Source: Syntrophomonas sp.
GTDB taxonomy: Bacteria > Bacillota > Syntrophomonadia > Syntrophomonadales > Syntrophomonadaceae
DNA: 37,985 bases
Direction of reading: 5' to 3'
NCBI RefSeq assembly: GCF_028707975.1
Contig: NZ_JAQVZX010000012.1
Span: 1-37,985, forward strand
Made by a program: the position numbers and the translations under genes. Below, one piece after another: positions 1 to 37,985 of the stretch. Position 1 is the stretch's first letter. Every line of letters begins with the position of its first letter. The notes beneath the pieces are model-generated. The model was not told where the DNA came from. It ran no database searches and worked only from the letters and a program-made list of their open reading frames with translations.

Positions 1-369
1 ATTAGACAATCCATTCCCGAATTATCACCACATAGCCTCATTTTTTCATCTTGGAAAAATGATCTTAATCGGTTATTTGAAAGTAAGAAACTTATAAGTG
101 ACTATCGGGCTTCAGGTCAGGGCAATAATGGGCAGAAATTGTTACACAAAAGCCCTTTGATAAGAGCTTTAAGTTATAGTCGCAACGGTTTTTTTGGCAG
201 AGGGACAGACTTATTTTTGTTGGTTTACGTAGCAGAACAAACTGATTCTAATGTAGTTTCTATCCCTGACAGATTTGGCATTAGACAACAGATTGAAAAA
301 GAAAAAGAGCGGGATAAATATACTGGCGATAGAAATGGTGAGACGGAAGAACCGGAGAAAAATGACTAG
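1..369 (+). CDS. C-terminal part of an unknown protein (open at window start)
   Basis: The reading frame is open from the first base to a TAG at 367-369, so the gene starts outside the window; the ATG-initiated 76-residue stretch at 139 is only its end. The visible 122 residues have no domain I recognise. The last third is highly charged (Lys/Glu/Asp rich, ending in EEPEKND), as in a flexible tail. It lies 71 bp before the next gene on the same strand, so the two may be one transcript. AT-rich composition and position left of the tRNA-Thr att repeats place it in accessory DNA. Function unknown. Confidence 0.6.
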   Translation: MRQSIPELSPHSLIFSSWKNDLNRLFESKKLISDYRASGQGNNGQKLLHKSPLIRALSYSRNGFFGRGTDLFLLVYVAEQTDSNVVSIPDRFGIRQQIEKEKERDKYTGDRNGETEEPEKND

Positions 370-440
370 GATACAATTCGAGGTTGAAATACTAAAGATC
401 TCAGTTTTGGAATGCTATGATGAATGGAGGGTAGCATTTT

Positions 441-1400
441 ATGGGTAATCAGGCTAAAGGACGATCTAAGATCACTACAAGGAAAACTAGGCGGTTTGCA
501 TCAAATAGTTTAGGTGGTCAGGGATTAGATTCTCATATGTTTATAGAGGATTTATATTTGGGGATAGTGCCAATTCAACCACTCAACACATTATATGAAG
601 TAAAGTTAGAGCCTTACAATAAAGAGATAGAAAATATACTTATAAGAGCATTTCCTTCGTATTATGGTGAATCTAGAGATTTAATTGCAGCAATATTTGG
701 ATTTATACAAGATACTGCAAATATGCTGGCTTATTCTGGATATGCTTATTATGAAATTGTGTATGAACGTAGCAGTTTACAATCTAAGCCGGATAGATTT
801 TATTTAGAAAGCATTCCGTCACTTTCGCTTCACAAATTTTGCAATAAATATATACAAATAATTCCTAAAGAAGCCATTAAATTTTCGGAATCTAAACGTC
901 TTATTATGATTCCGTCACACGATATTGTTGCTATATCAATACCCAAGGAATTAGGGGGGCCTATAAAATATGGTAAATTATTAAAGCAAATGAATTTATT
1001 AAGCAAACTCCCCCCTGAGTTTTCCATTCAAGAGATGGCATTTAATACTAGAAAAATAGGATTTGATTTTACGGAGTATCAAAAAAGAATAGAGATAACA
1101 AAGGCTAAAACAACCAGTACATTTGGCTGGAACTCAAGACTTTTATGGAAAGAGGAGTGTCTTGAGTTTTATCTGTTCTATCGGCATCTGATTTTCGAAA
1201 GATCTCAAGCTATATTAAGAAATTGTATTCTCGAAGCAATAAATGAAACGTTGTATCGTACTGGTCAGCAAATGGGGTTTTGTGCAAAAATGATAGTAAC
1301 TGGCCTTCCTATGGTTCAAGATATTAATAAGGATATTGAAGATTTGCTTTCTGGAGAATTATCATTTGAGGATGCTGCCAGGGTAGGTTTATATAGTTAA
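441..1400 (+). CDS. Unknown 319-aa accessory protein
   Basis: Intact ORF with a clear ribosome binding site (GGAGGG, about 426-431) ahead of the ATG. It has a basic N-terminus (residues 1-20, rich in Lys/Arg/Ser/Thr) and then a mixed alpha/beta body. A stretch around residues 75-190 (AYSGYAYYEIVYE, then prolines and short hydrophobic strands) faintly recalls phage portal proteins, but I see no diagnostic motif and do not assign that. No signal peptide or membrane segment. It follows the open-ended gene at 1-369 and precedes a frameshifted unknown gene, all on the plus strand in low-GC DNA, which suggests one transferred cassette. Function unknown. Confidence 0.65.
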   Translation: MGNQAKGRSKITTRKTRRFASNSLGGQGLDSHMFIEDLYLGIVPIQPLNTLYEVKLEPYNKEIENILIRAFPSYYGESRDLIAAIFGFIQDTANMLAYSGYAYYEIVYERSSLQSKPDRFYLESIPSLSLHKFCNKYIQIIPKEAIKFSESKRLIMIPSHDIVAISIPKELGGPIKYGKLLKQMNLLSKLPPEFSIQEMAFNTRKIGFDFTEYQKRIEITKAKTTSTFGWNSRLLWKEECLEFYLFYRHLIFERSQAILRNCILEAINETLYRTGQQMGFCAKMIVTGLPMVQDINKDIEDLLSGELSFEDAARVGLYS

Positions 1401-1465
1401 CTTGATTTGTAGTTTAGATCTAATACAGCTCGTGGTATTAATAATATTTCTTCAATCGTGGTGAA

Positions 1466-2294
1466 ATGATGCTTTCCATAGAAGAGTACATAGCCCGAAG
1501 GAAAAAGGAAGACAGGCTTGATGAATATGACGTGAACCAGCGGGCAGATAATCTGAAAAACTGCGTTAATTATGTATTTGAGTATTTTAACAATTATTTG
1601 AACATTACTGAAGCTGAGGAAAAGACAGCCTTGAAAGAAGAAAAATTGGAGAAATATAGACAACAGTTGCTAGATTATGAACCTGATGTTCGAGAATGGC
1701 TTGTTCGGATATACTCGGAGTACGGAAAACAAATGAACCGAATGGTTGGGAATATCTTAAAACAGGATGAGTTTTTTCTATTGTATGAATCGGACAGTGA
1801 ATTCCGCAGTCTATCTTATGATTGTTATGCAAAACTGGTAAAGAAACACCCGTTATTGAAAGATCAAACGGAATTGCTCTACCAGCTTATAAAAGATCAT
1901 CATCGCAGCCTTAGTCAACGTAGTTACATAATGGATTTCCCATTCATTTCGGAAGAATTGAATGAATGGATTGAAAAAGCTTGGGCAAAGTATCATGTTA
2001 ATGTAGTGGCTTTTGCCCATGATTGGGTTATTAACTTTGCCAAATTCTTGGCCAGCAACGCATAGGATAAAAAGCCAGAATTCGTGGCAGAAGTACGATT
2101 ATGATTATAAACAAAAGAGTAATCTTTTTAACCTTGATTCCCTGTATAGAAAAATACCCAAGAAATCCTTCACAAGAGGGAGAAAACAAGAATTTGAAAT
2201 ACTAATGATGTATTATTGGCTTCACAGTATTTGCGGTGATGATGATAATTATTGGCCAGAATATCTGGAGAAAGTACTGCCAAGTTTAAAGTGA
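1466..2294 (+). pseudogene. Unknown helical protein split by a frameshift
   Basis: The first frame (1466-2065, 199 aa, ATG) is a charged, mostly helical protein ending abruptly in FLASNA. The next frame (+1) continues without a gap as about 75 residues of natural-looking sequence (HRIKSQNSWQKYDYDYKQ... to EYLEKVLPSLK), ending at 2294. The junction lies near 2040-2066. The simplest reading is one ancestral protein of about 275 residues broken by a single-base indel. No slippery heptamer is obvious at the junction, so programmed frameshifting is not favoured. The start is preceded by GTGGTGA. I do not recognise the family. If the C-terminal part is dispensable, the first 199 residues could still be made. 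Confidence 0.5.
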
Positions 2295-2391
2295 CCAGGA
2301 GTATTCTAGATAATCTTAAGATGAACTTAGATAAACTTAAGATGAAGTGCAAGGTGGTAGATGCCAATAATTCGGTAATTTGCGGATGGAG

Positions 2392-2424
2392 TTTTACTAA
2401 GCTTAGTAAAAATGAAATTCATTT
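2392..2424. promoter_or_regulatory. Nested palindromes upstream of the RhuM gene
   Basis: A perfect 20-bp palindrome (TTTTACTAAG/CTTAGTAAAA, 2392-2411) runs into a second one, AAATGAA-A-TTCATTT (2410-2424). Just before them, around 2312-2346, CTTAAGATGAA occurs twice. The 227-bp gap between the frameshifted gene and the RhuM gene is otherwise free of coding signal. The dyads are the right size for an operator of a dimeric regulator, and they have no poly-T tail, which argues against a terminator. The binding protein is unknown. Confidence 0.4.
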
Positions 2425-2521
2425 AGTAATACTTTAGATAAGTTTAGGATAAAAATAATGCGTTGACTCAATGATTCTGGGAATGCGTCATTACTAAAAT
2501 GCGAAATGAGGAGGGCGAGGA

Positions 2522-3532
2522 ATGTATGAAGAAGGGGATAATTTCCAAAAAGGTGAGCTGCTAATCTATCGGTCGGAAGATGGCAAAACAAAAGTTGATG
2601 CTTATTTTGAGGAAGATACCGTTTGGCTAAGTCAATCTGCTATGGCTACGCTGTTTCAAAAAACTTCGCAAAACATAACTCAGCATATAAAGAACATTTA
2701 TTCCGATGGCGAATTAGATGAAGTTTCAACTTGTAAGACATTCTTACAAGTTCAAAATGAAGGCGGCAGAAGCATAAAACGGAATATTAAATATTATAAC
2801 CTTTCAATTATATTAGCTGTTGGATACAGGGTCCGTTCCCATCGGGGCAACCAATTCAGGAACTGGGCCAGCGAAGTTCTGACTGAGTATATGAAAAAGG
2901 GCTTTGTCATGAATGATGACCGGCTGAAGAACCCTAAAAAATTCGGCGCTGATTACTTTGACGAGCTTCTGGAACGTATTCGCGATATTCGTGCTTCCGA
3001 AAAACGTTTCTATCAAAAAGTGCAGGATATCTACGCACTTTCGGTCGACTATGATCCTAAAGTTGACCTTACCCGGGAGTTTTTTGCTACCGTTCAGAAT
3101 AAGCTGCATTATTCTGTTCATGGACGTACGGCTGCGGAGTTAATCGTGGAGAGGGCAGATGCTTTCAAGGACAATATGGGGCTAAGTACGTATGAGGGCA
3201 GCAAAGTAAGAAAAAGTGATGTCACGATTGCCAAGAACTATTTAAATCAGGAAGAGATTACGGCATTAAACCGTATTGTCACCATGTATTTGGATTATGC
3301 TGAAGATATGGCCAGACAGCAGATCCCCATGTATATGAAAGATTGGGTAGAAGCTCTGGATAATTTTTTGAAGTTCAACCGACGTGAATTATTAACCCAT
3401 GCCGGGAAAATATCCCGAGAACTGGCTGAAAAGAAAGCCCATGAACAATATGAGATATACAATCAACACCGAATCAAACAGGCTGATGAAGCAGCTACCG
3501 ACGAGATAGATGAGCTTGAAAAGTTGAAATGA
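2522..3532 (+). CDS. RhuM family protein
   Basis: Full-length member (336 aa) of the RhuM/COG3943 family. The N-terminal part carries the family signatures: DAYFEEDTVWLSQSAMATLF at residues 26-45, then QNITQHIKNIY, then NIKYYNLSIILAVGYRVRSHRG near 88-110 and QFRNWASEVLTEYM. The C-terminal half is helical and ends with charged repeats (ELAEKKAHEQYEIY). The ATG is preceded by GAGGAGGGCGAG. Family members are found in pathogenicity islands, phages and defence-rich islands; a precise biochemical role is not established, and the name comes from a Salmonella island gene. Its place next to a tRNA att repeat fits an accessory or defence cargo role. Confidence 0.9.
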   Translation: MYEEGDNFQKGELLIYRSEDGKTKVDAYFEEDTVWLSQSAMATLFQKTSQNITQHIKNIYSDGELDEVSTCKTFLQVQNEGGRSIKRNIKYYNLSIILAVGYRVRSHRGNQFRNWASEVLTEYMKKGFVMNDDRLKNPKKFGADYFDELLERIRDIRASEKRFYQKVQDIYALSVDYDPKVDLTREFFATVQNKLHYSVHGRTAAELIVERADAFKDNMGLSTYEGSKVRKSDVTIAKNYLNQEEITALNRIVTMYLDYAEDMARQQIPMYMKDWVEALDNFLKFNRRELLTHAGKISRELAEKKAHEQYEIYNQHRIKQADEAATDEIDELEKLK

Positions 3533-3743
3533 TGATTTCCTTGCTACAAAAACAGTTTCCAGCAAGCTAATATTGGGAGTTTCCCGGATTAGCATTTTGC
3601 TACCGAATTGCTACCGAGATATATTTTATTACCTTTTTTCGCTTTAACAGACGGGTATTAATTATTGTATCGAAAAGCCGATGTTTAGGCAATATCTTAG
3701 GATTTATTAATTCGCTTTTACTTCCCTTTTTACCCCAATTATT

Positions 3744-3790
3744 GATTCGTAATCAGCAGGTCGCCGGTTCAAATCCGGCCATCGGCTCCA
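3744..3790 (+). repeat. att-like repeat, copy 1: 3' half of tRNA-Thr(CGT)
   Basis: These 47 bp are identical to 5945-5991. They begin in the anticodon stem (GA), pass the loop TTCGTAA (anticodon CGT, Thr), the stem TCAGC, a five-base variable loop, the T arm GCCGG-TTCAAAT-CCGGC, the acceptor strand CATCGGC, T73 and CCA. No 5' half precedes them (no GCCGATG acceptor strand, no D arm), so this is not a working tRNA. Flanking bases differ at once on both sides, as expected of a recombination core. Confidence 0.85.
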
Positions 3791-4026
3791 CTAGAAACCA
3801 AGGTCTCTCCGTAGCTGGAGGGACTTTTGATTTTGTTGGACGCCTAAATGATGGCCGTTACTTGGTTGTTGAGTATAAAGGCGCATATATTTATGATAGC
3901 GAAGATTCCAAAGAAAAGAGACGACTGGGTGAACTATGGGAAACAAAGAGTGGTGGAACGTGCCTCTTCTTGATGCCGACCGGGAAGAATTATGAGGAGA
4001 TCCGAACGAAACTTAATCAATGTTAG
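3791..4026 (+). pseudogene. C-terminal fragment of a type III restriction/DEAD-box nuclease-like protein
   Basis: Directly after the tRNA fragment the frame encodes about 70 residues that look like the end of a type III restriction enzyme Res subunit or related helicase-nuclease: FDFVGRLNDGRYLVVEYKG has the D...ExK pattern of a PD-(D/E)XK nuclease core, followed by EKRRLGELWE and a C-terminal CLFLMPTGKNYEEI. The rest of the gene is missing. The ATG at 3742 lies within the tRNA repeat and its first residues are merely translated tRNA. The gene was therefore cut at the att site, and what remains is probably not functional. Confidence 0.65.
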
Positions 4027-4172
4027 AGAATTAAGTTTGTATTTTGGGGCCATTTGCCCCCCGCCAGGGTAGGCTATAGCTATGTAAAGGTTGGGGTATG
4101 TTTATTTATTAAGTCTGGACCTTTCTTTATTTTTAAATTAGGCAGGAGTTTTTATAATAAAGCTAGAAGTAA

Positions 4173-4204
4173 ATAAAAAAAGAGGGCGCTAGACATAGCA
4201 CCCT
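4173..4204 (-). terminator. Intrinsic terminator of the 55-aa gene
   Basis: Read on the minus strand: stem AGGGTGCTA, loop TGTC, stem TAGCGCCCT (one T-G wobble), then C and a run of seven T. It lies 37 bp beyond the stop of the small minus-strand gene. A second dyad, AGGAGCA/TGCTCCT (4222-4242), overlaps that stop codon. Confidence 0.8.
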
Positions 4205-4240
4205 ATGTATGGATTTGAAATAGGAGCACTGGTACTGCTC

Positions 4241-4408
4241 CTATTTCTCTTTTCTGACTCCTTTAAAAGGAGTGCCGTCTTGTTTGACATCCATGAATCG
4301 ACCAGTGGCATCGTTTCTCTTTACATAGGTGTCATTCTTTGGATTAAAGGTCTGGCTACGACCTTTGACTGCCCCAATGCGGAAATTATCACCAGTATTC
4401 TTCGCCAT
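4241..4408 (-). CDS. Small conserved 55-aa protein (MAKNTGDNFRIGAVKGRS type)
   Basis: A short gene that an ORF length cutoff would miss. On the minus strand an ATG at 4408 is preceded at nine bases by GGAGAGGAGG and followed by 55 codons to TAG. The protein starts MAKNTGDNFRIGAVKGRS and ends TPFKGVRKEK; it is basic and rich in Gly, Lys, Asp and Thr. I recognise the pattern (GAVKGRSQ, then VKRD/N, TGRFMDVK, GTPFKGVRKE) as a widespread uncharacterised small-protein family of mobile and defence islands. It has its own promoter (back to back with the XRE-ImmA promoter) and its own terminator, so it is an independent transcription unit. Molecular function unknown. Confidence 0.85.
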   Translation of the reverse strand: MAKNTGDNFRIGAVKGRSQTFNPKNDTYVKRNDATGRFMDVKQDGTPFKGVRKEK

Positions 4409-4483
4409 CTTTTTAAACCTCCTCTCCAGTTATTCATATTTGAGATTAATTTTTGGTTATCACATCCCAAACATGTTAATAAT

Positions 4484-4530
4484 ATTATACAAATATAAAG
4501 ATTGAATATCAATACTATGTAAACTATAAT
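4484..4530. promoter_or_regulatory. Back-to-back promoters with a shared dyad
   Basis: Rightward: TTGAAT (4502-4507), 17 bp, TATAAT (4525-4530), leading to the XRE-ImmA gene. Leftward: TTGATA (4512-4507 on the minus strand), 17 bp, TATAAT (4489-4484), leading to the 55-aa gene. The two -35 boxes overlap by one base inside the dyad ATTGA-ATA-TCAAT (4501-4513). One protein bound there would block both promoters; the XRE regulator next door is the natural candidate (inference). Confidence 0.65.
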
Positions 4531-4552
4531 TAACATTAAGGAGGGATAAGAG

Positions 4553-5677
4553 GTGAATATTGCCGAAATAATTGGACGTAATATTGATAAGGCGCGGCAA
4601 GAAAAAGAAATTAGTCACCAGGAACTTGCACAAATATTAGGAGTGACTCGCCAAACTGTTAGCAAGTATATTAAGGGAGAACAGGCAATTGACAGTGAAA
4701 AGCTATTTAAATTAGCCGCTTTCTTTAATAAACCCTTTGATTATTTTATCGAAGAAAATGAAGATGAAGTCTTGCGCGTGATGTTTAGGGCTGATTTTCC
4801 TGATGACAACTTTACGGATGAGCTAAGAGCTGTAATTCAAGATAGACTTCAAAAACAATGGGAAGTATTAAGCCTTGCTGGACAGGATATGATTTCTTTC
4901 TTGCCGCCACAGTACAAATTAAAACTATCTGGTAAGAAAAATTTAACTGATAAGGAAAAAGAAGAAATTGAAAGGGTGGCCTTGGAGCAAAGACAGCAGG
5001 TACTAGACAATTGTGGACATCAGGATATATACGAGTGCTTTGAAGCATTCGGTATACAGGTTATTGCACAACCTTTTCACAACTCAAACATTTTTGGACT
5101 TTCAGGTTATTCAGACGAACATGGTGCATTCATTATCATAAATGATGATGATATTATTCCGGAAGAGCGCAAGATTTTTACCTTAATTCATGAATATGGG
5201 CATTTAGTTTTCCACAGGGAAGAATATGGAAATAATGCAGGAAGCCATTTTACTGCTCGTTCTGATCCGCGGGAAAAAATGGCTGATCACTTTGCGGGAT
5301 GTTTTTTGGCACCACGATATCAAGTTCAGCATTGGTATAAGCGTATAGGTAACCGGGCAACTTTAACTGATCTGATTGAGTTTAAAAAGGAGCTTGGTAT
5401 TAGTTTGCAAGCTCTAGTAATGACTCTAAAAAACTATGGTTTTTTTGATTCATCACAGGTAAGTAGATTTTATAAGATTATTAACTCAAGAGGTGGAAAA
5501 AAGAAGGAGCCAAATCCAATATCTGCAATAGAAAAGAATAAAACTTATTACATCTTAGTTAGAAATCTTTTTATGAGTGATGCAATATCCACCGGCCGTA
5601 TTGCAGAACTATTGGGGATTTCTATGAAAGACGCAAGAAAACAGGCATCTTCATGGATGGAAGAATTTGAAACGTAG
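4553..5677 (+). CDS. XRE helix-turn-helix and ImmA/IrrE zinc peptidase fusion
   Basis: GTG start with AAGGAGGG about seven bases upstream; 374 aa. Residues 1-65 form an XRE-type HTH (HQELAQILGVTRQTVSKYIKGEQ). Residues 155-260 form an ImmA/IrrE metallopeptidase with HEYGH at 213-217 and the downstream acidic site EKMADHFAGCFLAP at 241-254. The rest is helical. Such single-chain fusions regulate mobile elements and toxin-antitoxin pairs, the peptidase typically acting in derepression. It is divergent from the 55-aa gene over shared promoters and runs into a truncated PIN-like frame, so it may once have been the antitoxin/regulator half of a pair. The zinc site is complete, so it may still be active. 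Confidence 0.9.
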   Translation: MNIAEIIGRNIDKARQEKEISHQELAQILGVTRQTVSKYIKGEQAIDSEKLFKLAAFFNKPFDYFIEENEDEVLRVMFRADFPDDNFTDELRAVIQDRLQKQWEVLSLAGQDMISFLPPQYKLKLSGKKNLTDKEKEEIERVALEQRQQVLDNCGHQDIYECFEAFGIQVIAQPFHNSNIFGLSGYSDEHGAFIIINDDDIIPEERKIFTLIHEYGHLVFHREEYGNNAGSHFTARSDPREKMADHFAGCFLAPRYQVQHWYKRIGNRATLTDLIEFKKELGISLQALVMTLKNYGFFDSSQVSRFYKIINSRGGKKKEPNPISAIEKNKTYYILVRNLFMSDAISTGRIAELLGISMKDARKQASSWMEEFET

Positions 5678-5762
5678 ACCCAAATCCAAGAAGTTGCTTG
5701 GGAAGCCGGTGGTTGTCGATGCTAACGTTATTATTGATTTAAAAGAATTAGCATTATACTAG
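5667..5762 (+). pseudogene. Truncated PIN-domain toxin start
   Basis: A TTG at 5667, overlapping the end of the XRE-ImmA gene in the +1 frame, opens 31 codons ending KPVVVDANVIIDLKELALY. The segment VVVDANVIIDL is the first beta strand and first catalytic Asp of a PIN-domain ribonuclease. The frame then stops at 5760-5762, where a complete PIN protein would need well over 100 more residues. XRE-ImmA genes are often followed by such a partner. I read this as the remains of the toxin half; the sequence from 5763 to 5944 shows no continuation. Confidence 0.5.
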
Positions 5763-5944
5763 CCGAAGCAGATGAAACACCGCTCGCAACTTAGAACCCT
5801 AGACAATAAAACTAGTGCCCATTCGGTGCCCAAATTTACATTTTAGGGCACCAAATGGACTTTTATTAACATCTGACCCAGGGTTAAAAAGCCCGATATT
5901 TCCAACTTCTCCTCACGCTTTTAACCACCCCATGCCATTTTTCA

Positions 5945-5991
5945 GATTCGTAATCAGCAGGTCGCCGGTTCAAATCCGGCCATCGGCTCCA
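5945..5991 (+). repeat. att-like repeat, copy 2: 3' half of tRNA-Thr(CGT)
   Basis: Identical over 47 bp to 3744-3790, again starting inside the anticodon stem and ending in CCA, with no 5' half upstream. It is followed within ten bases by a strong terminator, as an original tRNA gene would be. This copy therefore probably marks the right end of the island and the resumption of the ancestral chromosome. Confidence 0.85.
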
Positions 5992-6001
5992 GTAAAAATA
6001 G

Positions 6002-6043
6002 CCGCGTGGTTAAATCCGTTTTTTTGGCCGCCACGCGGTTTTT
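6002..6043 (+). terminator. Terminator downstream of the tRNA-Thr fragment
   Basis: Stem CCGCGTGG (6002-6009) and CCACGCGG (6031-6038), then five T. Probably the native terminator of the tRNA-Thr gene, kept at the distal end of the island. Confidence 0.75.
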
Positions 6044-6045
6044 AG

Positions 6046-6289
6046 TTTCTGAATAAACTTGTGTAAAAGCGGCCGGGTTGCGTACCTGGCCGCTCACTTG
6101 GTTTATGCCGTTGTAGTTACATCCGGGAAGGTTCTCAATAAACGCTAGCCGAAAGGCAGGAGATCAATGCGCAGATGCAGAACTTAGAGGAATGTATCAA
6201 GGTTGAGCGGGAAAACTATCACCCCATCAACTTCGCGGCAGTGTTGCACCTGAAATTTGTGTCGATCTATCTTTCATTGATGGGAAAAA
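6046..6289 (+). other. Non-coding stretch with a hairpin and a short relic frame
   Basis: Holds an 11-bp hairpin, AGCGGCCGGGT (6068-6078) and ACCTGGCCGCT (6084-6094), loop TGCGT. From 6144 a frame with no stop until after 6313 encodes a hydrophilic helical stretch (RQEINAQMQNLEECIKVERE) that recalls the coiled-coil end of MerR-type regulators, but it has no convincing start or RBS. I treat it as a probable gene remnant. Confidence 0.3.
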
Positions 6290-6313
6290 ATGATATACAA
6301 GGAGGCTGCAATT

Positions 6314-7570
6314 ATGAATCGTTATAAATTTTATCATGTCCGCCTATTTTTGATTGTCATTCTCATGCTATCGCTTGTTTTTACAAGTTTTCTTGCAGCT
6401 TGCAGCCCAAACGAAAATAAAAGTCTTCTGAAAGAAACAAAAAAATTTGAAGACGGTACGGCATTTAAAACAGATAATGGTGCTTATTGGGTGCTCACCC
6501 TAAATGGCAATTGGCGGGAGATGGGGCGCCAATACGGAGGGCTTGTTCAAGATGAATTGCGCGAGTTTTATACAGATATATCAAACGATATTAAAACGCG
6601 AGGAATGGATTATAATGAGCAGCTCAAAAATGCAAAAGTTTTAGCCTCAGCTTTTAGCTTGCCCCTTAATGAATTATTGGAGGGGATCGCTGAGACATCA
6701 GGGCTAAGCCTGGATGAAGTGTTAATCCTGAATGCCGGTATATCCAGCCTTTCAGGTTTGGCTTTGGGCGGAGAGCCTCCCAGTGCATGCAGCGCTTTAG
6801 CTGCCTGGGACAAGTATACACCTAACGGTAATCTTGTATTTGGCAGGAATTGGGACATAGACAGAAAAGCTCTGGAAAAATACATGAAGTATCTGGCAGT
6901 AGTTGTTTTCAATCCTGATTCAGGAAATAGCTTTGCCAATATACATCCTCTTGGCAATGTTTACCTTGAAACCGGCATGAACGACCAAGGACTATTTATT
7001 GAACTTAATAATGGAGCAGCCTCCGATCCTCAATACATAGAAGACCGTGAAGACACCGTTTCTGTGCTGGTAACGACGCTAAACCAATGCAGTACAATTG
7101 ATGAAGCATCGGAATATCTATCGGTAATTCCTGCAGATCTTTCCCATATCATTCAGATTGCCGATAAGAAAGAATGCGTATCCGTAGAGAGGGCGACTTT
7201 TGGAACTCGTGTGAGAACAGGTGAACAAAAAGGTGTCTTGGCTGCCTACAATAGCTTTGTTCCGCCCTATCCCGCTGAATGGAAAGATAAAGTGGCTGAT
7301 CCGCCTAAGGTAGAAGATGATCCTCGTTATAATAATCTTATAAATCTTGCCGACTCCAAAGAATTCTTCGGTAAGCTGGACATCAATGGTATGAAGAAAC
7401 TCATGGATATTGAAGTAAAAAACGGCGGAGCTCTTCACAAAGGCACTGTATATCAGGTAATAGCTGAACCTGAAGAGCTTACTCTGTGGATTCGTGCTTT
7501 GGATTATTCCGATTGGCAGCAAATTAATTTAAAGGATTTGTTTGCAAACAGACTCCAACGCCGCCCATAG
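6314..7570 (+). CDS. C45/Ntn-type acyltransferase-like lipoprotein
   Basis: I choose the ATG at 6314 because AAGGAGG lies nine bases upstream; the ATG at 6290 would place that RBS inside the gene. The protein (418 aa) has a lipoprotein signal peptide, hydrophobic 11-27 with lipobox LAAC, Cys30 being the lipidated residue. The body matches the acyl-CoA:6-aminopenicillanate acyltransferase/choloylglycine-hydrolase-like Ntn family (peptidase C45): WREMGRQYGGLVQDEL near 67-82, then CSALAAW with candidate nucleophile Cys159, and GRNWDID at 177-183. Members hydrolyse or transfer amide-linked acyl groups; the substrate here is unknown. Expected location is the outer face of the membrane. It stands alone between the island and a gene remnant. 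Confidence 0.85.
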   Translation: MNRYKFYHVRLFLIVILMLSLVFTSFLAACSPNENKSLLKETKKFEDGTAFKTDNGAYWVLTLNGNWREMGRQYGGLVQDELREFYTDISNDIKTRGMDYNEQLKNAKVLASAFSLPLNELLEGIAETSGLSLDEVLILNAGISSLSGLALGGEPPSACSALAAWDKYTPNGNLVFGRNWDIDRKALEKYMKYLAVVVFNPDSGNSFANIHPLGNVYLETGMNDQGLFIELNNGAASDPQYIEDREDTVSVLVTTLNQCSTIDEASEYLSVIPADLSHIIQIADKKECVSVERATFGTRVRTGEQKGVLAAYNSFVPPYPAEWKDKVADPPKVEDDPRYNNLINLADSKEFFGKLDINGMKKLMDIEVKNGGALHKGTVYQVIAEPEELTLWIRALDYSDWQQINLKDLFANRLQRRP

Positions 7571-7635
7571 CTTGATCCCTGTCTCTGCGGAAGTGGAAAA
7601 AGTATAAGAAATGCTGTGGCAATAACTTGAGTTAG
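7571..7635 (+). pseudogene. Relic of a SEC-C zinc motif with a one-base deletion
   Basis: Right after the lipoprotein stop the sequence reads CLCGSGK, and one frame over it reads KYKKCCGNNLS then TAG (7633-7635). Adding one A to the run at 7598-7601 restores the SEC-C signature CxCGSGKKYKKCCG. SEC-C motifs bind zinc and often end bacterial proteins. No body of such a protein precedes it, so this is a leftover tail. The gap up to 7783 shows nothing else that I can support. Confidence 0.5.
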
Positions 7636-7783
7636 TGTTTAGCAGCGAATTTCTTCCAGGGAAAACTCTACCGTTTAAGCCTGGACTAGGCCAGACCGGA
7701 AGAAGGAAGCACCGGACTGGACAGAGGAAGAAAGGGAAAGGCCATGATATAATTAGGACCACACCCACCGGACACCCTGGCAC

Positions 7784-8125
7784 CTAGAATCTAACTAGGT
7801 CTTTATGCAATATGGTATTCCCTTCCAGATTCTCATTGCCGGAGCGTCCGCCTACCCAGATCAAAATCCGGGGGCTATCACTTAGAATTTGAACTTCAAA
7901 TGCATTAAACATGGGGATAAATTCCGTTTGGATTTTGGAATTGGCGGCAATCGTAAAGGTTTCATCGAATACCTCTTTTTTAGGTTTTGGATCAAGATTA
8001 AAGATTCTAACTCTCGCATTGTGCCTCTTTGCTCCGTTATTCAATACCAGTACCCGAATATTATTAATATACTCACAACAACTTATGGGGCCAGTAGTGT
8101 AGTTGTATTTGGCCAATTTTGCCAT
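7784..8125 (-). CDS. Unknown small beta-rich protein
   Basis: I place the start at the ATG at 8125 (MAKLAKYNYTT) because AGGGAG lies about eight bases upstream; the longer frame from 8176 has no RBS. The 113-residue protein has alternating hydrophobic strands (IRVLVLNNG, ARVRIFNL, FEVQILS, RILIWVGG) and no signal peptide or long membrane segment, so a small beta-sandwich is likely. It has no same-strand partner and faces the lipoprotein gene across the SEC-C relic. I do not recognise a characterised family. Confidence 0.65.
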   Translation of the reverse strand: MAKLAKYNYTTGPISCCEYINNIRVLVLNNGAKRHNARVRIFNLDPKPKKEVFDETFTIAANSKIQTEFIPMFNAFEVQILSDSPRILIWVGGRSGNENLEGNTILHKDLVRF

Positions 8126-8246
8126 TTTGCCATCTCCCTGAATATTTACAGTATTAGGGTATTCAAAAAGAAACAATTTTGTGTAGTTGTGACCTGTTAT
8201 ATTCGCGACGGGTAAAGAGTAATGAATTTATATGAATGCCTTTTTC

Positions 8247-8275
8247 TTGACTTGCAGCACCTATTCGCATATTCT
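8247..8275 (+). promoter_or_regulatory. Promoter of the AbrB/PIN pair
   Basis: TTGACT (8247-8252), 17 bp, TATTCT (8270-8275), about 38 bp upstream of the AbrB-type start. Fits a housekeeping sigma factor promoter. Confidence 0.55.
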
Positions 8276-8313
8276 TAAATCATAAATACGAAAATCCGAA
8301 AGGAAGATATGTG

Positions 8314-8583
8314 ATGCCGAAGGCTGTTATAAATCGGAAAGTGCGGATGCGGGAGAGAGGTCAGTTTACTGTGCCAGTTGAGATTCGGGAGCACCTGGGG
8401 CTTAAAGAAGACTCAATTCTCCAGGTTTTAAGTATTGGCCGGGCCATGGTGGTAATTCCTGAAGAAACCATGGTTAATGAACTGGCCCGGCAGGTTGAAT
8501 ATGTTATGAAAAATGAAAACATGAACCTGGAAGAATTACTGTCAAGTTTACGTGAGGGCAGCCATGAATATGAATCCGATTAA
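8314..8583 (+). CDS. AbrB/MazE-type antitoxin
   Basis: 89 residues from ATG 8314 (a GTG at 8311 is possible; AGGAAG at 8301-8306 spaces better with the ATG). Residues 5-50 form a SpoVT/AbrB swapped-hairpin DNA-binding domain: VRMRERGQFTVPVEIREHLGL followed by a hydrophobic strand and VVIPEE. The C-terminal half is an acidic helix, the usual toxin-binding part. It overlaps the PIN gene by 20 bp, so the two are translationally coupled. It likely neutralises the PIN ribonuclease and represses the operon through its DNA-binding domain. Confidence 0.85.
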   Translation: MPKAVINRKVRMRERGQFTVPVEIREHLGLKEDSILQVLSIGRAMVVIPEETMVNELARQVEYVMKNENMNLEELLSSLREGSHEYESD

Positions 8584-8989
8584 AGTATTTCTTGACAGCA
8601 GTGTTATTATTGCCGGTCTGGCTTCGGCCAAGGGAGGTTCACGAGAAATACTTAATTTGGCCGAGTTAGGATTTCTAATTCCGGTTATTTCGGAGGAAGT
8701 TGTAAGGGAAGTAACGCGTAATATCGAAAGAAAGCTGCCTGCTTGTCTTGCTCATTATTATCACTTGTTTCGTATATTGCCGTTCATAATGGCTGCACCG
8801 AGTGAAGAAAGCTTGGCACAGGCAAAGGAATTAATCAACCCTCACGATGCCTTAATTCTTGCATCTGCTCTAAGCTCCAGGGCAGATTGGTTAATCAGTC
8901 TGGATAAACACTTCCTGGTGCTGAATAATGAAGAGCTATTCATGAAAACAGGGACGTCAGGAGAATTTCTGGAAAGTGTTTTGCTATAA
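8564..8989 (+). CDS. PIN-domain ribonuclease toxin (VapC-like)
   Basis: Start placed at ATG 8564 (141 aa), behind GTGAGGG at 8552-8558; ATG 8570 and GTG 8552 are alternatives. It carries the PIN core: IKVFLDSSVIIAGL with the first catalytic Asp, SEEVVREV with an acidic residue after strand two, and HDALILASALSSRADWLISLD with the last acidic pair. Length and order match VapC-type toxins, which cleave RNA in the cytoplasm. It overlaps the upstream AbrB-type antitoxin. All acidic positions expected of an active site appear to be present. Confidence 0.85.
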   Translation: MNMNPIKVFLDSSVIIAGLASAKGGSREILNLAELGFLIPVISEEVVREVTRNIERKLPACLAHYYHLFRILPFIMAAPSEESLAQAKELINPHDALILASALSSRADWLISLDKHFLVLNNEELFMKTGTSGEFLESVLL

Positions 8990-9110
8990 GCGTCACTACT
9001 CCAATTACTTGCAGTTTTCTTGCAGCCACTGAAAAGCTCTGCATGGCTGGAGGGAGTAAATAAACAACGGCGGTTTCCCCTGCCGGTGGGCGGGTAAATC
9101 GGGAGGAATT

Positions 9111-9875
9111 ATGTGTATAATATTGTTTGCCTATGATTGTCATCCCCGTTACAAGTTGGTGGTAGCAGCAAACCGGGATGAATTTTACCAGCGTCCCACG
9201 GCAGCTGCCGCTTTTTGGCCAGACCATCCCGATATTCTGGCGGGAAGAGATCTGAAGGAAGGTGGTAGCTGGATGGGGATAACCACCAATGGATGTTTTG
9301 CTGCTTTGACCAATTACCGGGATCCTTCCAGTTTTAGACCGGAGGCCAGGTCGCGGGGGCACCTGGTTAAAGATTATTTGAACAGTAATCTGGCGCCAAA
9401 GACTTATATAGCCGACCTGCTTAACGGAGACAGTGCGTATAACGGTTTCAATCTATTAACGGGAACCAATGAATCAATGTATTACTACTCCAACCGGGAA
9501 AGAATTATTCGTAAAATACCAGCTGGTGTTCATGGTTTAAGCAATGCCTTGCTCAATACACCCTGGCCTAAAGTAAGCAAGGGAATAAAGGCACTGGCCC
9601 AACTTATACAGCATGATGATATTAAATTCGAGCAATTGTTTGCCGTGATGAGCGATCGGGAATTGCCGGATGACCAGGACTTACCCCAAACCGGTGTTGG
9701 CTTGAAAATGGAAAGAATCCTTTCCCCCCTATTTGTCACGAGTCCCGATTATGGTACTTGCTTAACCACGGTAATACTAGTAGAGCGCAATCATAATTTC
9801 CAATTCTGGGAGCGTAGTTATATTAATGGACAACCCGATAGCTGGGACGAAGTTTACTACCGCTACCCCTTTTAA
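9111..9875 (+). CDS. NRDE family protein (TANGO2-like)
   Basis: 254 aa. The family hallmark is complete: Met-Cys at the N-terminus and AANRDEFYQRPT at residues 18-29, then GGSWMGIT and FAALTNYRD, and later GLSNALLNTPWPK and CLTTVILV near the C-terminus. The fold is Ntn-like with Cys2 as likely nucleophile. Eukaryotic TANGO2 is linked to membrane and lipid homeostasis and heme trafficking; the bacterial role is not settled. An RBS (GGGAGG) precedes the ATG. The final part of this gene (9783-9859) is repeated with four mismatches at 12537-12613, a sign of an old duplication or insertion around the next operon. Confidence 0.9.
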   Translation: MCIILFAYDCHPRYKLVVAANRDEFYQRPTAAAAFWPDHPDILAGRDLKEGGSWMGITTNGCFAALTNYRDPSSFRPEARSRGHLVKDYLNSNLAPKTYIADLLNGDSAYNGFNLLTGTNESMYYYSNRERIIRKIPAGVHGLSNALLNTPWPKVSKGIKALAQLIQHDDIKFEQLFAVMSDRELPDDQDLPQTGVGLKMERILSPLFVTSPDYGTCLTTVILVERNHNFQFWERSYINGQPDSWDEVYYRYPF

Positions 9876-9986
9876 AGTGGCGATATATTTCTATAACTCA
9901 CCTCTTTCCCCCATTTTTTGTTTAATACTCGCTTTCTTCATACTTTTACAGATATTCATAATATAAAGCTATTAATGATTATGCAG

Positions 9987-10031
9987 TTGACAGTGCGTAC
10001 CATCTGTATTAGTATTATTAATACAGATGGT
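9987..10031 (+). promoter_or_regulatory. Promoter with a perfect GntR-type operator
   Basis: TTGACA (9987-9992), 17 bp, TAGTAT (10010-10015). A perfect 13-bp inverted repeat, ACCATCTGTATTA / TAATACAGATGGT (9999-10011 and 10019-10031, 7-bp centre), covers the spacer, the -10 box and the start site. It has the size and place of an autorepression operator for the GntR-family gene that follows. Confidence 0.75.
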
Positions 10032-10052
10032 GCAGTACGGGGGGTGACTTGC

Positions 10053-10445
10053 TTGATATGGGTAAAAGTGGATTTTCACTCGGGTGAACCTGTTTATCAA
10101 CAGATAGCTCAGAGTATGAAGGGGGATATTATTAGTGGGAAATTGAGCCGGGATGAGCTTATCCCTTCCATCAGAGAATTGGCCCGTGATTTAAAAATCA
10201 ACCCCAATACAGTAGCCCGAGCTTACCGGGAGCTGGAAAACGAAGGATATATTTATTCCCGCCCGGGGGTAGGATACTTTATTAAAGATTCTGATAAAAA
10301 AACCATGGAAGAAAAGGCATTAGAAATACTCGCTAAGGAAATGGCCGGAATTGTAAACATCGCCCGCAATTACCAAGTATCCCGCCAGAAATTTACCGAA
10401 CTCGTAATGCAAAGCATTAATAGTGCATATGGAGGTGATGAATAG
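10053..10445 (+). CDS. GntR family regulator, YtrA subfamily
   Basis: I prefer the TTG at 10053, which follows GGGGGGTG and gives the usual YtrA-type opening IWVKVDFHSGEPVYQQIAQ; the in-frame ATG at 9918 would lie upstream of the promoter. The 130-residue protein is a winged helix (residues 10-75: IPSIRELARDLKINPNTVARAYRELENEGYI) with a short helical dimerisation tail (EKALEILAKEMAGIVNIARNY) and no large effector domain, as in the YtrA group. It heads an ABC transporter operon and probably represses it through the 33-bp dyad upstream. Confidence 0.85.
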   Translation: MIWVKVDFHSGEPVYQQIAQSMKGDIISGKLSRDELIPSIRELARDLKINPNTVARAYRELENEGYIYSRPGVGYFIKDSDKKTMEEKALEILAKEMAGIVNIARNYQVSRQKFTELVMQSINSAYGGDE

Positions 10446-10446
10446 C

Positions 10447-11328
10447 ATGCATGCGGTGCAAATAAAAGAACTCTGCAAAAGCTATAAAAACAGCAGCTTT
10501 ACCCTGCAAATTACTGATTTATCCCTTGAAGCTGGGAGTGTTTTCGGACTTTTAGGTCCTAATGGAGCAGGGAAAACCAGCCTTTTGCAACTGCTTATGG
10601 ATATAGTCCGTCCGGATAGGGGTTATATTGAGATATTAGGCCACCGGCCTTTTGAAAGAGAAAAGCTGCAGGCTAAAATATCGTATATGCCAGAAAATAA
10701 AAACCTTTACCATAATATGACGGTCAAGAAAATGTTGGACTATGCCAGTGGTATAATTCCGGGCTGGGATAATGATAAGGCATTGGAGTTAAAGAATATT
10801 TTCCCCCTGGAAGGCAAAAAAAGCATATCCACGCTTTCCTATGGAGAGAAAACCCAGTTTTATGCTATTTTAACCTTTGCCCGTTCAGCCGATTTATTTA
10901 TCCTGGACGAGCCTACCCGGGGCTTGGACCCAATCATGCAGGAACAAATGCTGCAGCTGATAAAAGAAAAGAGCTGGCAGGGCAAGACTATTATTTTTTC
11001 ATCTCACCAATTGGGAGAAATAGAAGAAAGCGTTGATTCTTTTGCTATGTTGCGTAAGGGACATATGGTGCTTAATGGTAACCTGGATGACCTGAAAAGC
11101 GAACTTTTTCTCTTAAAACTGGAAAAGAGCAAAATTTCCGCTATACCTCCATCGACCCTTGATATTATTGCCACTCACCATCAGCATAAGCAATCTCTTA
11201 TTCTCTGTCAGGGCGGGATGGAGGCCAGGCAAAAATTGCAGGCTGACTTTGCTTTCCTGAATCCTGAAAATGTAAATATAAAAGATATTTTCTTGTTACT
11301 GATGGAAAATGGAGGTGAAGAGGAATGA
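10447..11328 (+). CDS. ABC transporter ATP-binding protein
   Basis: Start at ATG 10447, preceded by GGAGGTG; 293 aa. Walker A GPNGAGKTS at 37-45, signature LSYGE at 130-134, Walker B LFILDEP at 150-156 and the switch His in FSSHQLGEIEE. The C-terminal 80 residues follow the ATPase core and are not conserved. It begins one base after the GntR stop and overlaps the permease by four bases. It should power the adjacent membrane protein; YtrA-type operons are often induced by cell-envelope stress and cell-wall antibiotics, but the substrate here is unknown. Confidence 0.9.
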   Translation: MHAVQIKELCKSYKNSSFTLQITDLSLEAGSVFGLLGPNGAGKTSLLQLLMDIVRPDRGYIEILGHRPFEREKLQAKISYMPENKNLYHNMTVKKMLDYASGIIPGWDNDKALELKNIFPLEGKKSISTLSYGEKTQFYAILTFARSADLFILDEPTRGLDPIMQEQMLQLIKEKSWQGKTIIFSSHQLGEIEESVDSFAMLRKGHMVLNGNLDDLKSELFLLKLEKSKISAIPPSTLDIIATHHQHKQSLILCQGGMEARQKLQADFAFLNPENVNIKDIFLLLMENGGEEE

Positions 11329-12116
11329 GTCTCTTGATTAAAGAATTGTGGGATCTACGCTGGCGGGGAACAATATTATTATTTCTTACCTTATTGACAG
11401 GTTATTTTGTACTGTCCAATTATGAGTGGTTTAAGACCGTAGCCGATATAGCGCAAATCGAGCAGGGCTTGAAACAGGCCCCGTTTATGAATCAACTTCT
11501 CGATATGGAAACACTGAATCAACAGCTTTTAGAACTCTTTAATAATATTGACTTTTATGTCTGGTCACAATGGTTCGGGAAAAACCTTTATCAGTTAATT
11601 CTTCTGGCCATTATAATCTTGACTTTCCCTCTTTTTGCCCGGGAAACGGAACAGAATACCAACTATTTTCTCCTGTCCAATCGGACCCGCAAACAGATTT
11701 TTCTGAGTAAAATCCTGGCCAGCTTTTTCAGTATTCTTCTGATAATCGCTGCCGGGAGTATTTTGCCGGTTGTTATAGCCTTATTTCATGATTTTAATTT
11801 TAGTCTGGAACAAGCCCTGATGTATGGCCTGCAATTAAGTATAAGCTCATTGTTTTTGTATTCGGTGGTAGTTTTTTTCTCTATTATATTCAATGATGTT
11901 ATTAAGCCTGTCATAGCATCGGTAATTGTATTCATTGCAATAGGCTTAATGGGAAAGATATCTGGAATGCTTTATTTAAACATCTACCGCTATATGACCG
12001 GTGTAGATATATTTTTTACTTCTTCAATACAAACAACTGCCATGATAGTAATTTTCATTTTGGCTCTATTTATTCTGATGGGTTCCTGGCATATATTTAA
12101 AAATAAAGATTTTTGA
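11325..12116 (+). CDS. ABC-2 type permease
   Basis: 263 aa, ATG overlapping the ATPase stop (ATGA). About six hydrophobic segments: near 15-32 (ILLFLTLLTGYFVL), 88-106, 130-152, 165-188 (SISSLFLYSVVVFFSIIF), 195-215 and 238-258. A soluble stretch (residues 33-85) between the first two lies on one face of the membrane. Conserved FARETEQNTNYFLLSNRTRKQIFLSK resembles the coupling helix region of ABC-2 exporters. It should pair as a dimer with the upstream ATPase. Confidence 0.85.
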   Translation: MSLLIKELWDLRWRGTILLFLTLLTGYFVLSNYEWFKTVADIAQIEQGLKQAPFMNQLLDMETLNQQLLELFNNIDFYVWSQWFGKNLYQLILLAIIILTFPLFARETEQNTNYFLLSNRTRKQIFLSKILASFFSILLIIAAGSILPVVIALFHDFNFSLEQALMYGLQLSISSLFLYSVVVFFSIIFNDVIKPVIASVIVFIAIGLMGKISGMLYLNIYRYMTGVDIFFTSSIQTTAMIVIFILALFILMGSWHIFKNKDF

Positions 12117-12140
12117 TTATCAACTAAGGAGATGAATATT

Positions 12141-12458
12141 ATGCTTCTTGTTACTACCGACAATCTTTCGGAATATAAAATAAGCAAAACTCTGGGCCTG
12201 GTTCGCGGAAGTTCCATCCGGGCAAAACATCTGGGAAGGGATATTGGAGCTGTTCTAAAATCCCTGGTAGGTGGAGAGTTAAAGGGCTACAGTGAATTAC
12301 TGGTGGAATCCCGGGAAGAGGCTCTAAATCGTATGATAGAGGCAGCCGAAAAACTAAATGCCGATGCTATTGTAGGAATTCGTTTCAGCAGTTCCCAGAT
12401 AATGAGTGGGGCCGCAGAAATGCTGGTCTACGGCACCGCCGTAAAAATCGAAAAGTAA
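12141..12458 (+). CDS. YbjQ/UPF0145 family protein
   Basis: 105 residues from ATG 12141, chosen because AAGGAG (12126-12131) touches the ATG at 12132 and is nine bases from this one. The whole chain is a YbjQ domain (PF01906): LLVTTDNLSEYKISKTLGLVRGSSIRA, an amphipathic helix ESREEALNRMIEAAEKLNADAIVGIRF, and a final strand MLVYGTAVKI. Members form small oligomers, sometimes called heavy-metal-binding-like; the role is not proven. It is the last gene of the GntR-ABC operon, 24 bp behind the permease. Confidence 0.85.
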   Translation: MLLVTTDNLSEYKISKTLGLVRGSSIRAKHLGRDIGAVLKSLVGGELKGYSELLVESREEALNRMIEAAEKLNADAIVGIRFSSSQIMSGAAEMLVYGTAVKIEK

Positions 12459-12500
12459 AGCTGCAAGCGAAACTCCCATACTCTGCCCGGTTACCCGGTA

Positions 12501-12530
12501 ATGCTGATAACGGGTTAGCAAAACCCAGGA
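12501..12530 (-). repeat. 30-bp relic matching the metallophosphoesterase gene
   Basis: This segment is identical at 28 of 30 positions to 28134-28163, which lies inside the minus-strand metallophosphoesterase gene (codons for VLGFADPLSAS). Similarity stops abruptly on both sides. It sits seven bases before the NRDE relic. Confidence 0.6.
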
Positions 12531-12536
12531 TCGGTG

Positions 12537-12613
12537 GAGCGCAATCATAATTTCCCATTATGGGAGCGTAGATATATAAATGGACAACCCGATAGCTGGG
12601 ACGAAGTTTACTA
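12537..12613 (+). pseudogene. Relic of the 3' end of an NRDE gene
   Basis: Seventy-three of 77 bases match 9783-9859 in the intact NRDE gene. The frame is kept and translates as ERNHNFPLWERRYINGQPD..., versus ERNHNFQFWERSYINGQPD... in the intact copy. The relic has no upstream part, lacks the last codons (YPF), and runs into a GGGACC...GGACCGTCCC dyad. It is either a leftover of a second NRDE gene or the far end of a duplication that brought in the GntR-ABC operon. Confidence 0.75.
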
Positions 12614-12616
12614 TAT

Positions 12617-12709
12617 GGGACCAGTCACAAGGACCGTCCCCGTTGCTCCCCGTGGCTGACGGTATTTCAATACCGGGAGTATGTCACGGTACGACATTTC
12701 CCTGGCGGC
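12617..12709. repeat. Cluster of small palindromes between convergent genes
   Basis: Contains GGGAC (12617-12621)/GTCCC (12636-12640), the perfect dyad GGTATT-TC-AATACC, and a longer imperfect hairpin built on ATGTC/GACAT and GGGA/TCCC. The plus-strand YbjQ operon and the minus-strand MFS gene both end here. The first dyad resembles REP-like elements of Clostridia with GGGAC...GTCCC ends. A two-way terminator function is possible but no T run is seen. Confidence 0.4.
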
Positions 12710-13986
12710 TAGTGAGCCGAGGCTTCCTGATGGTACAGCAAAACACAGCATACTGCTCCCAGCGCGGCCATGGCTACCAAAAATAACAGCCCGCCGGTAT
12801 AACTGCCGCTCACCTGGATTAACCAACCCAGAATGAAAGGCGAAATAGCTGATAATAGATTTCCTACTCCGCTGACTATGCCGGAACCAGTTACCAGCAG
12901 GTGAGAGGGTAATGATGTCTGCATAATGGCCCATACGGTAGGATAAACAAATTCGTTAATACCTATTGCCAGGGTCATAAACACCACTGCTCCAAGGGGG
13001 GAAGGCACCAGGGCAATGCCCAGGGTAGTCAAGGTTACACCACATAAGGCTGCTATCCCGATAACACTTCGGAGCTGCACCCGGTCTACTAATCGACCTC
13101 CGATAAGTATGCCTGCCGCTGCCACTGCATAGGCCAGGGATATGTAACCGGCCATACCGCTGATATCAAAATTCCGAGCATGCACCAGATATTGTGGCAT
13201 CCAGGTCATCAGTCCCCACCAGCTGCACAAAAAGGCGGTATATATCACAGCTAATAACCAAAAAGAGGTATTTTTCAACAGCTCCCGTACCCCTGGGGAA
13301 TCTACTGCCGATTCATCCCTTGGGGTATTGCTATCCTCGTTTTGGGAAACTATATACTGAGCTTCCTGGGTCGATATATAAGGATTATCGCTTGGTTGGT
13401 CGGATATCCAGCTAAACCCCAGCGGTATAAGCGCCAACAAACCTAACAGCCCGGGAATAAAAAAACTGTATTCCCAACCAATCCCCCAATTTATCCAGGT
13501 ATAGAGCGGCAGGGCCACAATAAGTGCCAAGCAGCCGCCTACCCCAACAACGGCATTGGCCGTACCTCGTTCCTGTGGGGGAGTCCAATTTTTAACCAGC
13601 AGACTTATATTAGGGTGATAGATGCCATGGGCCAGTCCCAGTATAACCCGTACCAGGATAAGGGCAGCAAAAGAAGCCACCCAGCCTCCGGCCAGCATAG
13701 ACAGAGCACCGATAATAACCCCCAGAAGCAACGCTCGCCGTGGTCCCAAGCGGTTACTGATGGGGACCGATAGCATATTGGATAAGGAATAAACCAGCAG
13801 GAAAACCGTCATCAGCATCCCCTGCCGGGCTGCTTGTCCGACCAGGCCCATTTCTTCCAGGAAACGTTGGTCTACCAGCAAGACTCCGATATTGGTACGC
13901 TGTAGATAAACCAAAATCCACATTACGGCCAACATAATTATCAGTTTATGGCGATATCTGCCTTGACTATTACTATAATTCAACAA
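12709..13986 (-). CDS. MFS transporter (anion:cation symporter type)
   Basis: 425 aa, TTG start behind GGAAAG. Twelve hydrophobic segments in two groups of six with a hydrophilic loop at about residues 200-235. First-helix motif VYLQRTNIGVLL and the loop 2-3 motif NRLGPRRALLLG match the ACS (ExuT/phthalate permease) branch of the major facilitator superfamily, which usually imports organic anions with protons or sodium. The loop 8-9 region has GGRLVDRVQLR. The substrate cannot be read from the sequence. It is transcribed in the same direction as the 14104-14934 gene, 117 bp downstream of it. Confidence 0.88.
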   Translation of the reverse strand: MLNYSNSQGRYRHKLIIMLAVMWILVYLQRTNIGVLLVDQRFLEEMGLVGQAARQGMLMTVFLLVYSLSNMLSVPISNRLGPRRALLLGVIIGALSMLAGGWVASFAALILVRVILGLAHGIYHPNISLLVKNWTPPQERGTANAVVGVGGCLALIVALPLYTWINWGIGWEYSFFIPGLLGLLALIPLGFSWISDQPSDNPYISTQEAQYIVSQNEDSNTPRDESAVDSPGVRELLKNTSFWLLAVIYTAFLCSWWGLMTWMPQYLVHARNFDISGMAGYISLAYAVAAAGILIGGRLVDRVQLRSVIGIAALCGVTLTTLGIALVPSPLGAVVFMTLAIGINEFVYPTVWAIMQTSLPSHLLVTGSGIVSGVGNLLSAISPFILGWLIQVSGSYTGGLLFLVAMAALGAVCCVLLYHQEASAH

Positions 13987-14103
13987 AATACCAACTTTCC
14001 GTATCTCAACACAGCTAATTATTTTATTTCATTGACTTTGCTACAAAAGTCTTTTATGCAAGCTGATGCATATATATAACTTTTTGTAGTGGAATCATTT
14101 CAT

Positions 14104-14934
14104 TTAATCCTTAGGAGGAATTTTCTTAAAGACGCAGTTGCCACTGGCCTTACAATCCTTGCAGGACTGCCTGGGCACGGACAGGGGTTTTTCTTTTAGC
14201 AGGCTGCGGGCCAGGGCCAACGCATCCTTTACTGCTTCATCAGGGCCATCGATTGCAAGCATCACTGAACCCTCAGACCCGCTCACTCCACCGGCGGCAA
14301 CAATCGTAGCTTCCACAGCGAATAAAGTCTTTAGGGCATCTATTTCGGTATATATCCGGGCAAAGCCTGCGGGCAGTAGCGCCAAACCGCAGCGCTGCCC
14401 CAGGCTGTAATCCAGCCGGTTAATGCCCATTAACCGGGCCGCCGCCGTACAGGAAGGAATAAACTTTTCATGGCCAACCGGTACCAGGAGCTTACAGCCC
14501 CGGGCTGCCAGGACCCCGAAGGAGCCCCCTACCGTACCTCCCCTGGGGTTAGCCAACAGCACCCCGGCATTACCATCGGCATCAAAGGCATTGGCTCCCT
14601 TGATGAAGACATCATCCTGGTTAAAGTCCATTATGAAATCTTCCCAGGAGACATCCTTTATGATGCGCCCGTTTTCCAGGCAGATGTTGGCAAAACGGGT
14701 ATCAGCAGCTGTAACGCAAGGTACTCCGCCGCTTACGATACCAGCCGCAAACCGGGGTTTCACGTCTGCAGATATGAACCCCAGTTCTTCAGCGATATAT
14801 GAGTTGGTGGTACCCACAGCAATTATCATCCGGCCATGGGTCATGGCCGGATGAAATACTGGTTCATTTATGATTCCACGAGCGATCAGACGCTTGGCTC
14901 CCGCCGGGGATAAGGAGAAAGTCGCAATCATCAT
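14104..14934 (-). CDS. Unknown protein with a four-cysteine tail
   Basis: 276 aa from tandem ATG codons (14934 chosen; GGACGG lies upstream). The chain is Gly/Ala/Val rich with strand-loop patterns (ARGCKLLVPVGHEKFIPS, SGSEGSVMLAIDGPDEAVKDAL) and ends in CKDCKASGNC plus VFKKIPP, a possible metal or Fe-S site. Near the N-terminus FHPAMTHGRMIIAVGTTNSYIAEEL looks like a nucleotide- or substrate-binding loop. No signal peptide. I recognise it only as a conserved hypothetical type from anaerobes. The MFS carrier downstream on the same strand could be a functional partner. Confidence 0.7.
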   Translation of the reverse strand: MMIATFSLSPAGAKRLIARGIINEPVFHPAMTHGRMIIAVGTTNSYIAEELGFISADVKPRFAAGIVSGGVPCVTAADTRFANICLENGRIIKDVSWEDFIMDFNQDDVFIKGANAFDADGNAGVLLANPRGGTVGGSFGVLAARGCKLLVPVGHEKFIPSCTAAARLMGINRLDYSLGQRCGLALLPAGFARIYTEIDALKTLFAVEATIVAAGGVSGSEGSVMLAIDGPDEAVKDALALARSLLKEKPLSVPRQSCKDCKASGNCVFKKIPPKD

Positions 14935-15090
14935 AACACCGTCCTGTTGGTCAATATTTCCTTGACTGTAAGCGAAAAGTTGAGCAAGTCTGTATTATTT
15001 TAACATGAATAAAACAGGGATGCTTAAATATTAAGAGTTTAGTCCGTTGCAAAAAGTCACTTTCTTATTCAAGCTCGAAGTGAAATATGC

Positions 15091-15206
15091 CCCCGCTTCT
15101 TTAAACGGCCGGGTTCCCGTTAACAAAACGGGCGGCGGATTCTAATCCCCCCGCCTGGTTGCAGCGCTGTGTTAAAATTGCTTGGCAGTTTCTTTCCGAT
15201 ACTAAA
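15091..15206 (+). repeat. Structured intergenic repeat, copy 1
   Basis: Shares the order of blocks with 16295-16434 and 18890-18985: CCGCTTCTTTAAACG, then a GGCGG...CCCGCC arm pair around a short AT centre, TTGCAGCG-TGTGTT, the hairpin AAATTGC/GCAGTTT, and TTTCCGATACT. The bases just before it, GAAGTGAAATATG, also resemble the end of porC before copy 2. It ends nine bases before the -35 box of the T-box promoter. Confidence 0.7.
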
Positions 15207-15214
15207 AAGAAATG

Positions 15215-15243
15215 TTGACAGAAAAACCGCAGCTCAGTATAAT
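15215..15243 (+). promoter_or_regulatory. Consensus promoter of the T-box/por operon
   Basis: TTGACA (15215-15220), exactly 17 bp, TATAAT (15238-15243). Both hexamers match the consensus perfectly, so initiation should be strong and control left to the T-box. Confidence 0.9.
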
Positions 15244-15249
15244 AAATGC

Positions 15250-15540
15250 AATATTCAAAAATGACGATGACAGGGAATAGTAAGCTGATCCTCAGGTTAC
15301 AGAGAACCGCTGTTCGGTGTGATGCGGTCGAAGAGGCAGGTGGAACTCACCCTGGAGTTGCCGACCGAAATCATTTTAGAAAGTAGGCTCGGACGGAACT
15401 TCAACCGTTAAAATGAAGGGGATATCGGATCTTAAGATCCCGCATCCTGATGGAGTGAACGGCTTTAGCCGTTAATTTGAGTGGTACCGCGGAGTTTAAC
15501 CCTTCGTCTCAGAGTTCTGAGCGAAGGGTTTATTTTTTTT
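15250..15540 (+). ncRNA. T-box leader upstream of the por operon
   Basis: Stem I base: AAAATGA (15258-15264) pairs with TCATTTT (15371-15377), with a CGATGA kink-turn side and AGTA S-turn (15279-15282). CAGAGAACCGC and the GGTGTGATGCGG segment match the distal part of stem I. The T-box sequence TGGTACCGCGG is at 15482-15492. The terminator is AACCCTTCG (15498-15506)/CGAAGGGTT (15522-15530) plus a T run. TGGT calls for a tRNA with discriminator A73. Aligning on GAG...GAA places the specifier near CCG (15361-15363, Pro), but GAC or another frame cannot be excluded. Uncharged tRNA binding would favour readthrough into the operon. Confidence 0.93.
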
Positions 15541-15756
15541 ACCAGGGAGGTGCTTTCGATAGAAGACGCTACTGGCGACCGGCAACTATTTTTAGTTTTA
15601 AATAATGAAACAGCTGGGTGTGGCTGTGCGCCCCTTAACTATCCACCTGCTGCCCGATGGGCTCATGAAGCAGAATAAGGGAGGTATAACTGATAAAGGC
15701 ATAAGTACTATTTAGAGAAGAGCGTTTGGCACAGCATAGAAGAATGGAGGAGCGAT

Positions 15757-16314
15757 ATGAACAATATGTTAGAACTACGAATCAATGGCTTTGGCGGGCA
15801 GGGTTCCGTTACCCTGGCTCACTTGTTAGCGCAGGCTGCGCTGGAAAACGGTGAACAAGGGCAGGCCTTGCCTTTCTTTGGCGTGGAACGTCGCGGAGCG
15901 CCGGTGCGGGCAGCAGTGCGCATGTCCCCCGGCAGTATCCACGCGCACAGTCAATGCGAACTGCCGGATTATGTAGTAGTAATGAGCGAAAAGCTTACCA
16001 AAGCGGCGGTCAGTGAAGGCATAACTGAGAAGGGCAGCGTGATCATCAATGCTCCCTACGCCGAAGCCGTGGAGAAATACTGCACCTGGCAGGTGGACGC
16101 CGAGGCTATCGCCCGCGAAGCCGAATTATTTTCGGCCGATGGCCCCATTATCAATATCCCGCTGTTTGGCGCGGTGTGCCGGGTGCTAAACATTCCGCAA
16201 AATATTATGGAACAAACCATCCTAAATAAATGGCCGGGTAATGACGAAGCGCGTAATCTGGGCGCTGCTGGTAAGGCTTATAACGAGGTGAAAATATGTC
16301 CTCCGCTTCTTTAA
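15757..16314 (+). CDS. porC: 2-oxoacid:ferredoxin oxidoreductase gamma subunit
   Basis: 185 aa, ATG after GGAGGAG. N-terminal LRINGFGGQGSVTLAHLLAQAAL (residues 6-28) is the conserved nucleotide-loop-like motif of gamma subunits, followed by PFFGVERRGAPVRAAVRMS. Length matches stand-alone PorC/VorC chains. It opens a gamma-delta-alpha-beta set, the order used by Thermotoga-type pyruvate and 2-ketoisovalerate oxidoreductases, which turn a 2-oxoacid and CoA into acyl-CoA, CO2 and reduced ferredoxin. The last codons and stop (CPPLL-TAA) lie in the first block of repeat copy 2, so the C-terminus may be repeat-derived. Controlled by the T-box upstream. Pyruvate as substrate is an inference. Confidence 0.85.
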   Translation: MNNMLELRINGFGGQGSVTLAHLLAQAALENGEQGQALPFFGVERRGAPVRAAVRMSPGSIHAHSQCELPDYVVVMSEKLTKAAVSEGITEKGSVIINAPYAEAVEKYCTWQVDAEAIAREAELFSADGPIINIPLFGAVCRVLNIPQNIMEQTILNKWPGNDEARNLGAAGKAYNEVKICPPLL

Positions 16315-16434
16315 ACGATCGATTTAATAAACAAACAAAGCGGCGGGTTTAATCCACCCCACCTCGTTGCGGTGGTGTGTAGAAACTGCTGCGCAGTTAC
16401 TTCCGGAGCTTAAACAGCGTAACGAAGATTAGCC
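16295..16434 (+). repeat. Structured intergenic repeat, copy 2
   Basis: Between porC and porD. It shares CCGCTTCTTTAAACG with copy 1, then GCGGCGGGTTTAATCC...CCACC, GTTGCGGTGGTGTGT, the hairpin GAAACTGC/GCAGTTAC, and TTCCGGAGCTTAAA. The stop codon of porC (16312-16314) falls inside the first block. Its 160-bp porC-porD gap contrasts with the four-base porD-porA gap. Confidence 0.75.
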
Positions 16435-16478
16435 ATATAGCATACGGATATTTGGATTAGCGAAAGGAATGGAAATGA

Positions 16479-16736
16479 ATGAAATTATTAACGAAAGCCT
16501 ACCGGCCCATTTCCTGGCCGATGAAAGGATCCGGCGGTGACACCGGTTCCTGGCGAACGCATCGTCCGGTAGTTGATACTCAGATATGTAATAAATGCCA
16601 GATTTGCTGGGTATATTGTCCGGAAGCGGTCATAGACCGCCAAGAAATTACTATTGATTACCGCTACTGCAAGGGCTGCGGCGTATGCGCCGTAGAATGC
16701 CCCACCGGCGCAATCAGCATGGAAATGGAGGAGTAG
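16479..16736 (+). CDS. porD: 2-oxoacid:ferredoxin oxidoreductase delta subunit
   Basis: 85-aa ferredoxin-like subunit with two [4Fe-4S] motifs: CNKCQICWVYCPEAVI at about 37-52 and CKGCGVCAVECPTGAI at about 66-81. The N-terminal 35 residues (PISWPMKGSGGDTGSWRTHRPV) match the family's lead-in. It carries electrons from the beta-subunit cluster to external ferredoxin. GAAAGGAATGG precedes the ATG. Four bases separate it from the alpha gene, so the two are coupled. Confidence 0.92.
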   Translation: MKLLTKAYRPISWPMKGSGGDTGSWRTHRPVVDTQICNKCQICWVYCPEAVIDRQEITIDYRYCKGCGVCAVECPTGAISMEMEE

Positions 16737-16740
16737 CCGT

Positions 16741-17871
16741 ATGAAAACAGCACAAGTTATAATGGATACCGGTGCTCATGCCGCCGCGCTGGCCGTAAAA
16801 AGCGCCCGGGTGGATGTAGTACCCGGCTACCCTATTACCCCCCAGACCAGTATTATGGAAGCGCTGGCTGCCATGGTTGAAAATGGCGAACTGCACGCCC
16901 GTTTCATCCCGGTGGAAGGCGAACACAGCTCCATGGCCGCTGCCGTGGCCGCATCCGCTGTCGGTGCCCGCGTTTTTACAGCCACTTCAGCCAACGGCCT
17001 GCTGTATATGCACGAAGTTTTACATATGGCCTCCGGTGGACGTTTGCCAGTGGTAATGTGCAATGTTAACCGCGGTATTTTTGCCCCCTGGACCCTGTGG
17101 GCTGATCATCAGGACTCAATGGCTCAGCGTGATACCGGCTGGATCCAATATCACTGCTCCTCCAACCAGGAGGTGTTTAACACTATTTTGCAAGCCTTCC
17201 GCGTGGCCGAACAGATCAATATCCCGGTGATGGTCAACTTTGACGGCTTTGCTATCTCCCATTGTCTGATGCCCCTCACCCTGCCACCACAGGAGGATAT
17301 CGACCGTTTCCTGCCCCCGTATGAACCGGAATGGCGGCTGGATCCGGCTCATCCCTCTTCCTTCAGCAATGTGACCAATGCGCCCGAATACGCACCCTTC
17401 CGCCAGATGCTGTCCGATGATATCATGGCATCCATCCCGCTGGTAAAGCAGGCAGCGCAGGAATACAAGGATATCACCGGCATGTGGGATGGTGACACCA
17501 TCGACACCTATCGGCTGGAAGACGCCGAAGTAGTAGCCTTTGCCATCAACAGTATGGGAGCAGAATTAAGACTTTCCATCGATATCCTTCGCCAGCAGGG
17601 CATTAAAGCTGGCCTGCTCAGACCGCGCCTGTATCTGCCCTTCCCGGCCGAGGATATCATCACTGCACTGCCGCAAAACGCGCAGGTGATGGTACTGGAT
17701 CGCAATTATAACTTCGGCCACCCTGGCGGTATTTTGGCTTCAGAGCTGAAAAGCATACTCTTTGGTTGCCGCAACGATATCACGGTTAAAAACCGGGTAG
17801 TGGGCATTGGTGGCATCGACCTGACTCGCCAATTCATGGCCTCCGAGATTCGCGCCATGATGGATGAATAG
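16741..17871 (+). CDS. porA: 2-oxoacid:ferredoxin oxidoreductase alpha subunit
   Basis: 376 aa, ATG after GGAGGAG. N-terminal PGYPITPQTSIMEALA (residues 29-44) and FIPVEGEHSSMAAAVAASAVGAR (58-80) form the TPP pyrimidine domain. The following stretch with NRGIFAPWTLWADHQDSM and QRDTGWIQ (near 109-136) matches pyruvate-type alpha subunits closely. FDGFAISH and a C-terminal domain II (VMVLDRNYNFGHPGGI) complete the chain. It builds the active site together with PorB. Length is normal for a separate alpha chain. Confidence 0.9.
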   Translation: MKTAQVIMDTGAHAAALAVKSARVDVVPGYPITPQTSIMEALAAMVENGELHARFIPVEGEHSSMAAAVAASAVGARVFTATSANGLLYMHEVLHMASGGRLPVVMCNVNRGIFAPWTLWADHQDSMAQRDTGWIQYHCSSNQEVFNTILQAFRVAEQINIPVMVNFDGFAISHCLMPLTLPPQEDIDRFLPPYEPEWRLDPAHPSSFSNVTNAPEYAPFRQMLSDDIMASIPLVKQAAQEYKDITGMWDGDTIDTYRLEDAEVVAFAINSMGAELRLSIDILRQQGIKAGLLRPRLYLPFPAEDIITALPQNAQVMVLDRNYNFGHPGGILASELKSILFGCRNDITVKNRVVGIGGIDLTRQFMASEIRAMMDE

Positions 17872-17913
17872 AAAGCATAAAAAAGCATAGACCATGAAAG
17901 GAATGGATGAGAT

Positions 17914-18852
17914 ATGGCTACCAGTATTAAAAAATTACCGGATATTGAGCAGGTTTTAAGCGGCAACGGGGCCTGTGGCGGCTGCCCCGCCACCATGGGC
18001 TTGCGCATCGTAGGCAAGGCTCTGGGTTCAAACGCCATCATGCTGTTGACCCCTTCCTGTTCGGTAGCCAGCATGGGCATGACCCCCAGGCTGGGTTATA
18101 ATTGGCCCTGCATTAATATTACATTTGCGTCCGCTGGCTCTTCAGCCTCCGGTATTACCCACGCGCTGGAAGTAATGCAGGAAAAGGGCCGCCTGCAAGG
18201 CGAGCTGCCCACCGTATTCGCCTGGGTGGGCGATGGCGGCACCTATGACATTGGCTTCCAGGCCTTATCAGGCGCAGCCGAGCGCAACGATAATATAATT
18301 TTCTTTTGCTATAACAACGAAGCCTACAGCAACACCGGCGTGCAACGTAGCGGAGCCACCCCGCGTGGCAGCTTCACCACCACCACCCCTACCGGCAAGC
18401 GCCAGCCCAAGAAAAACATGGCCCTGCTGATGCTGGAGCATAATATTCCCTATGTGGCTACTGCCGCTGTGGCTTACCCCGGCGACCTGTACGATAAGGT
18501 GGTAAAAGCCAAAAACATCCCGGGCATGAAATACATCGAAATTCAGGCCCCCTGCTATTTAGGCTGGCAGTTCGATATGCCTGAAACCGTGCAGATGAGC
18601 CGTATGGCTGTGCGCAGCGGTGCCTGGCTGTTATGGGAAGCGGAAAATGGCAAGATCAGCTTTAATAACCCCAGCTCGCTTATCATCAGCGGTAAAAAAG
18701 ACGCTGCCCCGGTGGATGAATACTTAATGAAGCAGGGTCGCTTCAATCGCCTGCTTAAAGGTCCTGACGCCGAGAGCCGCATTGCCGAAATTCAAGGCGA
18801 CATCGATCGCGAGATTGCTTTTATACGGGAAAGAGCGAAGATTACGATTTAG
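17914..18852 (+). CDS. porB: 2-oxoacid:ferredoxin oxidoreductase beta subunit
   Basis: 312 aa, ATG preceded by GAAAGGAATGGATGAG. Carries the TPP site GDGGTYDIG near residue 108 with the later NNEAYSNTG, and Cys residues for one [4Fe-4S] cluster: GACGGCP at 24-30 and APCYLGW near 212. GATPRGSFTTTTPTGKRQPKKN matches pyruvate-type beta subunits. It ends the four-gene operon; repeat copy 3 starts about 40 bp later. With PorA, PorC and PorD it forms the complete cytoplasmic enzyme. Confidence 0.92.
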   Translation: MATSIKKLPDIEQVLSGNGACGGCPATMGLRIVGKALGSNAIMLLTPSCSVASMGMTPRLGYNWPCINITFASAGSSASGITHALEVMQEKGRLQGELPTVFAWVGDGGTYDIGFQALSGAAERNDNIIFFCYNNEAYSNTGVQRSGATPRGSFTTTTPTGKRQPKKNMALLMLEHNIPYVATAAVAYPGDLYDKVVKAKNIPGMKYIEIQAPCYLGWQFDMPETVQMSRMAVRSGAWLLWEAENGKISFNNPSSLIISGKKDAAPVDEYLMKQGRFNRLLKGPDAESRIAEIQGDIDREIAFIRERAKITI

Positions 18853-18889
18853 TTTAAATATACAAGGAGTGCACTTATCTTATTTGGAC

Positions 18890-18985
18890 AAGGGGACAAA
18901 ACAGGCGGAGGATTCTTATCCCCCGCCTCGTTGCAGCGGTGTGTTGAAACTGCTTCGCAGTTTCTTCCGATGCTTAAAGATTGCC
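18890..18985 (+). repeat. Structured intergenic repeat, copy 3
   Basis: Lies just after porB. It has ACAAAACAGGCGGAGGAT...ATCCCCCGCCT forming an 11-bp arm pair with one mismatch, GTTGCAGCGGTGTGTTG, the perfect hairpin GAAACTGC-TTC-GCAGTTTC, and TTCCGATGCTTAAAG. It lacks the CCGCTTCTTTAAACG block of copies 1 and 2. It may act as the operon's 3' structure, but no T run follows. Confidence 0.75.
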
Positions 18986-19062
18986 CCTTGCCCGTTTCTA
19001 TTTACCCTCTAAGCCAACCTAACTGATACTCCTCAAAAATTGAAGTGGCGCAGGAGTTGTAC

Positions 19063-19590
19063 ATGAAGCCGGAATCGTTTGATGCCCAGGCAACTATTGA
19101 GTACATTGTTGATCTTTTCATAAATGGAGCTAGGGAGGGATATGATATGGAAAATAAAAAAATAATTTCCCAGGAGCATTTTAAAAAATGTTTGCTTAAC
19201 ATATTTTTGCGAAGCGGCTTATCCGAATTCCCCAGTGATTATACTAATTTGCATGTTCTACTCAAAAGCGCAATTCTAACTTTAGATAAAACAGCCATCT
19301 TCAGCGAGAAAGAGATTAACCATAATCTTGATTATTGGATAAATAATATAAGCAAACTTACCCCAATGAAAGACATTGATCATGTTACATTGCGGCGTAT
19401 GTTGGTAGATTCCGGGTATTTAACCCGGAATAGGGATGGTTCTTGCTACCGTGTATCTTTATCAGGAACTGGACAGCCGGTATTTGATGATGCGATTGAG
19501 CAAGTTGATGTTATTGCCGTAATTAAATCCGGGCGTGAAGAAATCACCAGAAGAAAAAGAGAATATATGGAGAAATTAAATTCGCAATAG
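19063..19590 (+). CDS. DUF2087 domain protein
   Basis: 175 residues from ATG 19063, chosen because CAGGAG lies seven bases upstream; a GTG at 19045 is the longer option. The C-terminal half matches the DUF2087 pattern: MKDIDHVTLRRMLVDSGYLTRNRDGSCYRVS, a small winged-helix-like unit found in transcription factors. The N-terminal half is helical (SFDAQATIEYIVDLFINGAREGYDM). A regulatory role is likely but untested. It lies between the por operon and the surface-protein regulator. Confidence 0.7.
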   Translation: MKPESFDAQATIEYIVDLFINGAREGYDMENKKIISQEHFKKCLLNIFLRSGLSEFPSDYTNLHVLLKSAILTLDKTAIFSEKEINHNLDYWINNISKLTPMKDIDHVTLRRMLVDSGYLTRNRDGSCYRVSLSGTGQPVFDDAIEQVDVIAVIKSGREEITRRKREYMEKLNSQ

Positions 19591-19607
19591 AAGACCCATG
19601 TCACCCG

Positions 19608-19636
19608 TTGCAGCATGTCGCTCAAACGACTATAAT
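19608..19636 (+). promoter_or_regulatory. Regulator promoter with dyad in the spacer
   Basis: TTGCAG (19608-19613), 17 bp, TATAAT (19631-19636). The spacer ends in GTCG-CTCAAA-CGAC (19617-19630), a short dyad that recurs in the same place in the promoter at 20899-20927. Lies 32 bp before the ATG of the regulator. Confidence 0.65.
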
Positions 19637-19667
19637 AAAGCTGTCATTTCACAAGGACGGTTTCAGG

Positions 19668-20873
19668 ATGGAATACATATCAACAACAGAGGCTTCTGAA
19701 AGATGGGGCGTTTCTCTCAGGCAGGTGCAGCGGCTTTTAGCCGATAACCGGATACCCCGCGCTAAAAAATACGGGAGGTCGTGGATGATTCCGGATGATG
19801 CGGAAAAACCCGTTGATCCGCGCAAAGAGAAAAAGCCGCCGGGACAATCCCTGTCCTCCGAGCTTGCTTATATAATTGAGGCCACTTCCATACCCATGCC
19901 AACCCATAATCCCGATGCGATTTTGAAAATTGTGAAGGAGGAAAAACTGCGGCTTCAATACGAGGGTGAGCTTGCCTATCTGCGGGGCGATTTCGCACGC
20001 GCAATGCGCTGCTATGATAAAACCGAAGGGGACGAAGCGGCAAGGCTGCGTGCGTCCCTGGTAGCGGTCGTGGCGGCTATCAGCCTAGGAGACTACCCTG
20101 CGTATCTAAAGATTGAAGCTTATCTCAAAAGCTTTGTGGGCGCAGGCCGCGGCAGGGATAGTTGCGCTATCGCGGAGCTTGCGCTGGCCAGCGTTGCCGT
20201 CAGCGTGATTGTCCCGAATATGGTTCCCAAGTGGCTTTCGGAGGGGGATTTCAGCGCCTTCCCAGTACAGGTGAAGCCGCCGTATATACTCTATTTGCGC
20301 GCACGATATTTCATGTGTATCGGAAAATATGAAATCGCGCTGGCCGTGGCACAGACCGCATTGACCTTTTACGCATCGGAGCAGGGGATCACATTGCCAG
20401 AGATTTATCTGCGGGTCGTTTGCGCTCTTTCCTGTCATTGTCTCGGCCGCGAGAATGAAGCCAGGCGCTGGCTGCTGGAAGCCATGCGCATTGCTCTGCC
20501 CCACGGTTTTATTACGCCCTTTGCGGAGCCTATTTCCGAGTTCGGCGGCATTGTGGAGCAATGTTTAGAGGAGGCATTTCCCGACTACTGCGACGCTGTC
20601 ATCGGGCAGTGGAAGCGCACGGTTAAAAACTGGATCACCTTTCACAACTATTTCACCAAGGATAACATCACAGTGATTCTTTCCCTGCGGGAATACCATC
20701 TGGCACAGTTAGTAGCCCGACGCGTTCCTTACGTAAAAGTCGCAAAGCAGTTTAACATTTCCGTTGGCAGGCTCAAGAATATCATGCTGGAAATTTACGA
20801 AAAGCTGTTCATATCCAACCGGGACGAGCTTGCGCAATATGTTTTAATGACGAATAAAGGAGCCGGTTCATGA
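19668..20873 (+). CDS. Transcription factor: excisionase-like HTH, helical repeats, LuxR-like HTH
   Basis: 401 aa from ATG 19668 (MEYISTTEASERWGVS); the longer frame from 19608 would begin inside the promoter. Residues 1-48 are an excisionase/MerR-like HTH (WGVSLRQVQRLLADNRIPRAKKYGRSWMIP). The middle (about 95-330) is helical with TPR-like repeats (LRLQYEGELAYLRGDFARAMRCYDKTEGD, YFMCIGKYEIALAVAQTAL). The end (about 345-395) is LuxR-like: LREYHLAQLVARRVPYVKVAKQF, SVGRLKNIMLEIYEKL, NRDELAQYVL. Two DNA-binding ends around a sensor-like solenoid is an unusual build. It likely regulates itself and the operon at 21154 through the shared dyad. Confidence 0.82.
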   Translation: MEYISTTEASERWGVSLRQVQRLLADNRIPRAKKYGRSWMIPDDAEKPVDPRKEKKPPGQSLSSELAYIIEATSIPMPTHNPDAILKIVKEEKLRLQYEGELAYLRGDFARAMRCYDKTEGDEAARLRASLVAVVAAISLGDYPAYLKIEAYLKSFVGAGRGRDSCAIAELALASVAVSVIVPNMVPKWLSEGDFSAFPVQVKPPYILYLRARYFMCIGKYEIALAVAQTALTFYASEQGITLPEIYLRVVCALSCHCLGRENEARRWLLEAMRIALPHGFITPFAEPISEFGGIVEQCLEEAFPDYCDAVIGQWKRTVKNWITFHNYFTKDNITVILSLREYHLAQLVARRVPYVKVAKQFNISVGRLKNIMLEIYEKLFISNRDELAQYVLMTNKGAGS

Positions 20874-20898
20874 ACAGGGAACTCACCATTTATCACGA

Positions 20899-20927
20899 TT
20901 GAAAATTATCGTTCAAACGACTATTAA
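20899..20927 (+). promoter_or_regulatory. Promoter of the surface-protein operon with the same dyad
   Basis: TTGAAA (20899-20904), 17 bp, TATTAA (20922-20927). The spacer ends in ATCG-TTCAAA-CGAC (20908-20921), matching 12 of 14 bases of the dyad in the regulator promoter, at the same distance from the -10 box. Confidence 0.65.
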
Positions 20928-21039
20928 AAAGCGGTCGCTATATATACTGAAAATGGTTGCAGTATCAGGTTTATGGTAAAATGCTTCTATTCGGTTCGAC
21001 AATTAAAGGGTAATATATATATTATTCGCCAAAAAAAAT

Positions 21040-21125
21040 GTGACTTTTTGAGGGTGAAAAGTCACTACTGGGAACATCTATTTACCCCTATGATAGTAAT
21101 GAAAAGCTATCATAGGGGTTTTTAT
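21040..21125 (+). terminator. Leader hairpin and perfect intrinsic terminator (attenuator candidate)
   Basis: In the leader of about 220 nt between the promoter and the first gene: hairpin GTGACTTTT/AAAAGTCAC (21040-21048, 21057-21065), then CCCCTATGATAG/CTATCATAGGGG (21085-21096, 21107-21118; 12 bp, no mismatch) with five T. A terminator before, rather than after, the genes it shares a promoter with suggests attenuation. I did not find an alternative antiterminator pairing. Just upstream is the AT palindrome TAATATATATATTA (21011-21024). Confidence 0.75.
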
Positions 21126-21153
21126 ATCCCCGTTGCGGAAAGGAGCTAAATAG

Positions 21154-21492
21154 ATGTGTCCTGAGCCAAAGGAACTATATAAGGTGTTCCGGGCAGGAGG
21201 CCGCACTTTTCCCGTTTACCTCGAATACGACGAGCAGCTTGACGAGAGCTATCCGGCCTACCCCGACTTTGAGGAACGCCCGGAGTATACCGGGGAAGGA
21301 CGACCCTTTGCTACGGCGGAACAGGAGAGTTGCCCCCATTGTAAGCCCAATGTCCCGGGAAAACCAACCCCCGGCGATTGCGGTGGCTGCGGCTGGTTTT
21401 ACCGGGAGCAGATGCCTTACGACCCCATCGGCGTCTGCATGTGCGATGCGCTGCGGCGCAAACCTAAATCAGTAGAGGAGGAAAGAGAATGA
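21154..21492 (+). CDS. Small cysteine-rich protein
   Basis: 112 aa, ATG after AAAGGAG. Acidic N-terminal half (YLEYDEQLDESYPAYPDFEERPEY) and a Cys-rich second half: SCPHC, GDCGGCGWF and GVCMCDAL, with another Cys at residue 2. Paired cysteines suggest a zinc or Fe-S knuckle. No signal peptide, so it probably stays in the cytoplasm. It lies two bases before the giant surface protein gene and shares its promoter and leader terminator. I do not recognise a characterised family; a chaperone-like or regulatory link to the surface protein is inference only. Confidence 0.7.
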   Translation: MCPEPKELYKVFRAGGRTFPVYLEYDEQLDESYPAYPDFEERPEYTGEGRPFATAEQESCPHCKPNVPGKPTPGDCGGCGWFYREQMPYDPIGVCMCDALRRKPKSVEEERE

Positions 21493-21493
21493 T

Positions 21494-24400
21494 ATGAAAA
21501 AGGCGCAAAAACGAATTATAAGCTTGCTGCTCTGCGTTATGTTTGCAATAACCATGCTACCGTTGGATGTATTGGCAGACAACAGTTCAGCTGCACCCGC
21601 ACAGCTTTCCGTTGTGGCGGCAGGTGACACTGCCGGCAATCCGGCCGGACAGTCGCCTACCAATAACGCGGACGGCGGCACAATTGCGTTTAGAAATCCG
21701 TTTGGGGATGTGGAGCCCGGCGACTGGTTTTTTGATGATGTAGGTTTTGTTTACAACAGTGGCCTGATGAGCGGCACCGGCACGGAATCACCGCTGTTCA
21801 GTCCTTATATGCCCATGTCCCGGGCTATGCTGGTCACAGTTCTGTACCATCTTGCGCGAAGCCCGGTTACCTCCGGTCTGCCCAACGTTTTTACTGATGT
21901 GCCGGAAGAATCGTGGTACAGCAGCGCGGTGGCGTGGGCAGCGGCGAACGGTATAACCAGCGGCGTGGGCGGTAACCGTTTCGCGCCGGACGATAATGTC
22001 ACACGCGAACAGTCGGCGACAATTCTTCTGAGATATGCGCGGCTGATCGGAAAGGGACCTGCCGGCAAAATAACAGGCGGCTATAACTTTGCCGACAAGG
22101 ATAAAATCTCGGATTGGGCTTTGGAAGGCGCCATGTGGTTCAGCATGATCGGCGTCATCACAGGCAAGCCGGGGGATAATGGTATGCTCTTTGACCCGCA
22201 AGGAAACGCCATACGCGCGGAGCTCGCGGTGATGCTACATAGGTTTTCGGATAATGTGGTCAACAACCCTGAACAACCTGCCGTGCCTGCCCCTGTCATG
22301 CCTGCCATGCCTACCACCGACTCTTCCTCCGGTTCCGACTCGGGCCCAGGCTCGGGTGATTCTCTGACAGTATCTTTTGAAACCAACGGCGGTACCGCGA
22401 TGGCTCCGGTTTCGGTGCCCCGGGGAGGCAAGTTTCGGGATGTGTTAATCCCCCTCAAGGACGACTGCACCTTTACGGGCTGGTATAGGGACAGCAATCT
22501 GACCGAACCCTTCTATTCCGATGCCCCTATCACAGAGAGTATAACCCTTTACGCGTCTTATGCCGACAGGGACTATAACTATAAGGAATACATCGATCCG
22601 GTCAAGTTTTTACCGGACTGCCCCGCTGAAATCAGTTTTGATATTTTGTCTCCGAAAACCATCACCGACAGCAATCTGGATGATTACATAACAATTATGG
22701 ATAAAGTTAACGGCGATGAAATCCCTGATGTTACCGTTACGAGTAAGGGCGGTAACGTTTATGTCATTTCGCCCAAAGCGCCCTACACTTACACTCCGGG
22801 CGATACCTACGAGCTTTCCCTGATAGACGTGGATATCAGCTTCAGTAATGAAAAAGAAGAAATCCGCACCATTGCCTTCAGCATTAAAAAGCCCGAAACC
22901 TATAATGTTCAATTCAAGGATGGCATCGTATATCTTCTCTGGAATCAAGTAAATGTAATCGACAGCGGTGTGTACAGCCTGCCGCAGGCTTTGGCCGGCG
23001 ACAAGAAAATAGTGGTTGGAACCACCATATGTTTAACGGACGAGCTTGATCCAAACGGGCAGGGAATTCTCAACGAAAACTCGAAGATCCGCAATGTGCT
23101 GAGCATTGTAGACACGGATTCAAAAGACCCGCAGCGCGTCATGCTGTTTACCGAAGCCAGCAACGTGGACGATGTCTATAAGCAGCTTGACGTTTATTTG
23201 CAGGAAAATATAGACCCGGATAAACTGGCCAAATCCATTAATGTGGAAAAGCTTGAGCAGGATCTGAAAACCAGCGAGGGCACGCTGCAATTTACCAAGC
23301 TTCTGGCGGTTGCGCTCAATGAAAGCCAGACGATGGCGGCTTTGCTTTCGTCGGCAGATACAACCCAGTCAGCATCTACATTGGCCTCCGGAGCTTCCTC
23401 GTCATTTGCCCAGCCCAGCGAAAACGATGATAAATTCTCTGTCGCCGTCAAAGCCCTGGTCTCGGGATTAACCGTCTCCGCATCCATCGGCACGGCCAAA
23501 AACACCAACTTCCCCGGCGCGGTCAACAACAATTGGGTCGTGCTGACCATAAAATTCAATTACAATGCGACGATCAAGAAAGTCCAGGTGAAGTCCGACT
23601 TTACCTTCAAGGAATACATTACTCTTTCGTCGGGAAAGGAAACCGGCCTGATCTATTTTGACGCCTGGATCGACACTTACTCGCAGACGGATGTGGAATT
23701 CAACGTCCTTGTCAAGACAGTGGACGTAGACGAGGAGTTTTTAGATATCACCGCTGAAATTAATAAGCTTATCTCCGGTTTCACAAAGGACAATTCCGGC
23801 GTCCCCGAAATCATCAGGGAGGTACTGGGGTCAAAGGGCGATTATATCGACCTTGTGGAAGTAAATCTTTTCGACCAGGCGCAGGATATCAAAATGCCGA
23901 TTCCCATCCTGCAGGTGAAGGAGAAGGGGGACTTCGTTATCCGGCTGAATCTCGCGGTGGGCCTGTCGGCCCAAAGCACCCTCATGTCCGCCAACCGTAT
24001 AGGAATCAGGGGCAGTATAAGTAATCCTCTGGAAACGTATAAGTACGCGCTCGAAGGCGATGGCAGGCAAAGCCTCGACTTATACTGTGTGGGCTATCTG
24101 GGAGTCAAGGCCGGGGTAAGGCTTACCGTAAGCGTCAATTTCTATGGCCTAGAATCTCTGGGCAGAGTCGGCTTTAGGGGAGAAGTGGGCGCCTATTTGG
24201 ATCTGTACGGCTTTTTGCAGCTTCATTTACTCAAAACCGGTGCCGCCCCCGACATCAACATGAACGGCGGAATCTACATGGAAATCGGCATCTATGTAGA
24301 ACTGAAACTCTTTGCCGAGTCGAAGTTATTCAAGGTAAAGGCGGAGCTTTCCGTTCTGGATATGAAATTTCCTATTTATACCCTGGGCAACCGGTATGTG

Positions 24401-27400
24401 CTGTACAGATTCAAGAACGCCGGCAATACCGTGGTGTTCAACCAAAACGACTACTATATCAGCAACAGCGGTCTGCTGGACTGTGAGATGCTTGACCTTA
24501 CCACCGGAGAACTGGTTAAGGGCGATTATTCCAAGCTTAGTAAATTCAAGTTCAAAGTATCCAACCCATGGATGATCGATTGGTCTGATGAGAATCATAT
24601 CAGTGTCCAGCCACAATATTTCGGCCGAACGTATAACGATGTCCGTGTGGAGAAGGGTACCCAGCGCCTGGACGCTACGGTGCAGGTTTATTACGGTGGC
24701 GACAACCTCTGCTTCAGCAGCCGGGAAAAGGGCTATACCTATAATGAGATCAAGCTCGTATGGGTGGACCCCAGCATTGACCCCAAAATGGTCAACCTAA
24801 ACCCCGTGAAGGCAACCTATGTGATCAATCTAGATGGAGAAAAGACCGTGCTCACAAAATCCGTGCTTGCGGGTTATGTCCCCGGTTCTATCGACCTGTC
24901 TTCCTGGCTCCAGGACGCAAAAATAACCGGATATGAAAACGACTGGGACGTTGCCATTTGGAAGGATACCACTTATACGGTAAATATGACGAAGCTGCAG
25001 GTGCTGGTATCCTATATGTACATGCGTGACGGACAGTGGCACTATGAGATATATGCCGCTGAATGCGGCGACACGGTGCCTACCACCTCAGACTATCAGT
25101 CGCCTGGTCCGGAACGCACTTTTAAACACTGGGAGAGAAGGGTTTGGCTTTATAATTATAGTGATGATGGGAAAATTCCGGGGCTGAATGCTAAGGTGCT
25201 GACGCTTGATTTATTCGATCATTTGCACAAATATTGGAAACATAGGAGTGTATTCCATACCGGATACGACAAAACGCAGGCGGTCTATACATTTACCGGC
25301 ACACTGGATGAGTGCCGCGAAAGGTTCAAAGAGAATCAAAAAACTATGTATGTCCTGTTCAACAGTGTAGCGGAGTATGAAATAAATCGAGAATACATCA
25401 CGTTCCACTACCCCAGGATGCAATACACAGCTTATGGGCAAAATTTCGATATCTGGTATGATAGTGAAACATTCTTTTTTGATTACGGCACGATGCCTTT
25501 GCCCCCGCAGCAAAAGAGCTATCCCGGCTGCAAGATTAATGGATGGAGCAACAGTAGCGGTGCCGCAGCGAAATACGCTTATGACCAGCTGCCCCCGGCC
25601 ACATGTAATACTAATTATTTTCTTGCTGTTGAATTCACACAACATCAGATAATATTCAGAACAGACATGGGAACCTTTACTGACGGCAGCAGCGCCGCCG
25701 ACTCCGGTATGATCCCCTATCTGGATTATCTGGAATATGTGGAGAACTTCCAGAAAGCCAACAATGTCCTCACGATCAAGCCGGTGCTTAAGGACGGCGT
25801 ATTCTACAAATTCCATCACTGGGATGTAGATTACTCACAGGATAAGCAGCATATCCAAACCTGGAACGCGGTATGGGTCGTCTCTTCCGTTCCGGAGTAT
25901 TCTGCCGCCTTCAACGCTGGAGAAGGAGCCACTTTCCCCGATGGAAGCACAAGCCTTTCCCTCCGGCTTACCTATGGTTCCAGCGTGAATTTATCCTCGT
26001 ACGCCCCTGTTAAGGCTGCGGATAACCAGTACACCTATACGCTGACAGGCTGGAGGGATCAGGACAGAAATACCTACGGCTTGACCGATGATGTCGTTGT
26101 CCAAAAGGATATGACCTGTACGGCGGTCTACACGCCGGCTGCAAGAGAGTATACCGTAACGGTCAGCGCCGGAAACGGGAAGTTCTCCGATGGTACGAAT
26201 ATAAAAACCGTTACTGGCAAATACGAAGAGAATACAAATATTTTGGTAAGTATAGGTGCCCTCACCCCCCCCGAGGGTAATCCCGATTACCATTATGAGT
26301 TCGATGGCTGGTCGGAAGCTCTCCCGGAAAAATTCACACAGGATATGACCATTACCGCGAAGTACAAACAGGTTTATGACGATTACACCATCACCTTTAA
26401 CGCAGGCAGCGGTTCGTTTGAGGGCGGCGCAAGAACCGTTACCCAGACCTATCGTTACGGCGATGTAATCGTCCCCCCTGCTGATCCTCCGGTCAAAGCA
26501 GAGAATGATTATATTAAATATGAGTTCACCGCCTGGAGTCCGGCCTTGGAAACTGTTACCGGTAACTGCACATATACGGCAAACTACCGTTCCGTTCCCA
26601 AGGATACGCCGCTGCCGGTGAGCGGAATTAATGTAACAGACGGAGATGTGACCGAGGATATCAGTGTGAGCAGTCTCACCGGCTATACCTACAAAATGGT
26701 CGAAACGCTTGACGGAAACGTTGTTCCCGTTCTTACGATTACAGGGGATGGGCTGACCTTCAGCGGAACAGGCAGCGGCGTATACGTTGACATTGACGAC
26801 ACGGCAAGCTCCATTACCTTCAAAGATCTGAACATCTCAGTCAGCAAGTATTTTGACAGCATAAATGTTAAGGAAAGCAGCAGCGGCAGCCATTTGACCG
26901 TCAATATTAAGGGAAAATGCGCTTTCAAAATTGAATCAGAAGAAGCTTGGAATGTCATGCGCATTGAGCGTCCCACCACATTTGTCGGTACAAATAAAAC
27001 CGAAGACTCGCTGCATATCGGCACTTCAGGGGGTAAGGTGATTTACACCTCGAACAGCCTGACATTTGATACCCTGGATTTAAAAATTGACGCAGCAGGA
27101 GGCGAAGGCATCGATATATCCGTGCTGTTCGCAGATGTGGGTAAAGAGGAGCAGTCTGTGTGCCGCTTTGTGTATTCCGACATTGCCATTACCTCAGAAG
27201 GCGGCGGGTTCATGTTTGGGTCGCTTGGCATCCAAAACAGCCTTTTGGGTATGAATTGTGACGGCCCGGCAGGATTTCTTTTCGGATTTACGGTCGATGC
27301 TTCTGATGTGACCATTACAGCCGGGAAAGGGCTTTGGATTAACGGAGATGCCGTATTCTCCGGCGATAAGATTATTAATAAGCTTGAGCTGACGGCGACA

Positions 27401-27580
27401 GACGGGGGCGCGAGCATAGGTGCCACAAAGAACATAAGCGTACCCGGTGAATATGATTTGGGTGGCGCGTCAATCCAACGTTTGACAGATATTTTAACAA
27501 AGGAAGAATATTATACCTTTGCCAATGAAAAAGACGGCGTCTGGATTCCGGCAGCAAATGTAAAGATAAACAAACCTTGA
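21494..27580 (+). CDS. Giant SLH-anchored surface protein with InlB-type repeats
   Basis: 2028 aa, ATG preceded by GGAGGAAAG. Signal peptide 1-29 (cleavage near VLADN). Three S-layer-homology domains at about 70-125, 132-190 and 197-255 (each with F.DV/AD and a final F.P...MTR-like block such as FAPDDNVTREQSA). Pro/Ser linker 258-288, then a Listeria-Bacteroides repeat 291-357 (TGWYRDSNLTEPFYSD). A long beta-rich body follows; three further InlB-type repeats lie near 1468-1702 (FTAWSPALETV, FDGWSEALPEK, LTGWRDQ). The last 320 residues resemble a repetitive beta-helix. No LPXTG or terminal membrane anchor, so SLH binding to wall polymer should hold it at the cell surface. Adhesion or matrix role inferred. 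Confidence 0.9.
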   Translation: MKKAQKRIISLLLCVMFAITMLPLDVLADNSSAAPAQLSVVAAGDTAGNPAGQSPTNNADGGTIAFRNPFGDVEPGDWFFDDVGFVYNSGLMSGTGTESPLFSPYMPMSRAMLVTVLYHLARSPVTSGLPNVFTDVPEESWYSSAVAWAAANGITSGVGGNRFAPDDNVTREQSATILLRYARLIGKGPAGKITGGYNFADKDKISDWALEGAMWFSMIGVITGKPGDNGMLFDPQGNAIRAELAVMLHRFSDNVVNNPEQPAVPAPVMPAMPTTDSSSGSDSGPGSGDSLTVSFETNGGTAMAPVSVPRGGKFRDVLIPLKDDCTFTGWYRDSNLTEPFYSDAPITESITLYASYADRDYNYKEYIDPVKFLPDCPAEISFDILSPKTITDSNLDDYITIMDKVNGDEIPDVTVTSKGGNVYVISPKAPYTYTPGDTYELSLIDVDISFSNEKEEIRTIAFSIKKPETYNVQFKDGIVYLLWNQVNVIDSGVYSLPQALAGDKKIVVGTTICLTDELDPNGQGILNENSKIRNVLSIVDTDSKDPQRVMLFTEASNVDDVYKQLDVYLQENIDPDKLAKSINVEKLEQDLKTSEGTLQFTKLLAVALNESQTMAALLSSADTTQSASTLASGASSSFAQPSENDDKFSVAVKALVSGLTVSASIGTAKNTNFPGAVNNNWVVLTIKFNYNATIKKVQVKSDFTFKEYITLSSGKETGLIYFDAWIDTYSQTDVEFNVLVKTVDVDEEFLDITAEINKLISGFTKDNSGVPEIIREVLGSKGDYIDLVEVNLFDQAQDIKMPIPILQVKEKGDFVIRLNLAVGLSAQSTLMSANRIGIRGSISNPLETYKYALEGDGRQSLDLYCVGYLGVKAGVRLTVSVNFYGLESLGRVGFRGEVGAYLDLYGFLQLHLLKTGAAPDINMNGGIYMEIGIYVELKLFAESKLFKVKAELSVLDMKFPIYTLGNRYVLYRFKNAGNTVVFNQNDYYISNSGLLDCEMLDLTTGELVKGDYSKLSKFKFKVSNPWMIDWSDENHISVQPQYFGRTYNDVRVEKGTQRLDATVQVYYGGDNLCFSSREKGYTYNEIKLVWVDPSIDPKMVNLNPVKATYVINLDGEKTVLTKSVLAGYVPGSIDLSSWLQDAKITGYENDWDVAIWKDTTYTVNMTKLQVLVSYMYMRDGQWHYEIYAAECGDTVPTTSDYQSPGPERTFKHWERRVWLYNYSDDGKIPGLNAKVLTLDLFDHLHKYWKHRSVFHTGYDKTQAVYTFTGTLDECRERFKENQKTMYVLFNSVAEYEINREYITFHYPRMQYTAYGQNFDIWYDSETFFFDYGTMPLPPQQKSYPGCKINGWSNSSGAAAKYAYDQLPPATCNTNYFLAVEFTQHQIIFRTDMGTFTDGSSAADSGMIPYLDYLEYVENFQKANNVLTIKPVLKDGVFYKFHHWDVDYSQDKQHIQTWNAVWVVSSVPEYSAAFNAGEGATFPDGSTSLSLRLTYGSSVNLSSYAPVKAADNQYTYTLTGWRDQDRNTYGLTDDVVVQKDMTCTAVYTPAAREYTVTVSAGNGKFSDGTNIKTVTGKYEENTNILVSIGALTPPEGNPDYHYEFDGWSEALPEKFTQDMTITAKYKQVYDDYTITFNAGSGSFEGGARTVTQTYRYGDVIVPPADPPVKAENDYIKYEFTAWSPALETVTGNCTYTANYRSVPKDTPLPVSGINVTDGDVTEDISVSSLTGYTYKMVETLDGNVVPVLTITGDGLTFSGTGSGVYVDIDDTASSITFKDLNISVSKYFDSINVKESSSGSHLTVNIKGKCAFKIESEEAWNVMRIERPTTFVGTNKTEDSLHIGTSGGKVIYTSNSLTFDTLDLKIDAAGGEGIDISVLFADVGKEEQSVCRFVYSDIAITSEGGGFMFGSLGIQNSLLGMNCDGPAGFLFGFTVDASDVTITAGKGLWINGDAVFSGDKIINKLELTATDGGASIGATKNISVPGEYDLGGASIQRLTDILTKEEYYTFANEKDGVWIPAANVKINKP

Positions 27581-27621
27581 TGCGCTGCATAACCTGCTGG
27601 GAAAAAAGAATTAAGAATTAA

Positions 27622-29184
27622 TTAAATATATTGGGACGCAAACGAGGCGCTTCGTTTGAAGTGTCTCGTTTGCTGACTTTTCGTATCGGTTTGGGTATGG
27701 TGTTGGTCAGCATCTTGATCCGGGACCAGATCAGATTCTGTGCTTTGGAATACCTGTCTTTCCAGGGAAAACTGATGGGAAACCGGATTATACTGAACCA
27801 TATCTACTGCCAGTAAACCGGAACCTGGCAGCAGGTAAGCAATAGCTGCGGAATAGGAAATGCCCTTTTCCGAATATAAGCCTCGTAAGCCGGAAGCCCC
27901 GGTAGTTCCAGGGTCAACAAAAACCCCGTCCGGCCCCTCTTCTATTCTTATACGATGGTCGTGCCCGGCCACCACCAGGCCGGCCAGCGGGGCAATCTCT
28001 TTCCCTAGACGGTAATTATGCACTACCAGTATGTCGGGACGCCCCTGGGCCGCAACCGCCTCCTTAATCCTGCTTACCTGCTCTTTTAAGCTTTCCCGTT
28101 CTGCTTCCGGACTCTCATACTCTACAGCTGTTGATGCTGATAACGGGTCTGCAAAACCCAGGACCTTAACCCCTTTAAGGGTAATCATCTCCCCGTTTAA
28201 AACCTGGCTGTCAGGCAGAGCAGTAATAAAATTGATGGTTCCTGGACTATCATGGTTTCCGCCCACAAACAACTGGGGTACACCCACTGTGGCCAGATCC
28301 TGGGTAGCACCAGTTTCTAATTGTGAGCCCATATCAGTTAAATCACCCGCATTTATCAGGAAGTCAACCTTAAAGCGGGCCGCCAAACTCTTACACAATA
28401 CAATTCCCACCGGGTTGGAATGTATATCACTGACCAGCAATATTTTAACTACCTGGCCTTGTTCCTCCGGATTGGCCATAACTGGAAGGCTATTGGAACT
28501 GGAAAAAAGCAGGCCCAGATTGGATACAATTTGCCGGGTGTTGTCACGAATCTTCTGTAAATCACTAAGGGAATCACTGGCGAATTTTATCGCTACCGGA
28601 GCCATGCTAAGAACACCCTTATATTCCGGCTCGCGAAAGGCTGCCGTATCATAGGAACGGAATACTCCAGCCAGGATTAATATTAATATTAGCGTAGATG
28701 CAGTAGTATAAAGTAAGGACTTGAGCAGGCCAGGACGCCAGATTAAAAAGACCAGCAAAAAGGCACCCAGAAATGCTACTGCCACCTGACGCAGGGCAAA
28801 GACGGTTATTTTATTCCGGGCGCTGCTCTGCAGCTGTTCTACCAGTTGTTTTTGATCCGGCAGATTATCTATATGCGACTTGAGAGTGTCACTTCTTATC
28901 TGTTCCAGGCTGATTACCAGTTTCACCGGTCCCTGATGGGTTTTAGCTTCGACAACCCCAAAGGGGGGAAAGTGCAGTTCCGTTATACCGCTTCGGCCCG
29001 GAGTTAAGCCCGCTCGAAATTCAATAACTTCGAGGTCAAAGGTAGTGCTACCCAACAGCCAAACAGCAAGTATAGCCCCAAGCAGAGCAGTTAAAAGAAT
29101 GACAAGTATTTTAAGCAAGAATAGTTTACTTGAATTAAATTCTGCTTTCTGAGCTAGCCTCACTGGAAATTCCTCCTCCAACAA
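27622..29184 (-). CDS. Membrane-anchored metallophosphoesterase
   Basis: 520 aa, TTG start behind GGAGGAG. Hydrophobic segments at about 21-44, 132-149 and 154-174, then a soluble calcineurin-like phosphoesterase with DIHSN (253-257), GDLTD (280-284), GNHD (309-312), VVHN (387-390) and GHDH (407-410), so all metal ligands are present. The Ser/Asp/Gln-rich tail (490-520) looks disordered. Substrate unknown; the catalytic domain may face either side of the membrane. Thirty bases of this gene (28134-28163) recur at 12501-12530. It runs convergently with the surface-protein gene. Confidence 0.88.
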   Translation of the reverse strand: MLEEEFPVRLAQKAEFNSSKLFLLKILVILLTALLGAILAVWLLGSTTFDLEVIEFRAGLTPGRSGITELHFPPFGVVEAKTHQGPVKLVISLEQIRSDTLKSHIDNLPDQKQLVEQLQSSARNKITVFALRQVAVAFLGAFLLVFLIWRPGLLKSLLYTTASTLILILILAGVFRSYDTAAFREPEYKGVLSMAPVAIKFASDSLSDLQKIRDNTRQIVSNLGLLFSSSNSLPVMANPEEQGQVVKILLVSDIHSNPVGIVLCKSLAARFKVDFLINAGDLTDMGSQLETGATQDLATVGVPQLFVGGNHDSPGTINFITALPDSQVLNGEMITLKGVKVLGFADPLSASTAVEYESPEAERESLKEQVSRIKEAVAAQGRPDILVVHNYRLGKEIAPLAGLVVAGHDHRIRIEEGPDGVFVDPGTTGASGLRGLYSEKGISYSAAIAYLLPGSGLLAVDMVQYNPVSHQFSLERQVFQSTESDLVPDQDADQHHTQTDTKSQQTRHFKRSASFASQYI

Positions 29185-29454
29185 TCTCCTCCGACATTCT
29201 TATTTTACTGCTTTACCAGGCCTGTTGATACTTTTTTTTTCAGTATAACATGAAAATAAGCCTTATTTTTCTGGAGACCTTTTCCTAAACACAGTTAGTT
29301 AAGGTATAAGAAAAAAATCCATCCCAGTAACCCGGTTAAGAGATGAAAGTTTCGAATTTTTACAATAATGGACTACGTAGTCTAATGGTAGTACAATAAG
29401 CCTACAATAAGGGTTATAGATATATGTCAAGATAGGCCCCTGCAGGAGGTTATT

Positions 29455-30714
29455 TTGCGCTGTTCTATTGAGGGGATAAACCATCAAGGTGAAGGGGTAG
29501 GCCGCGTTGGCGGAAAGGCCGTTTTTGTACCACAGGCCCTACCCGGTGAAGTGGTGGAAATTGTCATTACGGATAATCGGGCTCGTTTTGCCCGGGCGCA
29601 GTTAGTGCAACTGCTGGAAGCCTCACCCTACCGCCTTACTCCGCTCTGCCCTCATTATTATGAATGTGGCGGTTGTGCCTACCAGCATGCGAAGTATGAA
29701 GAGGAACTGGTTCTGAAGCGCCAGGTAGTAAAGGATGCGATTCAGCGTATCGCCAAGATCGCTACCGTGGTCGAACCGGTCCTGTCAATGCCGGAGCCCT
29801 GGCATTATCGCAACAAGGTCACTTGGCATATGGCCGCAACGGGGAAGCAGGAGCCTGTTCTCGGCTTCTTTCGTGAGGCTAGCCGTCAGCTGGTTCCCAT
29901 TTCCCAATGCCGGCTTATCTCAGAAAAAATGAACTGCCTAACAGCCAGGGTAAAGGCTCTTTTACCTTTAATCCAGCCTGCTCCTGGCAGCGAAATAACC
30001 TTGCGAGAATCATCCCTGGATCATTCAACCATGCTCATATGGAAGGGGTTGCAACGCTGGCCTGCACCCGAGATCTGGCCAGAGCTTAGTGCTATCAGTG
30101 ATTCGGTGGTGGTCATAGAAAAAAACACCTGCCACTATATTTCCGGCCCGCAGCGCCTGCTGGACAAACTGGGGCAGGTGAAATTTGCTTTATCCCCGGA
30201 AGCCTTTTTCCAGGTGAATCATTGCCAGGCCGAAGAGATGATCAGGCTTATCCTTTCATTGGTCGATTTTTCCGGTAAAACAGTTCTGGACGCCTTTTGT
30301 GGAGTAGGCAGTATAGCCCTCAATCTGGCCCGGCAGGCGGAGCGGGTGATTGGGGTGGAGAGCTATGAACCGGCTATTCATGATGCTCGTTGTAATGCTA
30401 TAGAAGCTGGCATATACAATGTAGAGTTCATCCACGGTCTCTGCGAAAGAGCAGTGGCACGGATAGATGAGCCTATTGATGTGATAGTGCTTGATCCCCC
30501 GCGCAGTGGTTGTAAAAAAGAATTGATTCAGGCCTGCAGCAGGATATCGCCCCGGGAAATTGTTTATGTCTCCTGCAATCCTGCCACCCTGGCCCGTGAC
30601 CTGGCCCTCTTCGGCCAGTTAGGATACCACCCCCTTCTTATTCAACCCATTGACATGTTCCCCCGGACTTATCATGTGGAGACGGTAGTATTGATGTCAC
30701 GGGTCAAAGAGTGA
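29455..30714 (+). CDS. rlmD: 23S rRNA (uracil-C5)-methyltransferase, RlmD/RlmCD type
   Basis: 419 aa, TTG start nine bases after GCAGGAGG. N-terminal TRAM-like domain (1-55, GEGVGRVGGKAVFVPQALPGE), a [4Fe-4S] site with Cys65, Cys71, Cys74 and Cys152 (CPHYYECGGC, SQCRL), SAM motif LDAFCGVGSIAL (278-289), DPPR (347-350) and the catalytic Cys374 in SCNPATLARDL. It makes 5-methyluridine in 23S rRNA using SAM. In Gram-positives one RlmCD enzyme can serve two sites; which site(s) this one uses cannot be told. The 270 bp upstream hold no gene, only the dyad ACTACGTAGT. Confidence 0.93.
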   Translation: MRCSIEGINHQGEGVGRVGGKAVFVPQALPGEVVEIVITDNRARFARAQLVQLLEASPYRLTPLCPHYYECGGCAYQHAKYEEELVLKRQVVKDAIQRIAKIATVVEPVLSMPEPWHYRNKVTWHMAATGKQEPVLGFFREASRQLVPISQCRLISEKMNCLTARVKALLPLIQPAPGSEITLRESSLDHSTMLIWKGLQRWPAPEIWPELSAISDSVVVIEKNTCHYISGPQRLLDKLGQVKFALSPEAFFQVNHCQAEEMIRLILSLVDFSGKTVLDAFCGVGSIALNLARQAERVIGVESYEPAIHDARCNAIEAGIYNVEFIHGLCERAVARIDEPIDVIVLDPPRSGCKKELIQACSRISPREIVYVSCNPATLARDLALFGQLGYHPLLIQPIDMFPRTYHVETVVLMSRVKE

Positions 30715-30835
30715 GTGGGCGGGAAACCCTTATATATCAAGGTTTTTAGCACATATGGATATGAAACCCATTGAGTGAAAACGATATTCTATCGCTTCGT
30801 GGAAACAAGTCCATAAAGGCACTATTTGATAGTCA

Positions 30836-30953
30836 AGTGGTCAGGTTGAATGTCATAGCTCGGCGAGTGGTCGGGTTAGATGTCAGCATCCGCGAGTGGT
30901 CAGGTTAGATGTTTTTTCGGAAGTTTTTGAGGTTGTGTGGTCAGGTTGGATGT
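30836..30953 (+). mobile_element. Orphan IS21-like terminal repeats
   Basis: Four direct repeats of about 18 bp, consensus AGTGGTCAGGTTAGATGTC, start at 30836, 30866, 30895 and 30936 (spacing 30, 29 and 41 bp). Multiple short subterminal repeats of this kind are typical of IS21-family ends, where they bind the IstA transposase. No istA or istB gene is present, so this would be a solo end or a deletion scar. The rest of the 313-bp gap (30715-31027) holds only a weak hairpin, AACCCTT/AAGGTT, after rlmD. Confidence 0.55.
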
Positions 30954-31027
30954 ACGCATAAAATAGGTTGTTAGTGAAACTAAGAAAAATGTTGCAACAA
31001 ACTTACATAATATAGGGAGGTGGCCAA

Positions 31028-31447
31028 ATGAGCGTTTGGAATTTATTATATAAGGAATTAACGGGTACACATGATTACATTAAACCAAATACTCCGGCAA
31101 CACAAAAACAGATTGCTGAGGTTGAAAAAGTGTTAGACTGCAAATTGCCCACTGATTTGAAGGAACTGCTTCTCGAAATAAATGGGGATAACTGGTTCGT
31201 TTTTTCTACGGAGCAAATCATCAAAACAAATCTATCTGTAAGAAAACTTGATTGTTTTATGCCTCTTGACTGCTTATTATTTTTTGGAGGCAATGGCTGT
31301 GGCGATTATTATGGCTACCCGATTACATCCCAAGATGGAGTACGAGATGATAATGTGTTTATATGGGAACATGAATATGATAATCGCATCTGGAAAGCAA
31401 ACAACTTAGAAGATGCCATAAAAAAATACTACAACGACGAAATATAA
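31028..31447 (+). CDS. SUKH/SMI1-KNR4 family protein (immunity-like)
   Basis: 139 aa, ATG after AGGGAGGTGG. The SUKH pattern is clear: TPATQKQIAEVEKVLDCKLPTDLKELLLEINGDNW near 25-60, then LFFGGNGCGDYYGYPI near 86-101 and VFIWEHEYDNRIWKANNLEDAIKKYY at the end. Many bacterial SUKH proteins neutralise toxins of polymorphic or contact-dependent systems. No toxin gene is next to it, so it may be an orphan immunity gene, here beside IS-like repeats and a prophage. Cytoplasmic. Confidence 0.82.
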   Translation: MSVWNLLYKELTGTHDYIKPNTPATQKQIAEVEKVLDCKLPTDLKELLLEINGDNWFVFSTEQIIKTNLSVRKLDCFMPLDCLLFFGGNGCGDYYGYPITSQDGVRDDNVFIWEHEYDNRIWKANNLEDAIKKYYNDEI

Positions 31448-31489
31448 TGCATCATTACTCATTCGGTTTTGCTTGATTGGATTGTTAAG

Positions 31490-31524
31490 AAAAAAAGCAC
31501 ACTACATTGTTATCCGTAGGGTGC
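31490..31524 (-). terminator. Terminator of the recombinase operon
   Basis: On the minus strand: GCACCCTAC, loop, GTAGTGTGC (one mismatch), then seven T. It begins 17 bp after the recombinase stop codon and marks the left edge of the prophage transcript. Confidence 0.7.
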
Positions 31525-31540
31525 CTTGTTTATTTTTAGC

Positions 31541-33109
31541 TTATTCATTTACATCCACCGTCACGCCGGACTTGAATTCCACAATAAATTTATCCTCATA
31601 GATGCTGACTTTTTCGATCAGCCGGCGGATAAGCTGCTCGTCGTATTCAGCGAGGGCGGTGGATTGCTTTTTTAGGAATGTGCTCATATCAGCCATGCGC
31701 TTTTTGAGTTCATCACGGTTAGCACTTTCAAGCTGCATCTTTTGTTTCTGGTCACGCAGTCGGTGTATCTCATCACCGACTTTATCATAATCGGCATTGG
31801 AGGTAGCCAGCTTCAGCAGCTCCGTTTGTAGTTCCTCCAACCGCTTATCGATATCTGCCAAGCCCTTGTCGTTTTCTCGATTTATCACGGTGGCAATATT
31901 ATCGCGTAGAGTAGTGAGGAAAGAGTCTTTGTCGCAAAGTGCCTGATTGATAGCGGTGACAAGCACCTGCTCGATGGTGCTTTCCAGTACTGTGCGGGCA
32001 TCGCAGAACAAGCCTGTATTTTCTAAGCGACTTACGCACCGCCAGACGATGGATTTCTTACCACGGTTGTTCCAGTGCACCCTGCGGAACACTTCACCGC
32101 AGTTGCCGCAGAAGACTATCTGCGCAAAGCAGTGATTGCTGCTGAAGGTTCTGGTCTTGCCATTCGGACTTGTGTGAACAATACGGCGGCGGACAAGTTC
32201 CTCCTGCACCTGCATGAATACTTCACGCGGAATAATGGCTTCGTGGCTGTTTTCCACGTAATACTGAGGAACGATACCGTTGTTCTTGATCCGCTTTTTT
32301 GTTAGGAAGTCAACCGTATATGTTTTCTGCAAAAGCGCGTCGCCGATGTACTTTTCGTTTCGCAGGATTTGATTTATGTTGCTGGTGTGCCAGCGTTCCC
32401 TGCCCGCACCGTTTATGATACCGTCCGCTTCCAAACCGCGAGCGATTTTCAGCATACTGGCACCCTCAAGATATTCTCGGTAAATGCGCTTGATGATTTC
32501 AGCTTCCTCGGGCACAACCACAAGACGCTTATTCTCATCCTTGGTGTAACCGAGGAACCGAGCGCAGTTGACTTGAATTTCACCTTGCTGGTAACGATAC
32601 TGCAGACCCAGCTTTACGTTTTGGCTCAATGACTGGCTTTCCTGTTGGGCAAGGGATGCCATAATTGTGAGCAGGACTTCGCCCTTGGAATCCATGGTGT
32701 TTATATTTTCCTTCTCGAAATAAACGGGAATGTTTTTCTCCTTGAGCTGACGGATATATTTCAAACAGTCCAGTGTATTTCGCGCTAACCGGCTGATGGA
32801 TTTTGTAATGATCATGTCGATATTACCGGCCATACACTCGTCAATCATGCGGTTAAATTCTTCGCGTTTCTTAGTATTGGTACCGGAGATACCGTCGTCC
32901 GCAAAAATCCCCGCCAGTACCCAGTCGGGGTGACCTTGTATGTAGGTGGTATAGTGTTCAATCTGCGTGTCATAACTGGTAGCCTGCTCATCGCTGTCTG
33001 TGGAAACACGGCAGTATGCCGCAACCCGGAGTTTGGGCTTTTCTTCGTCTGCACCTTTTCGGGCATGCTTCCTTGCAGGAATCACGGTGACGCTTTTACT
33101 TACTGCCAT
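31541..33109 (-). CDS. Large serine recombinase (second)
   Basis: 522 aa, ATG after GGAGGTGAAC. Resolvase N-domain with [11 protein letters not shown], catalytic Ser36, and [15 protein letters not shown]; recombinase domain around 190-290 ([26 protein letters not shown]); zinc ribbon [10 protein letters not shown]; coiled coil about 400-480. It is the last gene of the module and overlaps the small recombinase-domain gene by 14 bp. Such enzymes integrate and excise phage DNA at short attP/attB sites without high-energy cofactors. Confidence 0.92.
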
Positions 33110-33527
33110 TCTTGTTCACCTCCGTTTCGATTAAACTGTAGGCGTATTCCGCCTGTGCAAAGGGGCCGTCGAATTCTTCTCTTCCTTCTATTACATGAAA
33201 AGCAGTAGGATAGACGACCGTTGTTTCTTCATTTGGTTCATAAATACGACCGAGTTTCTCCGCCCGCCTGACACGTTCCGCTTCGGCGGATGTAAACGTG
33301 TTCGGGTCGATTATGGCGGGGTAATAGTCGTCGCCAAGATAACGCGTATTACGAAGCATTCTGCCGATTCCCGCGTGGAAGGCAGTGATACCCGCCTTCT
33401 TTGCAGCAGTTGCCAGTGAATCGCCGGACAAATAGGAATCAAATAAGGTTTTTATCTGCTTGGCAGCTTCTATATCAATTACGGCTTTTCCGTTTTCAAT
33501 GCGGTAGCCAAGTGGTGTTTGACTCAC
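33096..33527 (-). CDS. Recombinase-domain protein without a catalytic domain
   Basis: 143 aa, GTG start just after the stop of the upstream large recombinase. It begins [35 protein letters not shown], the recombinase (PF07508) helical domain, followed by [22 protein letters not shown]. The resolvase domain with its Ser is absent and there is no zinc ribbon. Between two full recombinases it could be a DNA-binding accessory or directionality-type subunit (inference) rather than debris, since its ends overlap both neighbours neatly. Confidence 0.85.
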
Positions 33528-33532
33528 TTATC

Positions 33533-35089
33533 TCACCAGCTTTCTTTGAGTGTAATGCCGCATTTAAACTCGAATCCAATCTCCGACCTGGAATACACAA
33601 CAACCCGCTCTACAAAGCGTTTGAAAATGTCCCCGTCAAAGCCCTTCAGCATCGATGCTTTGGTAGCATATTGCAGCAAAGCACTGACCTCACTTAGGTT
33701 CTGAAAGTCATTATTCAAAAATCGAGTTATGGATTCTTTTTGACGGCGTAGGCGTTCTGCCTCTTGCAACAGCGCATTGTTGCTCTTATTGTAAACGGCA
33801 GGCTCAAGATATTTTTTGGTCATCAGCCCAACCAGTACATTTCGCTGTTCCACATTTTCTTCGAGTTTCTTGTCAATCGCATGAATGCTTTCCAGAGTCT
33901 CATCTGAATTCATCCCACGCAGACTGATGAGTAACGGCTTGAGTACAAATTCGTGCCCAAATATAAGCTTGTTCATTAGGGTGACAAATGCGTATTCAAA
34001 ATCGGACTCCGGCACATATTTCATAGAGCATTTTTTGATATCTACGATATGAGTGGAGCAGCACCAAGCAATTCGATGTTTTCCGCTTGAATGGATTCTA
34101 CGCTTAAACGTCCCGCCGCACTGACCACAGATGATTTTTCCTGAAAAGGGGTATCGGTTCTGATATTTTTTATGTTGCCTTTCTAAGCCTTTTTCCTTTC
34201 CACGCTGTTCGATAATATCCTGAGCAGCTTCATAATCTTCATGACTGATAATTGCCTCATGATGGTTTTTGATCAGATACCGATCCTTCTCACCCCTGTT
34301 GTTATGGCGATTGAAATGGACATCGGTATAGGTTTTTTGAAAAATTGCATCTCCTGTATATTTTTCGTTCCCCACCATTCCACGGATTGTTGTTGCTGTC
34401 CAGCGGCCACCTTTTTTAGTGGGTACTTTTCGGTTGTTCAACTCGTCGGCGATTTTATGAGTGCTTTTACCGGATAGAATTGAAGCGAAAATATAGCGAA
34501 CAATTTCTGCTTGTTGCTCGTTAACGACCATCTCACCATCTATGTTATCGTAGCCATATGGTGGATAGGATATCTTGTACGTGCCATTTTGAAAGCGACG
34601 CTGAATTGACCACTTGTTGTTTTCAGCGATGGAGACCGATTCACTTTCGGCCAGTCCACTTAGGATTGACAGCATGAGTTCGCTTTCCATTGACCCTGTG
34701 TTGATATTCTCCTTCTCAAAATAAATGAAAACATTAAGGGCAAGCAGCTTTCTGACCAGCTCCAGACAGTCGGTAGTGTTACGAGCAAATCTGCTGATAG
34801 ACTTCGTTACAATGAGGTCTATTTTTCTGTCTTCACAGTCGGTAATCATTCGAAGCAACTCAGGTCGTTTTTCTTTTTTCGTGCCGGTGATGCCTTCGTC
34901 ATAATAAAGACCTGCAAACGCCCATTCAGGGTTTGCATTGATGTAGGTTTTGTAGTGTTTTATTTGCGTATCCAGACTGACGAGTTGCTCATCACTGTCG
35001 GTAGACACACGGCAATAAGCTGCAACTCTGAGCTTGGACTGTTCAGCTATATCGACTGTATTTTGAGCTATTTTTGTTACCTTTTTCAA
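33533..35089 (-). CDS. Large serine recombinase (first)
   Basis: I place the start at a TTG at 35089, preceded by AAGGAGGTGAG; the longer frame from 35134 has no RBS. About 518 aa with [19 protein letters not shown] (Ser29), TKSISRFARNTTDCLE, recombinase domain near 160-260 (YPPYGYDNIDGEMVVNEQQAEIVRYIF), zinc ribbon CGQCGGTFKRR and a coiled coil before the C-terminus. It shares its architecture with the 31541-33109 gene but differs throughout, so the two are old paralogues and not a recent copy. Confidence 0.92.
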   Translation of the reverse strand: MKKVTKIAQNTVDIAEQSKLRVAAYCRVSTDSDEQLVSLDTQIKHYKTYINANPEWAFAGLYYDEGITGTKKEKRPELLRMITDCEDRKIDLIVTKSISRFARNTTDCLELVRKLLALNVFIYFEKENINTGSMESELMLSILSGLAESESVSIAENNKWSIQRRFQNGTYKISYPPYGYDNIDGEMVVNEQQAEIVRYIFASILSGKSTHKIADELNNRKVPTKKGGRWTATTIRGMVGNEKYTGDAIFQKTYTDVHFNRHNNRGEKDRYLIKNHHEAIISHEDYEAAQDIIEQRGKEKGLERQHKKYQNRYPFSGKIICGQCGGTFKRRIHSSGKHRIAWCCSTHIVDIKKCSMKYVPESDFEYAFVTLMNKLIFGHEFVLKPLLISLRGMNSDETLESIHAIDKKLEENVEQRNVLVGLMTKKYLEPAVYNKSNNALLQEAERLRRQKESITRFLNNDFQNLSEVSALLQYATKASMLKGFDGDIFKRFVERVVVYSRSEIGFEFKCGITLKESW

Positions 35090-35149
35090 TTTCTCACCTC
35101 CTTGGTCAGTGTCACATGTTACCGTCAAAACCAAGTTATATCAACGGTT

Positions 35150-35377
35150 TTAGAGCATAATCTCAGCTAATAATGGTGAGAAAGTTTTGCGGTTTAGCTC
35201 GGTTATCTTGTTGAACTCTGACAAGGAAATAAGTCCACAATTCATCATTGCGGTTAGTATCTGTTGTGCCCTGACATAATCGACTTCACGCTGCATTTGT
35301 TCCTGCGGTACAGGCCTTTTTTCCGATACAGCATTAATATCGCTTGTGCTGATACCTTGGTTTTGTAAGTTGTTCAC
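35150..35377 (-). CDS. Small SHOCT-like protein of the recombinase operon
   Basis: 75 aa, GTG start after GGAGGAAAG. The C-terminal half, REVDYVRAQQILTAMMNCGLISLSEFNKITELNRKTFSPLLAEIM, has the short-helix pattern (GLIS..EF..I) of SHOCT-like units that often precede phage serine recombinases. It sits 60 bp upstream of the first large recombinase on the same strand and is probably co-transcribed. A recombination accessory role is inferred from context. Confidence 0.7.
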   Translation of the reverse strand: MNNLQNQGISTSDINAVSEKRPVPQEQMQREVDYVRAQQILTAMMNCGLISLSEFNKITELNRKTFSPLLAEIML

Positions 35378-35402
35378 TCAGCTTTCCTCCATTCGGAGGG
35401 GA

Positions 35403-35446
35403 AATAAAAAGCGCCCCTCTACCGTCTACAGACAGAAGAGGGGCAC
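35403..35446 (-). terminator. Terminator after the amidase gene
   Basis: On the minus strand: GCCCCTCT (35444-35437), 16-nt loop, AGAGGGGC (35420-35413), then GCTTTTTATTT. It ends the lysis cassette before the recombinase module. Confidence 0.8.
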
Positions 35447-35467
35447 TTGCGTACCAGCATATGCTGG

Positions 35468-36199
35468 TTATTCGGTTTTGATGAAAGCATCCGTAAATCC
35501 CGCCGCCTTGACTCTTTTTAGCATGGCATCAGCATTGGCTTTGACGGCGTAAGCACCGACTTGTACACGGTACAGCTTTTTCGGTTCAGTTGGGGTGGGA
35601 GGCTTTGACGGTTCTGTTGCCGTGAGTAGCCTTTTGACCTCTGCTCTAAATGTATCCATTGACTTGCCGTGCTTCGGAAACCAGTGACCTGGATCGGCAT
35701 GGTTACTGGCGATGCCGCGTTTATGCCCCTCGTAATGACCGATAATAACGCCATCTGCCATCGGGTCGAGATTATACTCCTTGCAGAGATAGGCACACAG
35801 TTCGGTGGCTTCCTTGTAGACTGCGTTGAAATAGGCTTTGTCGGTTAGGCCATCCTCGCAGATTTCAAAACTTGTGTGACTGTCATTGACCGATCCTTTT
35901 GAGCCGGAAGCCCCATGCCAACCGCGATGATTCCACGGCAGTGTCTGATAGGTAGCGATACTCCCATCAGCCAGTTTACCTATAAAGCCATGTACGCAGA
36001 CCTGCCGACCGTCCGGTTTGTCTTGATTCCAGTGGTTGTTATATTGATTCTTGCCAAGCAATCCATCGTCCGGACCCACATAACGACGCAGATTCGGATT
36101 GTTCGCGCCGGTGGAGTGAACCATAATGCCTTTGACAGTAATAGTCCTGCCAGCCTTGTAGCAGGCGTTGTTTGTGAATATCAATTTCCGTAGATTCAT
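35468..36199 (-). CDS. N-acetylmuramoyl-L-alanine amidase (phage endolysin) with SPOR domain
   Basis: 243 aa; its ATG overlaps the holin stop. Amidase_2 domain 1-175: IMVHSTGANN with zinc ligand His28, NHRGWHGASGSKGSVNDSHTSFEICED in the middle, GHYEGHKRGIASNHADPGHWFP carrying further zinc and catalytic residues. Pro/Thr linker (about 190-207), then a C-terminal SPOR domain (KLYRVQVGAYAVKANADAMLKRVKAAGFTDAFI) that binds peptidoglycan. It cleaves the amide between muramic acid and L-alanine. No signal peptide, so export depends on the holin. Confidence 0.92.
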   Translation of the reverse strand: MNLRKLIFTNNACYKAGRTITVKGIMVHSTGANNPNLRRYVGPDDGLLGKNQYNNHWNQDKPDGRQVCVHGFIGKLADGSIATYQTLPWNHRGWHGASGSKGSVNDSHTSFEICEDGLTDKAYFNAVYKEATELCAYLCKEYNLDPMADGVIIGHYEGHKRGIASNHADPGHWFPKHGKSMDTFRAEVKRLLTATEPSKPPTPTEPKKLYRVQVGAYAVKANADAMLKRVKAAGFTDAFIKTE

Positions 36200-36606
36200 T
36201 TCTGTTCATCCTTTCCATGAAGCTGTGCCAGCACATCTTTTAACTTGGCAGGCACGGGTAACCCAATAGCCGTGGCATTCTCAACGAGAGAAATTCCCTC
36301 ATTAGCAATGTAGAAGAAGATAATCGCCGTCCGAAGTGGTGCTCCCGTGCCGCCGAGCAGATAGGTGTCGATGAGATGACCAATGCCGACCACAAGGAAT
36401 AGCGCTACCTTCTTGGCGATACCCTGCGCTCCGATTCTGCTGGACAGTTTTTTCTCCACAATTGCCCGAAGCACGCCCGTGATGTAGTCGACGACCACGA
36501 AGGCGATGAGCGCATAAAGGAAGCCGTCCAATCCGCCCAAAAACCAGCCAAGCGTACCTCCGATGGCTGCAAATGCAACCTGAATCCAGTTCCAAATCTC
36601 TTTCAT
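36196..36606 (-). CDS. Phage holin, family 4 type
   Basis: 136 residues from ATG 36606, behind AGGAGG; the longer frame from 36768 runs through the upstream gene's end and terminator. Hydrophobic segments near 7-24 (IQVAFAAIGGTLGWFLGG), 28-48 (FLYALIAFVVVDYITGVL), 70-92 and 96-115. VVDYITGVLRAIVEKKLSS and a following charged GIAKKVALFLVVGIGHLID match toxin-secretion/lysis holins of Firmicutes phages. It lets the amidase reach the wall. Confidence 0.9.
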   Translation of the reverse strand: MKEIWNWIQVAFAAIGGTLGWFLGGLDGFLYALIAFVVVDYITGVLRAIVEKKLSSRIGAQGIAKKVALFLVVGIGHLIDTYLLGGTGAPLRTAIIFFYIANEGISLVENATAIGLPVPAKLKDVLAQLHGKDEQK

Positions 36607-36632
36607 TTTCGTTTTACCTCCTGTTTTTTGCA

Positions 36633-36660
36633 TAAAAAACGCCTGCTGAATATGCAGGCG
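36633..36660 (-). terminator. Terminator between tail and holin genes
   Basis: On the minus strand: CGCCTGC-ATATTCA-GCAGGCG followed by six T. It lies just before the holin ribosome binding site, separating the tail transcript from lysis. Confidence 0.8.
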
Positions 36661-36686
36661 CGAATGCCAATATGAATGATTACTCT

Positions 36687-37985
36687 TTAACTCTGTTTTG
36701 GGAGTGCCTCCCAAAGCCGCAAGTCTTCCTGACCGAGTGACCATAGGGCAAAACCACGCAACCGCCATCGGTATGCCGCTTCATTTGCCCAGTAGACAAT
36801 CGAGTCCACGTCTTGGTAGTAGACAATTCCAAAACCATCCCCATCACCGAGGAATACCCTCGAACACCAGACGTTGATGTCACGTGGCGTAAATTTTGCC
36901 GTGTAGTCAGCGTTGCATGGAATGTATAGCATTGCTGAATGCACGAAGTCATAGTCCATAGAGATATCCTCGCTTCGGGTAGCGGATTCCTCCACATCTG
37001 AGGTAAGCGTGAATACCTCGAATTCACTGTCCCATGTCACGCTACTCCGGGCGATCCTGCCGTAGTTTTCGGTAGTACCGTTTGGCATTGTTACATCAAA
37101 GGCTTCATACGGCTCGTAAGTCCAGGCATCGCCTAAACGCAGAAGTTCACACTTGATTTCATTATCCGACTGAATGCCGCAATAACCACTTGCTGGTGAT
37201 ACCGTGGCTGTGAAGCGGAGGGTGTTACTGTTACCGGAATAGACCCTCACACTGTTGTCGCGTTTCCTCATTTCAATGAGATACATATTGGGGTTTGTGC
37301 GGATGTCGGTGGCAGGTGTTTTAGCGTAAGCTGCACCATAACTGCCGAGCAAAATAGAGTCTTGATAGAGTTCCACTCGCTCAGTGTCGATGTTGATACA
37401 ACAGAAGATGTCGCCGATAAATACCCCGGCGCGCCCGCTTCCGTTATGAGGGAAAGCAAGCCGTGCTCGAAGGTGAACGTCGGAGAAACCGTCATATCTC
37501 CAGGCAAGCTGGCCACTACCTTCGAGCTGTGAATAAACCCTGCCGGACGCATATTCATCGCTTCGCCAGACTGCCCAACTGCCTGAAAGTGTAGTCCAGT
37601 AAGTGCTTTGCAGCGTGATGGGATCTCGGAAGTCCTCATACCACACCAGAGCCGAGTCGGGTTTTCGCCGCAGAATCTCGGTGGTCAGCTTGAAGCCTTT
37701 GTCCGGCACAGCCATATTCCCGTTCACGTCCTTGAAGCTACGAGGAGAGAGTTCAAAGGTAGCCGAACCTGCCGAGGGCTGTTCAGAAAACGATGAGCAA
37801 AGACGAAAGCCATATAACTGCGCGCCCACCACACCGCCATCAACGGTGATGGTATGTTCGCCTGCCGACATGCTGCGTCCTTTGGCAAGAATCGCCCAGA
37901 AGGTGCTTCTCCAATACGGCCACCATAGGCGGTTTTCGTAAAAGCCGACCGAGGAACCGTCAAGGGAGATGTTGATACCGTTCTT
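36687..37985 (-). CDS. Phage tail-associated protein with GH18-like end (open at window edge)
   Basis: The frame is open from the window edge to a stop at 36687; the ATG at 37871 is internal, since the upstream 38 codons (NGINISLDGSSVGFYENRLW...) continue without stop. The visible ~430 residues are beta-rich (VRVYSGNSNTLRFTATVSPASG). The last 60 residues, FGIVYYQDVDSIVYWANEAAYRW and RGFALWSLGQEDLRLWEAL, match the end of a glycoside hydrolase 18-like domain of phage tail proteins. It probably binds or degrades surface glycans during entry. It precedes holin and amidase as usual for late phage genes. Confidence 0.75.
   Translation of the reverse strand, partial: KNGINISLDGSSVGFYENRLWWPYWRSTFWAILAKGRSMSAGEHTITVDGGVVGAQLYGFRLCSSFSEQPSAGSATFELSPRSFKDVNGNMAVPDKGFKLTTEILRRKPDSALVWYEDFRDPITLQSTYWTTLSGSWAVWRSDEYASGRVYSQLEGSGQLAWRYDGFSDVHLRARLAFPHNGSGRAGVFIGDIFCCINIDTERVELYQDSILLGSYGAAYAKTPATDIRTNPNMYLIEMRKRDNSVRVYSGNSNTLRFTATVSPASGYCGIQSDNEIKCELLRLGDAWTYEPYEAFDVTMPNGTTENYGRIARSSVTWDSEFEVFTLTSDVEESATRSEDISMDYDFVHSAMLYIPCNADYTAKFTPRDINVWCSRVFLGDGDGFGIVYYQDVDSIVYWANEAAYRWRLRGFALWSLGQEDLRLWEALPKQS

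Follow-up and report, generated by a model that had tools for sequence, protein, structure and literature searches.

A T-box riboswitch with a leucine specifier, and probable control of a 2-oxoacid:ferredoxin oxidoreductase operon by it, in Syntrophomonas

We consider it likely that a T-box riboswitch for tRNA-Leu(GAG) controls, by transcription antitermination, a porCDAB operon of Syntrophomonas whose enzyme, a 2-oxoacid:ferredoxin oxidoreductase (OFOR), may carboxylate branched-chain acyl-CoAs. The switch and the operon lie in the window analysed here, a stretch of 37,985 nucleotides from the contig NZ_JAQVZX010000012.1. The organism was placed in the Syntrophomonas wolfei group because its PorA is 98% identical to that of S. 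wolfei subsp. methylbutyratica. T-boxes, leucine T-boxes included, are a known kind of RNA. No published T-box on an OFOR and no account of por regulation in S. wolfei was found in the open literature searched (the 2008 comparative T-box survey and the T-box databases lie outside that search), and the case is apparently one of a known RNA on a target not previously reported.

The leader was identified by cmscan as a match to the Rfam family RF00230 at 15258–15514 on the forward strand, with a score of 117.3 bits (E 1.6e-25; gathering score 93), spanning all 219 model positions, which bears out the complete T-box proposed in an earlier note on this DNA. The predicted fold was better than those of 200 out of 200 shuffled sequences (z −3.35). 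Upstream lies the perfect consensus promoter that the same note had described, a sigma-70-type TTGACA-17-TATAAT at 15215–15243 (12/12 consensus matches), which is also present 5' of the T-box in the relatives displayed. Stem I carries a specifier loop with the AGTA motif on its 5' side (15279–15282, placed by sequence and Rfam alignment and invariant in 19 copies of the leader). The antiterminator (15478–15511 in the Rfam alignment), all nine pairs of which are invariant in the 19 copies, contains a UGGU bulge for the tRNA 3' end at 15482–15485, and is opposed by an intrinsic terminator with its U-run at 15498–15540, placed by sequence and consensus fold; the segment CGUCUCA is common to both structures. 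AGUA, UGGUACCGCGG and the terminator are thus all present, as the note had said. Across the 19 copies, the helices of stems I and III have 95–99% of their cells paired, and four pairs have changed on both sides; 98.5% of cells are paired, versus 34–51% when slid.

A rival possibility is that por is transcribed mostly from another promoter, 3' of the terminator, which would leave the T-box of little weight. In its favour, the terminator and porC are separated by 216 nt and a repeat element lies within the operon; a promoter of non-consensus type may exist at 15541–15756. Transcription of por from this interval had been named in the note as an observation that would count against the switch; a scan of the forward strand there found no sigma-70-like site, and promoter, T-box and terminator are kept together in the relatives. 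We regard dominant transcription from such a site as very improbable.

The specifier triplet is CUC (CTC in the DNA, 15346–15348, forward strand), which the covariance-model alignment places as the three bases immediately 5' of A-CCCUG; AACUC is invariant in the 19 aligned Syntrophomonadaceae leaders of the operon. The register could be checked because the other T-boxes of the same genome read the expected codons in it: UUC before pheS, GGC before glyQ, UGC before cysE-cysS, UCC before a serine-type aminotransferase gene, and CUC before both leuS and ilvE-ilvD. The genome also encodes a tRNA-Leu(GAG) ending in ACACCA, so the anticodon fits CUC and the discriminator base (A73) fits UGGU. With a leucine codon, a cognate tRNA and a discriminator matching the UGGN bulge, the T-box is almost certainly specific for leucine, as judged from sequence. 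The earlier note had read the specifier as CCG (proline) and had suggested an RF00230 alignment to settle it; that alignment corrects the reading to CUC. A switch sensing proline is contradicted by the model register, by the invariant AACUC and by the agreement with the other leucine T-boxes, and we give it a negligible chance. The surprise that the note had expressed is thereby removed, since leucine, unlike proline, makes metabolic sense here. The same triplet is used in the Bacillus ilv-leu T-box (cited in PMC2494555), and a leuA T-box with tRNA-Leu GAG is known from Geobacter (PMC2700814). The present leader has in common with these leucine T-boxes, and with that of leuS, the RF00230 architecture, the CUC triplet, the UGGU bulge and the choice between terminator and antiterminator, but its target is a ferredoxin-dependent oxoacid oxidoreductase rather than a synthetase, a transporter or a gene of the isopropylmalate pathway.

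Starting 216 nt past the leader, on the same strand and in the order given in the note, are porC (15757–16314; gamma subunit, TIGR02175 at 131.5 bits with a cut-off of 81.1, and PF01558), porD (16479–16736; delta subunit with 2[4Fe-4S], TIGR02179 at 101 bits, cut-off 60), porA (16741–17871; alpha subunit, PF01855 and PF17147, with the subfamily motif described below) and porB (17914–18852; TPP-binding beta subunit, PF02775). PF01855, PF17147, PF01558 and PF02775 all score over their cut-offs, and the gamma/delta/alpha/beta set of the OFOR family is complete. The note had called porCDAB the only downstream operon; no forward-strand intrinsic terminator was found after porB and ahead of the following genes, and transcription may therefore continue into the DUF2087 and HTH genes (19045–20873). 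Copies of a repeat of ~115 bp lie at 15095–15212, about 16300–16430 and about 18895–19000; one is directly 5' of the T-box promoter and one seems to separate porC from porD. BLAST with the first copy as query gave at least 40 copies genome-wide. Farther along, the window encodes a 2028-residue, probably cell-surface protein that carries S-layer homology domains and Listeria-Bacteroides repeats (21494–27580, forward strand) and two adjacent large serine recombinases (31541–35134, reverse strand).

The substrate of OFORs is notoriously hard to assign from sequence. Among the NCBIfam equivalogs, PorA scored 368 bits with PorA_Arch and 335 with VOR (cut-offs 550 and 646), and PorB scored 341.8 bits with VOR-beta and 314.7 with pyruvate PorB (cut-off 405), so that the alpha subunit leans to pyruvate and the beta subunit to VOR, and both fall short of the thresholds for pyruvate synthase and for 2-ketoisovalerate ferredoxin oxidoreductase. 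The enzyme resembles the archaeal four-subunit VOR/POR in its porCDAB layout, its TPP and Fe-S domains, the YPITP motif and the carboxylate-binding Arg; it differs in being below every equivalog cut-off, bacterial and under T-box control. It also differs in the loop after this substrate-binding Arg. The window PorA reads NRGIFAPWTL where solved PORs have NRAVSAPINI; all subfamily members have NR[GA][IV]F[AP]PW, as opposed to NR[AS][LV]S[AG]PIN in solved PORs, the archaeal VOR/POR loop likewise being [AS][LV]S[AG]PIN. The reference active-site position is Leu121 of DaPFOR (PMC5020499), and its counterpart in PorA, counted by hand, is a Trp. Since this Trp does not simply make a larger pocket, we drew no substrate from the PorA loop.

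The upstream regions of por were compared in the 40 close orthologous operons for which sufficient sequence 5' of the genes was available, the window counted; PorA identity to the close relatives aligned was 85–98%. Nineteen of the 40 have a T-box, always with the AACUC found here, 17 have a TGGTCNGACCA palindrome instead, four have neither and none has both (Fisher 7e-8, treating the loci as independent and ignoring kinship). The proposal that a tRNA switch links amino-acid supply to 2-oxoacid metabolism is supported, with leucine in place of the proline first read, and roughly half of the close orthologues retain the switch. No T-box reached the Rfam gathering score in relatives at 56–64% identity. 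The palindrome sits near a TATAAT-like box (L083 at 6602, L084 at 6836, L093 at 6915, and 14 further loci). In 539 kb of sequence from these loci it was found 16 times, where composition would predict ~0.5. Ten of the 17 palindrome loci have a GntR-family gene (LldR/PdhR-like) 3' of porB, as does none of the 19 T-box loci, and TGGTCTGACCA is a candidate target of the GntR protein of L093. A single origin of the T-box was not rejected (AU p 0.208; 36 labelled orthologues), and the distribution of the two elements takes 6–7 changes on quick trees. The exchange of T-box and GntR on otherwise near-identical operons would be a clear example from nature of one regulator taking the place of another.

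T-boxes of this layout turn on with uncharged tRNA (PMC7778990). Uncharged tRNA-Leu would pair with the CUC specifier and, by its NCCA end, with UGGU, stabilising the antiterminator and allowing RNA polymerase to reach porCDAB; charged tRNA-Leu would not stabilise it, and transcription would stop at 15498–15540. The operon would thus be expressed at leucine shortage. A switch of this sign implies that the enzyme is made in the synthetic direction, and on this analysis leucine very probably controls porCDAB biosynthetically. The enzyme is predicted to use CO2 and reduced ferredoxin to carboxylate an acyl-CoA, giving a branched-chain 2-oxoacid. The most likely reaction would be isovaleryl-CoA to 2-oxoisocaproate, which IlvE, itself under a CUC T-box, could convert to leucine; a near alternative is isobutyryl-CoA to 2-oxoisovalerate. 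In rumen bacteria, anabolic OFORs make amino-acid skeletons from acyl-CoAs. The present enzyme would use the same chemistry, from acyl-CoA, CO2 and reduced ferredoxin to 2-oxoacid, as we infer here from regulation and gene neighbourhood. Four anabolic OFORs have been described in Methanobacterium (Tersteegen 1997, as cited in PMC7238569). The route would be dispensable for leucine, since S. wolfei has a standard ilv-leu gene set (ilvE-D-B-N-C-leuA-leuC-cimA); the ilvE-D-B-N-C-leuA-C-cimA region stands under a CUC T-box.

Gene neighbours also point to synthesis. In distant relatives (48–64% PorA identity), porCDAB often follows a ligase gene: in L113, L115, L122, L123 and L207 it is directly preceded by genes for a fatty acid CoA ligase of the AMP-forming kind and for a TIM-barrel protein; the pair precedes porC-porA in L204 and is on the por contig in L206. 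In one case, L115, ilvD and ilvH stand before the ligase, the TIM-barrel gene and porCDAB. A CoA-transferase gene adjoins por in several T-box loci; in the window, por has neither a CoA-transferase nor a ligase gene beside it.

A second porCDAB (POR#2, the operon of the window being POR#1) is present in the same genome and in S. wolfei, with a PorA 36% identical to the first. It stands under its own T-box, with an isoleucine specifier (AUC) invariant in the copies seen (L011 1501–1728, reverse strand; L148; L074 8000–8340; L077 6700–6900) and an odd antiterminator motif, UGGUAUAGCG or UGGUAUAACG in place of UGGUACCGCG. Both por operons are in tandem in L074, L077 and L080, with a CoA-transferase gene between them. 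The tRNA-reading switches on the two paralogues, one for leucine and one for isoleucine, would provide independent evidence of what the enzymes are for. By our own tally, POR#1 occurs in 31 genomes, of which 26 carry in addition an enzyme of the POR#2 type or a one-chain PFOR; no genome combines these two, as though enzymes other than POR#1 took care of pyruvate synthesis.

The main rival reading is that the operon encodes a pyruvate synthase (acetyl-CoA + CO2) and that leucyl-tRNA charging gauges the pyruvate supply. A fatty-acid oxidiser builds from acetyl-CoA only, and branched-chain amino acids would be a large pyruvate sink; S. wolfei has been proposed to form pyruvate from acetyl-CoA and CO2 (PMC4324140). 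Consistent with this, PorA scores best with PorA_Arch, no one-chain PFOR was found in the genome of the window or in S. wolfei, and in S. zehnderi (L082), where a search at E 1e-20 gave neither POR#2 nor PFOR, POR#1 seems to be the sole enzyme of its kind. PdhR/LldR-like regulators of the GntR type in sister loci would also suit pyruvate or lactate sensing. However, POR#2 is much nearer to pyruvate synthases (481 bits, versus 335 with VOR), most POR#1 genomes also have POR#2 or PFOR, the loop beside the conserved substrate Arg differs invariantly from that of all PORs, and a fatty-acid-type CoA ligase is paired with the enzyme in distant relatives. We therefore hold pyruvate synthesis to be possible but doubtful.

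Alternatively, the enzyme might oxidise the 2-oxoacids of amino-acid breakdown, like archaeal VOR in peptide fermentation, with a T-box that is merely responsive to leucine. OFORs are reversible and the beta subunit is VOR-like, but a T-box that is on with uncharged leucyl-tRNA has the wrong sign for leucine breakdown, and the AMP-forming partner ligases favour acid activation; we find this improbable. Carboxylation of branched-chain acyl-CoAs is preferred over pyruvate synthesis as the main reaction because of the sign of the T-box, the ligase and ilv partners and the PorA loop motif, and from regulation and gene neighbourhood we put its chances at about even. More tentatively, and with somewhat less confidence than an even chance, the NR[GA][IV]F[AP]PW enzymes may form a distinct OFOR subfamily with which syntrophic fatty-acid oxidisers make leucine from isovalerate by reductive carboxylation, switched by uncharged tRNA-Leu, with a paralogue for isoleucine and a GntR-type repressor site replacing the switch in sister lineages. 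The two paralogous switches would predict that ferredoxin-dependent carboxylation supplies branched-chain amino acids in Syntrophomonas, which lives in methanogenic digesters.

Other T-boxes of the genome and the order had features of their own. In the leuS leader (CUC), a whole tRNA-Ala(GGC) gene forms the loop of the linker hairpin that lies between stem III and the antiterminator (L008 1501–1788, reverse strand; L143; L209–L238). A tRNA-Ala gene is just 5' of leuS in 24 of the 30 leuS loci of the order, several of the other six being cut short. The eight leuS leaders displayed have the same order of parts, and five with the tRNA inside score as full T-boxes (106–125 bits). The tRNA-Ala would come from each leuS transcript start, whether leuS was read or not; no published report of a tRNA-Ala inside a leuS T-box was found. 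Some 100–200 nt downstream of the T-box (UUC) that precedes aroF-pheA type genes lies another antiterminator-terminator unit (L006/L014, L144). Finally, a weak T-box (L013/L146; 37 bits in the genome of the window) precedes a gene for an ABC-type substrate-binding protein, and its specifier region includes the triplet UGG, as would suit tryptophan and a transporter of the TrpX kind.
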